Below are positions 1 to 40,486 of a DNA stretch of 40,486 nucleotides, piece after piece. Each line of letters begins with the position of its first letter. Within the stretch, counting starts at the first letter, position 1. The stretch covers positions 1-40,486 of the forward strand of contig CASFTV010000030.1 in NCBI GenBank assembly GCA_949297765.1, given 5' to 3'. A model generated the notes under the pieces. That model searched no databases and had not been told where the DNA came from. It saw only the letters and a program-made list of their open reading frames with translations. Origin of the DNA: an uncultured bacterium. Its GTDB lineage: Bacteria; Verrucomicrobiota; Lentisphaeria; Victivallales; UBA1829. The translations under genes and the position numbers were made by a program.

Positions 1-97
1 AAGGGAGCATCGCGACCGATTATGCCGGATTGGGACTTGACTGCACAGGGGTTCCGGATATTCCATTCCCATTTTTTACATAAAGTGCAGAAGAACC
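1..97. mobile_element. Left copy of terminal inverted repeat, probable insertion-sequence end
   Basis: Positions 4-97 are the exact reverse complement of 40393-40486, so a 94-bp perfect inverted repeat closes the window on both sides. Identity stops sharply at 97/98, which marks the outer edge of a repeated element; the rest of it lies outside the window. Read inward, the element begins GGTTCTTCTGCACTTTATG. A start of GG-x-TCTT resembles the ends of ISL3-family insertion sequences, but this is recollection of a family pattern and no transposase is visible. One frame (3-83) stays open and ends in TAA, giving 26 residues that could be a protein C-terminus; I do not recognise it. The likely reading is two copies of the same IS at which the assembly broke. 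Confidence 0.6.
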
Positions 98-220
98 ACG
101 AAAAATATATTTTTCCCTCAGCCACCGTACAGAAATTCCTCCATTTTCTGTCCTGCAATTCCGGTCTCACGGTTGACACGCCCTGCTTGCGCTGATGTTC
201 AATGGAAGGAGGTTTCATGA
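98..220 (+). pseudogene. Possible 3' remnant of a phage gene cut by the repeat element
   Basis: From the repeat boundary at 98 one frame stays open for 40 codons and ends at TGA 218-220. That stop overlaps the ATG of the next gene (217) as ATGA, the same coupling used at 528/531 and 920/923 in this block. This suggests the tail of an upstream phage gene whose 5' part lies beyond the inserted element. The last half is compositionally similar to its neighbours, while the first 50 bases are AT-rich and less convincing as coding sequence. No family is recognisable, so this could also be ordinary intergenic DNA. Confidence 0.3.
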
Positions 221-531
221 TCAACGAATTGTTTCAGAGCGCAGCGGATTCTCTGCTGGGTTTGTGCGGAGAAGACGCGATTTTGCGAAGCGGAGAATCG
301 GAGGAGCCGGTCCGGATCGCGCCGCTTTCTCTTCTCGGACAGGAGCGGACGGATTCCAACGGATCGACGGCGCGCAGCGTGCGGACGCTGCTTCTCCGTT
401 CCGTCTCCGGAGTCAGATTTCTGCCGGGAAAGAGCCGGATCATTGTATCGGAAGAGGCGAATCTTGTGATCTCCGCATCGGCTCTTCCGGGCGGCGGCCT
501 GTACCGGGTGGAGGTGGAGGTCCTCCAATGA
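217..531 (+). CDS. Small phage protein, possible head-tail connector
   Basis: This encodes 104 residues. I chose ATG 217 because a strong AAGGAGG ribosome-binding site ends 4 nt before it; an in-frame ATG at 202 would bury that site. The product has no signal peptide or membrane segment. It ends in a strand-rich segment (YRVEVEVLQ), as small head-tail joining proteins such as the lambda FII class do. The next two genes are a gp10-like neck protein and a tail terminator-like protein, and in many siphophages a connector gene sits just before these two. The function therefore comes mainly from position, not from a diagnostic motif. The stop overlaps the next start by ATGA, implying coupled translation. 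Confidence 0.45.
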   Translation: MINELFQSAADSLLGLCGEDAILRSGESEEPVRIAPLSLLGQERTDSNGSTARSVRTLLLRSVSGVRFLPGKSRIIVSEEANLVISASALPGGGLYRVEVEVLQ

Positions 532-923
532 AACATTCCTTTTCCCTTCGGGTTCGGAATGCCGACGAGGTGTTCCGGAAACTGGACGAGCGGGCGGCGA
601 AGCTGATCGCGGAAACGGGCGCGGGGCTTTATCAGACGGCTGCCGACGCGACGCCGGTCCGCAGCGGACGCGCTCGGGCGAACTGGCGCTGTTCGATCGG
701 GAGAGCGGAGTATCTTTCCGACGAAAATACGGACTTTGATTCCGGACGCGGACAAGCGGCATTCCAGTCCGTTTCCGCCGGAGATGTTCTCTATGTAACC
801 AATTCGGTTCCCTACATTGAACGGCTGGAGAACGGATCTTCTCTTCAGGCTCCGGCGGGGATTTCCGGGCGTGCATTGTCTGTCTGTCGAGTTAATTTTG
901 AATCGGGGGAGTATTTGCCATGA
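528..923 (+). CDS. HK97 gp10-like phage neck/minor tail protein
   Basis: This encodes 131 residues from ATG 528, which overlaps the preceding stop as ATGA. The sequence has the layout of the HK97 gp10 family: an N-terminal helix rich in charged residues, then TPVRSGRARANW, then a segment with VLYVTNSVPYIERLENGSS followed by QAPAG. The motifs (P-V-x-[ST]-G-x-[AL]-R-x-[NS]-W and the Y-x-x-x-[LI]-E-x-G-x-S-x-Q-A-P-x-G block) are the family hallmark. In phages of this type the protein sits at the head-tail junction of a long non-contractile tail. Its length is normal for the family. A longer frame that starts upstream at 195 overlaps the previous gene and is not credible. Confidence 0.8.
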   Translation: MKHSFSLRVRNADEVFRKLDERAAKLIAETGAGLYQTAADATPVRSGRARANWRCSIGRAEYLSDENTDFDSGRGQAAFQSVSAGDVLYVTNSVPYIERLENGSSLQAPAGISGRALSVCRVNFESGEYLP

Positions 924-1321
924 TCGCATTGATTTCGATGAAGGAACGGATCCGTTCGTATCTGTTTTCGCATACGGGAGTGACTCCGGAGCGTCTTGCC
1001 TGCGGGGGAGGGGGGATTGCACCGTCCGGCGGAATGTGGTTCCGGGAGACTTTTTCAGAATTCACCGTCGAATATCCGGCCCAGTTTTCGTGGAGATGTT
1101 CCGGATCGGCGGTCTACGAGGTGTTCCAGAGCGCCGATGCCGATTTCCGCGAGGCGGAGGAACTCTGCCAGAAGATCGGCGATGCGTTTCTCCCGCCTCT
1201 TCTGCTTGCCGGTGAAGGTTTCTGCATTCAGATTCAGCGGATTGCGTTTCCTTCCACGGGGCATGAAGACGCATGGAACCGTGCGTCGGTACGCATCACA
1301 TTTTCCGCTTTTCCGGTCTGA
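920..1321 (+). CDS. Phage tail terminator-like protein
   Basis: This encodes 133 residues and starts at ATG 920, overlapping the gp10-like stop as ATGA. An N-terminal helical segment (MKERIRSYLFS) leads into beta-strands and a conserved-looking end (NRASVRITFSAFPV), the usual pattern of small tail terminator/gpU-like proteins that cap the tail tube at the neck. The assignment rests on size, strand pattern and position straight after the gp10-like gene; no residue-level signature proves it. The gene is followed after 5 nt by the large terminase, which is not the usual next gene, since a major tail protein would be expected here. Confidence 0.5.
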   Translation: MIALISMKERIRSYLFSHTGVTPERLACGGGGIAPSGGMWFRETFSEFTVEYPAQFSWRCSGSAVYEVFQSADADFREAEELCQKIGDAFLPPLLLAGEGFCIQIQRIAFPSTGHEDAWNRASVRITFSAFPV

Positions 1322-1326
1322 AGGCG

Positions 1327-2736
1327 ATGGACGTTGTTCTTCACCGGAAACAGTCGCTCGCATTTTCCAGCGAGGCGACGGAAATTCTCTACGGCGGAGC
1401 GGCGGGAGGCGGAAAAAGTCACCTTCTGCGGGTCAAAGCGATTGCTCTTGCTCTTGCGTATCCGAAAACCCAGATCTACCTGTTCCGCCGCTTCTACTCG
1501 GAGCTGATCCGGAATCATATGGACGGCCCGAACGGATTCCGCATGCTTCTGGATTCGTTTCTCCAGAGCGGAGAATGCCGGATCACCGCGTCTCCGCCCT
1601 CCATCCGTTTCCGGAACGGATCGGCAATTTTTCTCTGTCCCTGCCGCCTGGAACACGATGTGATGAAATATCAGGGCGTCGAGATCCATGCGCTCCTGAT
1701 CGACGAACTGACGCATTTCACGGAAGGTGTCTACCGCGCTCTCCGCGCCCGCTGCCGGATGCCGGCCGATCTGAAAAAAGAGTCCCCTTTACCGCCGCTT
1801 CCGCTGGTTCTGAGCGGAGCGAATCCGGGCGGTCCCGGACATAACTGGGTCAAGGCGGCGTTCATCGACTTCGCCGAACCGATGGAAATCCGCCGGATGC
1901 CGAAGGAGGAAGGCGGCATGCTGCGGCAGTACATTCCCGCCCGTCTGGAAGACAATCCGAGCCTGGATGCGGAGGAGTATTCGGCACGCCTGCTCGGGCT
2001 TCGTTCGCCGTATCTGGTGAAGGCGATGCTCGAGGGATGCTGGGATATCGTGGCAGGGGGAATGTTCGACGATCTCTGGGATCCGGAGGTCCATGTCGTG
2101 GCTCCGTTTGCAATTCCACACTCATGGAAACTTGACCGCTCATTCGACTGGGGCGCCTCGAAGCCGTACAGCATCGGGTTCTGGGCGGAATCGGACGGCT
2201 CCGATGCCCGTCTCGACGACGGCTCCTCCCTCCACACTCTGCGGGGCGACCTTTTCCGCATCGCCGAAATCTACGGCTGGAATGGTGTGCCGAACGAAGG
2301 GTGCGGCCACACTCCGTCGGAAATCGCCCGCCTGATCCTTGAAAAACTGGAGATCCTCGGTTTCGGACGCCGCATTCAGGCAGGTCCCGCCGACAATTCC
2401 ATCTTCGATGCTTCCGGCCGCGTCTCCATCGCTTCCGACATGGAACGTCTTGGCATTCGCTGGCTTCGTTCGGACAAGTCTCCCGGCTCCCGGAAACGCG
2501 GCTGGGTGCTTCTGCGCCAGATGCTCAAGGGCAGTCTTTCCCGGGAAAGTCCGGGACTGTTTGTCTTCCGGAGCTGTCCGCAGTTCATCCGCACCCTGCC
2601 GACCCTCCCGCGCGACAGCCGCGACCCGGACGATATCGACACCGCCTCCGAAGACCATATTGCCGACGAAACCCGCTATCGGATTCTCTCCTCCTCCCGC
2701 CGGGCGTCCAGCGGCGGTGTCCGCGGCCTGCTGTAA
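1327..2736 (+). CDS. terL: Phage terminase large subunit (DNA-packaging ATPase/nuclease)
   Basis: This encodes 469 residues from ATG 1327, 5 nt after the previous stop; an in-frame ATG at 1273 would overlap that gene by 49 nt. The protein is the motor that pumps phage DNA into proheads and cuts it. The N-terminal ATPase has a Walker A motif (GGAAGGGKS, residues 23-31) and a Walker B motif (LLIDEL, D126/E127). The C-terminal RNase H-like nuclease shows its expected acidic residues: D274 in SFDWG, D356 in PADNS and D447 in HIADETRY. Length and motifs indicate an intact enzyme. No small terminase, portal, protease or capsid gene is adjacent. Base composition matches the chromosome. The gene ends 25 nt before a convergent chromosomal gene, so the phage block stops here. 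Confidence 0.9.
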   Translation: MDVVLHRKQSLAFSSEATEILYGGAAGGGKSHLLRVKAIALALAYPKTQIYLFRRFYSELIRNHMDGPNGFRMLLDSFLQSGECRITASPPSIRFRNGSAIFLCPCRLEHDVMKYQGVEIHALLIDELTHFTEGVYRALRARCRMPADLKKESPLPPLPLVLSGANPGGPGHNWVKAAFIDFAEPMEIRRMPKEEGGMLRQYIPARLEDNPSLDAEEYSARLLGLRSPYLVKAMLEGCWDIVAGGMFDDLWDPEVHVVAPFAIPHSWKLDRSFDWGASKPYSIGFWAESDGSDARLDDGSSLHTLRGDLFRIAEIYGWNGVPNEGCGHTPSEIARLILEKLEILGFGRRIQAGPADNSIFDASGRVSIASDMERLGIRWLRSDKSPGSRKRGWVLLRQMLKGSLSRESPGLFVFRSCPQFIRTLPTLPRDSRDPDDIDTASEDHIADETRYRILSSSRRASSGGVRGLL

Positions 2737-2761
2737 TGCGGTCGATCCCGGGAAAAAGGAC

Positions 2762-2968
2762 TCACTCCTGTTCCCGGGCCTGCTCGAACTGAAACTCCAT
2801 GAATTCCCGGAACGTGAACTCGTATCCGAGCGAAGCCGCGAAGCGGAGAAAGGCGTCGATCACATCCTCCTGCTCCGGATACTGCTCCTGAAACGACAGC
2901 GCTTTCCGGCGGAGTTCCGGATCCCGCTCCAGATGCGCATAGAAACGATGAATGTTCTCCCGGCTCAT
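2762..2968 (-). CDS. Nif11-like small protein
   Basis: This encodes 68 residues. The sequence starts MSREN, then DPELRRKAL, then a helix and LGYEFTFREF. This resembles the Nif11 domain (N-terminal helix, D-x-x-L-x-x-K, then A-x-x-x-G-Y/F-x-[FV]-T near the end), which occurs in nitrogen-fixation-associated proteins and as the leader of some ribosomal natural-product precursors. Here the protein ends about 15 residues after the GYEFT motif with a Gln/Glu-rich tail. There is no Gly-Gly cleavage site and no Cys/Ser/Thr-rich core, so it does not look like a complete precursor peptide. A strong AAGGAG site precedes the start. Its ATG overlaps the stop of the U32-family gene as ATGA, so the two proteins should be made together. 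Function unknown. Confidence 0.65.
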   Translation of the reverse strand: MSRENIHRFYAHLERDPELRRKALSFQEQYPEQEDVIDAFLRFAASLGYEFTFREFMEFQFEQAREQE

Positions 2969-4206
2969 GACGGTCTCCTTTCCGTAAGTTTGTAGACCTT
3001 GTCGCCGACCCGGAAACGGAACGGAGAGGAAAACGTGACGTTCATTCCCTTCTTCGCCGGACGGACCGGAATTCCGTCAAGCAGCAGTTCCCCGAGTTCC
3101 AGTTCCTGTGCTCCGGTGGTCTCTCCCGTTACCAGAATCCGGTCGCCGGACGCCAGAACCCCGGAGGTGATCCGCAGTTCCGCCGCCGAGACTTTCCGGT
3201 AGAAATTAACGATTTTTCCGATAAATTCCTTCTGAACGGTTGCCTGGCTGTCGCCGCATCCCGCCCATTCGCCGAGTTTGTTCCCGAGATAATAACCGCC
3301 TTTCCAGAATCCCCGGTTGAAGACGGATTCCAGCTCCTTTTCCCAGTTCCGGAGCTCTTCGGCGGAGAGCGCTTTTCCCTCCATCCAGCGGTCGAGCGCG
3401 GCCCGGTAGACGCGAACCACATGCGCGACGTAATCCGCCGAGCGTCCCCGTCCTTCGATTTTCAGAATTGAAACACCGCTGGCAAGAATCCGGTCGAAAA
3501 ATTCCAGTGTGCAGAGGTCGCGCGGAGACATCACATACGAATTGTCAATCGTGAATTCCGTTCCGGTTTCCGTGTCGCGGACCGTGTAGGCCCGGCGGCA
3601 GTTCTGGAAGCAGGCTCCCCGGTTCGCCGACGAATTGTATGCCGCCAGACTCATGTAACATTTTCCCGAAACCGCCACGCAGAGCGCGCCATGAATAAAA
3701 ATTTCCGCCTGGAACAACTCTCCCGACGGTCCACGGATCTGTTCTTTCCGGATTCCGTCGCAGATGTGAGTGATCTGTTCCAGCGTCAGCTCGCGCGCAA
3801 GGACCGCAACGTCGGCAAACTGCGCATAAAAGCGCACCGATTCCAGATTGGCGATGTTCGTCTGGACCGACAGATGCACCGGAAGCCCTGCCGCATTCGC
3901 CATCCGGATCACCGCCGGATCGGAAACAATCAGCGCGTCGATTTCCGCCTCCTTCGCCTTTCGGCAGAGCGCTTCCGCTTCGTTCAGCTCCGAATCGTAG
4001 ATGATGGTGTTGAGCGCGAGAAACGCCTTCGCACCGCGGGTGTGGCAGCGGGCGGACAGCTCCGGAAGATCGTCCGCGGAAAAATTCACGGCCGCATTCG
4101 ACCGCATGTTCAGCTTCCCGACGCCGAAATAAACAGCGTCCGCTCCGTTCTGCAGAGCGGCTTCCAGCGATTCGAAACTTCCGGCAGGCGCAAGAAGAAG
4201 CGGCAT
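2965..4206 (-). CDS. U32 peptidase-family protein (TrhP/YegQ-like)
   Basis: This encodes 413 residues. It starts MPLLLAPAGSFESLEAAL and continues with NGADAVYFG, the typical U32 TIM-barrel opening (A-P-A-G, G-A-D-A-V-Y-x-G). The middle carries HGALCVAVSGKCYMS and NRGACFQNCRR, giving four cysteines in the spacing of U32 proteins that need an Fe-S cluster, such as TrhP/RlhA involved in hydroxylating tRNA uridine 34 or 23S rRNA. A beta-barrel C-terminal domain follows (KIVNFYRKVSAAEL, GDRILVTGETTG). Function by family: prephenate-dependent RNA hydroxylation, or less likely proteolysis. Length (about 410) fits the tRNA-type members. The downstream Nif11-like gene is translationally coupled. An apparent sigma70 promoter lies at 4273-4300. 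Confidence 0.82.
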   Translation of the reverse strand: MPLLLAPAGSFESLEAALQNGADAVYFGVGKLNMRSNAAVNFSADDLPELSARCHTRGAKAFLALNTIIYDSELNEAEALCRKAKEAEIDALIVSDPAVIRMANAAGLPVHLSVQTNIANLESVRFYAQFADVAVLARELTLEQITHICDGIRKEQIRGPSGELFQAEIFIHGALCVAVSGKCYMSLAAYNSSANRGACFQNCRRAYTVRDTETGTEFTIDNSYVMSPRDLCTLEFFDRILASGVSILKIEGRGRSADYVAHVVRVYRAALDRWMEGKALSAEELRNWEKELESVFNRGFWKGGYYLGNKLGEWAGCGDSQATVQKEFIGKIVNFYRKVSAAELRITSGVLASGDRILVTGETTGAQELELGELLLDGIPVRPAKKGMNVTFSSPFRFRVGDKVYKLTERRPS

Positions 4207-4272
4207 CGGAATGAGATCCTGTTGGTTCGTTTTCCGGGTTGATTTTCCCGCACGCTCGGCGGGCCGTGCGGT

Positions 4273-4300
4273 AATTTACCATAAAATCCGCTTTTTTCAA
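4273..4300 (-). promoter_or_regulatory. Predicted promoter of the U32-Nif11 operon
   Basis: On the minus strand the sequence reads TTGAAA (4300-4295), a 16-bp spacer and TAAATT (4278-4273). The transcript would have a leader of about 60 nt with a CCGCACG/CGTGCGG stem-loop near 4249-4272 before the U32 start at 4206. Confidence 0.45.
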
Positions 4301-4334
4301 TGAAGAACCGGTGGAATAAAGACGGAAAAGGAGT

Positions 4335-4340
4335 TATATT
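4335..4340 (+). promoter_or_regulatory. Predicted -10 box of the membrane protein/ispF operon
   Basis: TATATT sits about 53 nt before the first start of the operon at 4393. This is the same -10 box as those before typA and guaB. The -35 region is weak (TGGAAT-like), so only the -10 box is annotated. It is arranged back to back with the minus-strand promoter at 4273-4300. Confidence 0.35.
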
Positions 4341-4392
4341 ACAGAATGAAGGAAGATAAGAGTGCAAGTTCAGGAGAGGGATCGGGCCGGAG

Positions 4393-4725
4393 ATGAAGTT
4401 TCTGATTTCATTCCTGCTGTTTTTCACGGGAATCGCGCTTGGACTGGCGGCGGGCGGGGCCGGATTGATTCTGATCGGGTCCGGAGCGGCGCAGGGCTGG
4501 CGCGAAGCGGGAGTGTCGCCCGGATTCTGGGGATATCTGATGCTTTCCGTGCTGAACGCCATGATGTCGATCGGGCTGATTCTCTCCGTGGTTTCCGCGG
4601 GGAGCGCGGCGTGTCTGTGCATCCTGAGTTTTGTATTCAAGAGCTGGAGCCGCGCCATCGTGGCTGGAGCCATGTGCTTCGGAGCGGTCAGCGTGTGGAT
4701 CTATTTGCTGGAGTGCAGGTTATGA
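4393..4725 (+). CDS. Small integral membrane protein of unknown function
   Basis: This encodes 110 residues with about three hydrophobic segments: residues 3-31 (LISFLLFFTGIALGLAAGG and on), roughly 45-85 (LMLSVLNAMMSIGLILSVV followed by a small-residue stretch) and roughly 92-107. It is rich in Gly, Ala, Ser and Leu and has no recognisable domain. It is the first gene of the isoprenoid/folate operon and its stop overlaps the ispF start as ATGA, so it is very likely translated. I cannot assign a function and see no enzymatic motif. Confidence 0.6.
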   Translation: MKFLISFLLFFTGIALGLAAGGAGLILIGSGAAQGWREAGVSPGFWGYLMLSVLNAMMSIGLILSVVSAGSAACLCILSFVFKSWSRAIVAGAMCFGAVSVWIYLLECRL

Positions 4726-5207
4726 GCAGTCAGTTTCGAATCGGATACGGATACGACGCGCACCGTTTTGCGGAGGGCCGCCGGCTGATCCTCTGCGGCG
4801 TGGAGATCCCGTATGAACGGGGCCTTGCCGGTCACAGCGATGCCGACGTTGCCGCCCATGCGCTGACCGATGCTCTGCTCGGCGCTCTTGCGCTTGGCGA
4901 CATCGGCGGCATGTTCCCCGATACCGACGAACGCTTCCGCGGGGCGGACAGCATCGAACTGCTGAAACAGGCGTTCGCGTTGCCCGCCTTCCGTGCGTGG
5001 AAAATCTCCAATGCGGATCTGACGATTGTCGCCCAGCGTCCGAAAATTTTCCCGTTCACGGGTGCCATGCGGACTCGGATCGCTTCCGCGCTCGGCATCG
5101 GAACGGATCAGGTTTCCATCAAAGGCAAAACAACGGAGGGCATGGGTTTCTGCGGCCGGGGGGAAGGCGTCGAAGCGTATGCCGCAGTGCTCCTCGAAAG
5201 AAAGTGA
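4722..5207 (+). CDS. ispF: 2-C-methyl-D-erythritol 2,4-cyclodiphosphate synthase
   Basis: This encodes 161 residues. It performs the fifth step of the MEP isoprenoid pathway, converting CDP-methylerythritol 2-phosphate to methylerythritol cyclodiphosphate with release of CMP. The sequence has the GYDAHRF opening, with D12 and H14 as expected metal ligands, H46 in [13 protein letters not shown] as the third, and the nucleotide-binding segment KTTEGMGF near the end. Length is normal for the trimeric enzyme. I chose ATG 4722 because it overlaps the membrane protein stop (ATGA); a longer frame from 4362 would overlap that gene. dxr and ispG lie further down the same operon, supporting the role. 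Confidence 0.96.
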
Positions 5208-5220
5208 GAAGAGTGTCAAT

Positions 5221-5769
5221 ATGATCGAAGAAGAAATCCGGAAGATTCTGCTGGATCTCGGAGAGGATCCCGACCGGGAGGGCCTTCTGAAAACACCGGA
5301 ACGGGTCCGCAAGAGTCTCCAGTTCCTCACGCGCGGATACAAACAGGATATCGACGCGGTGATCCACGGCGCGATCTTCCATGAAGACTGCGACGATATG
5401 ATCATCGTCCGGAACATCGAATTTTACAGCATGTGCGAACATCACATGCTGCCGTTTTTCGGGAAGTGCCACATCGGATATGTCCCGAAGGGAAAGGTGT
5501 TCGGCGTGAGCAAGCTGGCGCGTCTGGTGGACGTGTTTGCGCGCCGCCTTCAGATTCAGGAGCGGATGACCCGGCAAATCGCTGCGCAGATCATGGAAAG
5601 CGTGGCGCCGGACGGGGTCGGCGTGGTGGTGGAGGCACAGCATCTCTGCATGCTGATGCGCGGCGTGGAAAAGCAGAATTCGGTGATGAAAACCTCCTGC
5701 ATGCTCGGAAGTTTCCGGAGGGCGGAGGCAACCCGTCTGGAATTCCTGAACCTGATCAAGGAGGGGTGA
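5221..5769 (+). CDS. folE: GTP cyclohydrolase I
   Basis: This encodes 182 residues from ATG 5221, 13 nt after ispF. The enzyme turns GTP into 7,8-dihydroneopterin triphosphate, the entry step to folate and to queuosine precursors. Diagnostic features are [16 protein letters not shown], the zinc-binding [16 protein letters not shown], the [23 protein letters not shown] block and the second zinc cysteine in [11 protein letters not shown]. It is full length for the zinc-type (FolE1) family. Its presence with queH about 5 kb downstream fits an organism that makes queuosine. It is part of the ispF-ispG operon. Confidence 0.96.
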
Positions 5770-5775
5770 GGGACG

Positions 5776-6222
5776 ATGCGGCTTCTGATTCAGCGCGTCG
5801 CGAAAGGATCCGTCTCCATCGACGGGGAGACCGTCGGGAAGACGGGACCCGGGCTGGTGGTGCTTGTCGGCGTGACCCACTCCGATACGGCGGCCGACGC
5901 GGAATATCTCGTGAACAAGTGTGTCAATCTCCGGATCTTTACGGATGAAAACGGAAAGATGAACCGTTCTCTTCTGGAGACCGGCGGAACGATGCTGGCA
6001 ATCTCCCAGTTCACGCTCTATGGAGACTGCGTCAAGGGGCGCCGCCCCGGATTCGATCTCGCCGCACGGCCCGAAATGGCGGAAGTGCTGTATGAAACAT
6101 TTGTGAAACTGGTGCGGGAGACGGGGGTCCATGTGGAGACCGGACGATTCGGAGCGGATATGATGGTGGAAATCCATAACGACGGACCGGTGACCTTCCT
6201 TCTGGAGAGCCGGCCGAAATGA
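5776..6222 (+). CDS. dtd: D-aminoacyl-tRNA deacylase
   Basis: This encodes 148 residues, the normal length of the family. Dtd removes D-amino acids wrongly attached to tRNA and so protects translation. The two signature motifs are present: SQFTLYGD and, near the C-terminus, NDGPVT, which together form the cross-subunit active site of the dimer. The opening MRLLIQRV is also typical. It starts 6 nt after folE and its stop overlaps the dxr start as ATGA, so it is an internal member of the operon. Confidence 0.96.
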
Positions 6223-7352
6223 AGCGGATCGTCATTCTGGGATCGACAGGATCGGTCGGCGAAAGCGCCGTCTCCGTTGCCGCTGCGCTCCGGGACCGGA
6301 TTCAGGTGGTCGGCGTGGTCGGCCGGACGAATGTGAAACGTCTTGCGGAGCAGGCCGCGCTTCTGAACTGTTCCTTTGCGGCGACAGGGGATCCCGCCCG
6401 GCTCGGCGAGCTTTCCTCTCTTGTCCCTCCGCACTGCCGCGCCTGTGCGGGTACGGAGGCGGTGGAGGAGTGGATCCGTTCGGACCGGGTGGATATGATC
6501 CTCTGCGCGATTGTCGGGACCGCCGGTTTCCCGCTGGTCCTTGCCGCGATCGACGCGGGAAAGGAGATCGCTCTGGCGAGCAAGGAGGTTCTGGTCATGG
6601 CCGGAAGACTGGTCATGGAGGAGGTCCGCAGAAAAAAAATCCGTCTGATTCCGGTGGACAGCGAACACAGCGCCGTTTTTCAGTGTCTTCAGGGACACGG
6701 GGCTGTGCGCAGCGTTGTGCTGACCGCGAGCGGAGGCCCGTTCCTCCGCTTCTCCAAAGACGAGCTGGAACGCGTGACCTGCGCCGACGCCTTGAAGCAT
6801 CCGACGTGGAAGATGGGGCCGAAAGTCACCCTGGATTCCGCAACGCTGATGAACAAGGCGCTGGAAATGGTGGAGGCCCATCATCTTTTTGATGTGGAGG
6901 CGGACCGGATCCGGGTGCTGATCCATCCGCAGTCGCTGGTTCACTCGATGGTGGAGTTCGCGGACGGAGCGCTGCTGGCGCAGATGAGCGTGCCGGATAT
7001 GCGTTTCCCGATTCAGTACGCCTTCACATGGCCCGAACGGTGCGACGGCGGATTGAAACGCCTGGATCTGACGGAGATCCCCGGACTTTCCTTCGAACGT
7101 CCGGATACGGAGCGTTTTCCATCGCTGCTGTATGCGGACGCGGCCATCCGGACCGGCGGAACCGCCGGCGCCGTGATGAACGCCGCCAACGAGGTCGCCG
7201 TGGAGCGGTTCTCCAGGGGCGAAATCGGCTTTACGAAAATTTTTGAGATCGTGGAACGGACAATGGGAAAACTTGCAGAACCGGGCGCCGCGGATCTGGC
7301 GGCGGTTCTGGAAGCGGACCGCAACTCGCGCGAATTCGCGCGTCAGCTGTAA
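6219..7352 (+). CDS. dxr: 1-deoxy-D-xylulose 5-phosphate reductoisomerase
   Basis: This encodes 377 residues. It catalyses the second, committed step of the MEP pathway: NADPH-dependent rearrangement and reduction of DXP to 2-C-methyl-D-erythritol 4-phosphate. The NADPH-binding motif GSTGSVGES is at the N-terminus; the [10 protein letters not shown] and [13 protein letters not shown] segments carry the metal-binding acidic residues; [19 protein letters not shown] and the SMVEFADG region complete the active site. It is the target of fosmidomycin in other bacteria. It begins by ATGA overlap with dtd and is followed 14 nt later by rseP. Confidence 0.97.
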
Positions 7353-7366
7353 AGGAGCGTTGAAAC

Positions 7367-9085
7367 ATGGATATCGGACATCTGCTGACGATCGCCGGAT
7401 CGGCGATTTTCATGGTTTTTTTCTTCGGTTTGTGCATCTTCGTGCATGAACTCGGGCATTTTCTGGTTGCCAAGTGGCGCGGATTTCATGTAATCGCGTT
7501 TTCGATCGGTTTCCGGAAGATCTGGAGCAGAACGTACAAGGGTGTGGAGTACCGGATCGGCTGGATTCCGTTCGGCGGATATGTCGACATTCCGCAGATC
7601 GACTCCACCGAACCGCCGAAGGACGAGAAGGGCAATCCGCTGCCGAAAGGCAAACCGCTGGACCGGATTCTCGCGGCGGTCGCCGGACCGCTCTTCAATG
7701 TGCTGTTCGGCTTTTTCCTTGCGGTGTTCGTCTGGATCGGAGGCATTCCGGAGGAAAGCCCGAAACTTTCGCAGATTGAAGTGGCCACCATTGAAACGGA
7801 CAGTCCGGAATACCGCGCCGGCCTTCGGGAGGGCGACCGGATTGTCAAACTCAACGGAAAAACCTTTCACAAGACCTGGCGGGAATTTGTCGTCGAAATC
7901 CTGACCATCATCGGCGATGTGACGCTGGAGGTCGAACGCGACGGGAAAACGGTGAATGTGACCTACCGTCCGATTGTCAACAAAGCGGTCAATCCGGTGG
8001 ATGAGATTGCCTATCCGTTCTTCCGTCCGAAACTTCCGCTCCGTCTGTATCCCTCCGCCGGTTCGCCCGCCGCGAAGGCCGGTGTCCGCGCAGGCGACGA
8101 GGTGATCGCCGCAAACGGAAAGAAAATCGCCGGATTCGACGATCTTGATCTCTTCCTCATGATGAATTCCGACAAGCCGTTCTCCCTCACCGTGAAACGC
8201 GACGGGGCGCTGATCGACATTCCGGGCATCGTTCCCGAACCGCTGACCATCGAAGGACAGAACGGCGTCTACCGGATGGGCTTCTCCTTTACGCCGCAGG
8301 AACATGCGCTGAAGATCGAACGGGTCTCCGCCGGACTGCCCGCGCAGAAGGCCGGTCTTCAGGCGGGAGATCTTATTCTTGCCGCAAATGGCAAGGCGTT
8401 CGCCGATCCGATGGCCTTTCCCCGCACGCTGGACGGGAAACCCGTACAGCTCACCGTAAAGCGCGGAGACCGGGAATTCCAGACGACGCTGACGCCGGCC
8501 TTCATCAAATTCACCGATATCGGCGTGGATTTCGTCTATCTGACCCATCCGACGCCGTGGCGGCAGTTCCTGTATGTGATCGACATGTCCGTGAAGTCCC
8601 TGCGGAGCCTCGGGGTGAGTCTCGGCAACACTCTCGGCCTGACCAGGGCGCACACCACCATCAAGCCGAGTCATCTGAACGGACCGATCGGAATCGGGCG
8701 CGTGCTGTACATCTCGGTCTATCGCGGGTCGATCGTTCAGGGACTGAGTCTGGTTGTGCTGGTGTCGTTCAGTTTGGGAATCTTCAATCTGCTTCCGATT
8801 CCGGTGCTGGACGGGGGGCATGTGCTGCTGGCGCTTCTGGAGATCATTTTCCGCCGTCCGGTTTCGGCAAAGGTGCTGCAGCCGGTCATGATGGCGTTTG
8901 TCGGTCTGCTGATCGCGTTCATGCTCTATGTTTCGTTCTATGATGTCCGGCGGGTGATCGGCTCGATTGCGCCGGAGGCAATCGGTATTTCCCCGCAGAA
9001 GAGTCCCGCGGCCGCCCCGGCCGTCCCGGCTCCGGCGGAAGAAAGGACTCGTGCAGATGGCACCGCGGAACACCCGGAGAATTAA
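7367..9085 (+). CDS. rseP: RseP-type site-2 zinc metalloprotease with three PDZ domains
   Basis: This encodes 572 residues, longer than the roughly 450 of E. coli RseP. These membrane proteases cut anti-sigma factors and remnant signal peptides within the membrane. The zinc motif HELGH (H27-H31) lies in the first membrane helix, and the third ligand motif LDGGH (D482) in a C-terminal helix. Between them I count three PDZ-like repeats, each with a G-x-x-x-G-D-x-[IV]-x-x-x-N-G-K core: near residues 148-170 (GLREGDRIVKLNGK), 235-255 (GVRAGDEVIAANGK) and 325-345 (GLQAGDLILAANGK). The last 35 residues are an Ala/Pro-rich tail. The gene follows dxr, as is common in bacteria, and overlaps ispG by 29 nt. 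Confidence 0.93.
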   Translation: MDIGHLLTIAGSAIFMVFFFGLCIFVHELGHFLVAKWRGFHVIAFSIGFRKIWSRTYKGVEYRIGWIPFGGYVDIPQIDSTEPPKDEKGNPLPKGKPLDRILAAVAGPLFNVLFGFFLAVFVWIGGIPEESPKLSQIEVATIETDSPEYRAGLREGDRIVKLNGKTFHKTWREFVVEILTIIGDVTLEVERDGKTVNVTYRPIVNKAVNPVDEIAYPFFRPKLPLRLYPSAGSPAAKAGVRAGDEVIAANGKKIAGFDDLDLFLMMNSDKPFSLTVKRDGALIDIPGIVPEPLTIEGQNGVYRMGFSFTPQEHALKIERVSAGLPAQKAGLQAGDLILAANGKAFADPMAFPRTLDGKPVQLTVKRGDREFQTTLTPAFIKFTDIGVDFVYLTHPTPWRQFLYVIDMSVKSLRSLGVSLGNTLGLTRAHTTIKPSHLNGPIGIGRVLYISVYRGSIVQGLSLVVLVSFSLGIFNLLPIPVLDGGHVLLALLEIIFRRPVSAKVLQPVMMAFVGLLIAFMLYVSFYDVRRVIGSIAPEAIGISPQKSPAAAPAVPAPAEERTRADGTAEHPEN

Positions 9086-10151
9086 GGTCGGGAACGTTGC
9101 CGTCGGCGGCGGCGCGCCCGTTTCGCTTCAGTCGATGACAAACACCGCCACTTCCGATGCTCCGGCTACGCTGGCGCAGATCCGGACTCTGGCGGACGCC
9201 GGATGCGACATCATCCGATGCGCGGTCCCCGACGAGGCCGCGCTCCTCGCCCTGCCGGAAATCCTTGCCGGATCGCCGATTCCGGTGATTGCCGATATCC
9301 ATTTCGACTATCGTCTCGCGCTCGGAGCCATCCGGGCGGGAATTCACGGAATCCGCATCAATCCGGGCAATATCGGGTCGGCGGACCGGGTCCGCGCTGT
9401 GGCGGAGGCCGCCGGAAATGCCGGAATCCCGATCCGCGTCGGCGCCAACTCGGGGAGTCTGCCGAAGGGGCTTTATGAATCCCGTCTTGCCGCCGGGCTG
9501 GCCCCGCGCGACGCCATGGCGCAGTCGCTTGCCGAGGCGGCGCTCGAGCAGGTGAATCTGCTGGAACAGTATGGTTTCCGTCAGATCAAGGTTTCGCTGA
9601 AATCAAGTTCGGTTGTTTCGACGGTGGATGCCTGCCGCCGCTTTGCGGAGCTTTCCGACATCCCGCTGCATATCGGTGTGACGGAGGCCGGAGTTCCCGC
9701 GGAAGGAATCATCAAATCCGCAGTCGGAATCGGCGCTCTTCTGCTGGAGGGGATCGGTGAGACTCTGCGCGTGAGTCTGACCGCCGATCCGCTGGAAGAG
9801 GTCCGTGTCGGACTGAAAATTCTCGAAGCGGCCGGTGTGCGGAAGGTGGAGCCGGAATTCGTGTCGTGTCCCACCTGCGGACGGACAAAGATTGATCTGA
9901 ACCGTCTTGCGGCGGAGGTCTACGACTATGTGGAGAGCCTCAAGCGGAACGGGCGCCGGATCACGTTGCGGAAGATCGCTGTGATGGGATGCGTCGTGAA
10001 CGGACCGGGAGAGGCGCGCGATGCGGATCTCGGCCTCGCGGGCGGAGACGGGAATGCGGTGATTTTCAAATCCGGGACCATTGTCGCCACTCTTCCGCAG
10101 GCCGAAGCGCTGGAACGGATGAAACGCGAGATTTTCGAACACTCCTTCTGA
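9057..10151 (+). CDS. ispG: 4-hydroxy-3-methylbut-2-en-1-yl diphosphate synthase
   Basis: This encodes 364 residues. IspG is the [4Fe-4S] enzyme that reduces methylerythritol cyclodiphosphate to HMBPP. Visible features are SMTNTATSDAPAT at the N-terminus, ADIHFDYRLAL, IRINPGNIG, RVGANSGSLPK and the cluster cysteines in SCPTCGR and VMGCVVNGPGEA. I chose ATG 9057 because an AAAGGA site precedes it; an upstream in-frame ATG (8967) would add an Arg-rich stretch absent from the family and increase the overlap with rseP. The gene overlaps the rseP end by 29 nt. It ends 10 nt from the convergent queH. Confidence 0.96.
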   Translation: MAPRNTRRIKVGNVAVGGGAPVSLQSMTNTATSDAPATLAQIRTLADAGCDIIRCAVPDEAALLALPEILAGSPIPVIADIHFDYRLALGAIRAGIHGIRINPGNIGSADRVRAVAEAAGNAGIPIRVGANSGSLPKGLYESRLAAGLAPRDAMAQSLAEAALEQVNLLEQYGFRQIKVSLKSSSVVSTVDACRRFAELSDIPLHIGVTEAGVPAEGIIKSAVGIGALLLEGIGETLRVSLTADPLEEVRVGLKILEAAGVRKVEPEFVSCPTCGRTKIDLNRLAAEVYDYVESLKRNGRRITLRKIAVMGCVVNGPGEARDADLGLAGGDGNAVIFKSGTIVATLPQAEALERMKREIFEHSF

Positions 10152-10161
10152 GCTTTCCGGA

Positions 10162-10689
10162 TCAGGCGCGGTACGAAAATTCGCAGCCGCAGAAGTTCTG
10201 CCGGTAAAGTTCCAGTTCCCGGCTGAGAACAAGAGACCGCCGGAATCCGTCGCGTTTTTTGAAATCGTAAGACTCAAAATGGGGATGGCGGTTTCCAATC
10301 TCGAAAATCAGAGCGGACTTCTTGTGCGGACTGACCGTGAGCGTGGTGGCGAAATTCATTCCGAGTTCCGAGGCCTTCCGCGCAGTGCGTCCGAGCGAGA
10401 AATCAAAACAGGCCGAACAGCGGATTCCGCGTTCCGGAAGATCCGCATAATGTTCAATCCGGGAAATTTCCTCTATCCAGCGTTCGTGGTCGTAGTCGTC
10501 AACCAGAAGGTCCAGATGAAAGGCCGAGACCAGTTTGCAGACGGCATCCAGTCTCTTTTCAAACTCCTCCCGGGTCCCGATATTGGAATTGGAAAAGTAG
10601 AGCGTGAACTCCCGTTCCTCCGCGAACAGGCGTTCGATACATCCGGAGGCGCAGGGGGCACAGCAGGTGTGAAGAAGAAGACGGGGCAT
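10162..10689 (-). CDS. queH: Epoxyqueuosine reductase QueH
   Basis: This encodes 175 residues. QueH (DUF208) performs the last step of queuosine tRNA modification, reducing epoxyqueuosine at tRNA position 34. The cysteine pattern is diagnostic: HTCCAPCASGC near the N-terminus, RCSACF in the middle and FCGCEF at the end, together with TTLTVSPHKKS and DFKKRDGF. The start is MPRLLLHTCC at 10689; the frame remains open upstream, but that would add an Arg-rich segment overlapping ferritin. It is the last gene of a GNAT-ferritin-queH run. The need for Fe-S clusters and the neighbouring iron-storage gene may be more than chance, though this is inference. Confidence 0.94.
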   Translation of the reverse strand: MPRLLLHTCCAPCASGCIERLFAEEREFTLYFSNSNIGTREEFEKRLDAVCKLVSAFHLDLLVDDYDHERWIEEISRIEHYADLPERGIRCSACFDFSLGRTARKASELGMNFATTLTVSPHKKSALIFEIGNRHPHFESYDFKKRDGFRRSLVLSRELELYRQNFCGCEFSYRA

Positions 10690-10768
10690 TGTCCGATCCT
10701 GAAAAGAAACTGCGGGACGGCGTCCGGAGAAACCGCGTCGGCGGAGCACCGTCCTGGACCGCTGCGGA

Positions 10769-11290
10769 TCAGTTGGCCTGACCGACTGCCGGAACCGTCG
10801 GCGCGGCGCGGAGCGCAAGATCCTTGTCGATGAACAGAAGAGCCTCTTTCGATTCCTGAGCGAATTCGTACTTGTCGATGATCTGCTGAACGCTCTTCTC
10901 CTCCTGCACCTGTTCGCTGACGAAGAAGTTCAGAAACGTCAGCGTGGCGTAATTGTTGTTTTTGGCGGCGAGAGCGCAGAGCTGATTGATGCGTCCGGTG
11001 ACAATGCGTTCATGCTTGAGCGCAAGTTCAAACGCCTCTTTCGCCGTTTTGACCTTCGTGGAAACCTTGTCGATTGCGCCGAGGCTGATCTCCGCCTCCT
11101 GATCGTTCAGGTAGTTGTAGAAGAGATTCGCATGAATGAGTTCCTCGTCCGCCTGCATGCGCATCCAGTGGGCCGCGCCGGGCAGCTTGAGTTTTTCCAG
11201 TCCCGCCGAAAGTCCCAGATAGATGTACGCGGAGTACATTTCAAACACCATCTGATCGTTGATCGCCTTTGCCAGTTCCTTGCTGAGCAT
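10769..11290 (-). CDS. ftnA: Ferritin (iron storage)
   Basis: This encodes 173 residues. Bacterial non-haem ferritin forms a 24-subunit cage that oxidises and stores iron. The four-helix bundle sequence starts MLSKELAKAINDQM; ferroxidase-centre residues E17, E50 and H53 (in ADEELIHANLFYNYL) are at the usual positions, and further conserved Glu residues follow in the ALKHERIV and EQVQEEKS segments. Length is normal. It lies 22 nt downstream of the GNAT gene and 79 nt upstream of queH on the same strand. A GGAG ribosome-binding site precedes the start. Confidence 0.95.
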   Translation of the reverse strand: MLSKELAKAINDQMVFEMYSAYIYLGLSAGLEKLKLPGAAHWMRMQADEELIHANLFYNYLNDQEAEISLGAIDKVSTKVKTAKEAFELALKHERIVTGRINQLCALAAKNNNYATLTFLNFFVSEQVQEEKSVQQIIDKYEFAQESKEALLFIDKDLALRAAPTVPAVGQAN

Positions 11291-11312
11291 GATTGTTCTC
11301 CCTGTTTTCTTT

Positions 11313-11813
11313 TTATGGTTTGAGTGTGCAATGCCAGAATGTGATGTCGAGGAGCGTATCGAATTTGCATCCGGCGTTTCCGATGCGTCCCGCCGGATGG
11401 TAGTTCATCTTTTCGTGAAAGCGGATGCTGGCGCCGTTGGTCCCCGTGATGACGGCGACCAGTCCGGTCAGTTCCGGCCGTTTGCGCGCGGTCCGGAGAA
11501 TAAGCTCCGTGTAAAGCTCCTTCCCGAATCCGCGATGGAGACATTCCGGAGCAAGATAGATGGTCGTTTCCGCCAGCCGGTAGGCCGACGCCGTCCGGAA
11601 GGGGGAGGAATAGGCGAATCCGACGATGCCGTCCGCGCCGTCCTCCGCGACCAGGAACACATACTCCTTCGCGGACGGTTCATAGATTGTCCGCATCTCT
11701 TCCCTCGTCAGTTCCTTCTCCCGGAACGTTGCGCAGGAGTTCCGGATGTAGTAATTGTAAATTTCCGCGATCCTGTCAAGATCGCCGGAAGATGCCTCTC
11801 GGACGGCGGGCAT
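11313..11813 (-). CDS. GNAT N-acetyltransferase, phosphinothricin acetyltransferase-like
   Basis: This encodes 166 residues. The product belongs to the GNAT fold, with an N-terminal VREASSGDLDRIAEIYNYYI, then AETTIYLAPECLHRGFGKELY, where the R-G-x-G-x acetyl-CoA loop appears as RGFGKEL, and a C-terminal NGASIRFHEKMNY plus the aromatic end. This layout matches the Pat/YncA group, which acetylates the amino group of phosphinothricin, methionine sulfone or related compounds. The real substrate cannot be read from sequence. The start at 11813 has an AAGGGGG site about 9 nt upstream, and a promoter matches at 11849-11877. It heads an apparent operon with ferritin and queH. Confidence 0.85.
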   Translation of the reverse strand: MPAVREASSGDLDRIAEIYNYYIRNSCATFREKELTREEMRTIYEPSAKEYVFLVAEDGADGIVGFAYSSPFRTASAYRLAETTIYLAPECLHRGFGKELYTELILRTARKRPELTGLVAVITGTNGASIRFHEKMNYHPAGRIGNAGCKFDTLLDITFWHCTLKP

Positions 11814-11848
11814 TTGCTTTTTCCCCCTTGGTTCAGTTTGTTTCTTAT

Positions 11849-11877
11849 ACTATACGCCGGATTTCCCCGTTCCGCAA
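11849..11877 (-). promoter_or_regulatory. Predicted promoter of the GNAT-ferritin-queH operon
   Basis: On the minus strand TTGCGG (11877-11872), a 17-bp spacer and TATAGT (11854-11849) lie about 36 nt before the GNAT start. The match is good for the -10 box and fair for the -35 box. Confidence 0.5.
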
Positions 11878-11892
11878 GGGGAAAATGAAATT

Positions 11893-11910
11893 TGCGGAGG
11901 AGAATCCGCA
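11893..11910 (-). terminator. Possible terminator of the araC-HAD operon
   Basis: TGCGGA and TCCGCA form a 6-bp stem with a 6-nt loop just past the HAD stop. On the minus strand it is followed by an AT-rich run (AATTTCATTTT), so it could end the transcript. The stem is short and the T-tract interrupted. Confidence 0.35.
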
Positions 11911-11920
11911 CTCCGGCGGT

Positions 11921-12571
11921 TCAGCGGAGCGTTTCCAGAAGCCCGGGGAGACGGTCGATTCCGGAAAGACGCCAGTCCGCCGCGGAAAAATCGCCGCAGA
12001 GACTGATTCCGCGCGGAATGGCGGCAACCCGGATTCCCGCGCGGACCGCGGAAAGAACCCCGCGTTCGGAATCCTCCACGGCGATGGCCTCCTCCGCGGA
12101 GATTCCTGCCCGGAGAAGTGCGGTCCGATAGGGTTCCGGATCGGGTTTGTGACGGACAAAATCCTGATCTCCGACCACAAAATCAAAAAACGGACGCAGT
12201 CCGCTTGCATCATGAATCGTCCGGAAGTGCATCTCCTGACAGCAGGTCACCACCCCGATCCTGTAACGTCCGTGCAGTTCCCGCAGGATGTCCGGAACGC
12301 CCGGAATCACCAGCGACGCCCCGCGTTCCAGAAGCATCCGGTCGTAAAGAAGATTGCGCCTTCTGCGCGCTTCTTCCGCGGTCTCGGGCGTGTATCCGAG
12401 CGAGACGATGATATCCGCCAGACTCATTCCGCGGGAAAGACTCATCTGCGAGAATTCGTCTTCATCCAGCTCCGCGCCGAACTCCTTCAGCATCTCCCGG
12501 TTGGCTTTATAGAAGATGCCCTCCGTATCGACCAGAACGCCGTCGTTGTCGAACAGGATTGCGGAGATCAT
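11921..12571 (-). CDS. HAD-family phosphatase, beta-phosphoglucomutase-like
   Basis: This encodes 216 residues from ATG 12571. Motif I is FDNDGVLVDTE, with nucleophile D8 and acid/base D10; a helical cap follows; motif III is around RHKPDPEPY and motif IV is AVEDSERG. This places it in the beta-phosphoglucomutase/sugar phosphatase subgroup of HAD hydrolases, which act on phosphorylated sugars. Its start overlaps the stop of the AraC gene as ATGA, so regulator and phosphatase are made together. The divergent isomerase-like gene suggests a shared sugar pathway. Whether it is a mutase or a phosphatase cannot be decided here. Confidence 0.85.
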   Translation of the reverse strand: MISAILFDNDGVLVDTEGIFYKANREMLKEFGAELDEDEFSQMSLSRGMSLADIIVSLGYTPETAEEARRRRNLLYDRMLLERGASLVIPGVPDILRELHGRYRIGVVTCCQEMHFRTIHDASGLRPFFDFVVGDQDFVRHKPDPEPYRTALLRAGISAEEAIAVEDSERGVLSAVRAGIRVAAIPRGISLCGDFSAADWRLSGIDRLPGLLETLR

Positions 12572-13386
12572 GAAGGCTCCCCGCGCGGTTTTCCGATGAA
12601 CTCCCGCCGGTATTCCAGAGGAGAGGTCAGAAACTTCTCCTTGAACAGACGCGAGAAGTAGAAGGCGTTGTCGATGCCGACCCGTTCCGCAATTTCCGCC
12701 ACGGACTCCCGCGTGGAAATCAGCAGATTCGCCGCATACTGGAGACGGCACTGAATCAGGAACTGGCGCGGCGGCAGTTTGGCGATCTCCTTGAAGAGTC
12801 TGCGGAAATGGGTTTCCGTAATGCTGCACTCCTCCGCCTCTCTGGCGAAGTCCCACTCCTCTTCGGGATGGCGGCGGATCCGGTCGATCAGAGAGATGAA
12901 GAAACTCTCCTGAAACGGCGGCAGTTTTTTCTCCTCCTGGCTCGATTCATACATCTGCAGGAGGAGATCCTCGTACAGCAGGATCGCCCGGGGAGAGATC
13001 GGCCCCGGCTGACGGAAAAGCGCCTGAATCGCCAGAATCGTCCGGAGAAATTTTTCCGGATTGTGAATCGGGATCAGCGGCGGATCGCGGTGCAGATTCA
13101 TCAATCCGCTCCGGATGTAGGTTTCCAGGCGCGATCCGAACGAACAGATGAAGTTGTGATGGCGCGCCTTCCCGTCCGCCGATCCGTAGGCGAAGCGGGT
13201 TCCCGGATAGGTTAAGAACGCGTGCGGCCCCTCCGCGACATATTCCTTCTCCCCGTTGATCCGGAGACGCAGCGAGCCCGCGTGGTTGTACTGAATCCCG
13301 TAGTAGACCGGGGTGTTCTCGATCCACACCGTATGGTTCGGGATGCTCCCGATGATGCTGATGTAGTGACCTGCGAAAAACTCCAT
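12568..13386 (-). CDS. AraC-family transcriptional regulator
   Basis: This encodes 272 residues. The N-terminal part (about 1-130) is a cupin-like sensing domain (YNHAGSLRLRINGEKEY, FLTYPGTRFAYGS). The C-terminal 100 residues hold two helix-turn-helix motifs: FAREAEECSITETHFRRLF, and SVAEIAERVGIDNAFYFSR leading into FKEKFLTSPLEYRREF, the AraC signature. It is divergent from the isomerase-like gene at 13513, with a 126-bp shared control region, and is coupled to the HAD gene. The likely role is activation of sugar catabolism in response to a carbohydrate; the ligand is unknown. Confidence 0.93.
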   Translation of the reverse strand: MEFFAGHYISIIGSIPNHTVWIENTPVYYGIQYNHAGSLRLRINGEKEYVAEGPHAFLTYPGTRFAYGSADGKARHHNFICSFGSRLETYIRSGLMNLHRDPPLIPIHNPEKFLRTILAIQALFRQPGPISPRAILLYEDLLLQMYESSQEEKKLPPFQESFFISLIDRIRRHPEEEWDFAREAEECSITETHFRRLFKEIAKLPPRQFLIQCRLQYAANLLISTRESVAEIAERVGIDNAFYFSRLFKEKFLTSPLEYRREFIGKPRGEPS

Positions 13387-13390
13387 GCCC

Positions 13391-13457
13391 GATGTTCGTT
13401 TCGTGTAGATGTTCGTTTGTTTTCTCTATTCCGTTTTTCTCCGGAAAAGATTATAAT
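13391..13457. promoter_or_regulatory. Divergent control region with direct repeats and TATAAT box
   Basis: GATGTTCGTTT occurs twice, at 13391-13401 and 13408-13418, with a 17-bp period. A perfect -10 box TATAAT lies at 13452-13457 before the isomerase-like gene, without a good -35 box. The arrangement suits an activator-dependent promoter whose AraC protein binds the direct repeats just upstream of the -35 region. The core ATTATAAT reads as a -10 box on both strands, so the araC gene may share it. Confidence 0.5.
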
Positions 13458-13512
13458 ATGCATATTCGGTATAAGATATTTCCCGTCTGGAAAAAATCAA
13501 GGAGGAAAACAG

Positions 13513-14868
13513 ATGAAACAGTTGAAAATCGGCTACATGGCTCTTTCGAAGGCCAGCTGGAGAACCCCGAAGATTGATGCGATCGTTGCGGCAACCGCGG
13601 AAAATCTGAAGAAACTCCCGTTCGAATTCGTCGTTCCGGAGTCGCTGGTGACAACCGAGTCGGAGATCATCCGGATCAGCGAACAGTTCCAGCGCGAAGG
13701 CGTGGATGCGGTGGTGATGCACTTTGTGACCTTTCCCGCAGGCGCACTGATCCCGGCCGCCGGAACCCGTCTGAATGTCCCCATCGTTCTGCTGGCGAAT
13801 CCGGAAAAACCGGGCGAAGGGAAAATGTGGGAGCAGAACTCGTTCTGCGGAGCCAATCTCGGAGGATTCGTCATGAACCGTCTCCGGAAACGGTATGCGT
13901 TTGTCCGCGCGCTGCCGGAGAACACGGCGGAGGCCGTCGCGCCGTTCCTGAGAGTGGTCCGCTGCATCGCGGAAATGAAGGAACTCCGGATCGGTCTGGC
14001 CGGCGGACGGGTCCCAGGATTCTACACCTCCAATTTCGACGAGATGAAGCTCCGGCGTGAGTTCGGAACCTCGGTCGAGGTGATGGAACTGCTGGAAATC
14101 GTGAATGCGGCGGAGCATCTTCCCGCGGAGCGTCTGGAGGCAGCGCGGGAGATTGTCCGGAAATCCTCCTCGTCCGCCTGCTGTGTCGGGGAGGGGGATC
14201 TGGAGCTTGCGGCGAAAATGCTCGGCGGATTCCTCGCTCTGGCGGAAAAGTATTCGCTGGATTCGTTCGCGGTCCGCTGCTGGCCGGAATTTTCGGATAT
14301 TTTCGGCATCGCCCCGTGCGCGGTTCTCGGCATGCTCAGCGACAACGGATTCCCGACCAGCTGTGAAGGCGACGTCCCCGGCGCGGTGACAATGATGATC
14401 CTCCAGAAGCTCGCCGGCGGAGGAATTCCGTTCTTTGTTGACCTGATCTCCTATGACGAGGAGGCGAACACCGGCGTGATCTGGCACTGCGGCGCCGCAC
14501 CGGTCTCTCTCTGCCGGAAGTTCGAGGAGACCCAGTACCGCCTGCACATGCGGGTCGACGGCGGCGACAAAAAAGGCGTCACGAACGACTTCTCCCTCAA
14601 AGCCGGACGGATCACGATCGCCAAGCTGGATCAGGATGTCGACGGCAACTACCGCATGCTCATCGCTCCCGGAACGGCGCTCGACACCGAGCCCTTCCTC
14701 CGCGGAAATCCGCTGACGGTCCGTTTCGATGATTCCGTACCGAAACTGATCCGCACCATTCTGCGGGAGGGCTTCGAACACCACTATTCCGTGATCCACG
14801 CGGATGTGAAGGAGGAGCTTCTCCAGCTCTGCGAATGGATGCACATCCGTCCCCTCATGGCGGAGTGA
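13513..14868 (+). CDS. L-fucose isomerase-like sugar isomerase
   Basis: This encodes 451 residues. The start at 13513 has an AAGGAGG site 7 nt upstream. The protein resembles the L-fucose/L-arabinose isomerase superfamily: an N-terminal Rossmann-like region (IGYMALSKASWRTPKI), a middle segment with RIGLAGGRVPGFYTSNFDE, and a C-terminal block with FGIAPCAVLGMLSDNGFPTSCEGD, then VDLISYDEEANTGVIWHCG. In this family the Glu of C-E-x-D, a later Asp and the His of H-C-G bind a catalytic metal. The enzyme would convert an aldose to a ketose, but the true sugar is unknown because many relatives are misannotated as fucose isomerases. It is divergent from an AraC regulator and a HAD phosphatase. Confidence 0.75.
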   Translation: MKQLKIGYMALSKASWRTPKIDAIVAATAENLKKLPFEFVVPESLVTTESEIIRISEQFQREGVDAVVMHFVTFPAGALIPAAGTRLNVPIVLLANPEKPGEGKMWEQNSFCGANLGGFVMNRLRKRYAFVRALPENTAEAVAPFLRVVRCIAEMKELRIGLAGGRVPGFYTSNFDEMKLRREFGTSVEVMELLEIVNAAEHLPAERLEAAREIVRKSSSSACCVGEGDLELAAKMLGGFLALAEKYSLDSFAVRCWPEFSDIFGIAPCAVLGMLSDNGFPTSCEGDVPGAVTMMILQKLAGGGIPFFVDLISYDEEANTGVIWHCGAAPVSLCRKFEETQYRLHMRVDGGDKKGVTNDFSLKAGRITIAKLDQDVDGNYRMLIAPGTALDTEPFLRGNPLTVRFDDSVPKLIRTILREGFEHHYSVIHADVKEELLQLCEWMHIRPLMAE

Positions 14869-14882
14869 CTCCGGAGAATGAA

Positions 14883-14916
14883 CGGGAAGGCTGTTCGGAA
14901 GCGGATGGCCTTCCCG
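14883..14916 (+). terminator. Hairpin after the isomerase-like gene
   Basis: CGGGAAGGC (14883-14891) and GCCTTCCCG (14908-14916) form a perfect 9-bp stem with a 16-nt loop, 15 nt past the stop. There is no T-run right after it, so it may stabilise or end the message rather than act as a classic terminator. Confidence 0.45.
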
Positions 14917-14982
14917 CGTCCCGCTCTCCCGGCGAATGAGGAAGATCCTCGGAAAATTATCTCTTTTTTCCGGAAAAATGCC

Positions 14983-15010
14983 TTGAAATCTTGCTGAAAC
15001 GCTGTAACAT
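14983..15010 (+). promoter_or_regulatory. Predicted promoter of the Gfo/Idh gene
   Basis: TTGAAA (14983-14988), a 16-bp spacer and TAACAT (15005-15010) lie 44 nt before the start at 15054. The gene therefore seems to be transcribed separately from the isomerase. Confidence 0.5.
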
Positions 15011-15053
15011 TTACCGTATTGATGAAAACAGACATCAAAGAAAGGTTTTTGTT

Positions 15054-16106
15054 ATGAACGGCAGAACAATCGGCGGAGCCGTCATCGGCTACGGCGGAAT
15101 GGGGCATTTTCACGGGGAAAAAATGAGAACGGTCGACGGAATCCGGCTGGTCGGCGTCTACGACATTGATCCGGAACGCTGCAGATTCGCGGAGAAGGAG
15201 GGGATCCACGCCTATGCTTCCCGCGCGGAACTGCTCGCCGATCCGGAAATTGATCTGGTCGTGGTCGCGACCCCGAACGACGTTCACAGGGAAATTGCAC
15301 TGGATGCGTTCGCGGCGGGGAAGAATGTCATCTCCGAAAAACCGGTCGCCATGGACTCCGCGGAAGTGGAGGAGATGATCGCCGCGGCAAACCGCGCAGG
15401 AAAATTGTTCACCGTCCACCAGAACCGCCGCTGGGATGAGGATTATCTGACCATCAAGAAAATGGTGGATACCTGCGAACTCGGAAACGTGTTCCGCATC
15501 GAATCCCGCGTCATGGGATCGCGCGGAATCCCGTCCGGCTGGCGCGAGGAAAAGGAGCACGGCGGCGGAATGCTGCTCGACTGGGGAGTTCATCTGCTCG
15601 ACCAGATGCTCATGATGATGAGCGGAAGAAAACTCCTTTCCGTCAACGCTTCCATGACGCATATCACCAATCCCGAGTGCGACGACGGATTCACGGCATT
15701 CTGCAAATTCGAAGGCGGACTGGAATGGATCGTGGAGGTCGGAACCTGTCATTTCGTCGACGTTCCCCGCTGGTACGCGTTCGGCGACTCCGGATCCGCC
15801 GTGATCCGCAACTGGGAGTGCGACGGGGAAATCGTCAAAATCTTCAACCGCGGCGAAGACGATGTTGCTCCGATTCAGGCCGGAGCCGGAATCACCCGCA
15901 CAATGGCGCCCCGCAACGAGCGGACTGTAAAGACCTTTCCCGTGGAAAAGGTCCATTCCGACTGGGCGGAATTCTACAAGAACGTGATTGCGGTTCTCAA
16001 CGGAAAGGCGAAAATTGTCGTGACCCACGATCAGATCCGCGCCTGCATGAAGCTGATCGAGGCGGTGTTCGAATCCGCCCGCACGGGAAAGACCGTCGAA
16101 TTCTGA
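15054..16106 (+). CDS. Gfo/Idh/MocA-family oxidoreductase
   Basis: This encodes 350 residues from ATG 15054, with an AAAGG site upstream. The N-terminal Rossmann fold is GYGGMGHFHGEKM followed by an acidic residue in GVYDIDPERC, suiting NAD(H). ISEKPVAMD holds the conserved E-K-P catalytic lysine, and GGGMLLDWGVHLLDQML carries the C-terminal D-x-G-x-H motif. The family oxidises or reduces sugars, inositols and sugar acids; the substrate cannot be told. It lies downstream of the isomerase-like gene behind its own promoter and hairpin, and probably acts on the same or a related carbohydrate. No signal peptide is visible, so it should be cytoplasmic. Confidence 0.9.
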   Translation: MNGRTIGGAVIGYGGMGHFHGEKMRTVDGIRLVGVYDIDPERCRFAEKEGIHAYASRAELLADPEIDLVVVATPNDVHREIALDAFAAGKNVISEKPVAMDSAEVEEMIAAANRAGKLFTVHQNRRWDEDYLTIKKMVDTCELGNVFRIESRVMGSRGIPSGWREEKEHGGGMLLDWGVHLLDQMLMMMSGRKLLSVNASMTHITNPECDDGFTAFCKFEGGLEWIVEVGTCHFVDVPRWYAFGDSGSAVIRNWECDGEIVKIFNRGEDDVAPIQAGAGITRTMAPRNERTVKTFPVEKVHSDWAEFYKNVIAVLNGKAKIVVTHDQIRACMKLIEAVFESARTGKTVEF

Positions 16107-16142
16107 CGCCGCATTCCGGGGATTTTCCTTCCCCGCCGGAGA

Positions 16143-16191
16143 GACGCGTCCGCCACTTCTGACAGAGGTCTGCGGACGCGTCCTCTTTTTT
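16143..16191 (+). terminator. Rho-independent terminator after the Gfo/Idh gene
   Basis: GACGCGTCCGC (16143-16153) and GCGGACGCGTC (16172-16182) make a perfect 11-bp GC-rich stem, followed by TCTTTTTT up to 16191. It is the strongest terminator seen in the window. Confidence 0.85.
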
Positions 16192-16238
16192 CCGCTGTTT
16201 CCTTTTTCTGCAAACTTTCCTGAAAACTCGAAAACCCA

Positions 16239-16267
16239 TTGAAAAAACGGGGAAGGGCGTGTATATT
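16239..16267 (+). promoter_or_regulatory. Predicted promoter of typA
   Basis: TTGAAA (16239-16244), a 17-bp spacer and TATATT (16262-16267) lie 50 nt upstream of the typA start. Together with the guaB promoter it shows the usual promoter pattern of this genome. Confidence 0.6.
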
Positions 16268-16316
16268 ACCCGGTTTATAAAAACGGTACGACAACTTCTT
16301 AACCCGAGATACATCT

Positions 16317-18128
16317 ATGCAGAACATCAGAAACATCGCCATCATCGCCCATGTCGACCACGGGAAGACCACGCTCGTTGACGAGATCATCAAACAGTCC
16401 AAGCTCTTCCGCGAAAACCAGGAGATGCACGAGTGCTTTCTTGACAACAACGACCTTGAACGGGAACGCGGAATCACGATTCTCGCCAAGAATATCAGCG
16501 TCCGCTACCGCGATACGAAGATCAATATCATCGACACCCCGGGGCACAGCGATTTCGGCGGTCAGGTCGAACGCGTTCTGAACATGGCGGACGGCGTGAT
16601 CCTTCTGGTCGATTCCGCGGAAGGGCCGCTTCCGCAGACCCGTTTTGTGCTGGACAAGGCGCTGAAGCTGAAACTCAAGCCGATCGTCGTCATCAACAAG
16701 ATCGACCGTCCCGATGCACGTCCGAACGAGGTTCACAACGATATCTTCGATCTCTTCATCGACCTCGGCGCGGATGACGAGCAGCTCGATTTCCCCCTTC
16801 TCTACGCCAGCGGACGGAACGGCTGGGCAACCACCGATCTGGAACACGGGAAACGCGACTCCATCCTTCCGCTGATGGACGCCATCATCGACTGCATTCC
16901 GCCACCGCCGATGAACGAAGGTCCGCTCCAGATGCAGATCACGACGCTGGATTACAACGATTATGTCGGCCGGATCGGCATCGGACGCGTTCATCGCGGC
17001 TCCCTCGACACCGCGAAGCCCATTTCCCTGGTCAAGCGGGACGGCACCGTTCTTCCGGCCTCCATCAAACAGGTCTTCACGTTTGAAGGAATCGACCGGA
17101 AGCTGACCGATCATATCGACTGCGGCGATCTCTGTGCCATTGTCGGCATCGAAGGCATCGACATCGGGGACACGATTGCCGACGCACTCGCTCCGGAAGC
17201 CATGCCGCCGATCGCCATTGACGAACCCACCATCTCCATGGTGTTCCGCGTGAACGACTCTCCGTTCTTCGGAAAGGAAGGCAAATTCATCAGCAGCCGT
17301 CACATCCGGGAGCGTCTGCTCAAGGAGGCCGAGCGCGATGTCGCGCTGCGCGTCGAAGAGCTCGGCGACGGATTCAAGGTCAGCGGCCGCGGCGTTCTCC
17401 ACATCTCCATCCTGATCGAGACCATGCGCCGTGAAGGATACGAACTCACCATCACGCAGCCGCACGTCATCTACAAGGAGATCGACGGGCGGAAATGCGA
17501 GCCGATCGAAACGTTGACGGTCGATGTGCCGGACGGCGCGGCGGGAAAAGTCATCGAACTGGTCGGCGTCCGCCGCGGGGAGATGGTGAAAATGGAACAG
17601 CACCTGAGCCGTCAGCTTCTGGAATTCAAAATCCCGACGCGGGGCCTGATCGGCCTGCGCAGCAAGGTCATGACCGCCACTGCGGGAGAGGCCATCATGT
17701 CGCACCGCTTCACGGAATACGCTCCGTACCGCGGCGACATCCCCCAGCGGACCAACGGCGTTCTCATCAGCATGGGGACCGGAAAGGCGATTCCCTATGC
17801 GATCGACGGCCTCCAGCAGCGCGGAACCTTCTTCATTGATCCCGGCGTGGACACCTATGAAGGCATGATCCTCGGCGAACACTGCAAGGAGGGGGATATC
17901 GAGGTGAATGCCCAGCGCGAAAAGCATCTTTCCAACATGCGCGCGGCCGGCTCCGACCGCAATCTCAAAATCGCCCCGGCGCAGAAAATGAGTCTGGAAG
18001 AATCGCTGGAATACATCGCGGACGACGAATATGTGGAGGTCACTCCGAAAAACATCCGTCTCCGCAAGAAGCTCCTGACGGAACTGGAACGCCGGCGTCA
18101 GAGAAACGCCAGGCTCAAGGACGAATAA
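16317..18128 (+). CDS. typA: Ribosome-associated GTPase TypA/BipA
   Basis: This encodes 603 residues, the normal length. TypA/BipA is a translation-factor GTPase that binds the ribosome and helps 50S assembly and growth under stress. The G1 motif is AHVDHGKTT, the switch I threonine lies in RERGITILAKN, G3 is DTPGHSDFGG and G4 is NKIDRPDARP. Domain V-like and C-terminal regions follow (HISILIETMRREGYEL, PTRGLIGLRSKV), with the TypA-specific end. The gene is monocistronic, with promoter (16239-16267) and terminator (18161-18205). Confidence 0.97.
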   Translation: MQNIRNIAIIAHVDHGKTTLVDEIIKQSKLFRENQEMHECFLDNNDLERERGITILAKNISVRYRDTKINIIDTPGHSDFGGQVERVLNMADGVILLVDSAEGPLPQTRFVLDKALKLKLKPIVVINKIDRPDARPNEVHNDIFDLFIDLGADDEQLDFPLLYASGRNGWATTDLEHGKRDSILPLMDAIIDCIPPPPMNEGPLQMQITTLDYNDYVGRIGIGRVHRGSLDTAKPISLVKRDGTVLPASIKQVFTFEGIDRKLTDHIDCGDLCAIVGIEGIDIGDTIADALAPEAMPPIAIDEPTISMVFRVNDSPFFGKEGKFISSRHIRERLLKEAERDVALRVEELGDGFKVSGRGVLHISILIETMRREGYELTITQPHVIYKEIDGRKCEPIETLTVDVPDGAAGKVIELVGVRRGEMVKMEQHLSRQLLEFKIPTRGLIGLRSKVMTATAGEAIMSHRFTEYAPYRGDIPQRTNGVLISMGTGKAIPYAIDGLQQRGTFFIDPGVDTYEGMILGEHCKEGDIEVNAQREKHLSNMRAAGSDRNLKIAPAQKMSLEESLEYIADDEYVEVTPKNIRLRKKLLTELERRRQRNARLKDE

Positions 18129-18160
18129 TCGGTTCAGCAGCCCGGACCGGTTTCCCGTCC

Positions 18161-18205
18161 ATCCGCCGAATGGAAGATCTCTCCGTCCGGCGGATTTTGT
18201 TTTTC
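18161..18205 (+). terminator. Terminator after typA
   Basis: ATCCGCCG (18161-18168) and CGGCGGAT (18188-18195) form an 8-bp stem, followed by a T-rich run (TTTTGTTTTT). The long 19-nt loop makes it less ideal than a classic terminator. Confidence 0.65.
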
Positions 18206-18222
18206 CCGGATGCGGAAACGGT

Positions 18223-19596
18223 TCAGTCCTTCAGCAGCAGTTCCTGTCCAGGCATCAGTTTGCTGGAATAGATCTGGAGATATGCGTCGACTCTGCGGAG
18301 AACGGAAACGGGGATTTTTTCCGGTTCCTTTTCCCGTTTTACGAGGACGTACTGCCCTTTTCCGTCCGCCTCGGTGTGCAGAACGCGCGGCGGAACGTGA
18401 AAGACATGTTCGGAATTTCCCGTGAAGAACACCACCCGGACCGTTTCCCCGATCTGGAAGCGGTGATGTTTCCGGCTGTAGGCGGCCAGTGCGCGGTCCG
18501 GAATGGTCTCGGATACGTCCGCCGCGAGAATGTCCCCCGCCTTCAGCTGTTTGGATTTCAAGCCCTGGCGGATCATGTTTCCATACTGGATATAGAGATC
18601 GAGCGGTTCCACCCGGACTTTCTCCAGACGGGTGATGCTGGGAATGAGCTTTCCGATCGTGGAGTCCGGAATGCCGGTCAGACGCCAGACATAGGCGCCT
18701 TTCGCATCCTTCCGGACGACATTTTCCGGAACCCAGAGCGGAGCAAGAGCGGCTTTCTCCGGGATGGAGAGGACCGCTGTCAGGAAATCGAAGGTCGGGA
18801 TTGTTTTTCCGTCGGGGGTGCGGAATTCGTCGGTGATTCTCGGATTGGCCACATAGCAGACCAGATTTTCCGCCGAAAGGTTCTGGCCGACAAACCATGC
18901 GGGAACGGGTTTCCCGGAGTCCCGCGGATAAACTAGAATCTGCGTGGTCTGCGGAAGCTGTTCAATCAGTTCCTGTGTGCGTTTCAGCTGGAGTTTGACC
19001 GGATCAATCATGGAAAGTTTCATGACGGGATTTCCGACATCGACCGCGGCTCCTTCCGAGCGGTAGACCTCCTCGATGACGGCGTTGAAGGGCGCCCAGA
19101 TGGAGCAGGCGTCAAGGACCTGGCGCGCCCGTTCAACCGCAAGTTCGGCTTTTCGTTTGTCGATCAGCGCGGTGTCATAGAGCATCTGAGTTTCTTGGAA
19201 CTGGCGTGCGCTGACCGCTTCTCTGCGGTTGAGTTTTGCGTCGCGTTCGAGGTTCAGCGTTTTTTCCTTGAGGACGGCTTTTGCCCGTTCCAGTTCCGCC
19301 TGGGCGATCCCCAGATCGCTGGTCGGGATACTGACATCCTGTCGTGCGAGCAGATCTCCCTGTTTGACAAGATCCCCTTCTTTATTGAAGACGCTGCACT
19401 GGACATACTGGCCTTCGGAAGCGACAAAGTCAAGCCTGCCTTTGCTCTCAAACGAGATGATGGCCGTTTTTGCGTATTGAATCGTTCCGGTAAAATTCTT
19501 TTTCTGCAGAATACCTTCGGTCAGTTTGAAGGTTTCGGAATCTGCCGGGAGAAGCAGCGGAAGGGCGCAAAGCACGGCAAAAAACGGATATTTCAT
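18223..19596 (-). CDS. Periplasmic adaptor (HlyD/RND membrane-fusion) protein, orphan
   Basis: This encodes 457 residues with an N-terminal signal peptide (KYPFFAVLCALPLLLPADS). The order is typical of membrane-fusion adaptors: a biotinyl-lipoyl half (residues about 55-95, GDLVKQGDLLARQDV), an alpha-helical hairpin with strong coiled-coil character (about 97-165, rich in Ala, Glu, Lys and Arg), the second lipoyl half (IWAPFNAVIEEVYRSEGAAV), and beta-barrel domains. Such proteins bridge an inner-membrane transporter to an outer-membrane channel. No RND or ABC permease and no outer-membrane factor lies next to it, so its partner must be elsewhere or it has another role. It is flanked by typA (convergent) and guaB (divergent). 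Confidence 0.82.
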   Translation of the reverse strand: MKYPFFAVLCALPLLLPADSETFKLTEGILQKKNFTGTIQYAKTAIISFESKGRLDFVASEGQYVQCSVFNKEGDLVKQGDLLARQDVSIPTSDLGIAQAELERAKAVLKEKTLNLERDAKLNRREAVSARQFQETQMLYDTALIDKRKAELAVERARQVLDACSIWAPFNAVIEEVYRSEGAAVDVGNPVMKLSMIDPVKLQLKRTQELIEQLPQTTQILVYPRDSGKPVPAWFVGQNLSAENLVCYVANPRITDEFRTPDGKTIPTFDFLTAVLSIPEKAALAPLWVPENVVRKDAKGAYVWRLTGIPDSTIGKLIPSITRLEKVRVEPLDLYIQYGNMIRQGLKSKQLKAGDILAADVSETIPDRALAAYSRKHHRFQIGETVRVVFFTGNSEHVFHVPPRVLHTEADGKGQYVLVKREKEPEKIPVSVLRRVDAYLQIYSSKLMPGQELLLKD

Positions 19597-19735
19597 GAAA
19601 ACCCCCTTTTCTCGGAATTTGGTCTGGATGTCCCCGGGAATGGAAGAGCATCCATTGGTTTGGAAGTACGGTATCCCATCTAACTTTTTTTACAAGCACG
19701 ATTTGAAAAAAAACACACTTTCCTGCGAAAAAAAC

Positions 19736-19763
19736 TTGATATTGCGATATTCCGGATTATATT
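19736..19763 (+). promoter_or_regulatory. Predicted promoter of guaB
   Basis: TTGATA (19736-19741), a 16-bp spacer and TATATT (19758-19763) lie 68 nt before guaB. The 235-bp region 19597-19831 otherwise holds an AT-rich stretch and probably the leader of the divergent adaptor gene. Confidence 0.6.
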
Positions 19764-19831
19764 TCAGAGGCAAAAGGAACGTGATTCCTGTTGCCGCATC
19801 GCATGCGGCCCATCTTAAAAGGAGACATCAA

Positions 19832-21331
19832 ATGGGCAATGCTTTCATGGACGATTTCATGGCGACCTTCAAACACGAAGGCCTCACTTTCGACGACATC
19901 TCTCTCGTGACCCAGTACGCGGATTTCCTGCCGAATGAGACAAGCATTGAAACCTCATTTTCCCGCAACATTCATCTGAATATTCCGTTCGTGAGCGCCG
20001 CGATGGACACGGTGACCGAAAGCGAAATGGCGATCGCAATGGCAAAACTCGGCGGAATCGGCGTGATTCACAAGAATCTCTCTCCGGAGGCACAGGCCGA
20101 CGAAGTCCGCAAAGTTAAATACTACCTGAACGGATTCATCCGGACCCCGATCTCCTTCTCGCCGGAGCAGACCGTGGAAGAGATGCTCAATGTGAAGGAG
20201 GAGAAACAGTATTCGTTTTCCGGATTCCCGATCGTCGATTCCGACGGCCGGCTGGTCGGAATCGTCACGGCACGGGATGTGAAGTACCTTTCCGACTATA
20301 CGCAGAAGCTGGCCGACGTCATGACCCGGAATGTGGTCACGGCTCCTCAGGGAACCGAACTGCAGACCGCATATAAGATCATGAAGGAAAACAAGATCGG
20401 AAAACTGCCGACCGTGGATGAAAACGGCCGGCTGACCGGTCTTTACAGCTTCTCCGATGTCAAGACTCTGATTCAGAACGATGCGCCCGCATACAACCGC
20501 GATCCGGAACACCGTCTCCGCGTTGCCGCCGCGGTCGGGCCGTACGATGAACGGCGTATTGAACTGCTCGCGGGTGCGGAGGTCGACGCGTTTGTGCTGG
20601 ATACCGCGCACGGCCACTCCAAAGGAGTCATCGAGACGGTGAAGATGCTCAAGAACCGCTATCCGCAGATCGACGTTGTCGCAGGAAATGTTGCGACAGG
20701 CGAGGCCGGAAAAGCTCTCGCGGATGCCGGTGTGGATGCGGTCAAGGTCGGTATCGGTCCCGGTTCCATCTGCACAACCCGCGTGGTCGCCGGAGTCGGA
20801 ACGCCCCAGGTTACCGCGATCTATCAGGTGCGCAAGGCGATCGGCGATGATCTGCCGCTGATCGCGGACGGCGGAATCAAACAGTCCGGCGATGTGGCCA
20901 AAGCGTTTGCCGTCGGCGCCTCCTCGGTCATGATGGGATCCGTCCTTGCCGCAACGCTGGAAAGCCCCGGCGAGAAGATCATTCATCACGGCCGCCGCTA
21001 TGTGCTCTACCGCGGAATGGGAAGTCTTGAGGCGATGAAGAAGAACAAGGGCAGCCGTGAACGCTACGGCCAGACCGATGTGGACAACAGCAAACTTCTG
21101 GTTCCCCAGGGCGTCGAAGGAATGGTTCCCTACCGCGGCGCGCTCTGGGAAGTGATCCATCAGTTTGCCGGAGGCCTCCGCTACTCGCTCGGATACTGCG
21201 GAACGAAAACCGTGGCGGAACTCCGTCAGCGCGCAAAAGTGATCCGTGTCAGCTCCTCCGGTCTGAAGGAAGCGCATCCGCATGACATCATCATGTCCAA
21301 GGATGCTCCGAACTACATGTCGGAAAACTGA
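19832..21331 (+). CDS. guaB: Inosine-5'-monophosphate dehydrogenase
   Basis: This encodes 499 residues. The enzyme oxidises IMP to XMP with NAD, the rate-limiting step of GMP synthesis. The catalytic loop [17 protein letters not shown] holds the nucleophile C314. Two CBS domains (about residues 100-215, e.g. [19 protein letters not shown] and [18 protein letters not shown]) are inserted in the barrel and would bind adenine or guanine nucleotides. [12 protein letters not shown] and the flap region follow. The start is ATG 19832 with an AAAAGGAG site; the open frame upstream to 19526 is an artefact. UDP-glucose dehydrogenase follows 31 nt later. Confidence 0.97.
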
Positions 21332-21362
21332 TTTGTCTGTGACAGAAACGAGAGGGTAGGCG

Positions 21363-22748
21363 ATGAATAAGAAATCAATCCTTTGCATCGGAGCCGGGTA
21401 TGTCGGCGGCCCGACCATGGCGATGATCGCGGCAAAATGTCCCGACTATACCGTGACCGTGGCGGATATCAACGAGCAGCGCATTGCCGGATGGAATTCG
21501 GAATCCCTGCCGATCTACGAGCCGGGACTGATGGATGTCGTGAAAAAGGGCCGCGGGAAAAATCTGTTTTTCACGACCGATGTGATCCAGGGAATCAAAG
21601 ACGCCTACATCATTTTCGTCAGTGTGAATACGCCGACAAAGACCTTCGGAGCCGGAGCCGGAAAGGCCGCCGATCTTCAATACTGGGAAAAATGCGCGCG
21701 CCTGATCGCGGAACATGCGGATTCCTCAAAAATCGTCGTGGAAAAAAGCACGCTGCCTGTCCGGGCGGCGGAGGCGATTCACCGGATTCTCCAGTCGAAT
21801 CCGCGCGGGATTGAGTTTCACGTTCTCTCGAATCCGGAGTTTCTGGCGGAAGGGACGGCGATCCGGGATCTGGAGTTCCCGGACCGCGTGCTGATCGGCT
21901 CCATGACGGTTCCCGACAGCCATGAGGCTATGCAGGCTCTGGTGGAGCTGTATGCCCACTGGGTGCCGCGGGAACGGATTTTTACCACGAATGTCTGGAG
22001 CAGCGAGATGTCGAAACTGGTTTCGAACGCGATGCTGGCTCAGCGGATTTCCTCGATCAACAGCATTTCGGCGCTCTGCGAGCGGACCGGAGCGGATGTG
22101 GCCGAGGTTTCCCGGGCGGTCAGCATGGATTCGCGGATCGGCTCCAAGTTCCTGCGGCCCGGGGTCGGCTTCGGCGGATCGTGTTTCAAAAAGGATATTC
22201 TGAATCTGGTTTATCTGTGCGAGCAGTACAATCTTCAGGAGGTCGCCCGATACTGGGAGCAGGTTGTGCTGATGAACGACTATCAGGAGCGCCGTTTTGC
22301 CAACCGAATTGCCAAAGCAATGTTCAATACGCTTTCCGGAAAACGGATCGCGTTGTTCGGTTTCGCGTTCAAAGCGGATACGGGGGATACACGGGAATCT
22401 CCTGCCATCTATATTTCCAAAATGCTAATCGAGGAGCATGCAAAACTCGCAATTCATGACCCGCAGGCGCTTCCGAACGCCCGTCTGGATATGAAGGGCT
22501 ATGAAGACCGGATCGAATACTGCTACGATCCTTATGAAGCGGCAAAAGGTGCGCACGCAATCGCAGTCATTACCGACTGGAAGTCCTTTGCTGATCTGGA
22601 TTACAAACGGATTTTCGATTCCATGGAAAAGCCGGCGTTTCTGTTCGACGGACGCAACATCCTGAATCACCGGGAGCTTTTCGAGATCGGATTTGAGGTT
22701 TATCCGCTCGGGAAGGCCGAGCTGACCCACATGACCGCCAGCATCTGA
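21363..22748 (+). CDS. ugd: UDP-glucose 6-dehydrogenase, eukaryote-like
   Basis: This encodes 461 residues. It converts UDP-glucose to UDP-glucuronate with two NAD, supplying uronic acid for surface polysaccharides. The NAD site is [11 protein letters not shown], followed by LPIYEPGL and [10 protein letters not shown]; the catalytic cysteine is C274 in [22 protein letters not shown] and [15 protein letters not shown] follow. These segments are unusually close to animal UGDH (for example [24 protein letters not shown]), unlike typical bacterial Ugd of about 390-440 residues. It lies 31 nt downstream of guaB, probably in the same transcript, and is followed by a hairpin at 22753-22780. Confidence 0.93.
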
Positions 22749-22752
22749 CCGG

Positions 22753-22780
22753 CGGAACCATGTCCGTTCCGTTCTGTTTT
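22753..22780 (+). terminator. Possible terminator after ugd
   Basis: CGGAAC (22753-22758) and GTTCCG (22766-22771) form a 6-bp stem, followed by TTCTGTTTT. It is moderate in strength and sits 5 nt past the ugd stop. Confidence 0.5.
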
Positions 22781-23199
22781 GGAAATACCGGGATGCCGAT
22801 TCTGTTTCCTCTCTGAAAATATTCTCCGGGGAAGGAGATCCGCATCCTGAGGCGGAGGGGCGGTTTCCGGGAAAATTTCCGTTTCAGCGAGTCTGGAAAT
22901 TTCAGAGTCTTGATTTCTTCGGATAAGAGGGGCGTCTGTTGTTCCGATCGTGAGGTCCGCAGGGATTCGTGAGGGAAAAAAAGAAAGATTTTTCCGGAAA
23001 TCGGGGATTGTCGCGGAATCGGGTCTGGAAAAATGGAATTTTTGTTGTATAGTGTCCATTTTTAGAGACAGTGCAGCGGCATTTGCTCAATCCCCGGGAA
23101 ATCCGGGATCGGAACGGAGGGGATCGAATGTCCGGCCGTCGCCGGACGGTGCTGCGCATCTGCTGGACCCTAGCGATCAGGATGGAGGAGAATGAAGTG
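22781..23199 (+). other. Non-coding stretch and pyr operon leader
   Basis: No convincing gene lies between ugd and pyrR. The first 250 bases hold nothing I recognise. A possible promoter (-10 TATAGT at 23048-23053) would give a leader of about 140 nt. In that leader CCCGG/CCGGG and the perfect 7-bp GTCCGGC/GCCGGAC stem (about 23130-23147, loop CGTC) can form hairpins. Neither is followed by a T-run, and I do not find the consensus PyrR binding loop. The frame of pyrR stays open back to 23071, but the strong RBS near 23184-23190 supports a start at 23200. Confidence 0.4.
23025..23053 (+). promoter_or_regulatory. Possible promoter of the pyr operon
   Basis: TATAGT (23048-23053) is preceded at 17 bp by a weak -35 (CTGGAA, 23025-23030). 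It is the best candidate between ugd and pyrR. Confidence 0.4.
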
Positions 23200-23754
23200 A
23201 TGCAGTTTGATAAACCGGGGAGGATCTTTGAGGCGGAGCAGATTGCGTCCTCCCTCCGGAAGGTCGGGGATGCGATTCTTTCGGAATTCAAGGAGGGGAC
23301 CGGGGAGCTTCTGCTTCTCGGGATTCAGCGCCGGGGAGTTCCTCTTGCCCGCCGTCTTTCCCGCTACATTGAGGAGAAGCTGGGGGTGCAGGTCCCCGTC
23401 GGGACGCTCGACATCTCCATGTACCGCGACGACATCGGAATGCGGAAAACCCTTCCGGTCATCCATGAAACCAATATTCCGGACATCAACGGGAAAACGG
23501 TGATTCTCTGCGACGACGTTCTTCAGGCGGGGCGTACAATCCGGGCGGCACTGGATGCGATCACCGATTTCGGCCGTCCGGCGATCATTCGTCTTGCGGT
23601 TCTGTTCGACCGCGGATCCCATGAGTTTCCCATTGCGGCCGACTACACGGGAATGGCGATCTCCATTCCGGACGGATTCAAGATATCCGTTCACTGGGTC
23701 GAAATCGACGGTTCCGACTTTGTCAAAATACTGGAAAAGAAGATGGGGAGATGA
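23200..23754 (+). CDS. pyrR: Pyrimidine operon regulator / uracil phosphoribosyltransferase PyrR
   Basis: This encodes 184 residues from ATG 23200, with GGAGGAG about 9 nt upstream. PyrR binds pyr mRNA when UMP is high and lowers expression; many members also have uracil phosphoribosyltransferase activity. The PRPP-binding motif is [18 protein letters not shown], preceded by [13 protein letters not shown] and DISMYRDD, all typical of PyrR. It is directly followed, by ATGA overlap, by pyrB and pyrC, which is the classic target operon. The 5' leader may be its binding site, although the known consensus loop is not obvious. Confidence 0.94.
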
Positions 23755-24686
23755 GCATGGATTTCAAATGGACGAAAAAAGACCTGCTGAGTCTTTATGA
23801 TCTCTCCGCCGAGGAGATTCTCTGCATTCTCGATACCGCGGCGGAATTCAAGAAGGTTTCTCAGCGGAAGATCAAAAAAGTCCCCGCGCTCCGGGGAAAA
23901 ACCGTGGTGAATCTGTTCATCGAACCGAGCACGAGAACCCGGACATCGTTTGAGCTCGCGGAGCAGAGGCTCTCCGCCGACATCATCAATATCAACGCGG
24001 ATTCCAGCAGTCTCCGGAAAGGGGAAACTCTGCTCGACACCGTAAAAAATATCGAAGCGCTGCAGGTGGATCTGATCGTCATGCGCCATTCCGCGGCGGG
24101 GGCTCCGAATTTTCTTGCGCCGCTGGTGCGTCCCGGAATCGTCAACGCGGGCGACGGCGCTCACAGCCATCCGACTCAGGCGCTGCTGGATCTTTTCACC
24201 ATTCGGGAGAAGAAGGGAACGTTCAAAGGACTCAACGTTTCGATCATCGGCGATATTCTCCACAGCCGTGTCGCCCGCAGCAATATGTGGGGATTGCTGA
24301 AGCTCGGCGCCAATGTGACGCTCGCCGGGCCTTCGACATTGACGCCGACCATGTTTGAAAAGGTCGGCGTGCGGGTCTGCCACAATATGAAGGATGCGCT
24401 GGAAGGGGCGGATGTGGTGAATCTGCTCCGGATTCAGCATGAGCGGCAGAGATCCGGATTCTTTCCGAGCGTCGGCGAATATTCGAAGGTGTTCGGCCTC
24501 AATGCGGGAACCGCGAAATCCCTGAAGCCGGATGCGCTGATCATGCATCCGGGGCCGATCAACCGCGGAGTTGAACTGGATTCCGAACTCGCCGACGGGC
24601 CGCAGTCCGTCATTCTTGAACAGGTAACCAACGGACTTGCCGTGCGCATGGCGGTCCTCTTCCTTGTCGCGGGGTGCTTGAAATGA
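23751..24686 (+). CDS. pyrB: Aspartate carbamoyltransferase catalytic subunit
   Basis: This encodes 311 residues, normal for the catalytic subunit. It joins carbamoyl phosphate and aspartate to carbamoyl aspartate, the first committed step of pyrimidine synthesis. The carbamoyl-phosphate motif is [13 protein letters not shown], with [13 protein letters not shown] as the K-G-E loop, [10 protein letters not shown], and the aspartate-binding [10 protein letters not shown] near the end. No regulatory subunit gene (pyrI) is adjacent. ATG 23751 overlaps the pyrR stop; the pyrC start overlaps its own stop, so translation is coupled along the operon. Confidence 0.97.
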
Positions 24687-25951
24687 ACTATATTTTTGAA
24701 AACGCCAGAGTGATCGATCCGCTTCAGAATCTGGATGCGGTGACCGATATCGCCGTCAGCGACGGCAGAATCGCCGATCCCGCCTATGTGAAATATGCGG
24801 AACGCGTCGACCTCAAAGGAAAGGTCCTGACGCCCGGATTCGTCGATCTTCATGTTCATCTCCGCCACCCGGGGAACACTGCGGCGGAAACCATCCATAC
24901 GGGAACTCTTGCGGCGGCGGCCGGCGGGTTCACGTCGATTGTCGCAATGCCGAACACATCGCCCTGCGCCGACAACCCCGGAACCATCCATTTCGTGCTG
25001 ACCCACGCGGAGCATGAAGGCGTGGTGAAAGTGCTGCCCTGCGGCGCGATGACAAAGAATCTCGAAGGCAAGGAGATGTCGGCGATCGGATCGCTCGCGG
25101 CGGCGGGGGCGGTCGCACTGTCGGACGACGGCCGATGCGTGCAGGATCACCAGCTCATGCGCCACATCGTCCACTATTCCAAGACCTTCAATCTGCCCAT
25201 TCTCGATCACTGCGGAGACACTCTTCTGGAGGCCGAAGGCGTGATGAACGAAGGACAGTGGTCGGTCCTGCTCGGAATGAAGGGCATGCCCGGCGCGGCG
25301 GAGGAGCTGATGATCTATCGGGACATCATCCTGGCCCGTCTGACCGGCTGGAAGATTCACATGCAGCACGTCAGCGCCCGGGAGAGCGTCAAGATTCTCC
25401 GCCAGGCCCGAGCCGAAGGAATCCGTGTCTCCGGAGAGGCAACTCCCCACCATATCGCTCTGACCGATGTGGAGATCAAACGGTTCGATTCCAATTACAA
25501 GATGAATCCGCCTCTCCGCTCCGAAGAGGACCGGCAGGCGATTCTCGAAGGCCTTGCAGACGATACCCTGACCGTGATCGCAACCGATCACGCGCCGCAT
25601 ACCATGACCGCAAAAATGGTTGAATTCGACTACGCTCCGTTCGGCATCATCGGACTGGAAACCGCGTTCCCGGTCTGCTGCACGGAACTCTATCACAAGC
25701 AGGTTCTCTCTCTGCCGCATCTGATCTCCAAATTCACGAAAGGCCCCGCGGAGGTGCTGGGGCTGGACATCGGAAATCTGAAGATCGGAAATCCTGCCGA
25801 CATCACAATTCTTGACATTGATGCGGAGCATGTGATTGATCCCTCCACGTTCCGCTCCAAATCGCGCAATACGCCGTTCGGCGGCTATCGGGCGAAGGGA
25901 CGCGTTGTCGGAACGCTCGTCAACGGAAAATTTGTCCACAAAACTTTTTAA
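24683..25951 (+). CDS. pyrC: Dihydroorotase
   Basis: This encodes 422 residues, a type I dihydroorotase of the amidohydrolase family. It closes carbamoyl aspartate to dihydroorotate. Zinc ligands appear in DLHVHLR, in SDDGRCVQD (Asp), in LDHCGD (His), in MQHVSA (His) and in ATDHAPH (Asp). The usual R-E-P-G after the first motif is here R-H-P-G, and H-C-E-D is H-C-G-D; neither changed residue is a metal ligand. [12 protein letters not shown] matches the substrate-binding loop. ATG 24683 overlaps the pyrB stop as ATGA; an in-frame ATG at 24674 is less likely. metY follows 12 nt later. Confidence 0.95.
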
Positions 25952-25963
25952 GGAATCGGAAGA

Positions 25964-27241
25964 ATGAATACGGAAAACTGGAAACTGGAAACGATCGCCG
26001 TTCAGGCCGGATACGAACCCGAAAACGGAGGGCCGCGCGTACAGCCGATCGTGCAGAGTACAACGTACAAATATGACGACGCGCAGAGCGTGGCCGATCT
26101 GTTCGACCTGAAACGCCCCGGATTCTTCTATACGCGTCTGGCGAATCCGACCGTGGACTGCTTCGAACGGAAAATCGCCGCTCTGGAAGGCGGTGTGATG
26201 GCGGTGGCGACAAGCTCCGGCCAGAACGCAAATGCGCTAGCCCTGATGAACATCGCCCGCTGCGGAGATCATGTTCTTGCAGTGTCGAGTCTGTACGGCG
26301 GGACGGTGTCGCTGTTCAGCAACACGCTCAAGAAGACGGGGCTGAATATATCGTTCATCTCTCCCAAGGCGACGGAAGAGGAGCTGGAGGCGGCGATCCG
26401 TCCCGGGACGAAGGCGATTTTCGCGGAAATGCTGGCGAATCCCGCGCTGATTGTTTTCGATGTGGAAAAGTTCGCCCGCGTCGCCCATCGGCACGGACTT
26501 CCGCTGATCGTGGACAACACCTTCCCCACCCCGATCCTCTGCCGTCCGTTTGATTTCGGAGCGGATATCGTCACCCACTCCACGACAAAATATATCGACG
26601 GGCATGCGACCAGTGTCGGCGGAATCATTGTGGAAAAAGGCGGATTCGACTGGAAAAACGGAAACTTCCCTGAGTTTGTCGATCCGGACGAAAGCTATCA
26701 CGGAACGGTGTACACCCGCGACTTCCCCGCCGCGCCGTATTCGGTGAAACTGCGGGTGCAGTGGATTCGCGATCTCGGCAGCGGAATGGCTCCGTTCAAT
26801 GCGTTTCTTTCGATGATGGGGGCGGAGACCCTTCATGTCCGCATGGAACGCCACTGTTCCAATGCACTGGCACTCGCGAAGCATCTGCAGAAGCATCCGA
26901 AGGTCGGCTGGGTGAACTATCCCGGACTGCCGGACAACGAAGAGTATGCGATGGCGCAGAAGTATCTGAAGGGATGCAGCGGAGTCTTCTGTTTTGGAGT
27001 GAAGGGCGGCGCTGCGGCGGGAGAGCGCGTTATGAACTCGCTGAAACTTGCGGCAATCGCGGTGCATGTCGCGGATCTGCGGACCTGCGTGCTGCATCCG
27101 GCGAGCATGACACACCGTCAGCTCAGCGAGGCGGAACAGCTCGCGGCCGGTGTTTCGCCGGACCTGATCCGCGTATCGGTCGGTCTGGAGCATATCGACG
27201 ACATTATCGCGGATTTCGATCAGGCGCTCGCAAACGTCTGA
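25964..27241 (+). CDS. metY: O-acetylhomoserine sulfhydrylase (MetY-type)
   Basis: This encodes 425 residues, a PLP-dependent enzyme of the Cys/Met metabolism family. MetY makes homocysteine from O-acetylhomoserine and sulfide. The family opening AVQAGYEPENGGPRVQPIVQ, with STTY and TRLANPTVDCFE, is present; VDNTFPTPILCRPFDFGADI and HSTTKYIDGHAT carry the PLP contacts and the Schiff-base lysine. SVGLEHIDDIIADFDQAL is the usual end. Length fits MetY better than cystathionine lyases (about 380-400), although methionine gamma-lyase activity cannot be excluded. It is only 12 nt after pyrC and so seems to be part of the pyr operon, an unusual pairing. A hairpin follows at 27255. Confidence 0.92.
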   Translation: MNTENWKLETIAVQAGYEPENGGPRVQPIVQSTTYKYDDAQSVADLFDLKRPGFFYTRLANPTVDCFERKIAALEGGVMAVATSSGQNANALALMNIARCGDHVLAVSSLYGGTVSLFSNTLKKTGLNISFISPKATEEELEAAIRPGTKAIFAEMLANPALIVFDVEKFARVAHRHGLPLIVDNTFPTPILCRPFDFGADIVTHSTTKYIDGHATSVGGIIVEKGGFDWKNGNFPEFVDPDESYHGTVYTRDFPAAPYSVKLRVQWIRDLGSGMAPFNAFLSMMGAETLHVRMERHCSNALALAKHLQKHPKVGWVNYPGLPDNEEYAMAQKYLKGCSGVFCFGVKGGAAAGERVMNSLKLAAIAVHVADLRTCVLHPASMTHRQLSEAEQLAAGVSPDLIRVSVGLEHIDDIIADFDQALANV

Positions 27242-27254
27242 CCATGCGGGGGGA

Positions 27255-27277
27255 GGGGAGAGGGCCGTCCTCTCCCC
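27255..27277. terminator. Hairpin between convergent metY and araC
   Basis: GGGGAGAGG (27255-27263) and CCTCTCCCC (27269-27277) form a perfect 9-bp stem with a 5-nt loop. There is no T-run on either side, so its action as a terminator is uncertain, but its place between convergent genes fits a bidirectional stop. Confidence 0.5.
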
Positions 27278-27298
27278 GGAATCGGAATCTGAGTCCGT

Positions 27299-28072
27299 CT
27301 ACCGGTAGCGGGAGTACTGTTTCCGGTAATCGGCCGGAGTCGTGAGCGTGGCGGTTTTGAACTGGCGGTAGAAGACCTCCAGCGATTCAAATCCGCATTC
27401 GGCGGCGATTTCCTTGATCGAAAAATTTTCTCCGGCAAGCAGCCGCTTTGCCATATTCAGGCGCAGTTTAAGCAGATATTGATGCGGACTTGTCCGCAGC
27501 TCCTCCTTGAAGAGTTTGAAGAGATAGGGCCGGCTGATGCCGGCGGCGTTTGCCACATCATCCGGCGTGATTCCGGTGAAGAAGTGTTCGTCGAGATAGT
27601 TGACCGCTCTTCGCAGGGCTTCCGGGCGGATCTCCTCCGGATGGGGGGCCGGATTGCTGGCCTGCCAGTGGAGAACGGCGTAACAGTAGGCGGCGAGAGA
27701 GAGGGGATCGCCTTCGCCGGAATGAAATGCCTGAAAGGTCTCGGAGCAGAAGCGGTCGAGGGTTTCCGGCTCGTTCCAGACGGAGACCCGGGGAACCGTG
27801 CGCGTCGGCGGCCGCGTTTCAAAATGGAAGACCTGGCAGCGGTAAGGATCGCCGGGAAGGGTCTCCCAGATGGTTTTTTCCCGGGAAACATGCCAGAAGA
27901 TCGCTCCCTTTCCGAATTTTTTCCGTTCCCCGTTGACCTCGAAGAAGATGGTTCCGCCGGTCAGAAGTTCGATACATTCCGTATTGAACGGAATGGGGAC
28001 GGGAATGACTTTCCCGGTGTTCGGTGCAGCATAGCGGCTGATCGTCTTCAATTTTATGACATGGTTGAACAT
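27299..28072 (-). CDS. AraC-family transcriptional regulator
   Basis: This encodes 257 residues. The N-terminal half is a cupin-type effector domain (IPFNTECIELLTGGTIFFE, GAIFWHVSREKT). The C-terminal half has two helix-turn-helix motifs: DDVANAAGISRPYLFKLFKEE and SIKEIAAECGFESLEVFYRQF, ending TPADYRKQYSRYR, the AraC signature. It is divergent from the sugar isomerase gene at 28232 with a 159-bp control region that holds a dyad and direct repeats. It probably activates that pair of genes in response to a sugar. Confidence 0.93.
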   Translation of the reverse strand: MFNHVIKLKTISRYAAPNTGKVIPVPIPFNTECIELLTGGTIFFEVNGERKKFGKGAIFWHVSREKTIWETLPGDPYRCQVFHFETRPPTRTVPRVSVWNEPETLDRFCSETFQAFHSGEGDPLSLAAYCYAVLHWQASNPAPHPEEIRPEALRRAVNYLDEHFFTGITPDDVANAAGISRPYLFKLFKEELRTSPHQYLLKLRLNMAKRLLAGENFSIKEIAAECGFESLEVFYRQFKTATLTTPADYRKQYSRYR

Positions 28073-28093
28073 CTTTTTTTTCTGTTTTTATAT

Positions 28094-28152
28094 TTTTCGT
28101 CAAAAGAAGATATCTTTTGTCAATTTGCAACCGCTCAAAAAGGCGGTATAAT
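28094..28152. promoter_or_regulatory. Divergent promoter and operator-like repeats
   Basis: The promoter for the plus-strand genes is TTGCAA (28125-28130), a 16-bp spacer and a perfect TATAAT (28147-28152). Directly upstream, GTCAA occurs at 28099-28103 and 28119-28123, 20 bp apart (two helical turns), each preceded by a T-run. Overlapping this is a dyad, CAAAAGA (28101-28107) and TCTTTTG (28113-28119), around the palindrome AAGATATCTT. These are good candidates for the AraC binding site. Confidence 0.6.
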
Positions 28153-28231
28153 AAACAAAGGGTACAATACTTTCCGTTAAAAAGAAGTCAAGAAAAAACA
28201 GAAGAAAAACAAAAAAAAAGGAACAGTTGCC

Positions 28232-29029
28232 ATGCTTCCACTTGGAGTCCAGCTTTACTCGCTCAGAACGCTCGCCCAAAAAGATTTTCATGCCGTTTTG
28301 AAGAAGGTCGCCGACATCGGTTACAAACTGGTGGAACCAGCGGGATTCTGGGACATCAAACCGTCCGAATTCAAGAAGATTCTGGACGATCTGGGACTGG
28401 GGATTATCTCCTCGCATTCGCCGTGGGCGCGTTCGAAAGGAAATCTCGGTGAGTCGATGGAGATTGCATCGATTCTCGGCCTGGACAAGATCGTCTGCGG
28501 CTACGGCGCTCCCGATTTTCAGGATATGGACGCGATCAAGCGGACCGCCGACAACACCAATATGATGCAGGAAAACCTTGCGAAGAACGGATTCACGCTC
28601 TTCCAGCACAACCATGACTTCGAGTTCCAGCGCATCGACGGCAAACTCAAATATGAGATCTATCGTGAACTCTGCCCGAACGTGAAATATGAGATCGACT
28701 GTTTCTGGTCCACGAACCTTGGCACCGAGGATCCGGTCAAAATGCTCGACCTCTTTGCAAAAGACACGATTCTGCTCCACATGAAAGACGGTGTCGCGTC
28801 TCAGAAAGTGGACGGCAACAAGATGGTCAACGGCATTCTCGAACGCCACGTTGAACTGATGCCGCTCGGAACGGGAACTCTGCCGATCCGCGACCTGATC
28901 GCCCATGCGCCCGCACAGACTCAGGCGGTGATCGTTGAACTGGATTACTGCAATACGGAAATGGTTTCCGCGATTGAGCAGAGCTACAAGTTCATGGTGG
29001 AAAACGGTCTTGCGGCCGGCAACAAATAA
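28232..29029 (+). CDS. TIM-barrel sugar phosphate isomerase/epimerase
   Basis: This encodes 265 residues. The protein belongs to the xylose isomerase-like TIM-barrel/AP endonuclease 2 family, with GVQLYSLRTLAQKDF at the N-terminus, LVEPAGFWD, FQHNHDFEF, YEIDCFWSTNLG and LLHMKDG in the middle, and VIVELDY at the end; the Glu, Asp and His residues in these motifs bind metal in relatives. Such enzymes isomerise or epimerise sugars, keto-inositols or 3-keto sugars. The Gfo/Idh oxidoreductase is 10 nt downstream, and together they may form an oxidation and isomerisation pair acting on a sugar or cyclitol. The exact substrate is unknown. Confidence 0.85.
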   Translation: MLPLGVQLYSLRTLAQKDFHAVLKKVADIGYKLVEPAGFWDIKPSEFKKILDDLGLGIISSHSPWARSKGNLGESMEIASILGLDKIVCGYGAPDFQDMDAIKRTADNTNMMQENLAKNGFTLFQHNHDFEFQRIDGKLKYEIYRELCPNVKYEIDCFWSTNLGTEDPVKMLDLFAKDTILLHMKDGVASQKVDGNKMVNGILERHVELMPLGTGTLPIRDLIAHAPAQTQAVIVELDYCNTEMVSAIEQSYKFMVENGLAAGNK

Positions 29030-29039
29030 CAGGATTTGA

Positions 29040-30188
29040 ATGGAAATGAAAACGACAAAGGTCGGTATTGTCGGATGCGGAATGATTTCCGACACCTATT
29101 TCAAGGCGTCGCAGAAATTCCGCAATCTTGAAGTGATCGCGTGCTCGGATATCATTCCGGAGCGTTCCGCGAAGAAACATGAACTCTACGGCGTGGCGAA
29201 TGTCACGAACGAGGAGCTGTTCGCCAATCCGGAAATCGAGGTCGTGATCAATCTGACGCCGCCGCAGGTCCACTCCAAAATCGCGATCGACACGCTCAAC
29301 GCAGGAAAACATGCGTATTCCGAAAAGCCGTTCGGCGTGGATTTCGAGGATGCGCAGAAGGTGATCCGTCTGGCGAAGGAGAAAGGACTGCGCGTCGGCT
29401 GCGCTCCGGATACCTATCTCGGCGGCGGACAGCAGACTGCACGAAAACTCCTGGATGACGGCTGGATCGGCAAACCGCTTTCCGGAACCGCGATCGTCGC
29501 CGGCCGCGGACCGGAAAAATGGGGTCAGGCTCCGTTCTTCTACGACTACGGCGCAGGTCCGATGCTTGATCTCGGTCCGTATTACTGCACCGCGCTTGTC
29601 AACCTGCTCGGCCCCGCGAAGAGCGTGACCGCGGTTACAACCAAGGGATTCGAATACCGGACTCTGGGGGCGGAGGTTTCCGAAACCTACAAGGATCAGT
29701 ACAAGCCGTTCGACCGCTATCCGGTCAATGTCACCACCCATCTGACGGGCGTGATCGAGTTCCAGTGCGGCGCGGTCATCACGATGATCGCCAGCTTCGA
29801 CGTCTACAAAAACGGACATGCTCCGATTGAAATCTACGGGAGCGAAGGCTCCATGCAGGTTCCCGATCCGAACACGTTTGGCGGACCGGTCAAACTGTTC
29901 CGCCGCGAGTGGGGATATGTCTATGAGCACAATCCGGAATGGAAGGAGATGCCGCTTGCATTCGGCTATACGGAAAACAGCCGTTCCTTCGGCGCGGCCG
30001 ACATGGCGATGGCGCTGAAGAACAACCGTCCGCACCGCTGCAGCGGAGAGCTTGCAAACCATGTTCTGGAGATCATGCTCTCCTTCGACAAATCCAGCAA
30101 GCTCGGCCAGAAGGTGATGCTGACGACCACCTGCGAGCGTCCTGCGGCGCTGCCTCTCGGCCTCGAACCCGGAGATATTCCGGAATAA
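29040..30188 (+). CDS. Gfo/Idh/MocA-family oxidoreductase
   Basis: This encodes 382 residues. The Rossmann motif is GIVGCGMISDTYFKA; YSEKPFGVD holds the catalytic E-K-P lysine; GAGPMLDLGPYYCTALVNLLG is the conserved D-x-G segment, with Tyr where the usual His would be (D-L-G-P-Y-Y). This Tyr variant is common in a subgroup that acts on sugars of unknown identity. It follows the isomerase gene after 10 nt and shares its promoter. A strong terminator lies at 30227-30264. A start at 29040 or the nearby ATG 29046 are both possible. Confidence 0.9.
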   Translation: MEMKTTKVGIVGCGMISDTYFKASQKFRNLEVIACSDIIPERSAKKHELYGVANVTNEELFANPEIEVVINLTPPQVHSKIAIDTLNAGKHAYSEKPFGVDFEDAQKVIRLAKEKGLRVGCAPDTYLGGGQQTARKLLDDGWIGKPLSGTAIVAGRGPEKWGQAPFFYDYGAGPMLDLGPYYCTALVNLLGPAKSVTAVTTKGFEYRTLGAEVSETYKDQYKPFDRYPVNVTTHLTGVIEFQCGAVITMIASFDVYKNGHAPIEIYGSEGSMQVPDPNTFGGPVKLFRREWGYVYEHNPEWKEMPLAFGYTENSRSFGAADMAMALKNNRPHRCSGELANHVLEIMLSFDKSSKLGQKVMLTTTCERPAALPLGLEPGDIPE

Positions 30189-30226
30189 GAGATCGGTTTT
30201 TCCGGTCAGGAAAAAAAGATCGTCTC

Positions 30227-30264
30227 CGGCTCCCGTGCATGTTTTGTGCGCGGGAGCCGTTTTT
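30227..30264. terminator. Rho-independent terminator between Gfo/Idh and araC
   Basis: CGGCTCCCG (30227-30235) and CGGGAGCCG (30251-30259) make a perfect 9-bp stem, followed by TTTTT (30260-30264). It ends the plus-strand sugar operon just before the convergent araC gene. Confidence 0.85.
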
Positions 30265-30282
30265 CTTTCCGGGAAAGATGGG

Positions 30283-31128
30283 TTAGAGAAGTTCTTCGGG
30301 CAGAAAGGTCTTTTCGCGCGTCAGGCGGTACCGTTTCCGGTAGTCGCGCGGAGAGAGACCGAGATGTTTTTTGAAAAACCGTGAAAAGTAAAATTCGTTG
30401 CAGAATCGGAGTTCCAGCGCGATTTCGCGGATGGTGCTGTCCGTCCCCGAGAGAAGGCGGACGGCCCGGGAGACGAGCAGACGGTTGAAAAACTGTTTCG
30501 GCGGCTGACCGGTATCCCGGATGAAATTCTTGATGAAGGTTTCCTTGTTCATGCGCAGTTCATCCGCCATCCGTCCGACATCGATTCCCGCGTGACAGTT
30601 GCGGAGGAGAAACTGGAACAGCGGTTCGTAGCGGGCGTAGGAGGGGAGGACGGTTTTTCCCAGTTCCGGGGAGGTGTCCAGAGCGCGGATGACCGCGTCC
30701 CAGCAGAGCAGACGCAGATTGGCGGTCAGACGCAGCCGGTCCGGTTTTTCCGTCATGCGGCGGATCCGCCGGATGCGGTCCGGATTCACTTCATGCCACA
30801 GCCGTTTCTTTTGTGCCAGAAGGTCGATTCCGCAATAGAGTTCCAGAGAAAAATGGATGGAGAGAAGGTGCATGGTGTCGTTCTGGTTATGGATCAGTTC
30901 GTGGAACGCGGGAACGAGGACCGCGGTGCCGGCTGTCAGGCGGATGGTCTCCTCCGCATCCTGAAATGACGATTCGCCGTCGCTGTCCAGAATGCAGATC
31001 AGACGGTCGTGCGGAAGGGAGCTTTTCCACTTGCCCGGATCGAATCCATAGAAAAACTCGTGAAACCGGAGCCCGAGCTGATTGCAGAACGGCTGGATTC
31101 CATATTCCCGAAAGTGACTCAGCGTCAT
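30283..31128 (-). CDS. AraC-family transcriptional regulator of the glycyl radical enzyme cluster
   Basis: This encodes 281 residues. I chose ATG 31128 (MTLSHFREYG) because AAGGA lies about 9 nt upstream; the frame is open to 31419 but would cover the divergent promoter. The N-terminal domain is cupin-like (AGTAVLVPAFHELIHNQND); the C-terminal 100 residues show MADELRMNKETFIKNFI and STIREIALELRFCNEFYFSR, then SPRDYRKRY, the AraC DNA-binding pair. It is divergent from the glycyl radical enzyme gene, and the 229-bp space between holds a repeated TTGAAAAGA. It likely turns on the enzyme in response to its substrate. Confidence 0.9.
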   Translation of the reverse strand: MTLSHFREYGIQPFCNQLGLRFHEFFYGFDPGKWKSSLPHDRLICILDSDGESSFQDAEETIRLTAGTAVLVPAFHELIHNQNDTMHLLSIHFSLELYCGIDLLAQKKRLWHEVNPDRIRRIRRMTEKPDRLRLTANLRLLCWDAVIRALDTSPELGKTVLPSYARYEPLFQFLLRNCHAGIDVGRMADELRMNKETFIKNFIRDTGQPPKQFFNRLLVSRAVRLLSGTDSTIREIALELRFCNEFYFSRFFKKHLGLSPRDYRKRYRLTREKTFLPEELL

Positions 31129-31194
31129 GTTGAAAAATCCTTGTTTTTTCAGGGAAATATATCCGCTGTCTTCCGAAATACAATCCGGAAATAC

Positions 31195-31254
31195 TTGAAA
31201 AGATATGTTTTTTTCTTTTTTGTGCATTCTATATTTTTGAAAAGAGTGTATTAT
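31195..31254. promoter_or_regulatory. Control region of the glycyl radical enzyme operon
   Basis: TTGAAAAGA occurs at 31195-31203 and 31237-31245, exactly 42 bp apart (about four helical turns). A -10 box TATTAT lies at 31249-31254, about 104 nt before the enzyme start, with no good -35 box. The layout suits activation by the divergent AraC protein. Confidence 0.45.
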
Positions 31255-31357
31255 AAAAAGAGAAAACGATACGCCGATCTCCCGAATGACATGTCTTCTC
31301 CGTCGAAGTTCGCGGGAGAGCGGAGGGCGTCCGGAATCAGAAGAAGGAGATTTTGCC

Positions 31358-33514
31358 ATGACGCATTGCTTTGAAGAGGTCCGGAAATCATTGGAGACGC
31401 AATACCAGCATCCATGCATTGATCCTGAAAGCGGGAGTGACGCTCAGGAGGTGAAGCGCCGGGTGCTCGAATGGTATGAGACGCACAGGGAAGAGCCGCT
31501 GATTGCGGTCCGGGCGGAACTCCTCTCGATCATTCTGCGCGAGGCCCGGATCGGTCTGGATCCCGCGGACTGTTTTGCCGATCATATCGAATGCGGCGGA
31601 ACTCTGATCGAGCTTCGTTACCGGATCTCGGAAAAGGTCCGTGCAACGATGCCGGCCGAACTCCTCCGGGTGGTTGATGCATATACGGCGTGCGGCGCGT
31701 TTGTTTCCTGGCTCGACACCAGCCACACATCGCCCGACTGGGAGAGCCTTCTGACGCTCGGCGCGTCCGGCTTGCGGGATCGTGCGCTCGACGCTCTGAA
31801 ATCGGCGGAAACGGAGGAGGAACGGCTTTTCTGCCGATCCGTTGTTCGCGTGTTCGATTCGTTCCGCGTTCTGCTCCTGCGGTTCGCGGCTCTGGCGGAA
31901 CGTCGAAACGCCGGAGAGATCGCAACGATATTCCGCGCCCTTGCTGACCGGCCGCCGGAAACCCTGCGGGAAGCGCTCCAGCTGGCTTTGATTTACGATA
32001 CCTGTCAGGAAATTGAAGGGGAGCCGGTCCGCTCGCAGGGAATCTTTGACCGTCTCTTCCTCCGTTTTTACCGTCATGATCTTGAGGCCGGAATCCTGAG
32101 CCGGGAGAAGGCGAAGGAGATGCTGAAGTTCTTCTGGACAAAGTTTTATGCCCAGATGCATCCGAACGGAAAGAATTTCTGCTTCGGCGGTCTTGCCGCA
32201 CCCGGCGTTGACGGATGCAATGAACTGACGGAACTCTGTTTTGAAATCCACCGGGAATTGAACCGGATCAATCCGAAACTTTCCTTCCGCGTGCACAAAA
32301 AAACACCGGACGGAATCCTGCGCAAGGTCGCGGACTGTGTTCGAACCGGCAGAACGGCCATTGTGTTCAGCAACGACGATGTCGCATTCGAGATGTTCCG
32401 CCGGCGCGGAAAAGAGGAGAAAGATCTGTTCAACTACACGCTGATCGGCTGTTACGAACCGGCAATTGCAGGCCGGGAAATGTGCTGTTCGATGTCCGCC
32501 TGGGGAAGTCTGGTCAAACCTCTGGAGGCGGTCTTCAACAACGGCTGCGCATTCACCGGCGAGCGGATCGGTCCCGAATGCGCCCTGCCTTCGAACGCGG
32601 AGGAATTCGAGACGGAGTATCTGCGGCAGCTCGGCTGGATGCTGGAACAGACAATGGAACATACAAAGGAGTTTGAACGGCTCTGGCCGCAGATCAATCC
32701 GTCGCCGCTGCTTTCCGGAACCATGACGGACTGCATGAAAAACCGCCGCGATGTTTCCGAAGCCGGAACGCGCTACAACTCCAGCGGAGTCATGTGCGCC
32801 GGACTCGGAATGGTGGTCGATTCGCTCTGTGCCGTGCGGATGCTGGTGGACGGACGGAAGCTCTGCAGTGTTGCGGAACTCGGAGAGATTCTGCGCCGGA
32901 ACTGGGAGGGCGCGGAAGATTTGCGTCTGACCGCTCTGAAACGCGCTCCGAAATGGGGCAACGGCGATCCGGAAGCGGATGCGCTCGGACGACGGATCAT
33001 GACGTTTGTCTCGGCACGGATCAACCGCACACCGAACGCGCGCGGCGGAACGTTTCAGACGGGCGAATGGTCGATCGACCACAATTTCACCTTCGGAAAG
33101 AAAACCGCCGCGACTCCGGACGGACGCCGGGCGGGCGATCCGCTTTCGCGGAATACGGGCGCATCCATCGGCCAGGAGAAACACGGTGTGACCGCGCTGA
33201 TCCGGTCGGCCGCCGCGCTCGACCAGGCGGAGTTTCCCGACGGAGCGGTTCTTGATGTGATGCTCCATCCCAGTTCGGTCTCCTCTTCCGGGGGGGCGGA
33301 TGTGATCGCGGGCCTTGTCCGATCTTACTTTGCCGCCGGCGGACTCATGATCCAGTTCAATATTCTGAATGCGGAGGATCTGAAAAAGGCGCAGAAGGAG
33401 CCCGGAAAGTATGACGATCTTCAGGTGCGTGTCTGCGGCTGGAACAGCAAATTCGTCAATCTTTCCACCGAGGAGCAGAACGCGTTCATTCTTCAGGCGG
33501 AGGACCGGCAATGA
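31358..33514 (+). CDS. Glycyl radical enzyme, pyruvate formate-lyase family, unknown substrate
   Basis: This encodes 718 residues from ATG 31358, with AAGGAG upstream. It is a member of the oxygen-sensitive glycyl radical enzymes. The active-site cysteine is C365 with E367 in IGCYEPAIAG; the glycyl residue is G694 in QVRVCGWNSKF, 24 residues from the end as expected. HTSPDWESLL in the N-terminal third matches the H-T-x-P-D motif of the family. The Cys-x-Glu pair is the pattern of dehydratase and C-N or C-C lyase types (glycerol or propanediol dehydratase, choline lyase, hydroxyproline dehydratase), not of pyruvate formate-lyase itself, which has adjacent cysteines. The length is shorter than most (about 790-850). 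The activase follows by ATGA overlap. Confidence 0.88.
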   Translation: MTHCFEEVRKSLETQYQHPCIDPESGSDAQEVKRRVLEWYETHREEPLIAVRAELLSIILREARIGLDPADCFADHIECGGTLIELRYRISEKVRATMPAELLRVVDAYTACGAFVSWLDTSHTSPDWESLLTLGASGLRDRALDALKSAETEEERLFCRSVVRVFDSFRVLLLRFAALAERRNAGEIATIFRALADRPPETLREALQLALIYDTCQEIEGEPVRSQGIFDRLFLRFYRHDLEAGILSREKAKEMLKFFWTKFYAQMHPNGKNFCFGGLAAPGVDGCNELTELCFEIHRELNRINPKLSFRVHKKTPDGILRKVADCVRTGRTAIVFSNDDVAFEMFRRRGKEEKDLFNYTLIGCYEPAIAGREMCCSMSAWGSLVKPLEAVFNNGCAFTGERIGPECALPSNAEEFETEYLRQLGWMLEQTMEHTKEFERLWPQINPSPLLSGTMTDCMKNRRDVSEAGTRYNSSGVMCAGLGMVVDSLCAVRMLVDGRKLCSVAELGEILRRNWEGAEDLRLTALKRAPKWGNGDPEADALGRRIMTFVSARINRTPNARGGTFQTGEWSIDHNFTFGKKTAATPDGRRAGDPLSRNTGASIGQEKHGVTALIRSAAALDQAEFPDGAVLDVMLHPSSVSSSGGADVIAGLVRSYFAAGGLMIQFNILNAEDLKKAQKEPGKYDDLQVRVCGWNSKFVNLSTEEQNAFILQAEDRQ

Positions 33515-34407
33515 CGTCGCGCGCACGGATCGTTGATGTGAAACATTTCGCCGTTCACGACGGGCCCGGCATCCGGACGACCGTTTTTCTGAAGGGGTGT
33601 CCGCTCCGCTGTCTCTGGTGCCACAATCCGGAAAGCGTGCGGAACGAACCGGAACTGGCTCTTCTTGAGAAAAAATGTGTGAAATGCGAAGCCTGCGCGC
33701 GGGTCTGTGCGTGTCATCGGATCGAAAACGGGGTTCATCTGCTGGACCGCGACCGGTGTGTCGCGTGCGGAAGGTGTGTGGAGGCGTGCCTGTTCGATGC
33801 TCTGGTCCTCTACGGCCGCATGGTCTCGCCGGAAGATCTGTGCGGAGAACTGCTTGCCGACCGCCTTTTCTATGAGCAGACCGGCGGAGGCGTGACTCTT
33901 TCCGGCGGCGAACCTCTGCTCCATCCGGGCTTCTGCGCGGAATTGTTCGGCCTTCTTCGCGCGGAGGGAGTCTCCTGTGCGCTGGACACCTGCGGCGAGG
34001 TCCCGTGGAGTGCATTTGAAACCGTACTTCCCGTAACCGATCTCTTCCTTTACGACCTGAAGCAGATGGATCCCGGCAAACACAAGCGCTGCACCGGCGT
34101 TTCCAATGAACGGATTCTGGAGAATCTGCGCCGCCTTTCCGGGACAGGCAAGCCGATCGAGATCCGCATGCCGCTGGTTCCCGGATACAATGATGCGGAT
34201 TCCGATCTCGAGGCGGCGGGACGCTTCCTTGCCGAATTGAATCATCTCTGCGGAGTACGTCTTCTGCCGTATCATTCCCTTGCGCGGTCCAAATATCGTT
34301 CGGTGGGGCATGCCGATACCATGCCGGAAGCGGAGTCTCCGTCTGCGGAGAATCTCACGCGCGCGGCGGAGATCCTGCGCAGGAACGGTGCGCCGGTTCT
34401 GATGTGA
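33511..34407 (+). CDS. Glycyl radical enzyme activating enzyme (radical SAM)
   Basis: This encodes 298 residues. It uses S-adenosylmethionine to place the radical on the partner's glycine. The radical SAM cluster motif is GCPLRCLWCHNPE (C-x3-C-x2-C). An inserted ferredoxin-like domain carries two further cluster motifs, CVKCEACARVCACH and CVACGRCVEAC, as in activases of the dehydratase type rather than the short PflA. GGVTLSGGEPLLHP and ALDTCGEVP bind SAM. Its ATG overlaps the stop of the enzyme gene, so they are surely a pair. It ends 4 nt from the convergent NPCBM gene. Confidence 0.95.
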   Translation: MTSRARIVDVKHFAVHDGPGIRTTVFLKGCPLRCLWCHNPESVRNEPELALLEKKCVKCEACARVCACHRIENGVHLLDRDRCVACGRCVEACLFDALVLYGRMVSPEDLCGELLADRLFYEQTGGGVTLSGGEPLLHPGFCAELFGLLRAEGVSCALDTCGEVPWSAFETVLPVTDLFLYDLKQMDPGKHKRCTGVSNERILENLRRLSGTGKPIEIRMPLVPGYNDADSDLEAAGRFLAELNHLCGVRLLPYHSLARSKYRSVGHADTMPEAESPSAENLTRAAEILRRNGAPVLM

Positions 34408-34411
34408 GAAA

Positions 34412-35785
34412 TCACATTCCGGATCCGGATTTTTCCGGAAGTTCTTCTCCGACTTCCCACCGTTCCTTCAGCGAGAGCTGTTCTCCCGGAGCAAGCGGAA
34501 CGCATCTGCCCAGCACCTCCGCTTCCGTGAAGCGCGGAGAACGATAAAATTTCAGACAGCGTGCTGTTTCCGCGTGAATCGTGAAGACGCTTCCGTCGCG
34601 GCAGAGAACGGCGATCCGGACTCTGCCCTCTGCCGGGATTTCCCGTTCCGGACGCAGGGAGTTCGGAAAAAGCGGAAAAACCTTCCCTTCCGCATCGGAA
34701 ATCCGGAAGAATCGGATTACCCGCGTGTCGATGCGGGTCAGACTCCATACGCCGAGTTTCCGGGAAAACGAGGAGAGATTGCGGATGGTGTTGGTGATTT
34801 CGACGGCGTCCGGCAGAATCTGGATGCGGTATTCCGCGGAGATCTCATGCACCCGGCTTTCCCCCGATCGCAGAACAACGATTCCTTCTTCGGGAAATTC
34901 AACGGTATAAGGCATGGTTTCCAGAACAGGATCGTCCGGCAGAAGTGCGGGGGGCGGAAGAAGACGCAGGAAATGTCCTGAAGTGCAGTCCGGGAAAGCG
35001 CCCCGGATCTTTTTTCCCTCCGCCGGAAACGGTTTTTCCGGGGCCAGCAGATTCGTTCCGCCGGGACGGGAAAGATGAAGAATCCTGCCTCCGTTTTCCG
35101 GAGCGAGAATCAATTCCATCGTCCGGTTCCGGATTCGGTAGGCCGTGGTTTCTCCGAAGCGGATTTTCCGAAGGGAGACCGTCTCCCATGACGGGGGATC
35201 CGGCGTGTGCGGAGCCGACGGCGTCCGCCGGGCATTTTCCACGAGAATGCGGTTCAACGCCTCACCTTTTGCGGTCCGGAAAACGGGATTTCCGAGCGCG
35301 GTCCGGCAGCGATGGGAGGTTCGTCCGCCGGAGGCCTTCGCCTGAATTTCAAAATGGCGGACTCCGCGCAGATCAATGCGGACCGGATACGGGGCCTCGC
35401 CGAGAGCGCATTTTTTCCGGAAAACCTCTTTGAAATCGGCGAGACATCGGAACGTTACCTCCGGCGGAGGGTCGCCCGGCCGGATGAGATCGTTTTCATG
35501 ATCGTTCGCTTCCACGCCGATTTCCGCAGAGAAGGCATCCGCAAGTCCGTCGAGGCGGTAAACACAGCTGAACGGGGTGTGTCCGCAGAGTCCTTCCGGA
35601 AATTCCACGGATCCGATCCGGATGGTTCCGCCCGAGAGATTCCGGTTCCGGAGAGGGAGCGACGGTCCGTTCCACGTCCAGAACGCGGCCGCGTCGGTTG
35701 CCGGAATCTCCGTCAGGGAAAGTTCGGCGGCGGAGGAGAGAAGGAATAGACCGCCGCCAAGCAGTCCGGAAAGAAGATGTTTCAT
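34412..35785 (-). CDS. Exported protein with NPCBM domain and mutarotase-like C-terminal domain
   Basis: This encodes 457 residues. A signal peptide (MKHLLSGLLGGGLFLLSSAA) starts the protein. Residues about 45-160 look like an NPCBM carbohydrate-binding module: GTIRIGSVEFPEGLCGHTP, AEIGVEAND and RHFEIQAKASGG are the typical segments. The C-terminal half, from about 220, has a run of beta-strands (MELILAPENGGRILHLSRP) like aldose-epimerase/DUF4380-type sandwich domains. It is probably secreted to the periplasm or cell surface and binds or handles sugars. It overlaps the stop of the beta-propeller gene as ATGA and is the last gene of the operon. Confidence 0.72.
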   Translation of the reverse strand: MKHLLSGLLGGGLFLLSSAAELSLTEIPATDAAAFWTWNGPSLPLRNRNLSGGTIRIGSVEFPEGLCGHTPFSCVYRLDGLADAFSAEIGVEANDHENDLIRPGDPPPEVTFRCLADFKEVFRKKCALGEAPYPVRIDLRGVRHFEIQAKASGGRTSHRCRTALGNPVFRTAKGEALNRILVENARRTPSAPHTPDPPSWETVSLRKIRFGETTAYRIRNRTMELILAPENGGRILHLSRPGGTNLLAPEKPFPAEGKKIRGAFPDCTSGHFLRLLPPPALLPDDPVLETMPYTVEFPEEGIVVLRSGESRVHEISAEYRIQILPDAVEITNTIRNLSSFSRKLGVWSLTRIDTRVIRFFRISDAEGKVFPLFPNSLRPEREIPAEGRVRIAVLCRDGSVFTIHAETARCLKFYRSPRFTEAEVLGRCVPLAPGEQLSLKERWEVGEELPEKSGSGM

Positions 35786-38376
35786 TGCTCCTCAAACTTG
35801 AAATTGCGGATTTCAAACCAGCCTTTCTGCCTCCATTTCAGCAGGGAGATGGTGATTGTCTCATTTTGCGGAATGACTTCCAGAGAGATGTTCTTCCATT
35901 GGGTGTTCAGCGGAGTGTTCATGAAATTGCGTCGTTTCGGATCGTTGAAGTAGCCGATCAGCGTTCCGGTGCCGCGAGCCTGAAAACTGAGGCGGCATCG
36001 GTTTCCTTTCCGGATGGGGAGTCTGGCGGTGGAGATGGTCGTGTAGTATCCGGGATCGGAACATTCCACCCGGAGGAGAGCATCGGCGGGGATGCTGAAA
36101 AGAGAGACATGTTTCTCCGTCATGGTCTCGAATTTCGCCTCTCCGGGTGAAATTTTGAGGGTTCCCCGGCCGAAAAGCGACGAGAAAACCGAAGTGTTGA
36201 ACACCTTTTTCTCCACTTTTTTCCGGATGAATCCTTTGGGCGATCCATCGGGATTCCGGCGGATTCTGTGATAGAAAACTCCGCTTTCCGGCGTGGCAAG
36301 CAGAATCGTTTCTCCGGCGATTCCCGCGACGGCATTGAAGGAACGGCCAGGCTGTTTTCCTTCGAAATCGTAGAAGTACCAGGTTTTTCCGCCGTCCTCG
36401 GTCAGATAGAGTCCGTCGCTGGCGGAGACGGTGAAGCGACCTTTCCGCTCCCGGTCGAAGAAGAGCCGTCCTGCTCCGCCGGGAAAATTCTCCATGGTTT
36501 TCCAGGTGCGGCCGTCATCGTCGCTGAACAGAAGTCCGGAATGTTTTGCGGAGAGGTAGAGACGGCTGGAGAAGGGGTCGGCCTGCAGATCCGCGAGTCC
36601 CCACGGACACGACTCATCGCTTCGGACCGTTTCCCAGCGTCCGCTCTCCTTGTCCCAGCGGCAGACCCGGTTGTAGACAATGCTCATGCAGACCGGTGTT
36701 CCCGCCTTTGAAACGGCGAGTTCATAGCCGCAGACATTGGTGTTTTCAAAGAATCCTTTTCCCTTGTGATGGGTCAGATCCGGCAGTCCTTCGCTCATCC
36801 GGGACCATGTTTCGCCGGCATTCCGGCTCACATAGACTCCGCCGCCTTTTCCGTTTGCGAATTCATTTGAAACGGCAAGATAGATCGTTTCCGCATGGGA
36901 CGGGTCCACCGCAAGGGAGCCCCGGACATAATGATTCCGCTTGTTCGGAAGACCTTTCTGCGCAGGGAATTTCCATGTTTTTCCTCCGTCCCGGGAGACC
37001 GTGACCTGGGATGCGCGCGGACCGCTTGTGTAGATGATTTTCGGATTGGAGGGGGCAACCTGGAAGAACTGCCGCTCATAGCCGAATCCCGGATAAGAGG
37101 AAAAGGTTTTTCCGCCGTCCCGCGTGATGTACCAGCTGTGGTCCATCAGCGTGACGAGAAAATCCTGCGTTCCCGGAAAGACAAACACGCTTTTCATCAC
37201 AACCTGTGACATGCCGGTGCTGGTGCAGACCCATGTTTTTCCCGCATCGAAGGTCTGCATGACGTTGTAGTAATCCGTTGCATACCAGTGATCTGGATTG
37301 TTCGGGTCGACAGTGATGGATCCCGTTGCCTTGAACACATGTTTGTCGATCTGATGAGCGCCGAGGTAGTCGCGGGGATCCGTCTTCCGAATCTCAATCT
37401 GTTTCCATGTATCGCTTCCGCGGTCCAGACGGTAGAAATCCTTCAGCGTGCTGGCGACGACGAGAAAATCCTTCCCCGCTCCGAGCGCCATGTAGATGTT
37501 TTTGTTGCAGTAGGAATCATGATATTTGACCGCTGTTTTGTTCAGGCCTTTCGAGAAGTCGTTCCATGTTTTTCCGTTGTCGGTGCTGCGTTTGACGGTT
37601 GCGCAGTTGAAGAGGCCGTAGAGTTCGCCGGGATCGGAGTTGCTCTGAACGATTTCCGTCGGGGACTCCTGCGAAAGTTTCTCCCAGGTTTTTCCGCCGT
37701 CCTCGGAACGGTAAAATCCGGGATCGAAACGGGTGTGCCAGATTCTCCATCTCGTCAGAGTCGGGGAGCAGAGATAAAGACGCTTCGGATCGGTCCGGTC
37801 GTACCGGAGGTCGGTCGGATTCAGAGAGGCCGTCCAGAGAGTGTTCCATGTCTTTCCGTTGTCGGAACTTTTCAGAACGCCGTCGTAGCCGCCGACCACA
37901 ATTTCATCGGGATTCTGCGGATGGCGGTCGATGACAAATCCGGTTGCCCGGCGGATCCCGTTGTCGGTACTGATCCGTCCGGTGATCCGGAAGGTTTTCC
38001 CTCCGTCGGAGCTGGAAAGCAGATATCCTTTTCCGAACTGACGGCGGCTGATGACAGCGATGATGCTGTCTGCATTCCGGGGATCGACGGAGAGACCGCG
38101 GACCTGAAAGCCGATTCCGTTCGGGAACGCGCCGTGGAGCATGCGCCAGGTATTGCCTTTGTCATCGCTGCGGTAGAGTCCCGCCATGTCGATATAGGCG
38201 TAGCAGCGGTTCGGGTCCGAGGGGCAGAGAACGACATTCTGCACATATCCGCCGCCCCAGAAGTTGCCCGACGTCCAGTTGTTGTATGTAAAGGGAGAAG
38301 AATTCTCCCCTCCCGAAGAGATCCCTTCCTGTGCGGCCAGAAGGCCGATGCTCAAAAGTCCGATTTTCCAGTTCAT
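35782..38376 (-). CDS. Large exported beta-propeller protein, GH74/sortilin-like with Asp-box repeats
   Basis: This encodes 864 residues with a signal peptide (NWKIGLLSIGLLAAQEG). I count eleven Asp-box motifs of the S-x-D-x-G-x-T-W/F type (for example SDDKGNTW, SSDGGKTF, SEDGGKTW, TEDGGKTW) spread over residues 68-680, as in sialidase, GH74 and sortilin propellers. The N-terminal part (WGGGYVQNVVLCPSDPNRCYAYIDMAGLYRSDD) matches the opening of GH74 xyloglucanases, and D63 lies where their catalytic Asp sits. The last 130 residues form a separate beta-rich region that may bind carbohydrate. It is the central gene of the pseudopilin-NPCBM operon. Whether it cleaves a glycan or only binds one cannot be told. 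Confidence 0.75.
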   Translation of the reverse strand: MNWKIGLLSIGLLAAQEGISSGGENSSPFTYNNWTSGNFWGGGYVQNVVLCPSDPNRCYAYIDMAGLYRSDDKGNTWRMLHGAFPNGIGFQVRGLSVDPRNADSIIAVISRRQFGKGYLLSSSDGGKTFRITGRISTDNGIRRATGFVIDRHPQNPDEIVVGGYDGVLKSSDNGKTWNTLWTASLNPTDLRYDRTDPKRLYLCSPTLTRWRIWHTRFDPGFYRSEDGGKTWEKLSQESPTEIVQSNSDPGELYGLFNCATVKRSTDNGKTWNDFSKGLNKTAVKYHDSYCNKNIYMALGAGKDFLVVASTLKDFYRLDRGSDTWKQIEIRKTDPRDYLGAHQIDKHVFKATGSITVDPNNPDHWYATDYYNVMQTFDAGKTWVCTSTGMSQVVMKSVFVFPGTQDFLVTLMDHSWYITRDGGKTFSSYPGFGYERQFFQVAPSNPKIIYTSGPRASQVTVSRDGGKTWKFPAQKGLPNKRNHYVRGSLAVDPSHAETIYLAVSNEFANGKGGGVYVSRNAGETWSRMSEGLPDLTHHKGKGFFENTNVCGYELAVSKAGTPVCMSIVYNRVCRWDKESGRWETVRSDESCPWGLADLQADPFSSRLYLSAKHSGLLFSDDDGRTWKTMENFPGGAGRLFFDRERKGRFTVSASDGLYLTEDGGKTWYFYDFEGKQPGRSFNAVAGIAGETILLATPESGVFYHRIRRNPDGSPKGFIRKKVEKKVFNTSVFSSLFGRGTLKISPGEAKFETMTEKHVSLFSIPADALLRVECSDPGYYTTISTARLPIRKGNRCRLSFQARGTGTLIGYFNDPKRRNFMNTPLNTQWKNISLEVIPQNETITISLLKWRQKGWFEIRNFKFEEQ

Positions 38377-38391
38377 CGTTCGCTCCGTGTG

Positions 38392-39192
38392 TTAATAAAT
38401 ATCTTTTGCTTTGGCAATGGCGCTGTCGAAATTCAGTGAAGTATAGGAAACGGAAGAGGACACTTTGGTTTTCGGTCCTCCCTGCCAGATGCTTTTCGCT
38501 CCCACATGCCCGTCCGCAAACAGAAATGTTCCGGTCCCGATGTGATTCGGGCCGATTTCATTGGAACCGATCAGCCAGGAATAGCAGGTGTTGAAAAAAT
38601 ACCCCATGTAGGAGTCCCTGAAGTGCGTTCCGGCGGAATTGAGATTCAGGTAGTCCGTTTCCGCAACAAGATAATGGGACGAGATATTCCGAATGGAGGA
38701 GAGACGTTGCGGCATCGTCGCACTTTCGGACGGAACATAGGCCATCCACGGAACGACTATGCCGTAGCTGAGGCGGTTCCAGCCGCGGTTGGAAAGAATG
38801 GTCTTGTCGGACGGACAGGTGAAAACCTTGCATTTCTGAATAAACGACCAGTAGTTTTTTCGGTCCTTGATCTTGTAAAGGTAACTTCCCCAGAGCATGT
38901 CCCAGCTGTTGCCCAGATAATCCGCCGCAGTGAAATCCGTATGGATGTAAGCCTTCGATTTGGCGGGAATCGGTGCTGTTGCAAAGCCGTCGCTGTCGGA
39001 AAGATAGTTTCCCATTCCAAGCCCCTGCTGTTTCAGATTGTTGATGCAGCTGAGCTGCGCCGCCTTGTCCCGGGCCGATTTCAGCGCCGGAAGAAGAAGT
39101 CCGGCAAGAATCGCAATGATCGCGATGACGACCAGAAGTTCTATCAGAGTAAAATTCTTTTCCGGGAAACCATTATTTTTTCTTCTCATCAT
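38392..39192 (-). CDS. Type II secretion-like pseudopilin (DUF1559-like)
   Basis: This encodes 266 residues. The N-terminus has the prepilin methylation motif [17 protein letters not shown], followed by [14 protein letters not shown]. The residue before the Phe is Asn, not the usual Gly. The C-terminal part has [14 protein letters not shown], the H-x9-DG-type motif common to large Lentisphaerota and Planctomycetota pseudopilin families. Such proteins are anchored in the inner membrane and exposed to the periplasm or cell surface; most have no known function. The start has AAGGAG upstream. It lies 16 nt after the regulator and 15 nt before the propeller gene. Confidence 0.88.
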
Positions 39193-39208
39193 GCTCTCCT
39201 TTCCGTCT

Positions 39209-40237
39209 TCAGACGATCGTCATTTTATAGTTGTAATCGAATTCAATGCGTTCCGGGGGAAGGGCGGGATTCTTCAGGCGCTTCCTCACCTGCGCCGCGA
39301 CCTGCTGTCCGAACTCTTCAAACGGAAACGAGAACAGCATGATCGGTTCCGGCATATCCATCGGTTTAAACATGAACGTTGCCATCCGGCATTCTTCCCG
39401 GAGGTCGATCCCGTATTTGCGCAGAAGGGCGGCGATGGCATCAAAATTTTCCAGCTTCGGAGCAACCGCCTGCGGACGGTATCCGGTTTTCAGAAGTTCC
39501 TCCAGATGTTCAATTTCGTTCATGAAGAAATGTTCCTCCGGGATCTCGACACCGGCTTCCCGGAAGACGTCGCGGCAGCCCTGGAAGGTTGTTCTGTAAT
39601 ACCGTTCGTTCTGCGAAAAAAGGACTTTCTTCCGTCCTTCCGCAAGCAGCGCTTCTCCGAGAACGCGTCCTTTGCGGTAGCGATTCAGTTCAATGCAGGT
39701 CATTTCCGGCAGAGTCGTATCCACCACAATCACCGGGCGGTACTGCTGAATCTTTTCCAGCAGCGTTTTCTGCTGTTCATTCGGAGCAAGGCATACCAGA
39801 GCATCGCAGCTGATGCTCCGCAGTTCTTCCAACTGATCGTTTTCCCGTTCCGAGAACAGACGGATTTCCTGAATCACCGTCGGCATTTTCGCCAGTTCCA
39901 TGGCAATATGCGATTTCAGGGAGAGCCTGTAGAACGGTTCATAAATAATCTTTCCATCCCCGTCCAGTATGCCGATCAGCGGCGCCTGAAACACGGTTCC
40001 TCCCATACGGGGGACCGTGAAGGTTCCGATTCCGTGACGCGTCGTTACAAATCCTTCTTTCAGAAGCAGTTTCAGTTCAAGCTGAGCGGTGCTCCGGGCA
40101 ATCCCGAGCTCCCGGGCAAGATCCTTGTTCGAGGGCAGAAAAACCGATTCGCCGCCATGCTGATAGATCAGATCCATCACATAGCGGCGCACCTGCATCC
40201 GCGCACTGTCCCGTTTTTTGCTGTTCGCTGAAACCAT
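39209..40237 (-). CDS. GntR/LacI hybrid transcriptional regulator
   Basis: This encodes 342 residues. The N-terminus is a GntR-type winged helix (residues about 14-75: [19 protein letters not shown] and the [16 protein letters not shown] wing). From about 85 onward it is a LacI/periplasmic binding-like effector domain ([52 protein letters not shown]). This hybrid architecture, also seen in AraR, responds to sugars. It is the first gene of the operon that holds the pseudopilin, propeller and NPCBM proteins. A near-perfect promoter and repeat operators lie upstream, so it probably controls itself and the operon. Confidence 0.88.
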
Positions 40238-40259
40238 CGTACCGGGCTTTCCGTTATTT

Positions 40260-40316
40260 ATCGGGCCACTGATCGGGCCTCTTCTTAATTATACAATAAA
40301 ACCCGGGAAATGTCAA
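40260..40316 (-). promoter_or_regulatory. Consensus promoter and repeat operator of the regulator/pseudopilin operon
   Basis: On the minus strand the promoter is TTGACA (40316-40311), a 17-bp spacer and TATAAT (40293-40288), a perfect sigma70 match. Downstream of the start site, ATCGGGCC occurs twice (40260-40267 and 40272-40279) with a 12-bp period. Placement after the start fits a repressor site, probably for the GntR/LacI regulator. Confidence 0.75.
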
Positions 40317-40392
40317 GGGGGGGGAAAAATTTTTTTTTTGATTTCAGGCGAATGACGAAGGGTTGGAGAAGAAATGAAGAACAGGGATTTTC

Positions 40393-40486
40393 GGTTCTTC
40401 TGCACTTTATGTAAAAAATGGGAATGGAATATCCGGAACCCCTGTGCAGTCAAGTCCCAATCCGGCATAATCGGTCGCGATGCTCC
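40393..40486. mobile_element. Right copy of terminal inverted repeat, probable insertion-sequence end
   Basis: This is the exact reverse complement of positions 4-97. Reading toward the window end it begins GGTTCTTCTGCACTTTATG at 40393, the outer boundary of the repeated element. The flank before it (40325-40392) is AT-rich and has no gene. The same features as the left copy apply: the element continues outside the window. Confidence 0.6.

Follow-up and report, generated by a model that had tools for sequence, protein, structure and literature searches.

A phage neck and terminase cassette in a Lentisphaeria genome shares an upstream element with virion genes scattered over the chromosome and is probably part of a dispersed gene transfer agent

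The DNA analysed here, a stretch of 40,486 nt referred to as the window (G000:C30:1-40486), starts at a contig end and carries at positions 217-2736 four intact plus-strand ORFs that are free of stops, overlap or adjoin one another and are followed directly by host genes. Gene A (217..531, 104 aa) encodes a putative head-tail stopper (head closure, Hc1), gene B (528..923, 131 aa) a Neck1/tail completion protein resembling HK97 gp10 (PHROG 169, E 5.9e-24), gene C (920..1321, 133 aa) a putative tail terminator (Tc1; PHROG 179, E 0.015) and the fourth gene (1327..2736, 469 aa) the large terminase, TerL (PHROG 979, E 8.8e-28), in which the ATPase and nuclease motif residues are present. Residues K30, E127, D274, D356, D436 and D438, to which we assign these motif roles by assumption, are invariant across eight aligned TerLs. 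A convergent Nif11-domain ORF ends 25 nt past the TerL stop, and the GC contents of the first, second and third kilobases (56, 59 and 61%) fall within the range of the whole window (49-64%). These data bear out the original prediction as far as the locus itself is concerned: it had described connector-like, gp10-like and tail terminator-like genes ahead of an intact terminase, tightly coupled, without frameshifts and of host-like composition, with the chromosome resuming within 25 nt. A CGGTTGACA element common to the dispersed blocks described below lies at 170..178 on the plus strand, its end 38 nt from the gene A start codon. As gene A has both a ribosome-binding site and this element, the cassette is apparently not truncated at the contig end.

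Gene A had no PHROG or Pfam match, and an Hc1 profile scored the window copy at 0.5 bits versus 15.2-18.8 bits for the copies of three relatives. Its AlphaFold model (pLDDT 81) matched stopper folds, with four PDB chains at E <= 0.001 (lambda neck/portal, SaPI1 neck and Pam3 neck) and phage Chi neck giving the top TM score among the matches listed (0.78); PBSX XkdH and the RcGTA chain 6tba_3A were among the weaker matches, and unrelated folds appeared from E 0.015. A phage terminator profile scored gene C at 11.2 bits. The gene C model (pLDDT 85) matched 29 PDB chains at E <= 0.001, nearly all of them neck or tail-terminator proteins; among the best 50 listed, the T1 stopper-tail terminator had the top TM score (0.76), and lambda gpU and another RcGTA chain (6tba_4A) were also present. 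As predicted structures, the two models settle the probable identities of genes A and C. Our own Neck1 profile included the window protein and was left out of the evidence for gene B.

The genes that would complete a head lie elsewhere in the same genome (G000). The cognate portal (PHROG 145) occurs once, as a lone gene, and the MCP sits in a scaffold-MCP-x-Ad1 block on a contig separate from the cassette; the small terminase (TerS) and tail-type genes stand apart on further contigs. TerL (C30), portal (C8), MCP (C1) and TerS (C5) are all found among chromosomal genes. Altogether, eight loci on seven contigs, with 19 genes counting all block genes, were found within 40% of the genome, and seven of the eight blocks are internal to contigs and flanked by ordinary chromosomal genes. 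The virion genes of G000 are therefore not in one contiguous element, as those of a functional prophage would be. Portal and capsid genes, which were to be sought upstream of the cassette, are thus both present, but on other contigs; a prophage of normal order upstream is rejected, and the window cassette is not a prophage edge.

The head and packaging gene identities are established, as is their dispersal. The TerS locus was reached via CGGTTGACA (homology E 1.8e-25), and a 318-aa gene (E 1.1e-10) and a 390-aa gene (E 1.6e-8) were matched against the ORFs of already collected loci. A fibre gene matched PHROGs at E 2.1e-15, and its collagen-type match is partly due to a repeat. For tail tube and tape measure there are only candidates, a 100-aa ORF (PHROG 1538, E 0.022) and a 144-aa ORF. 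The latter matched nothing in PHROGs, Pfam or PDB, nor the gene that occupies the tail-tube position in the G028/G029 region. No lysis gene and no regulator were recognised in the 40% of the genome covered. The four carrier genomes yielded no full-length MuF; three of them have a stub of 65-68 aa.

Each of the 12 blocks that homology had revealed carries the CGGTTGACA element a short distance upstream, which establishes the element as shared, and 14 of the 15 copies in 460,584 nt were at genes of such blocks or at the MuF-like stub. The window alone is uninformative in this respect (one copy versus 0.25 expected; one or more copies arose in 24 of 100 shuffles). In 1,575,867 nt of G000 sampled without regard to gene content, there were 12 copies, of which five were promoter-placed and led to five further loci, four of them with phage homology through TerS, the 318-aa gene, the 390-aa gene and the fibre gene; the promoter-position rule was set after the hits had been viewed. 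Over 1,691,885 nt of G000 we counted 15 exact copies, seven of them not promoter-placed: five inside ORFs (L243, L282, the groEL-like L299, L303 and the purD-like L316), one within an ORF of doubtful coding status (L319) and one with no ORF downstream (L296). One-mismatch variants (8 of 9 positions) occurred in promoter position at 12 sites, where no clear virion gene was seen by eye. The element is without a conserved sigma-70 -10 box. In another genus of the family, it sits between an upstream radical-SAM gene and gene A, so the radical-SAM gene was not counted in.

Three species of this other genus have their head genes split likewise, into a lone portal and a scaffold-MCP-x-Ad1 block. The neighbours of both are constant in the three assemblies and different from those in G000. 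Each of their cassettes holds the stopper and TerL genes and, at the position of the terminator, a gene of 138 aa. Between genera, identities were 75-78% for MCP, 67% for TerL and 59-61% for the portal, compared with 76-77% for host frr and 72% for host argJ, and fell to 46-48% for Ad1, 40-42% for the scaffold, 27-30% for the stopper and 26-28% for x. By identities only, portal, MCP and stopper group the three species as host ppk does. Within the other genus, dN/dS was 0.013-0.069 for MCP, 0.039-0.062 for the portal and 0.063 for TerL, the last from the single measurable pair of relatives, and 0.059-0.077 for host ppk; no internal stops were present in any gene copy examined. These ratios show that the head and packaging genes are under purifying selection in the other genus. 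With TerL as marker, the set is present in just 4 of the 137 genomes from the order, and in three congeners of G000 both a close TerL and a portal of this type are missing, suggesting that loss or horizontal spread is frequent.

Further queries gave no dispersed partner. In G000, G010, G017 and G023 none was found for the SH-Ab-lineage MCP (A1) or tail tube (A2), in searches without a positive control, for the PHROG 1328 MCP, which was positive in G028, or for PF10145. PF13550 gave only three matches (E 0.13-0.29), two in 1254-aa host-looking proteins and the third on G023:C178, and was rejected. PF20155 had matches at E <= 1 in all six genomes and only one above the cut-off; this lay on a 10.2 kb G000 contig with the appearance of a Mu-like phage fragment, which we treated as a separate phage. 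The MCP as query matched just two viral contigs, both of GWF2_44_16 type, and nothing in a phage collection.

After the other genus, the closest relatives lie in the GWF2_44_16 phage-type region of a Lentisphaerae bacterium (MHBF01000195.1, G041), with identities of 63% for TerL, 48% for the portal, 57% for MCP and 41% for TerS. Unlike the dispersed set, this order-level relative is clustered (TerS-TerL-portal-MuF-scaffold-MCP, a single ORF on the opposite strand separating TerL from portal), and it has one CGGTTGACA copy, ahead of the scaffold gene. The Acinetobacter siphophage SH-Ab 15497 has a homologous TerL (47% identity), shares the connector families Ad1, Hc1 and Tc1 and is annotated in the canonical order TerL-portal-head protein-scaffold-MCP-x-Ad1-Hc1-Ne1-Tc1-tail; it differs in being a single 43 kb replicon with an MCP of PHROG 247 and a tape measure of 860 aa. 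We take PBSX to be a single clustered prophage-like element, and RcGTA presumably retains one main head-tail cluster. The genes of RcGTA (Rhodobacter capsulatus, Rhodogtaviriformidae) are spread over five loci according to an excerpt of PMC9662315, and as there, phage-derived head and tail genes are here fixed in the chromosome at several loci, with RcGTA chains among the fold matches noted above. Unlike in RcGTA, the head, packaging and tail modules are distributed over eight loci or more, every one of which has an element copy of its own, and both the phage and the host lineage are others. BhGTA/VSH-1 (Brachyspira, Brachygtaviriformidae) has, in excerpted text of PMC9662315, a terL outside a structural cluster of 16.3 kb; TerL is likewise apart from structural genes here, and no structural cluster of that type was seen in the 40% of G000 covered.

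Together, the components of a virus-like particle seem to lie in at least eight chromosomal places with the same tag ahead of each, an arrangement to be expected for a gene transfer agent (GTA), which carries bacterial DNA between cells, and not for a virus. We consider it quite probable that this is a dispersed GTA run as one regulon, with the cassette as one transcription unit. As listed in an excerpt of PMC9662315, GTAs are marked by virion homology, an endogenised genome, mostly vertical inheritance and co-diversification with hosts, packaging of mostly random host DNA, a head too small for the gene set and DNA delivery. Homology to tailed-phage virion proteins and full endogenisation, often at several loci, are what we find in G000, and co-expression, assembly, random packaging and delivery are predicted. 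The ancestor may have been one siphophage with a DUF4055 portal, whose virion genes were broken up and kept as small separate loci, each carrying its own CGGTTGACA copy. A regulator shared by all loci, be it an alternative sigma factor, an activator or a dedicated polymerase, would act on CGGTTGACA to turn them on together; scaffold and MCP would form a head on the portal, TerS and TerL would load DNA, and Ad1, stopper, Neck1 and tail terminator would seal the head and attach a short tail with fibres. Because the genes are at distant sites, no headful could hold the whole set, and the packaged DNA would thus be host DNA. We lean only slightly towards the further-reaching view that this Lentisphaeria GTA is fully atomised, with each head, packaging and tail module at its own site, united by CGGTTGACA, and a tape measure of ~100 aa; if so, searching for CGGTTGACA could reveal the full set of components of an unfamiliar GTA, and the tail would be among the shortest siphovirus-like tails.

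A domesticated particle under the same shared control could instead have another job, as a PBSX-like killer that packages host DNA or in DNA export. It would need the same parts, XkdH is among the weaker matches of the stopper model and fibre-type genes are present; the phage-like element PBSX of Bacillus subtilis itself packages host DNA, as evenly dispersed chromosomal fragments, in the excerpt of PMC12946183. However, killing alone requires neither a TerS nor strong purifying selection on TerL and portal, and no test result here is in its favour, making this explanation unlikely. Much less probable still is a scrambled, decaying prophage whose pieces, scattered by recombination, retain phage promoters. 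The CGGTTGACA copy in G041 would fit an old phage promoter and several of the small connector and head genes show low conservation from one genus to the other, but copies without stops, dN/dS values well under 1 in three species and an identical head-gene split in two genera argue strongly against decay. That pieces of one ordinary prophage were misjoined to host contigs in assembly or binning is hardly credible: the assemblies are drafts and the left edge of the window is a contig end, yet the other seven blocks are contig-internal, and three assemblies share the portal and MCP blocks together with their neighbours.

Among the three alternatives of the original prediction, the GTA-like locus is therefore favoured. 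A satellite is not, as the partner genes sit just as isolated in the chromosome, and of a remnant kept under selection, the selection holds, in the one TerL pair, while the cassette is a module of a dispersed set instead of a leftover. An excerpt of PMC11841831 states that GTAs have been characterised in few lineages and that their bioinformatic detection is hindered, for example by likeness to phage remnants and by their possible scattering into loci with one or two genes each. A shared cis element that joins the pieces offers a route to finding scattered GTAs and a testable regulon. Domestication would have gone further than in RcGTA, with phage gene order lost and head and packaging parts kept by selection. 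In the open PMC literature searched, we found no GTA of the Lentisphaeria/Victivallales lineage. The lineage has animal-gut members, and one carrier genome is from sheep colon.

Open reading frames at 217-2736 of the window comprise four genes, A (217-531), B (528-923), C (920-1321) and TerL (large terminase; 1327-2736), all on the plus strand and stop-free. PHROG and Pfam scans identified gene B as Neck1/tail completion, gene C as tail terminator and the fourth gene as large terminase; neither scan matched gene A. AlphaFold models (8 and 10 aligned sequences) showed a stopper fold for gene A and a tail terminator fold for gene C, and RcGTA virion chains appear in the fold matches of both. As neck-type genes stand ahead of an intact TerL, all frames lack stops and host-type genes (Nif11 domain, U32 peptidase) follow 25 nt past TerL, the original prediction of such an undisrupted block embedded in the chromosome was borne out. 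Related phages, Acinetobacter phage SH-Ab 15497 among them, have the same order A-B-C; in that phage an annotated major tail protein follows, in the window TerL. TerL has retained its P-loop lysine together with a Walker-B-type glutamate and aspartates that are nuclease candidates, all invariant in 8 aligned sequences. Convergent with TerL lies a 68-aa Nif11-domain ORF (2762-2968); Nif11 leaders are often part of peptide natural products.

The window, contig C30 of a 4.23-Mb genome in 92 contigs (G000), does not hold a prophage edge. The portal family paired with such TerL proteins in related phages is PHROG 145/DUF4055, and 7 of 13 genomes searched matched it: G000 and three genomes of another genus of the family (G010, G017, G023) once each, and G041 (Lentisphaerae bacterium GWF2_44_16), G028 and G029, which have phage-type regions. 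It was not found in three G000 congeners or three other family members. The 465-aa G000 portal is a lone gene between nfo-like and argB-like genes, and that of the other genus, also alone, adjoins peroxiredoxin and DNA-ligase genes (chromosomal neighbours, including nfo, argB, argG, ftsA, pyrH, frr and ppk, were named by eye from translations). A search with the G041-region major capsid protein (MCP) gave strong matches in all five genomes covered, the G000 protein being 57% identical to it. In all four carriers (G000 and the other genus) the order is scaffold-MCP-x-Ad1, with the scaffold assigned to PHROG 206 (E 3.1e-16, G010 copy) and the adaptor Ad1 to PHROG 477 (E 1e-23, G000 copy); the block adjoins an argG-like gene in G000 and lies near pyrH-frr-ppk in the other genus. 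The derived split of the head genes is common to both genera, at different chromosomal sites, and a normal-order prophage as the source of portal and capsid was not found, both being at other chromosomal sites of G000. A stand-alone stub of 65-68 aa (G017:C35:13688-13885, G023:C11:4340-4657, G010:C39:15306-15512; L202-L204) consists of what in MuF head proteins is the zinc-type core at the C terminus (PF04233, 6.3e-7, G010 copy). Its neighbours in G010 and G023 are chromate-transporter-like genes, and it is probably another member of the dispersed set.

TerL itself had some match in 22 of 61 genomes searched, with close relatives in G023 and G010 (67%), G041 (63%) and G028/G029 (51%) and a further one in G017 that is truncated where its contig stops. 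Across the order, 6 of 137 genomes matched at E 1e-40, and with TerL as marker the set is sparse (4/137; all carriers are draft genomes). In G010, G017 and G023 a stand-alone cassette of stopper homologue, 138-aa gene and TerL lies behind a radical-SAM gene and leaves no space for Neck1, and the 138-aa gene in the terminator's place has no clear family match and is not matched by the terminator profile. The radical-SAM gene is the only cassette neighbour common to the three; two contigs stop just past that gene and the third within TerL. The G028/G029 regions (G029:C3, L167 and L171; G028:C2, L168 and L172) have a rearranged order, with a 1084-aa putative tape measure directly after TerL. They also contain an ORF of 355 aa that looks reverse-transcriptase-like by eye and may represent a diversity-generating element.

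Comparison of upstream sequences revealed a nonamer, CGGTTGACA, ahead of the blocks. It precedes 12 of 12 stopper, portal and scaffold blocks, and of 15 copies in the 460,584 nt of loci then at hand, 14 lie just upstream of these genes or of the MuF-like stub (G010, G023) and one elsewhere; a one-base variant, TGGTTGACA, precedes the G017 stub. At 19 sites, which include orthologues and so are not independent, the element ends 30-59 nt before the start codon (counted at two sites to a second ATG, four bases further). No column beyond the nonamer exceeds 0.83 bits in their alignment and none resembles a -10 box. Judged from sequence, a plain sigma-70 -35 box is an unlikely identity for the element, because with normal -35/-10 geometry and 30 nt to the start codon transcription would begin at the RBS or past it. 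In the G041 region (MHBF01000195.1; L025, position 16538) an exact copy begins 85 nt ahead of the scaffold gene, farther than in the dispersed loci, which suggests inheritance from an ancestral phage; exact copies are absent from the G028/G029 stretches read. Between element and scaffold RBS, three species keep a short GC hairpin with T6 behind it, CGGCATGA(A/G)GCCGCTTTTTT (L215, L217, L218), which looks like an attenuator or terminator within the leader.

We then read 79 stretches of G000 (1,575,867 nt) picked regardless of content. They contain 12 exact copies, and 5 of these are in promoter position. All G000 sequence read (1,691,885 nt) holds 15, of which 8 are in promoter position by a rule drawn up once hits were known, each ahead of a set block. 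Among nonamers with at least 4 promoter-position copies, CGGTTGACA ranks third in enrichment, with an uncorrected binomial value of 1.9e-9; three of the eight copies were already known. Five new loci emerged, of which four have homology support and the fifth is placed by position only. Just upstream of the ftsA-like gene on C5 lies a small terminase (TerS; 108 aa) matching the gene that immediately precedes TerL in the G041 region (1.8e-25, 41% over 102 aa). The first of three genes at about 288-291 kb of C1 matches a G028/G029-region gene (1.1e-10), the second and third having no family matches, and a single 390-aa gene on C3 matches the gene following the putative tape measure there (1.6e-8); these three E-values come from a small database, the ORFs of loci in hand. 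On C6, a collagen-repeat protein matches tail-fibre PHROGs (2.1e-15), and the second gene there matches Mtd_N weakly (0.0014). Three small C4 genes occupy the positions of tail tube, chaperone and tape measure, only the third (100 aa) matching a family, weakly (PHROG tape measure, 0.022). The ~40% of G000 read yielded no recognisable lysis gene or regulator, nor a tail tube that could be named with certainty.

No copy examined contains an internal stop. The proposed dN/dS check was run within the other genus (Nei-Gojobori; rough, as several dS exceed 1) and gave 0.063 for TerL (one pair), 0.171-0.202 for the stopper, 0.039-0.062 for portal, 0.013-0.069 for MCP, 0.092-0.140 for scaffold, 0.095-0.246 for Ad1, 0.115-0.294 for x, 0.107-0.148 for the 138-aa gene (two pairs; third saturated) and 0.209 for the MuF stub (one pair; two saturated); host genes gave 0.007-0.009 (pyrH), 0.029-0.054 (frr), 0.059-0.077 (ppk) and 0.072-0.126 (radical-SAM). 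Comparisons that involve G000 are mostly saturated, so the case for selection in that genome is made by the intact frames and by identity to the other genus: MCP 75-78%, TerL 67%, portal 59-61%, Ad1 46-48%, scaffold 40-42%, stopper 27-30% and x 26-28%, with frr at 76-77% and argJ at 72% among host genes.

PMC9662315 characterises gene transfer agents (GTAs) by homology to tailed phages, particles that carry mostly random host DNA, endogenisation, frequently at several loci, heads that cannot hold the whole set, inheritance that is mainly vertical, and delivery; it places RcGTA at five loci and BhGTA terL outside its cluster. Of these six attributes the dispersed set shows two, tailed-phage homology and endogenisation over several loci, and is therefore best described as a putative GTA, GTA-like in its make-up and retention. 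In such a system, TerS/TerL would fill a head with portal and scaffold, and adaptor, stopper, Neck1 and terminator would close it onto a short tail with fibres, the dispersed loci working together solely via a common regulator. Host DNA would presumably be packaged at random and delivered, and the set may be kept by selection for host-population benefit, as argued for GTAs. A self-propagating phage could not work this way, because no packaged piece would contain the whole set. The G000 TerS differs from GTAs in its helix-turn-helix matches, which are weak and sub-threshold. Elsewhere in G000, the 10193-bp contig C72 (L239) looks like a piece of a separate Mu-like phage; its tape-measure gene encodes 921 aa (PF20155, E 5.7e-24).
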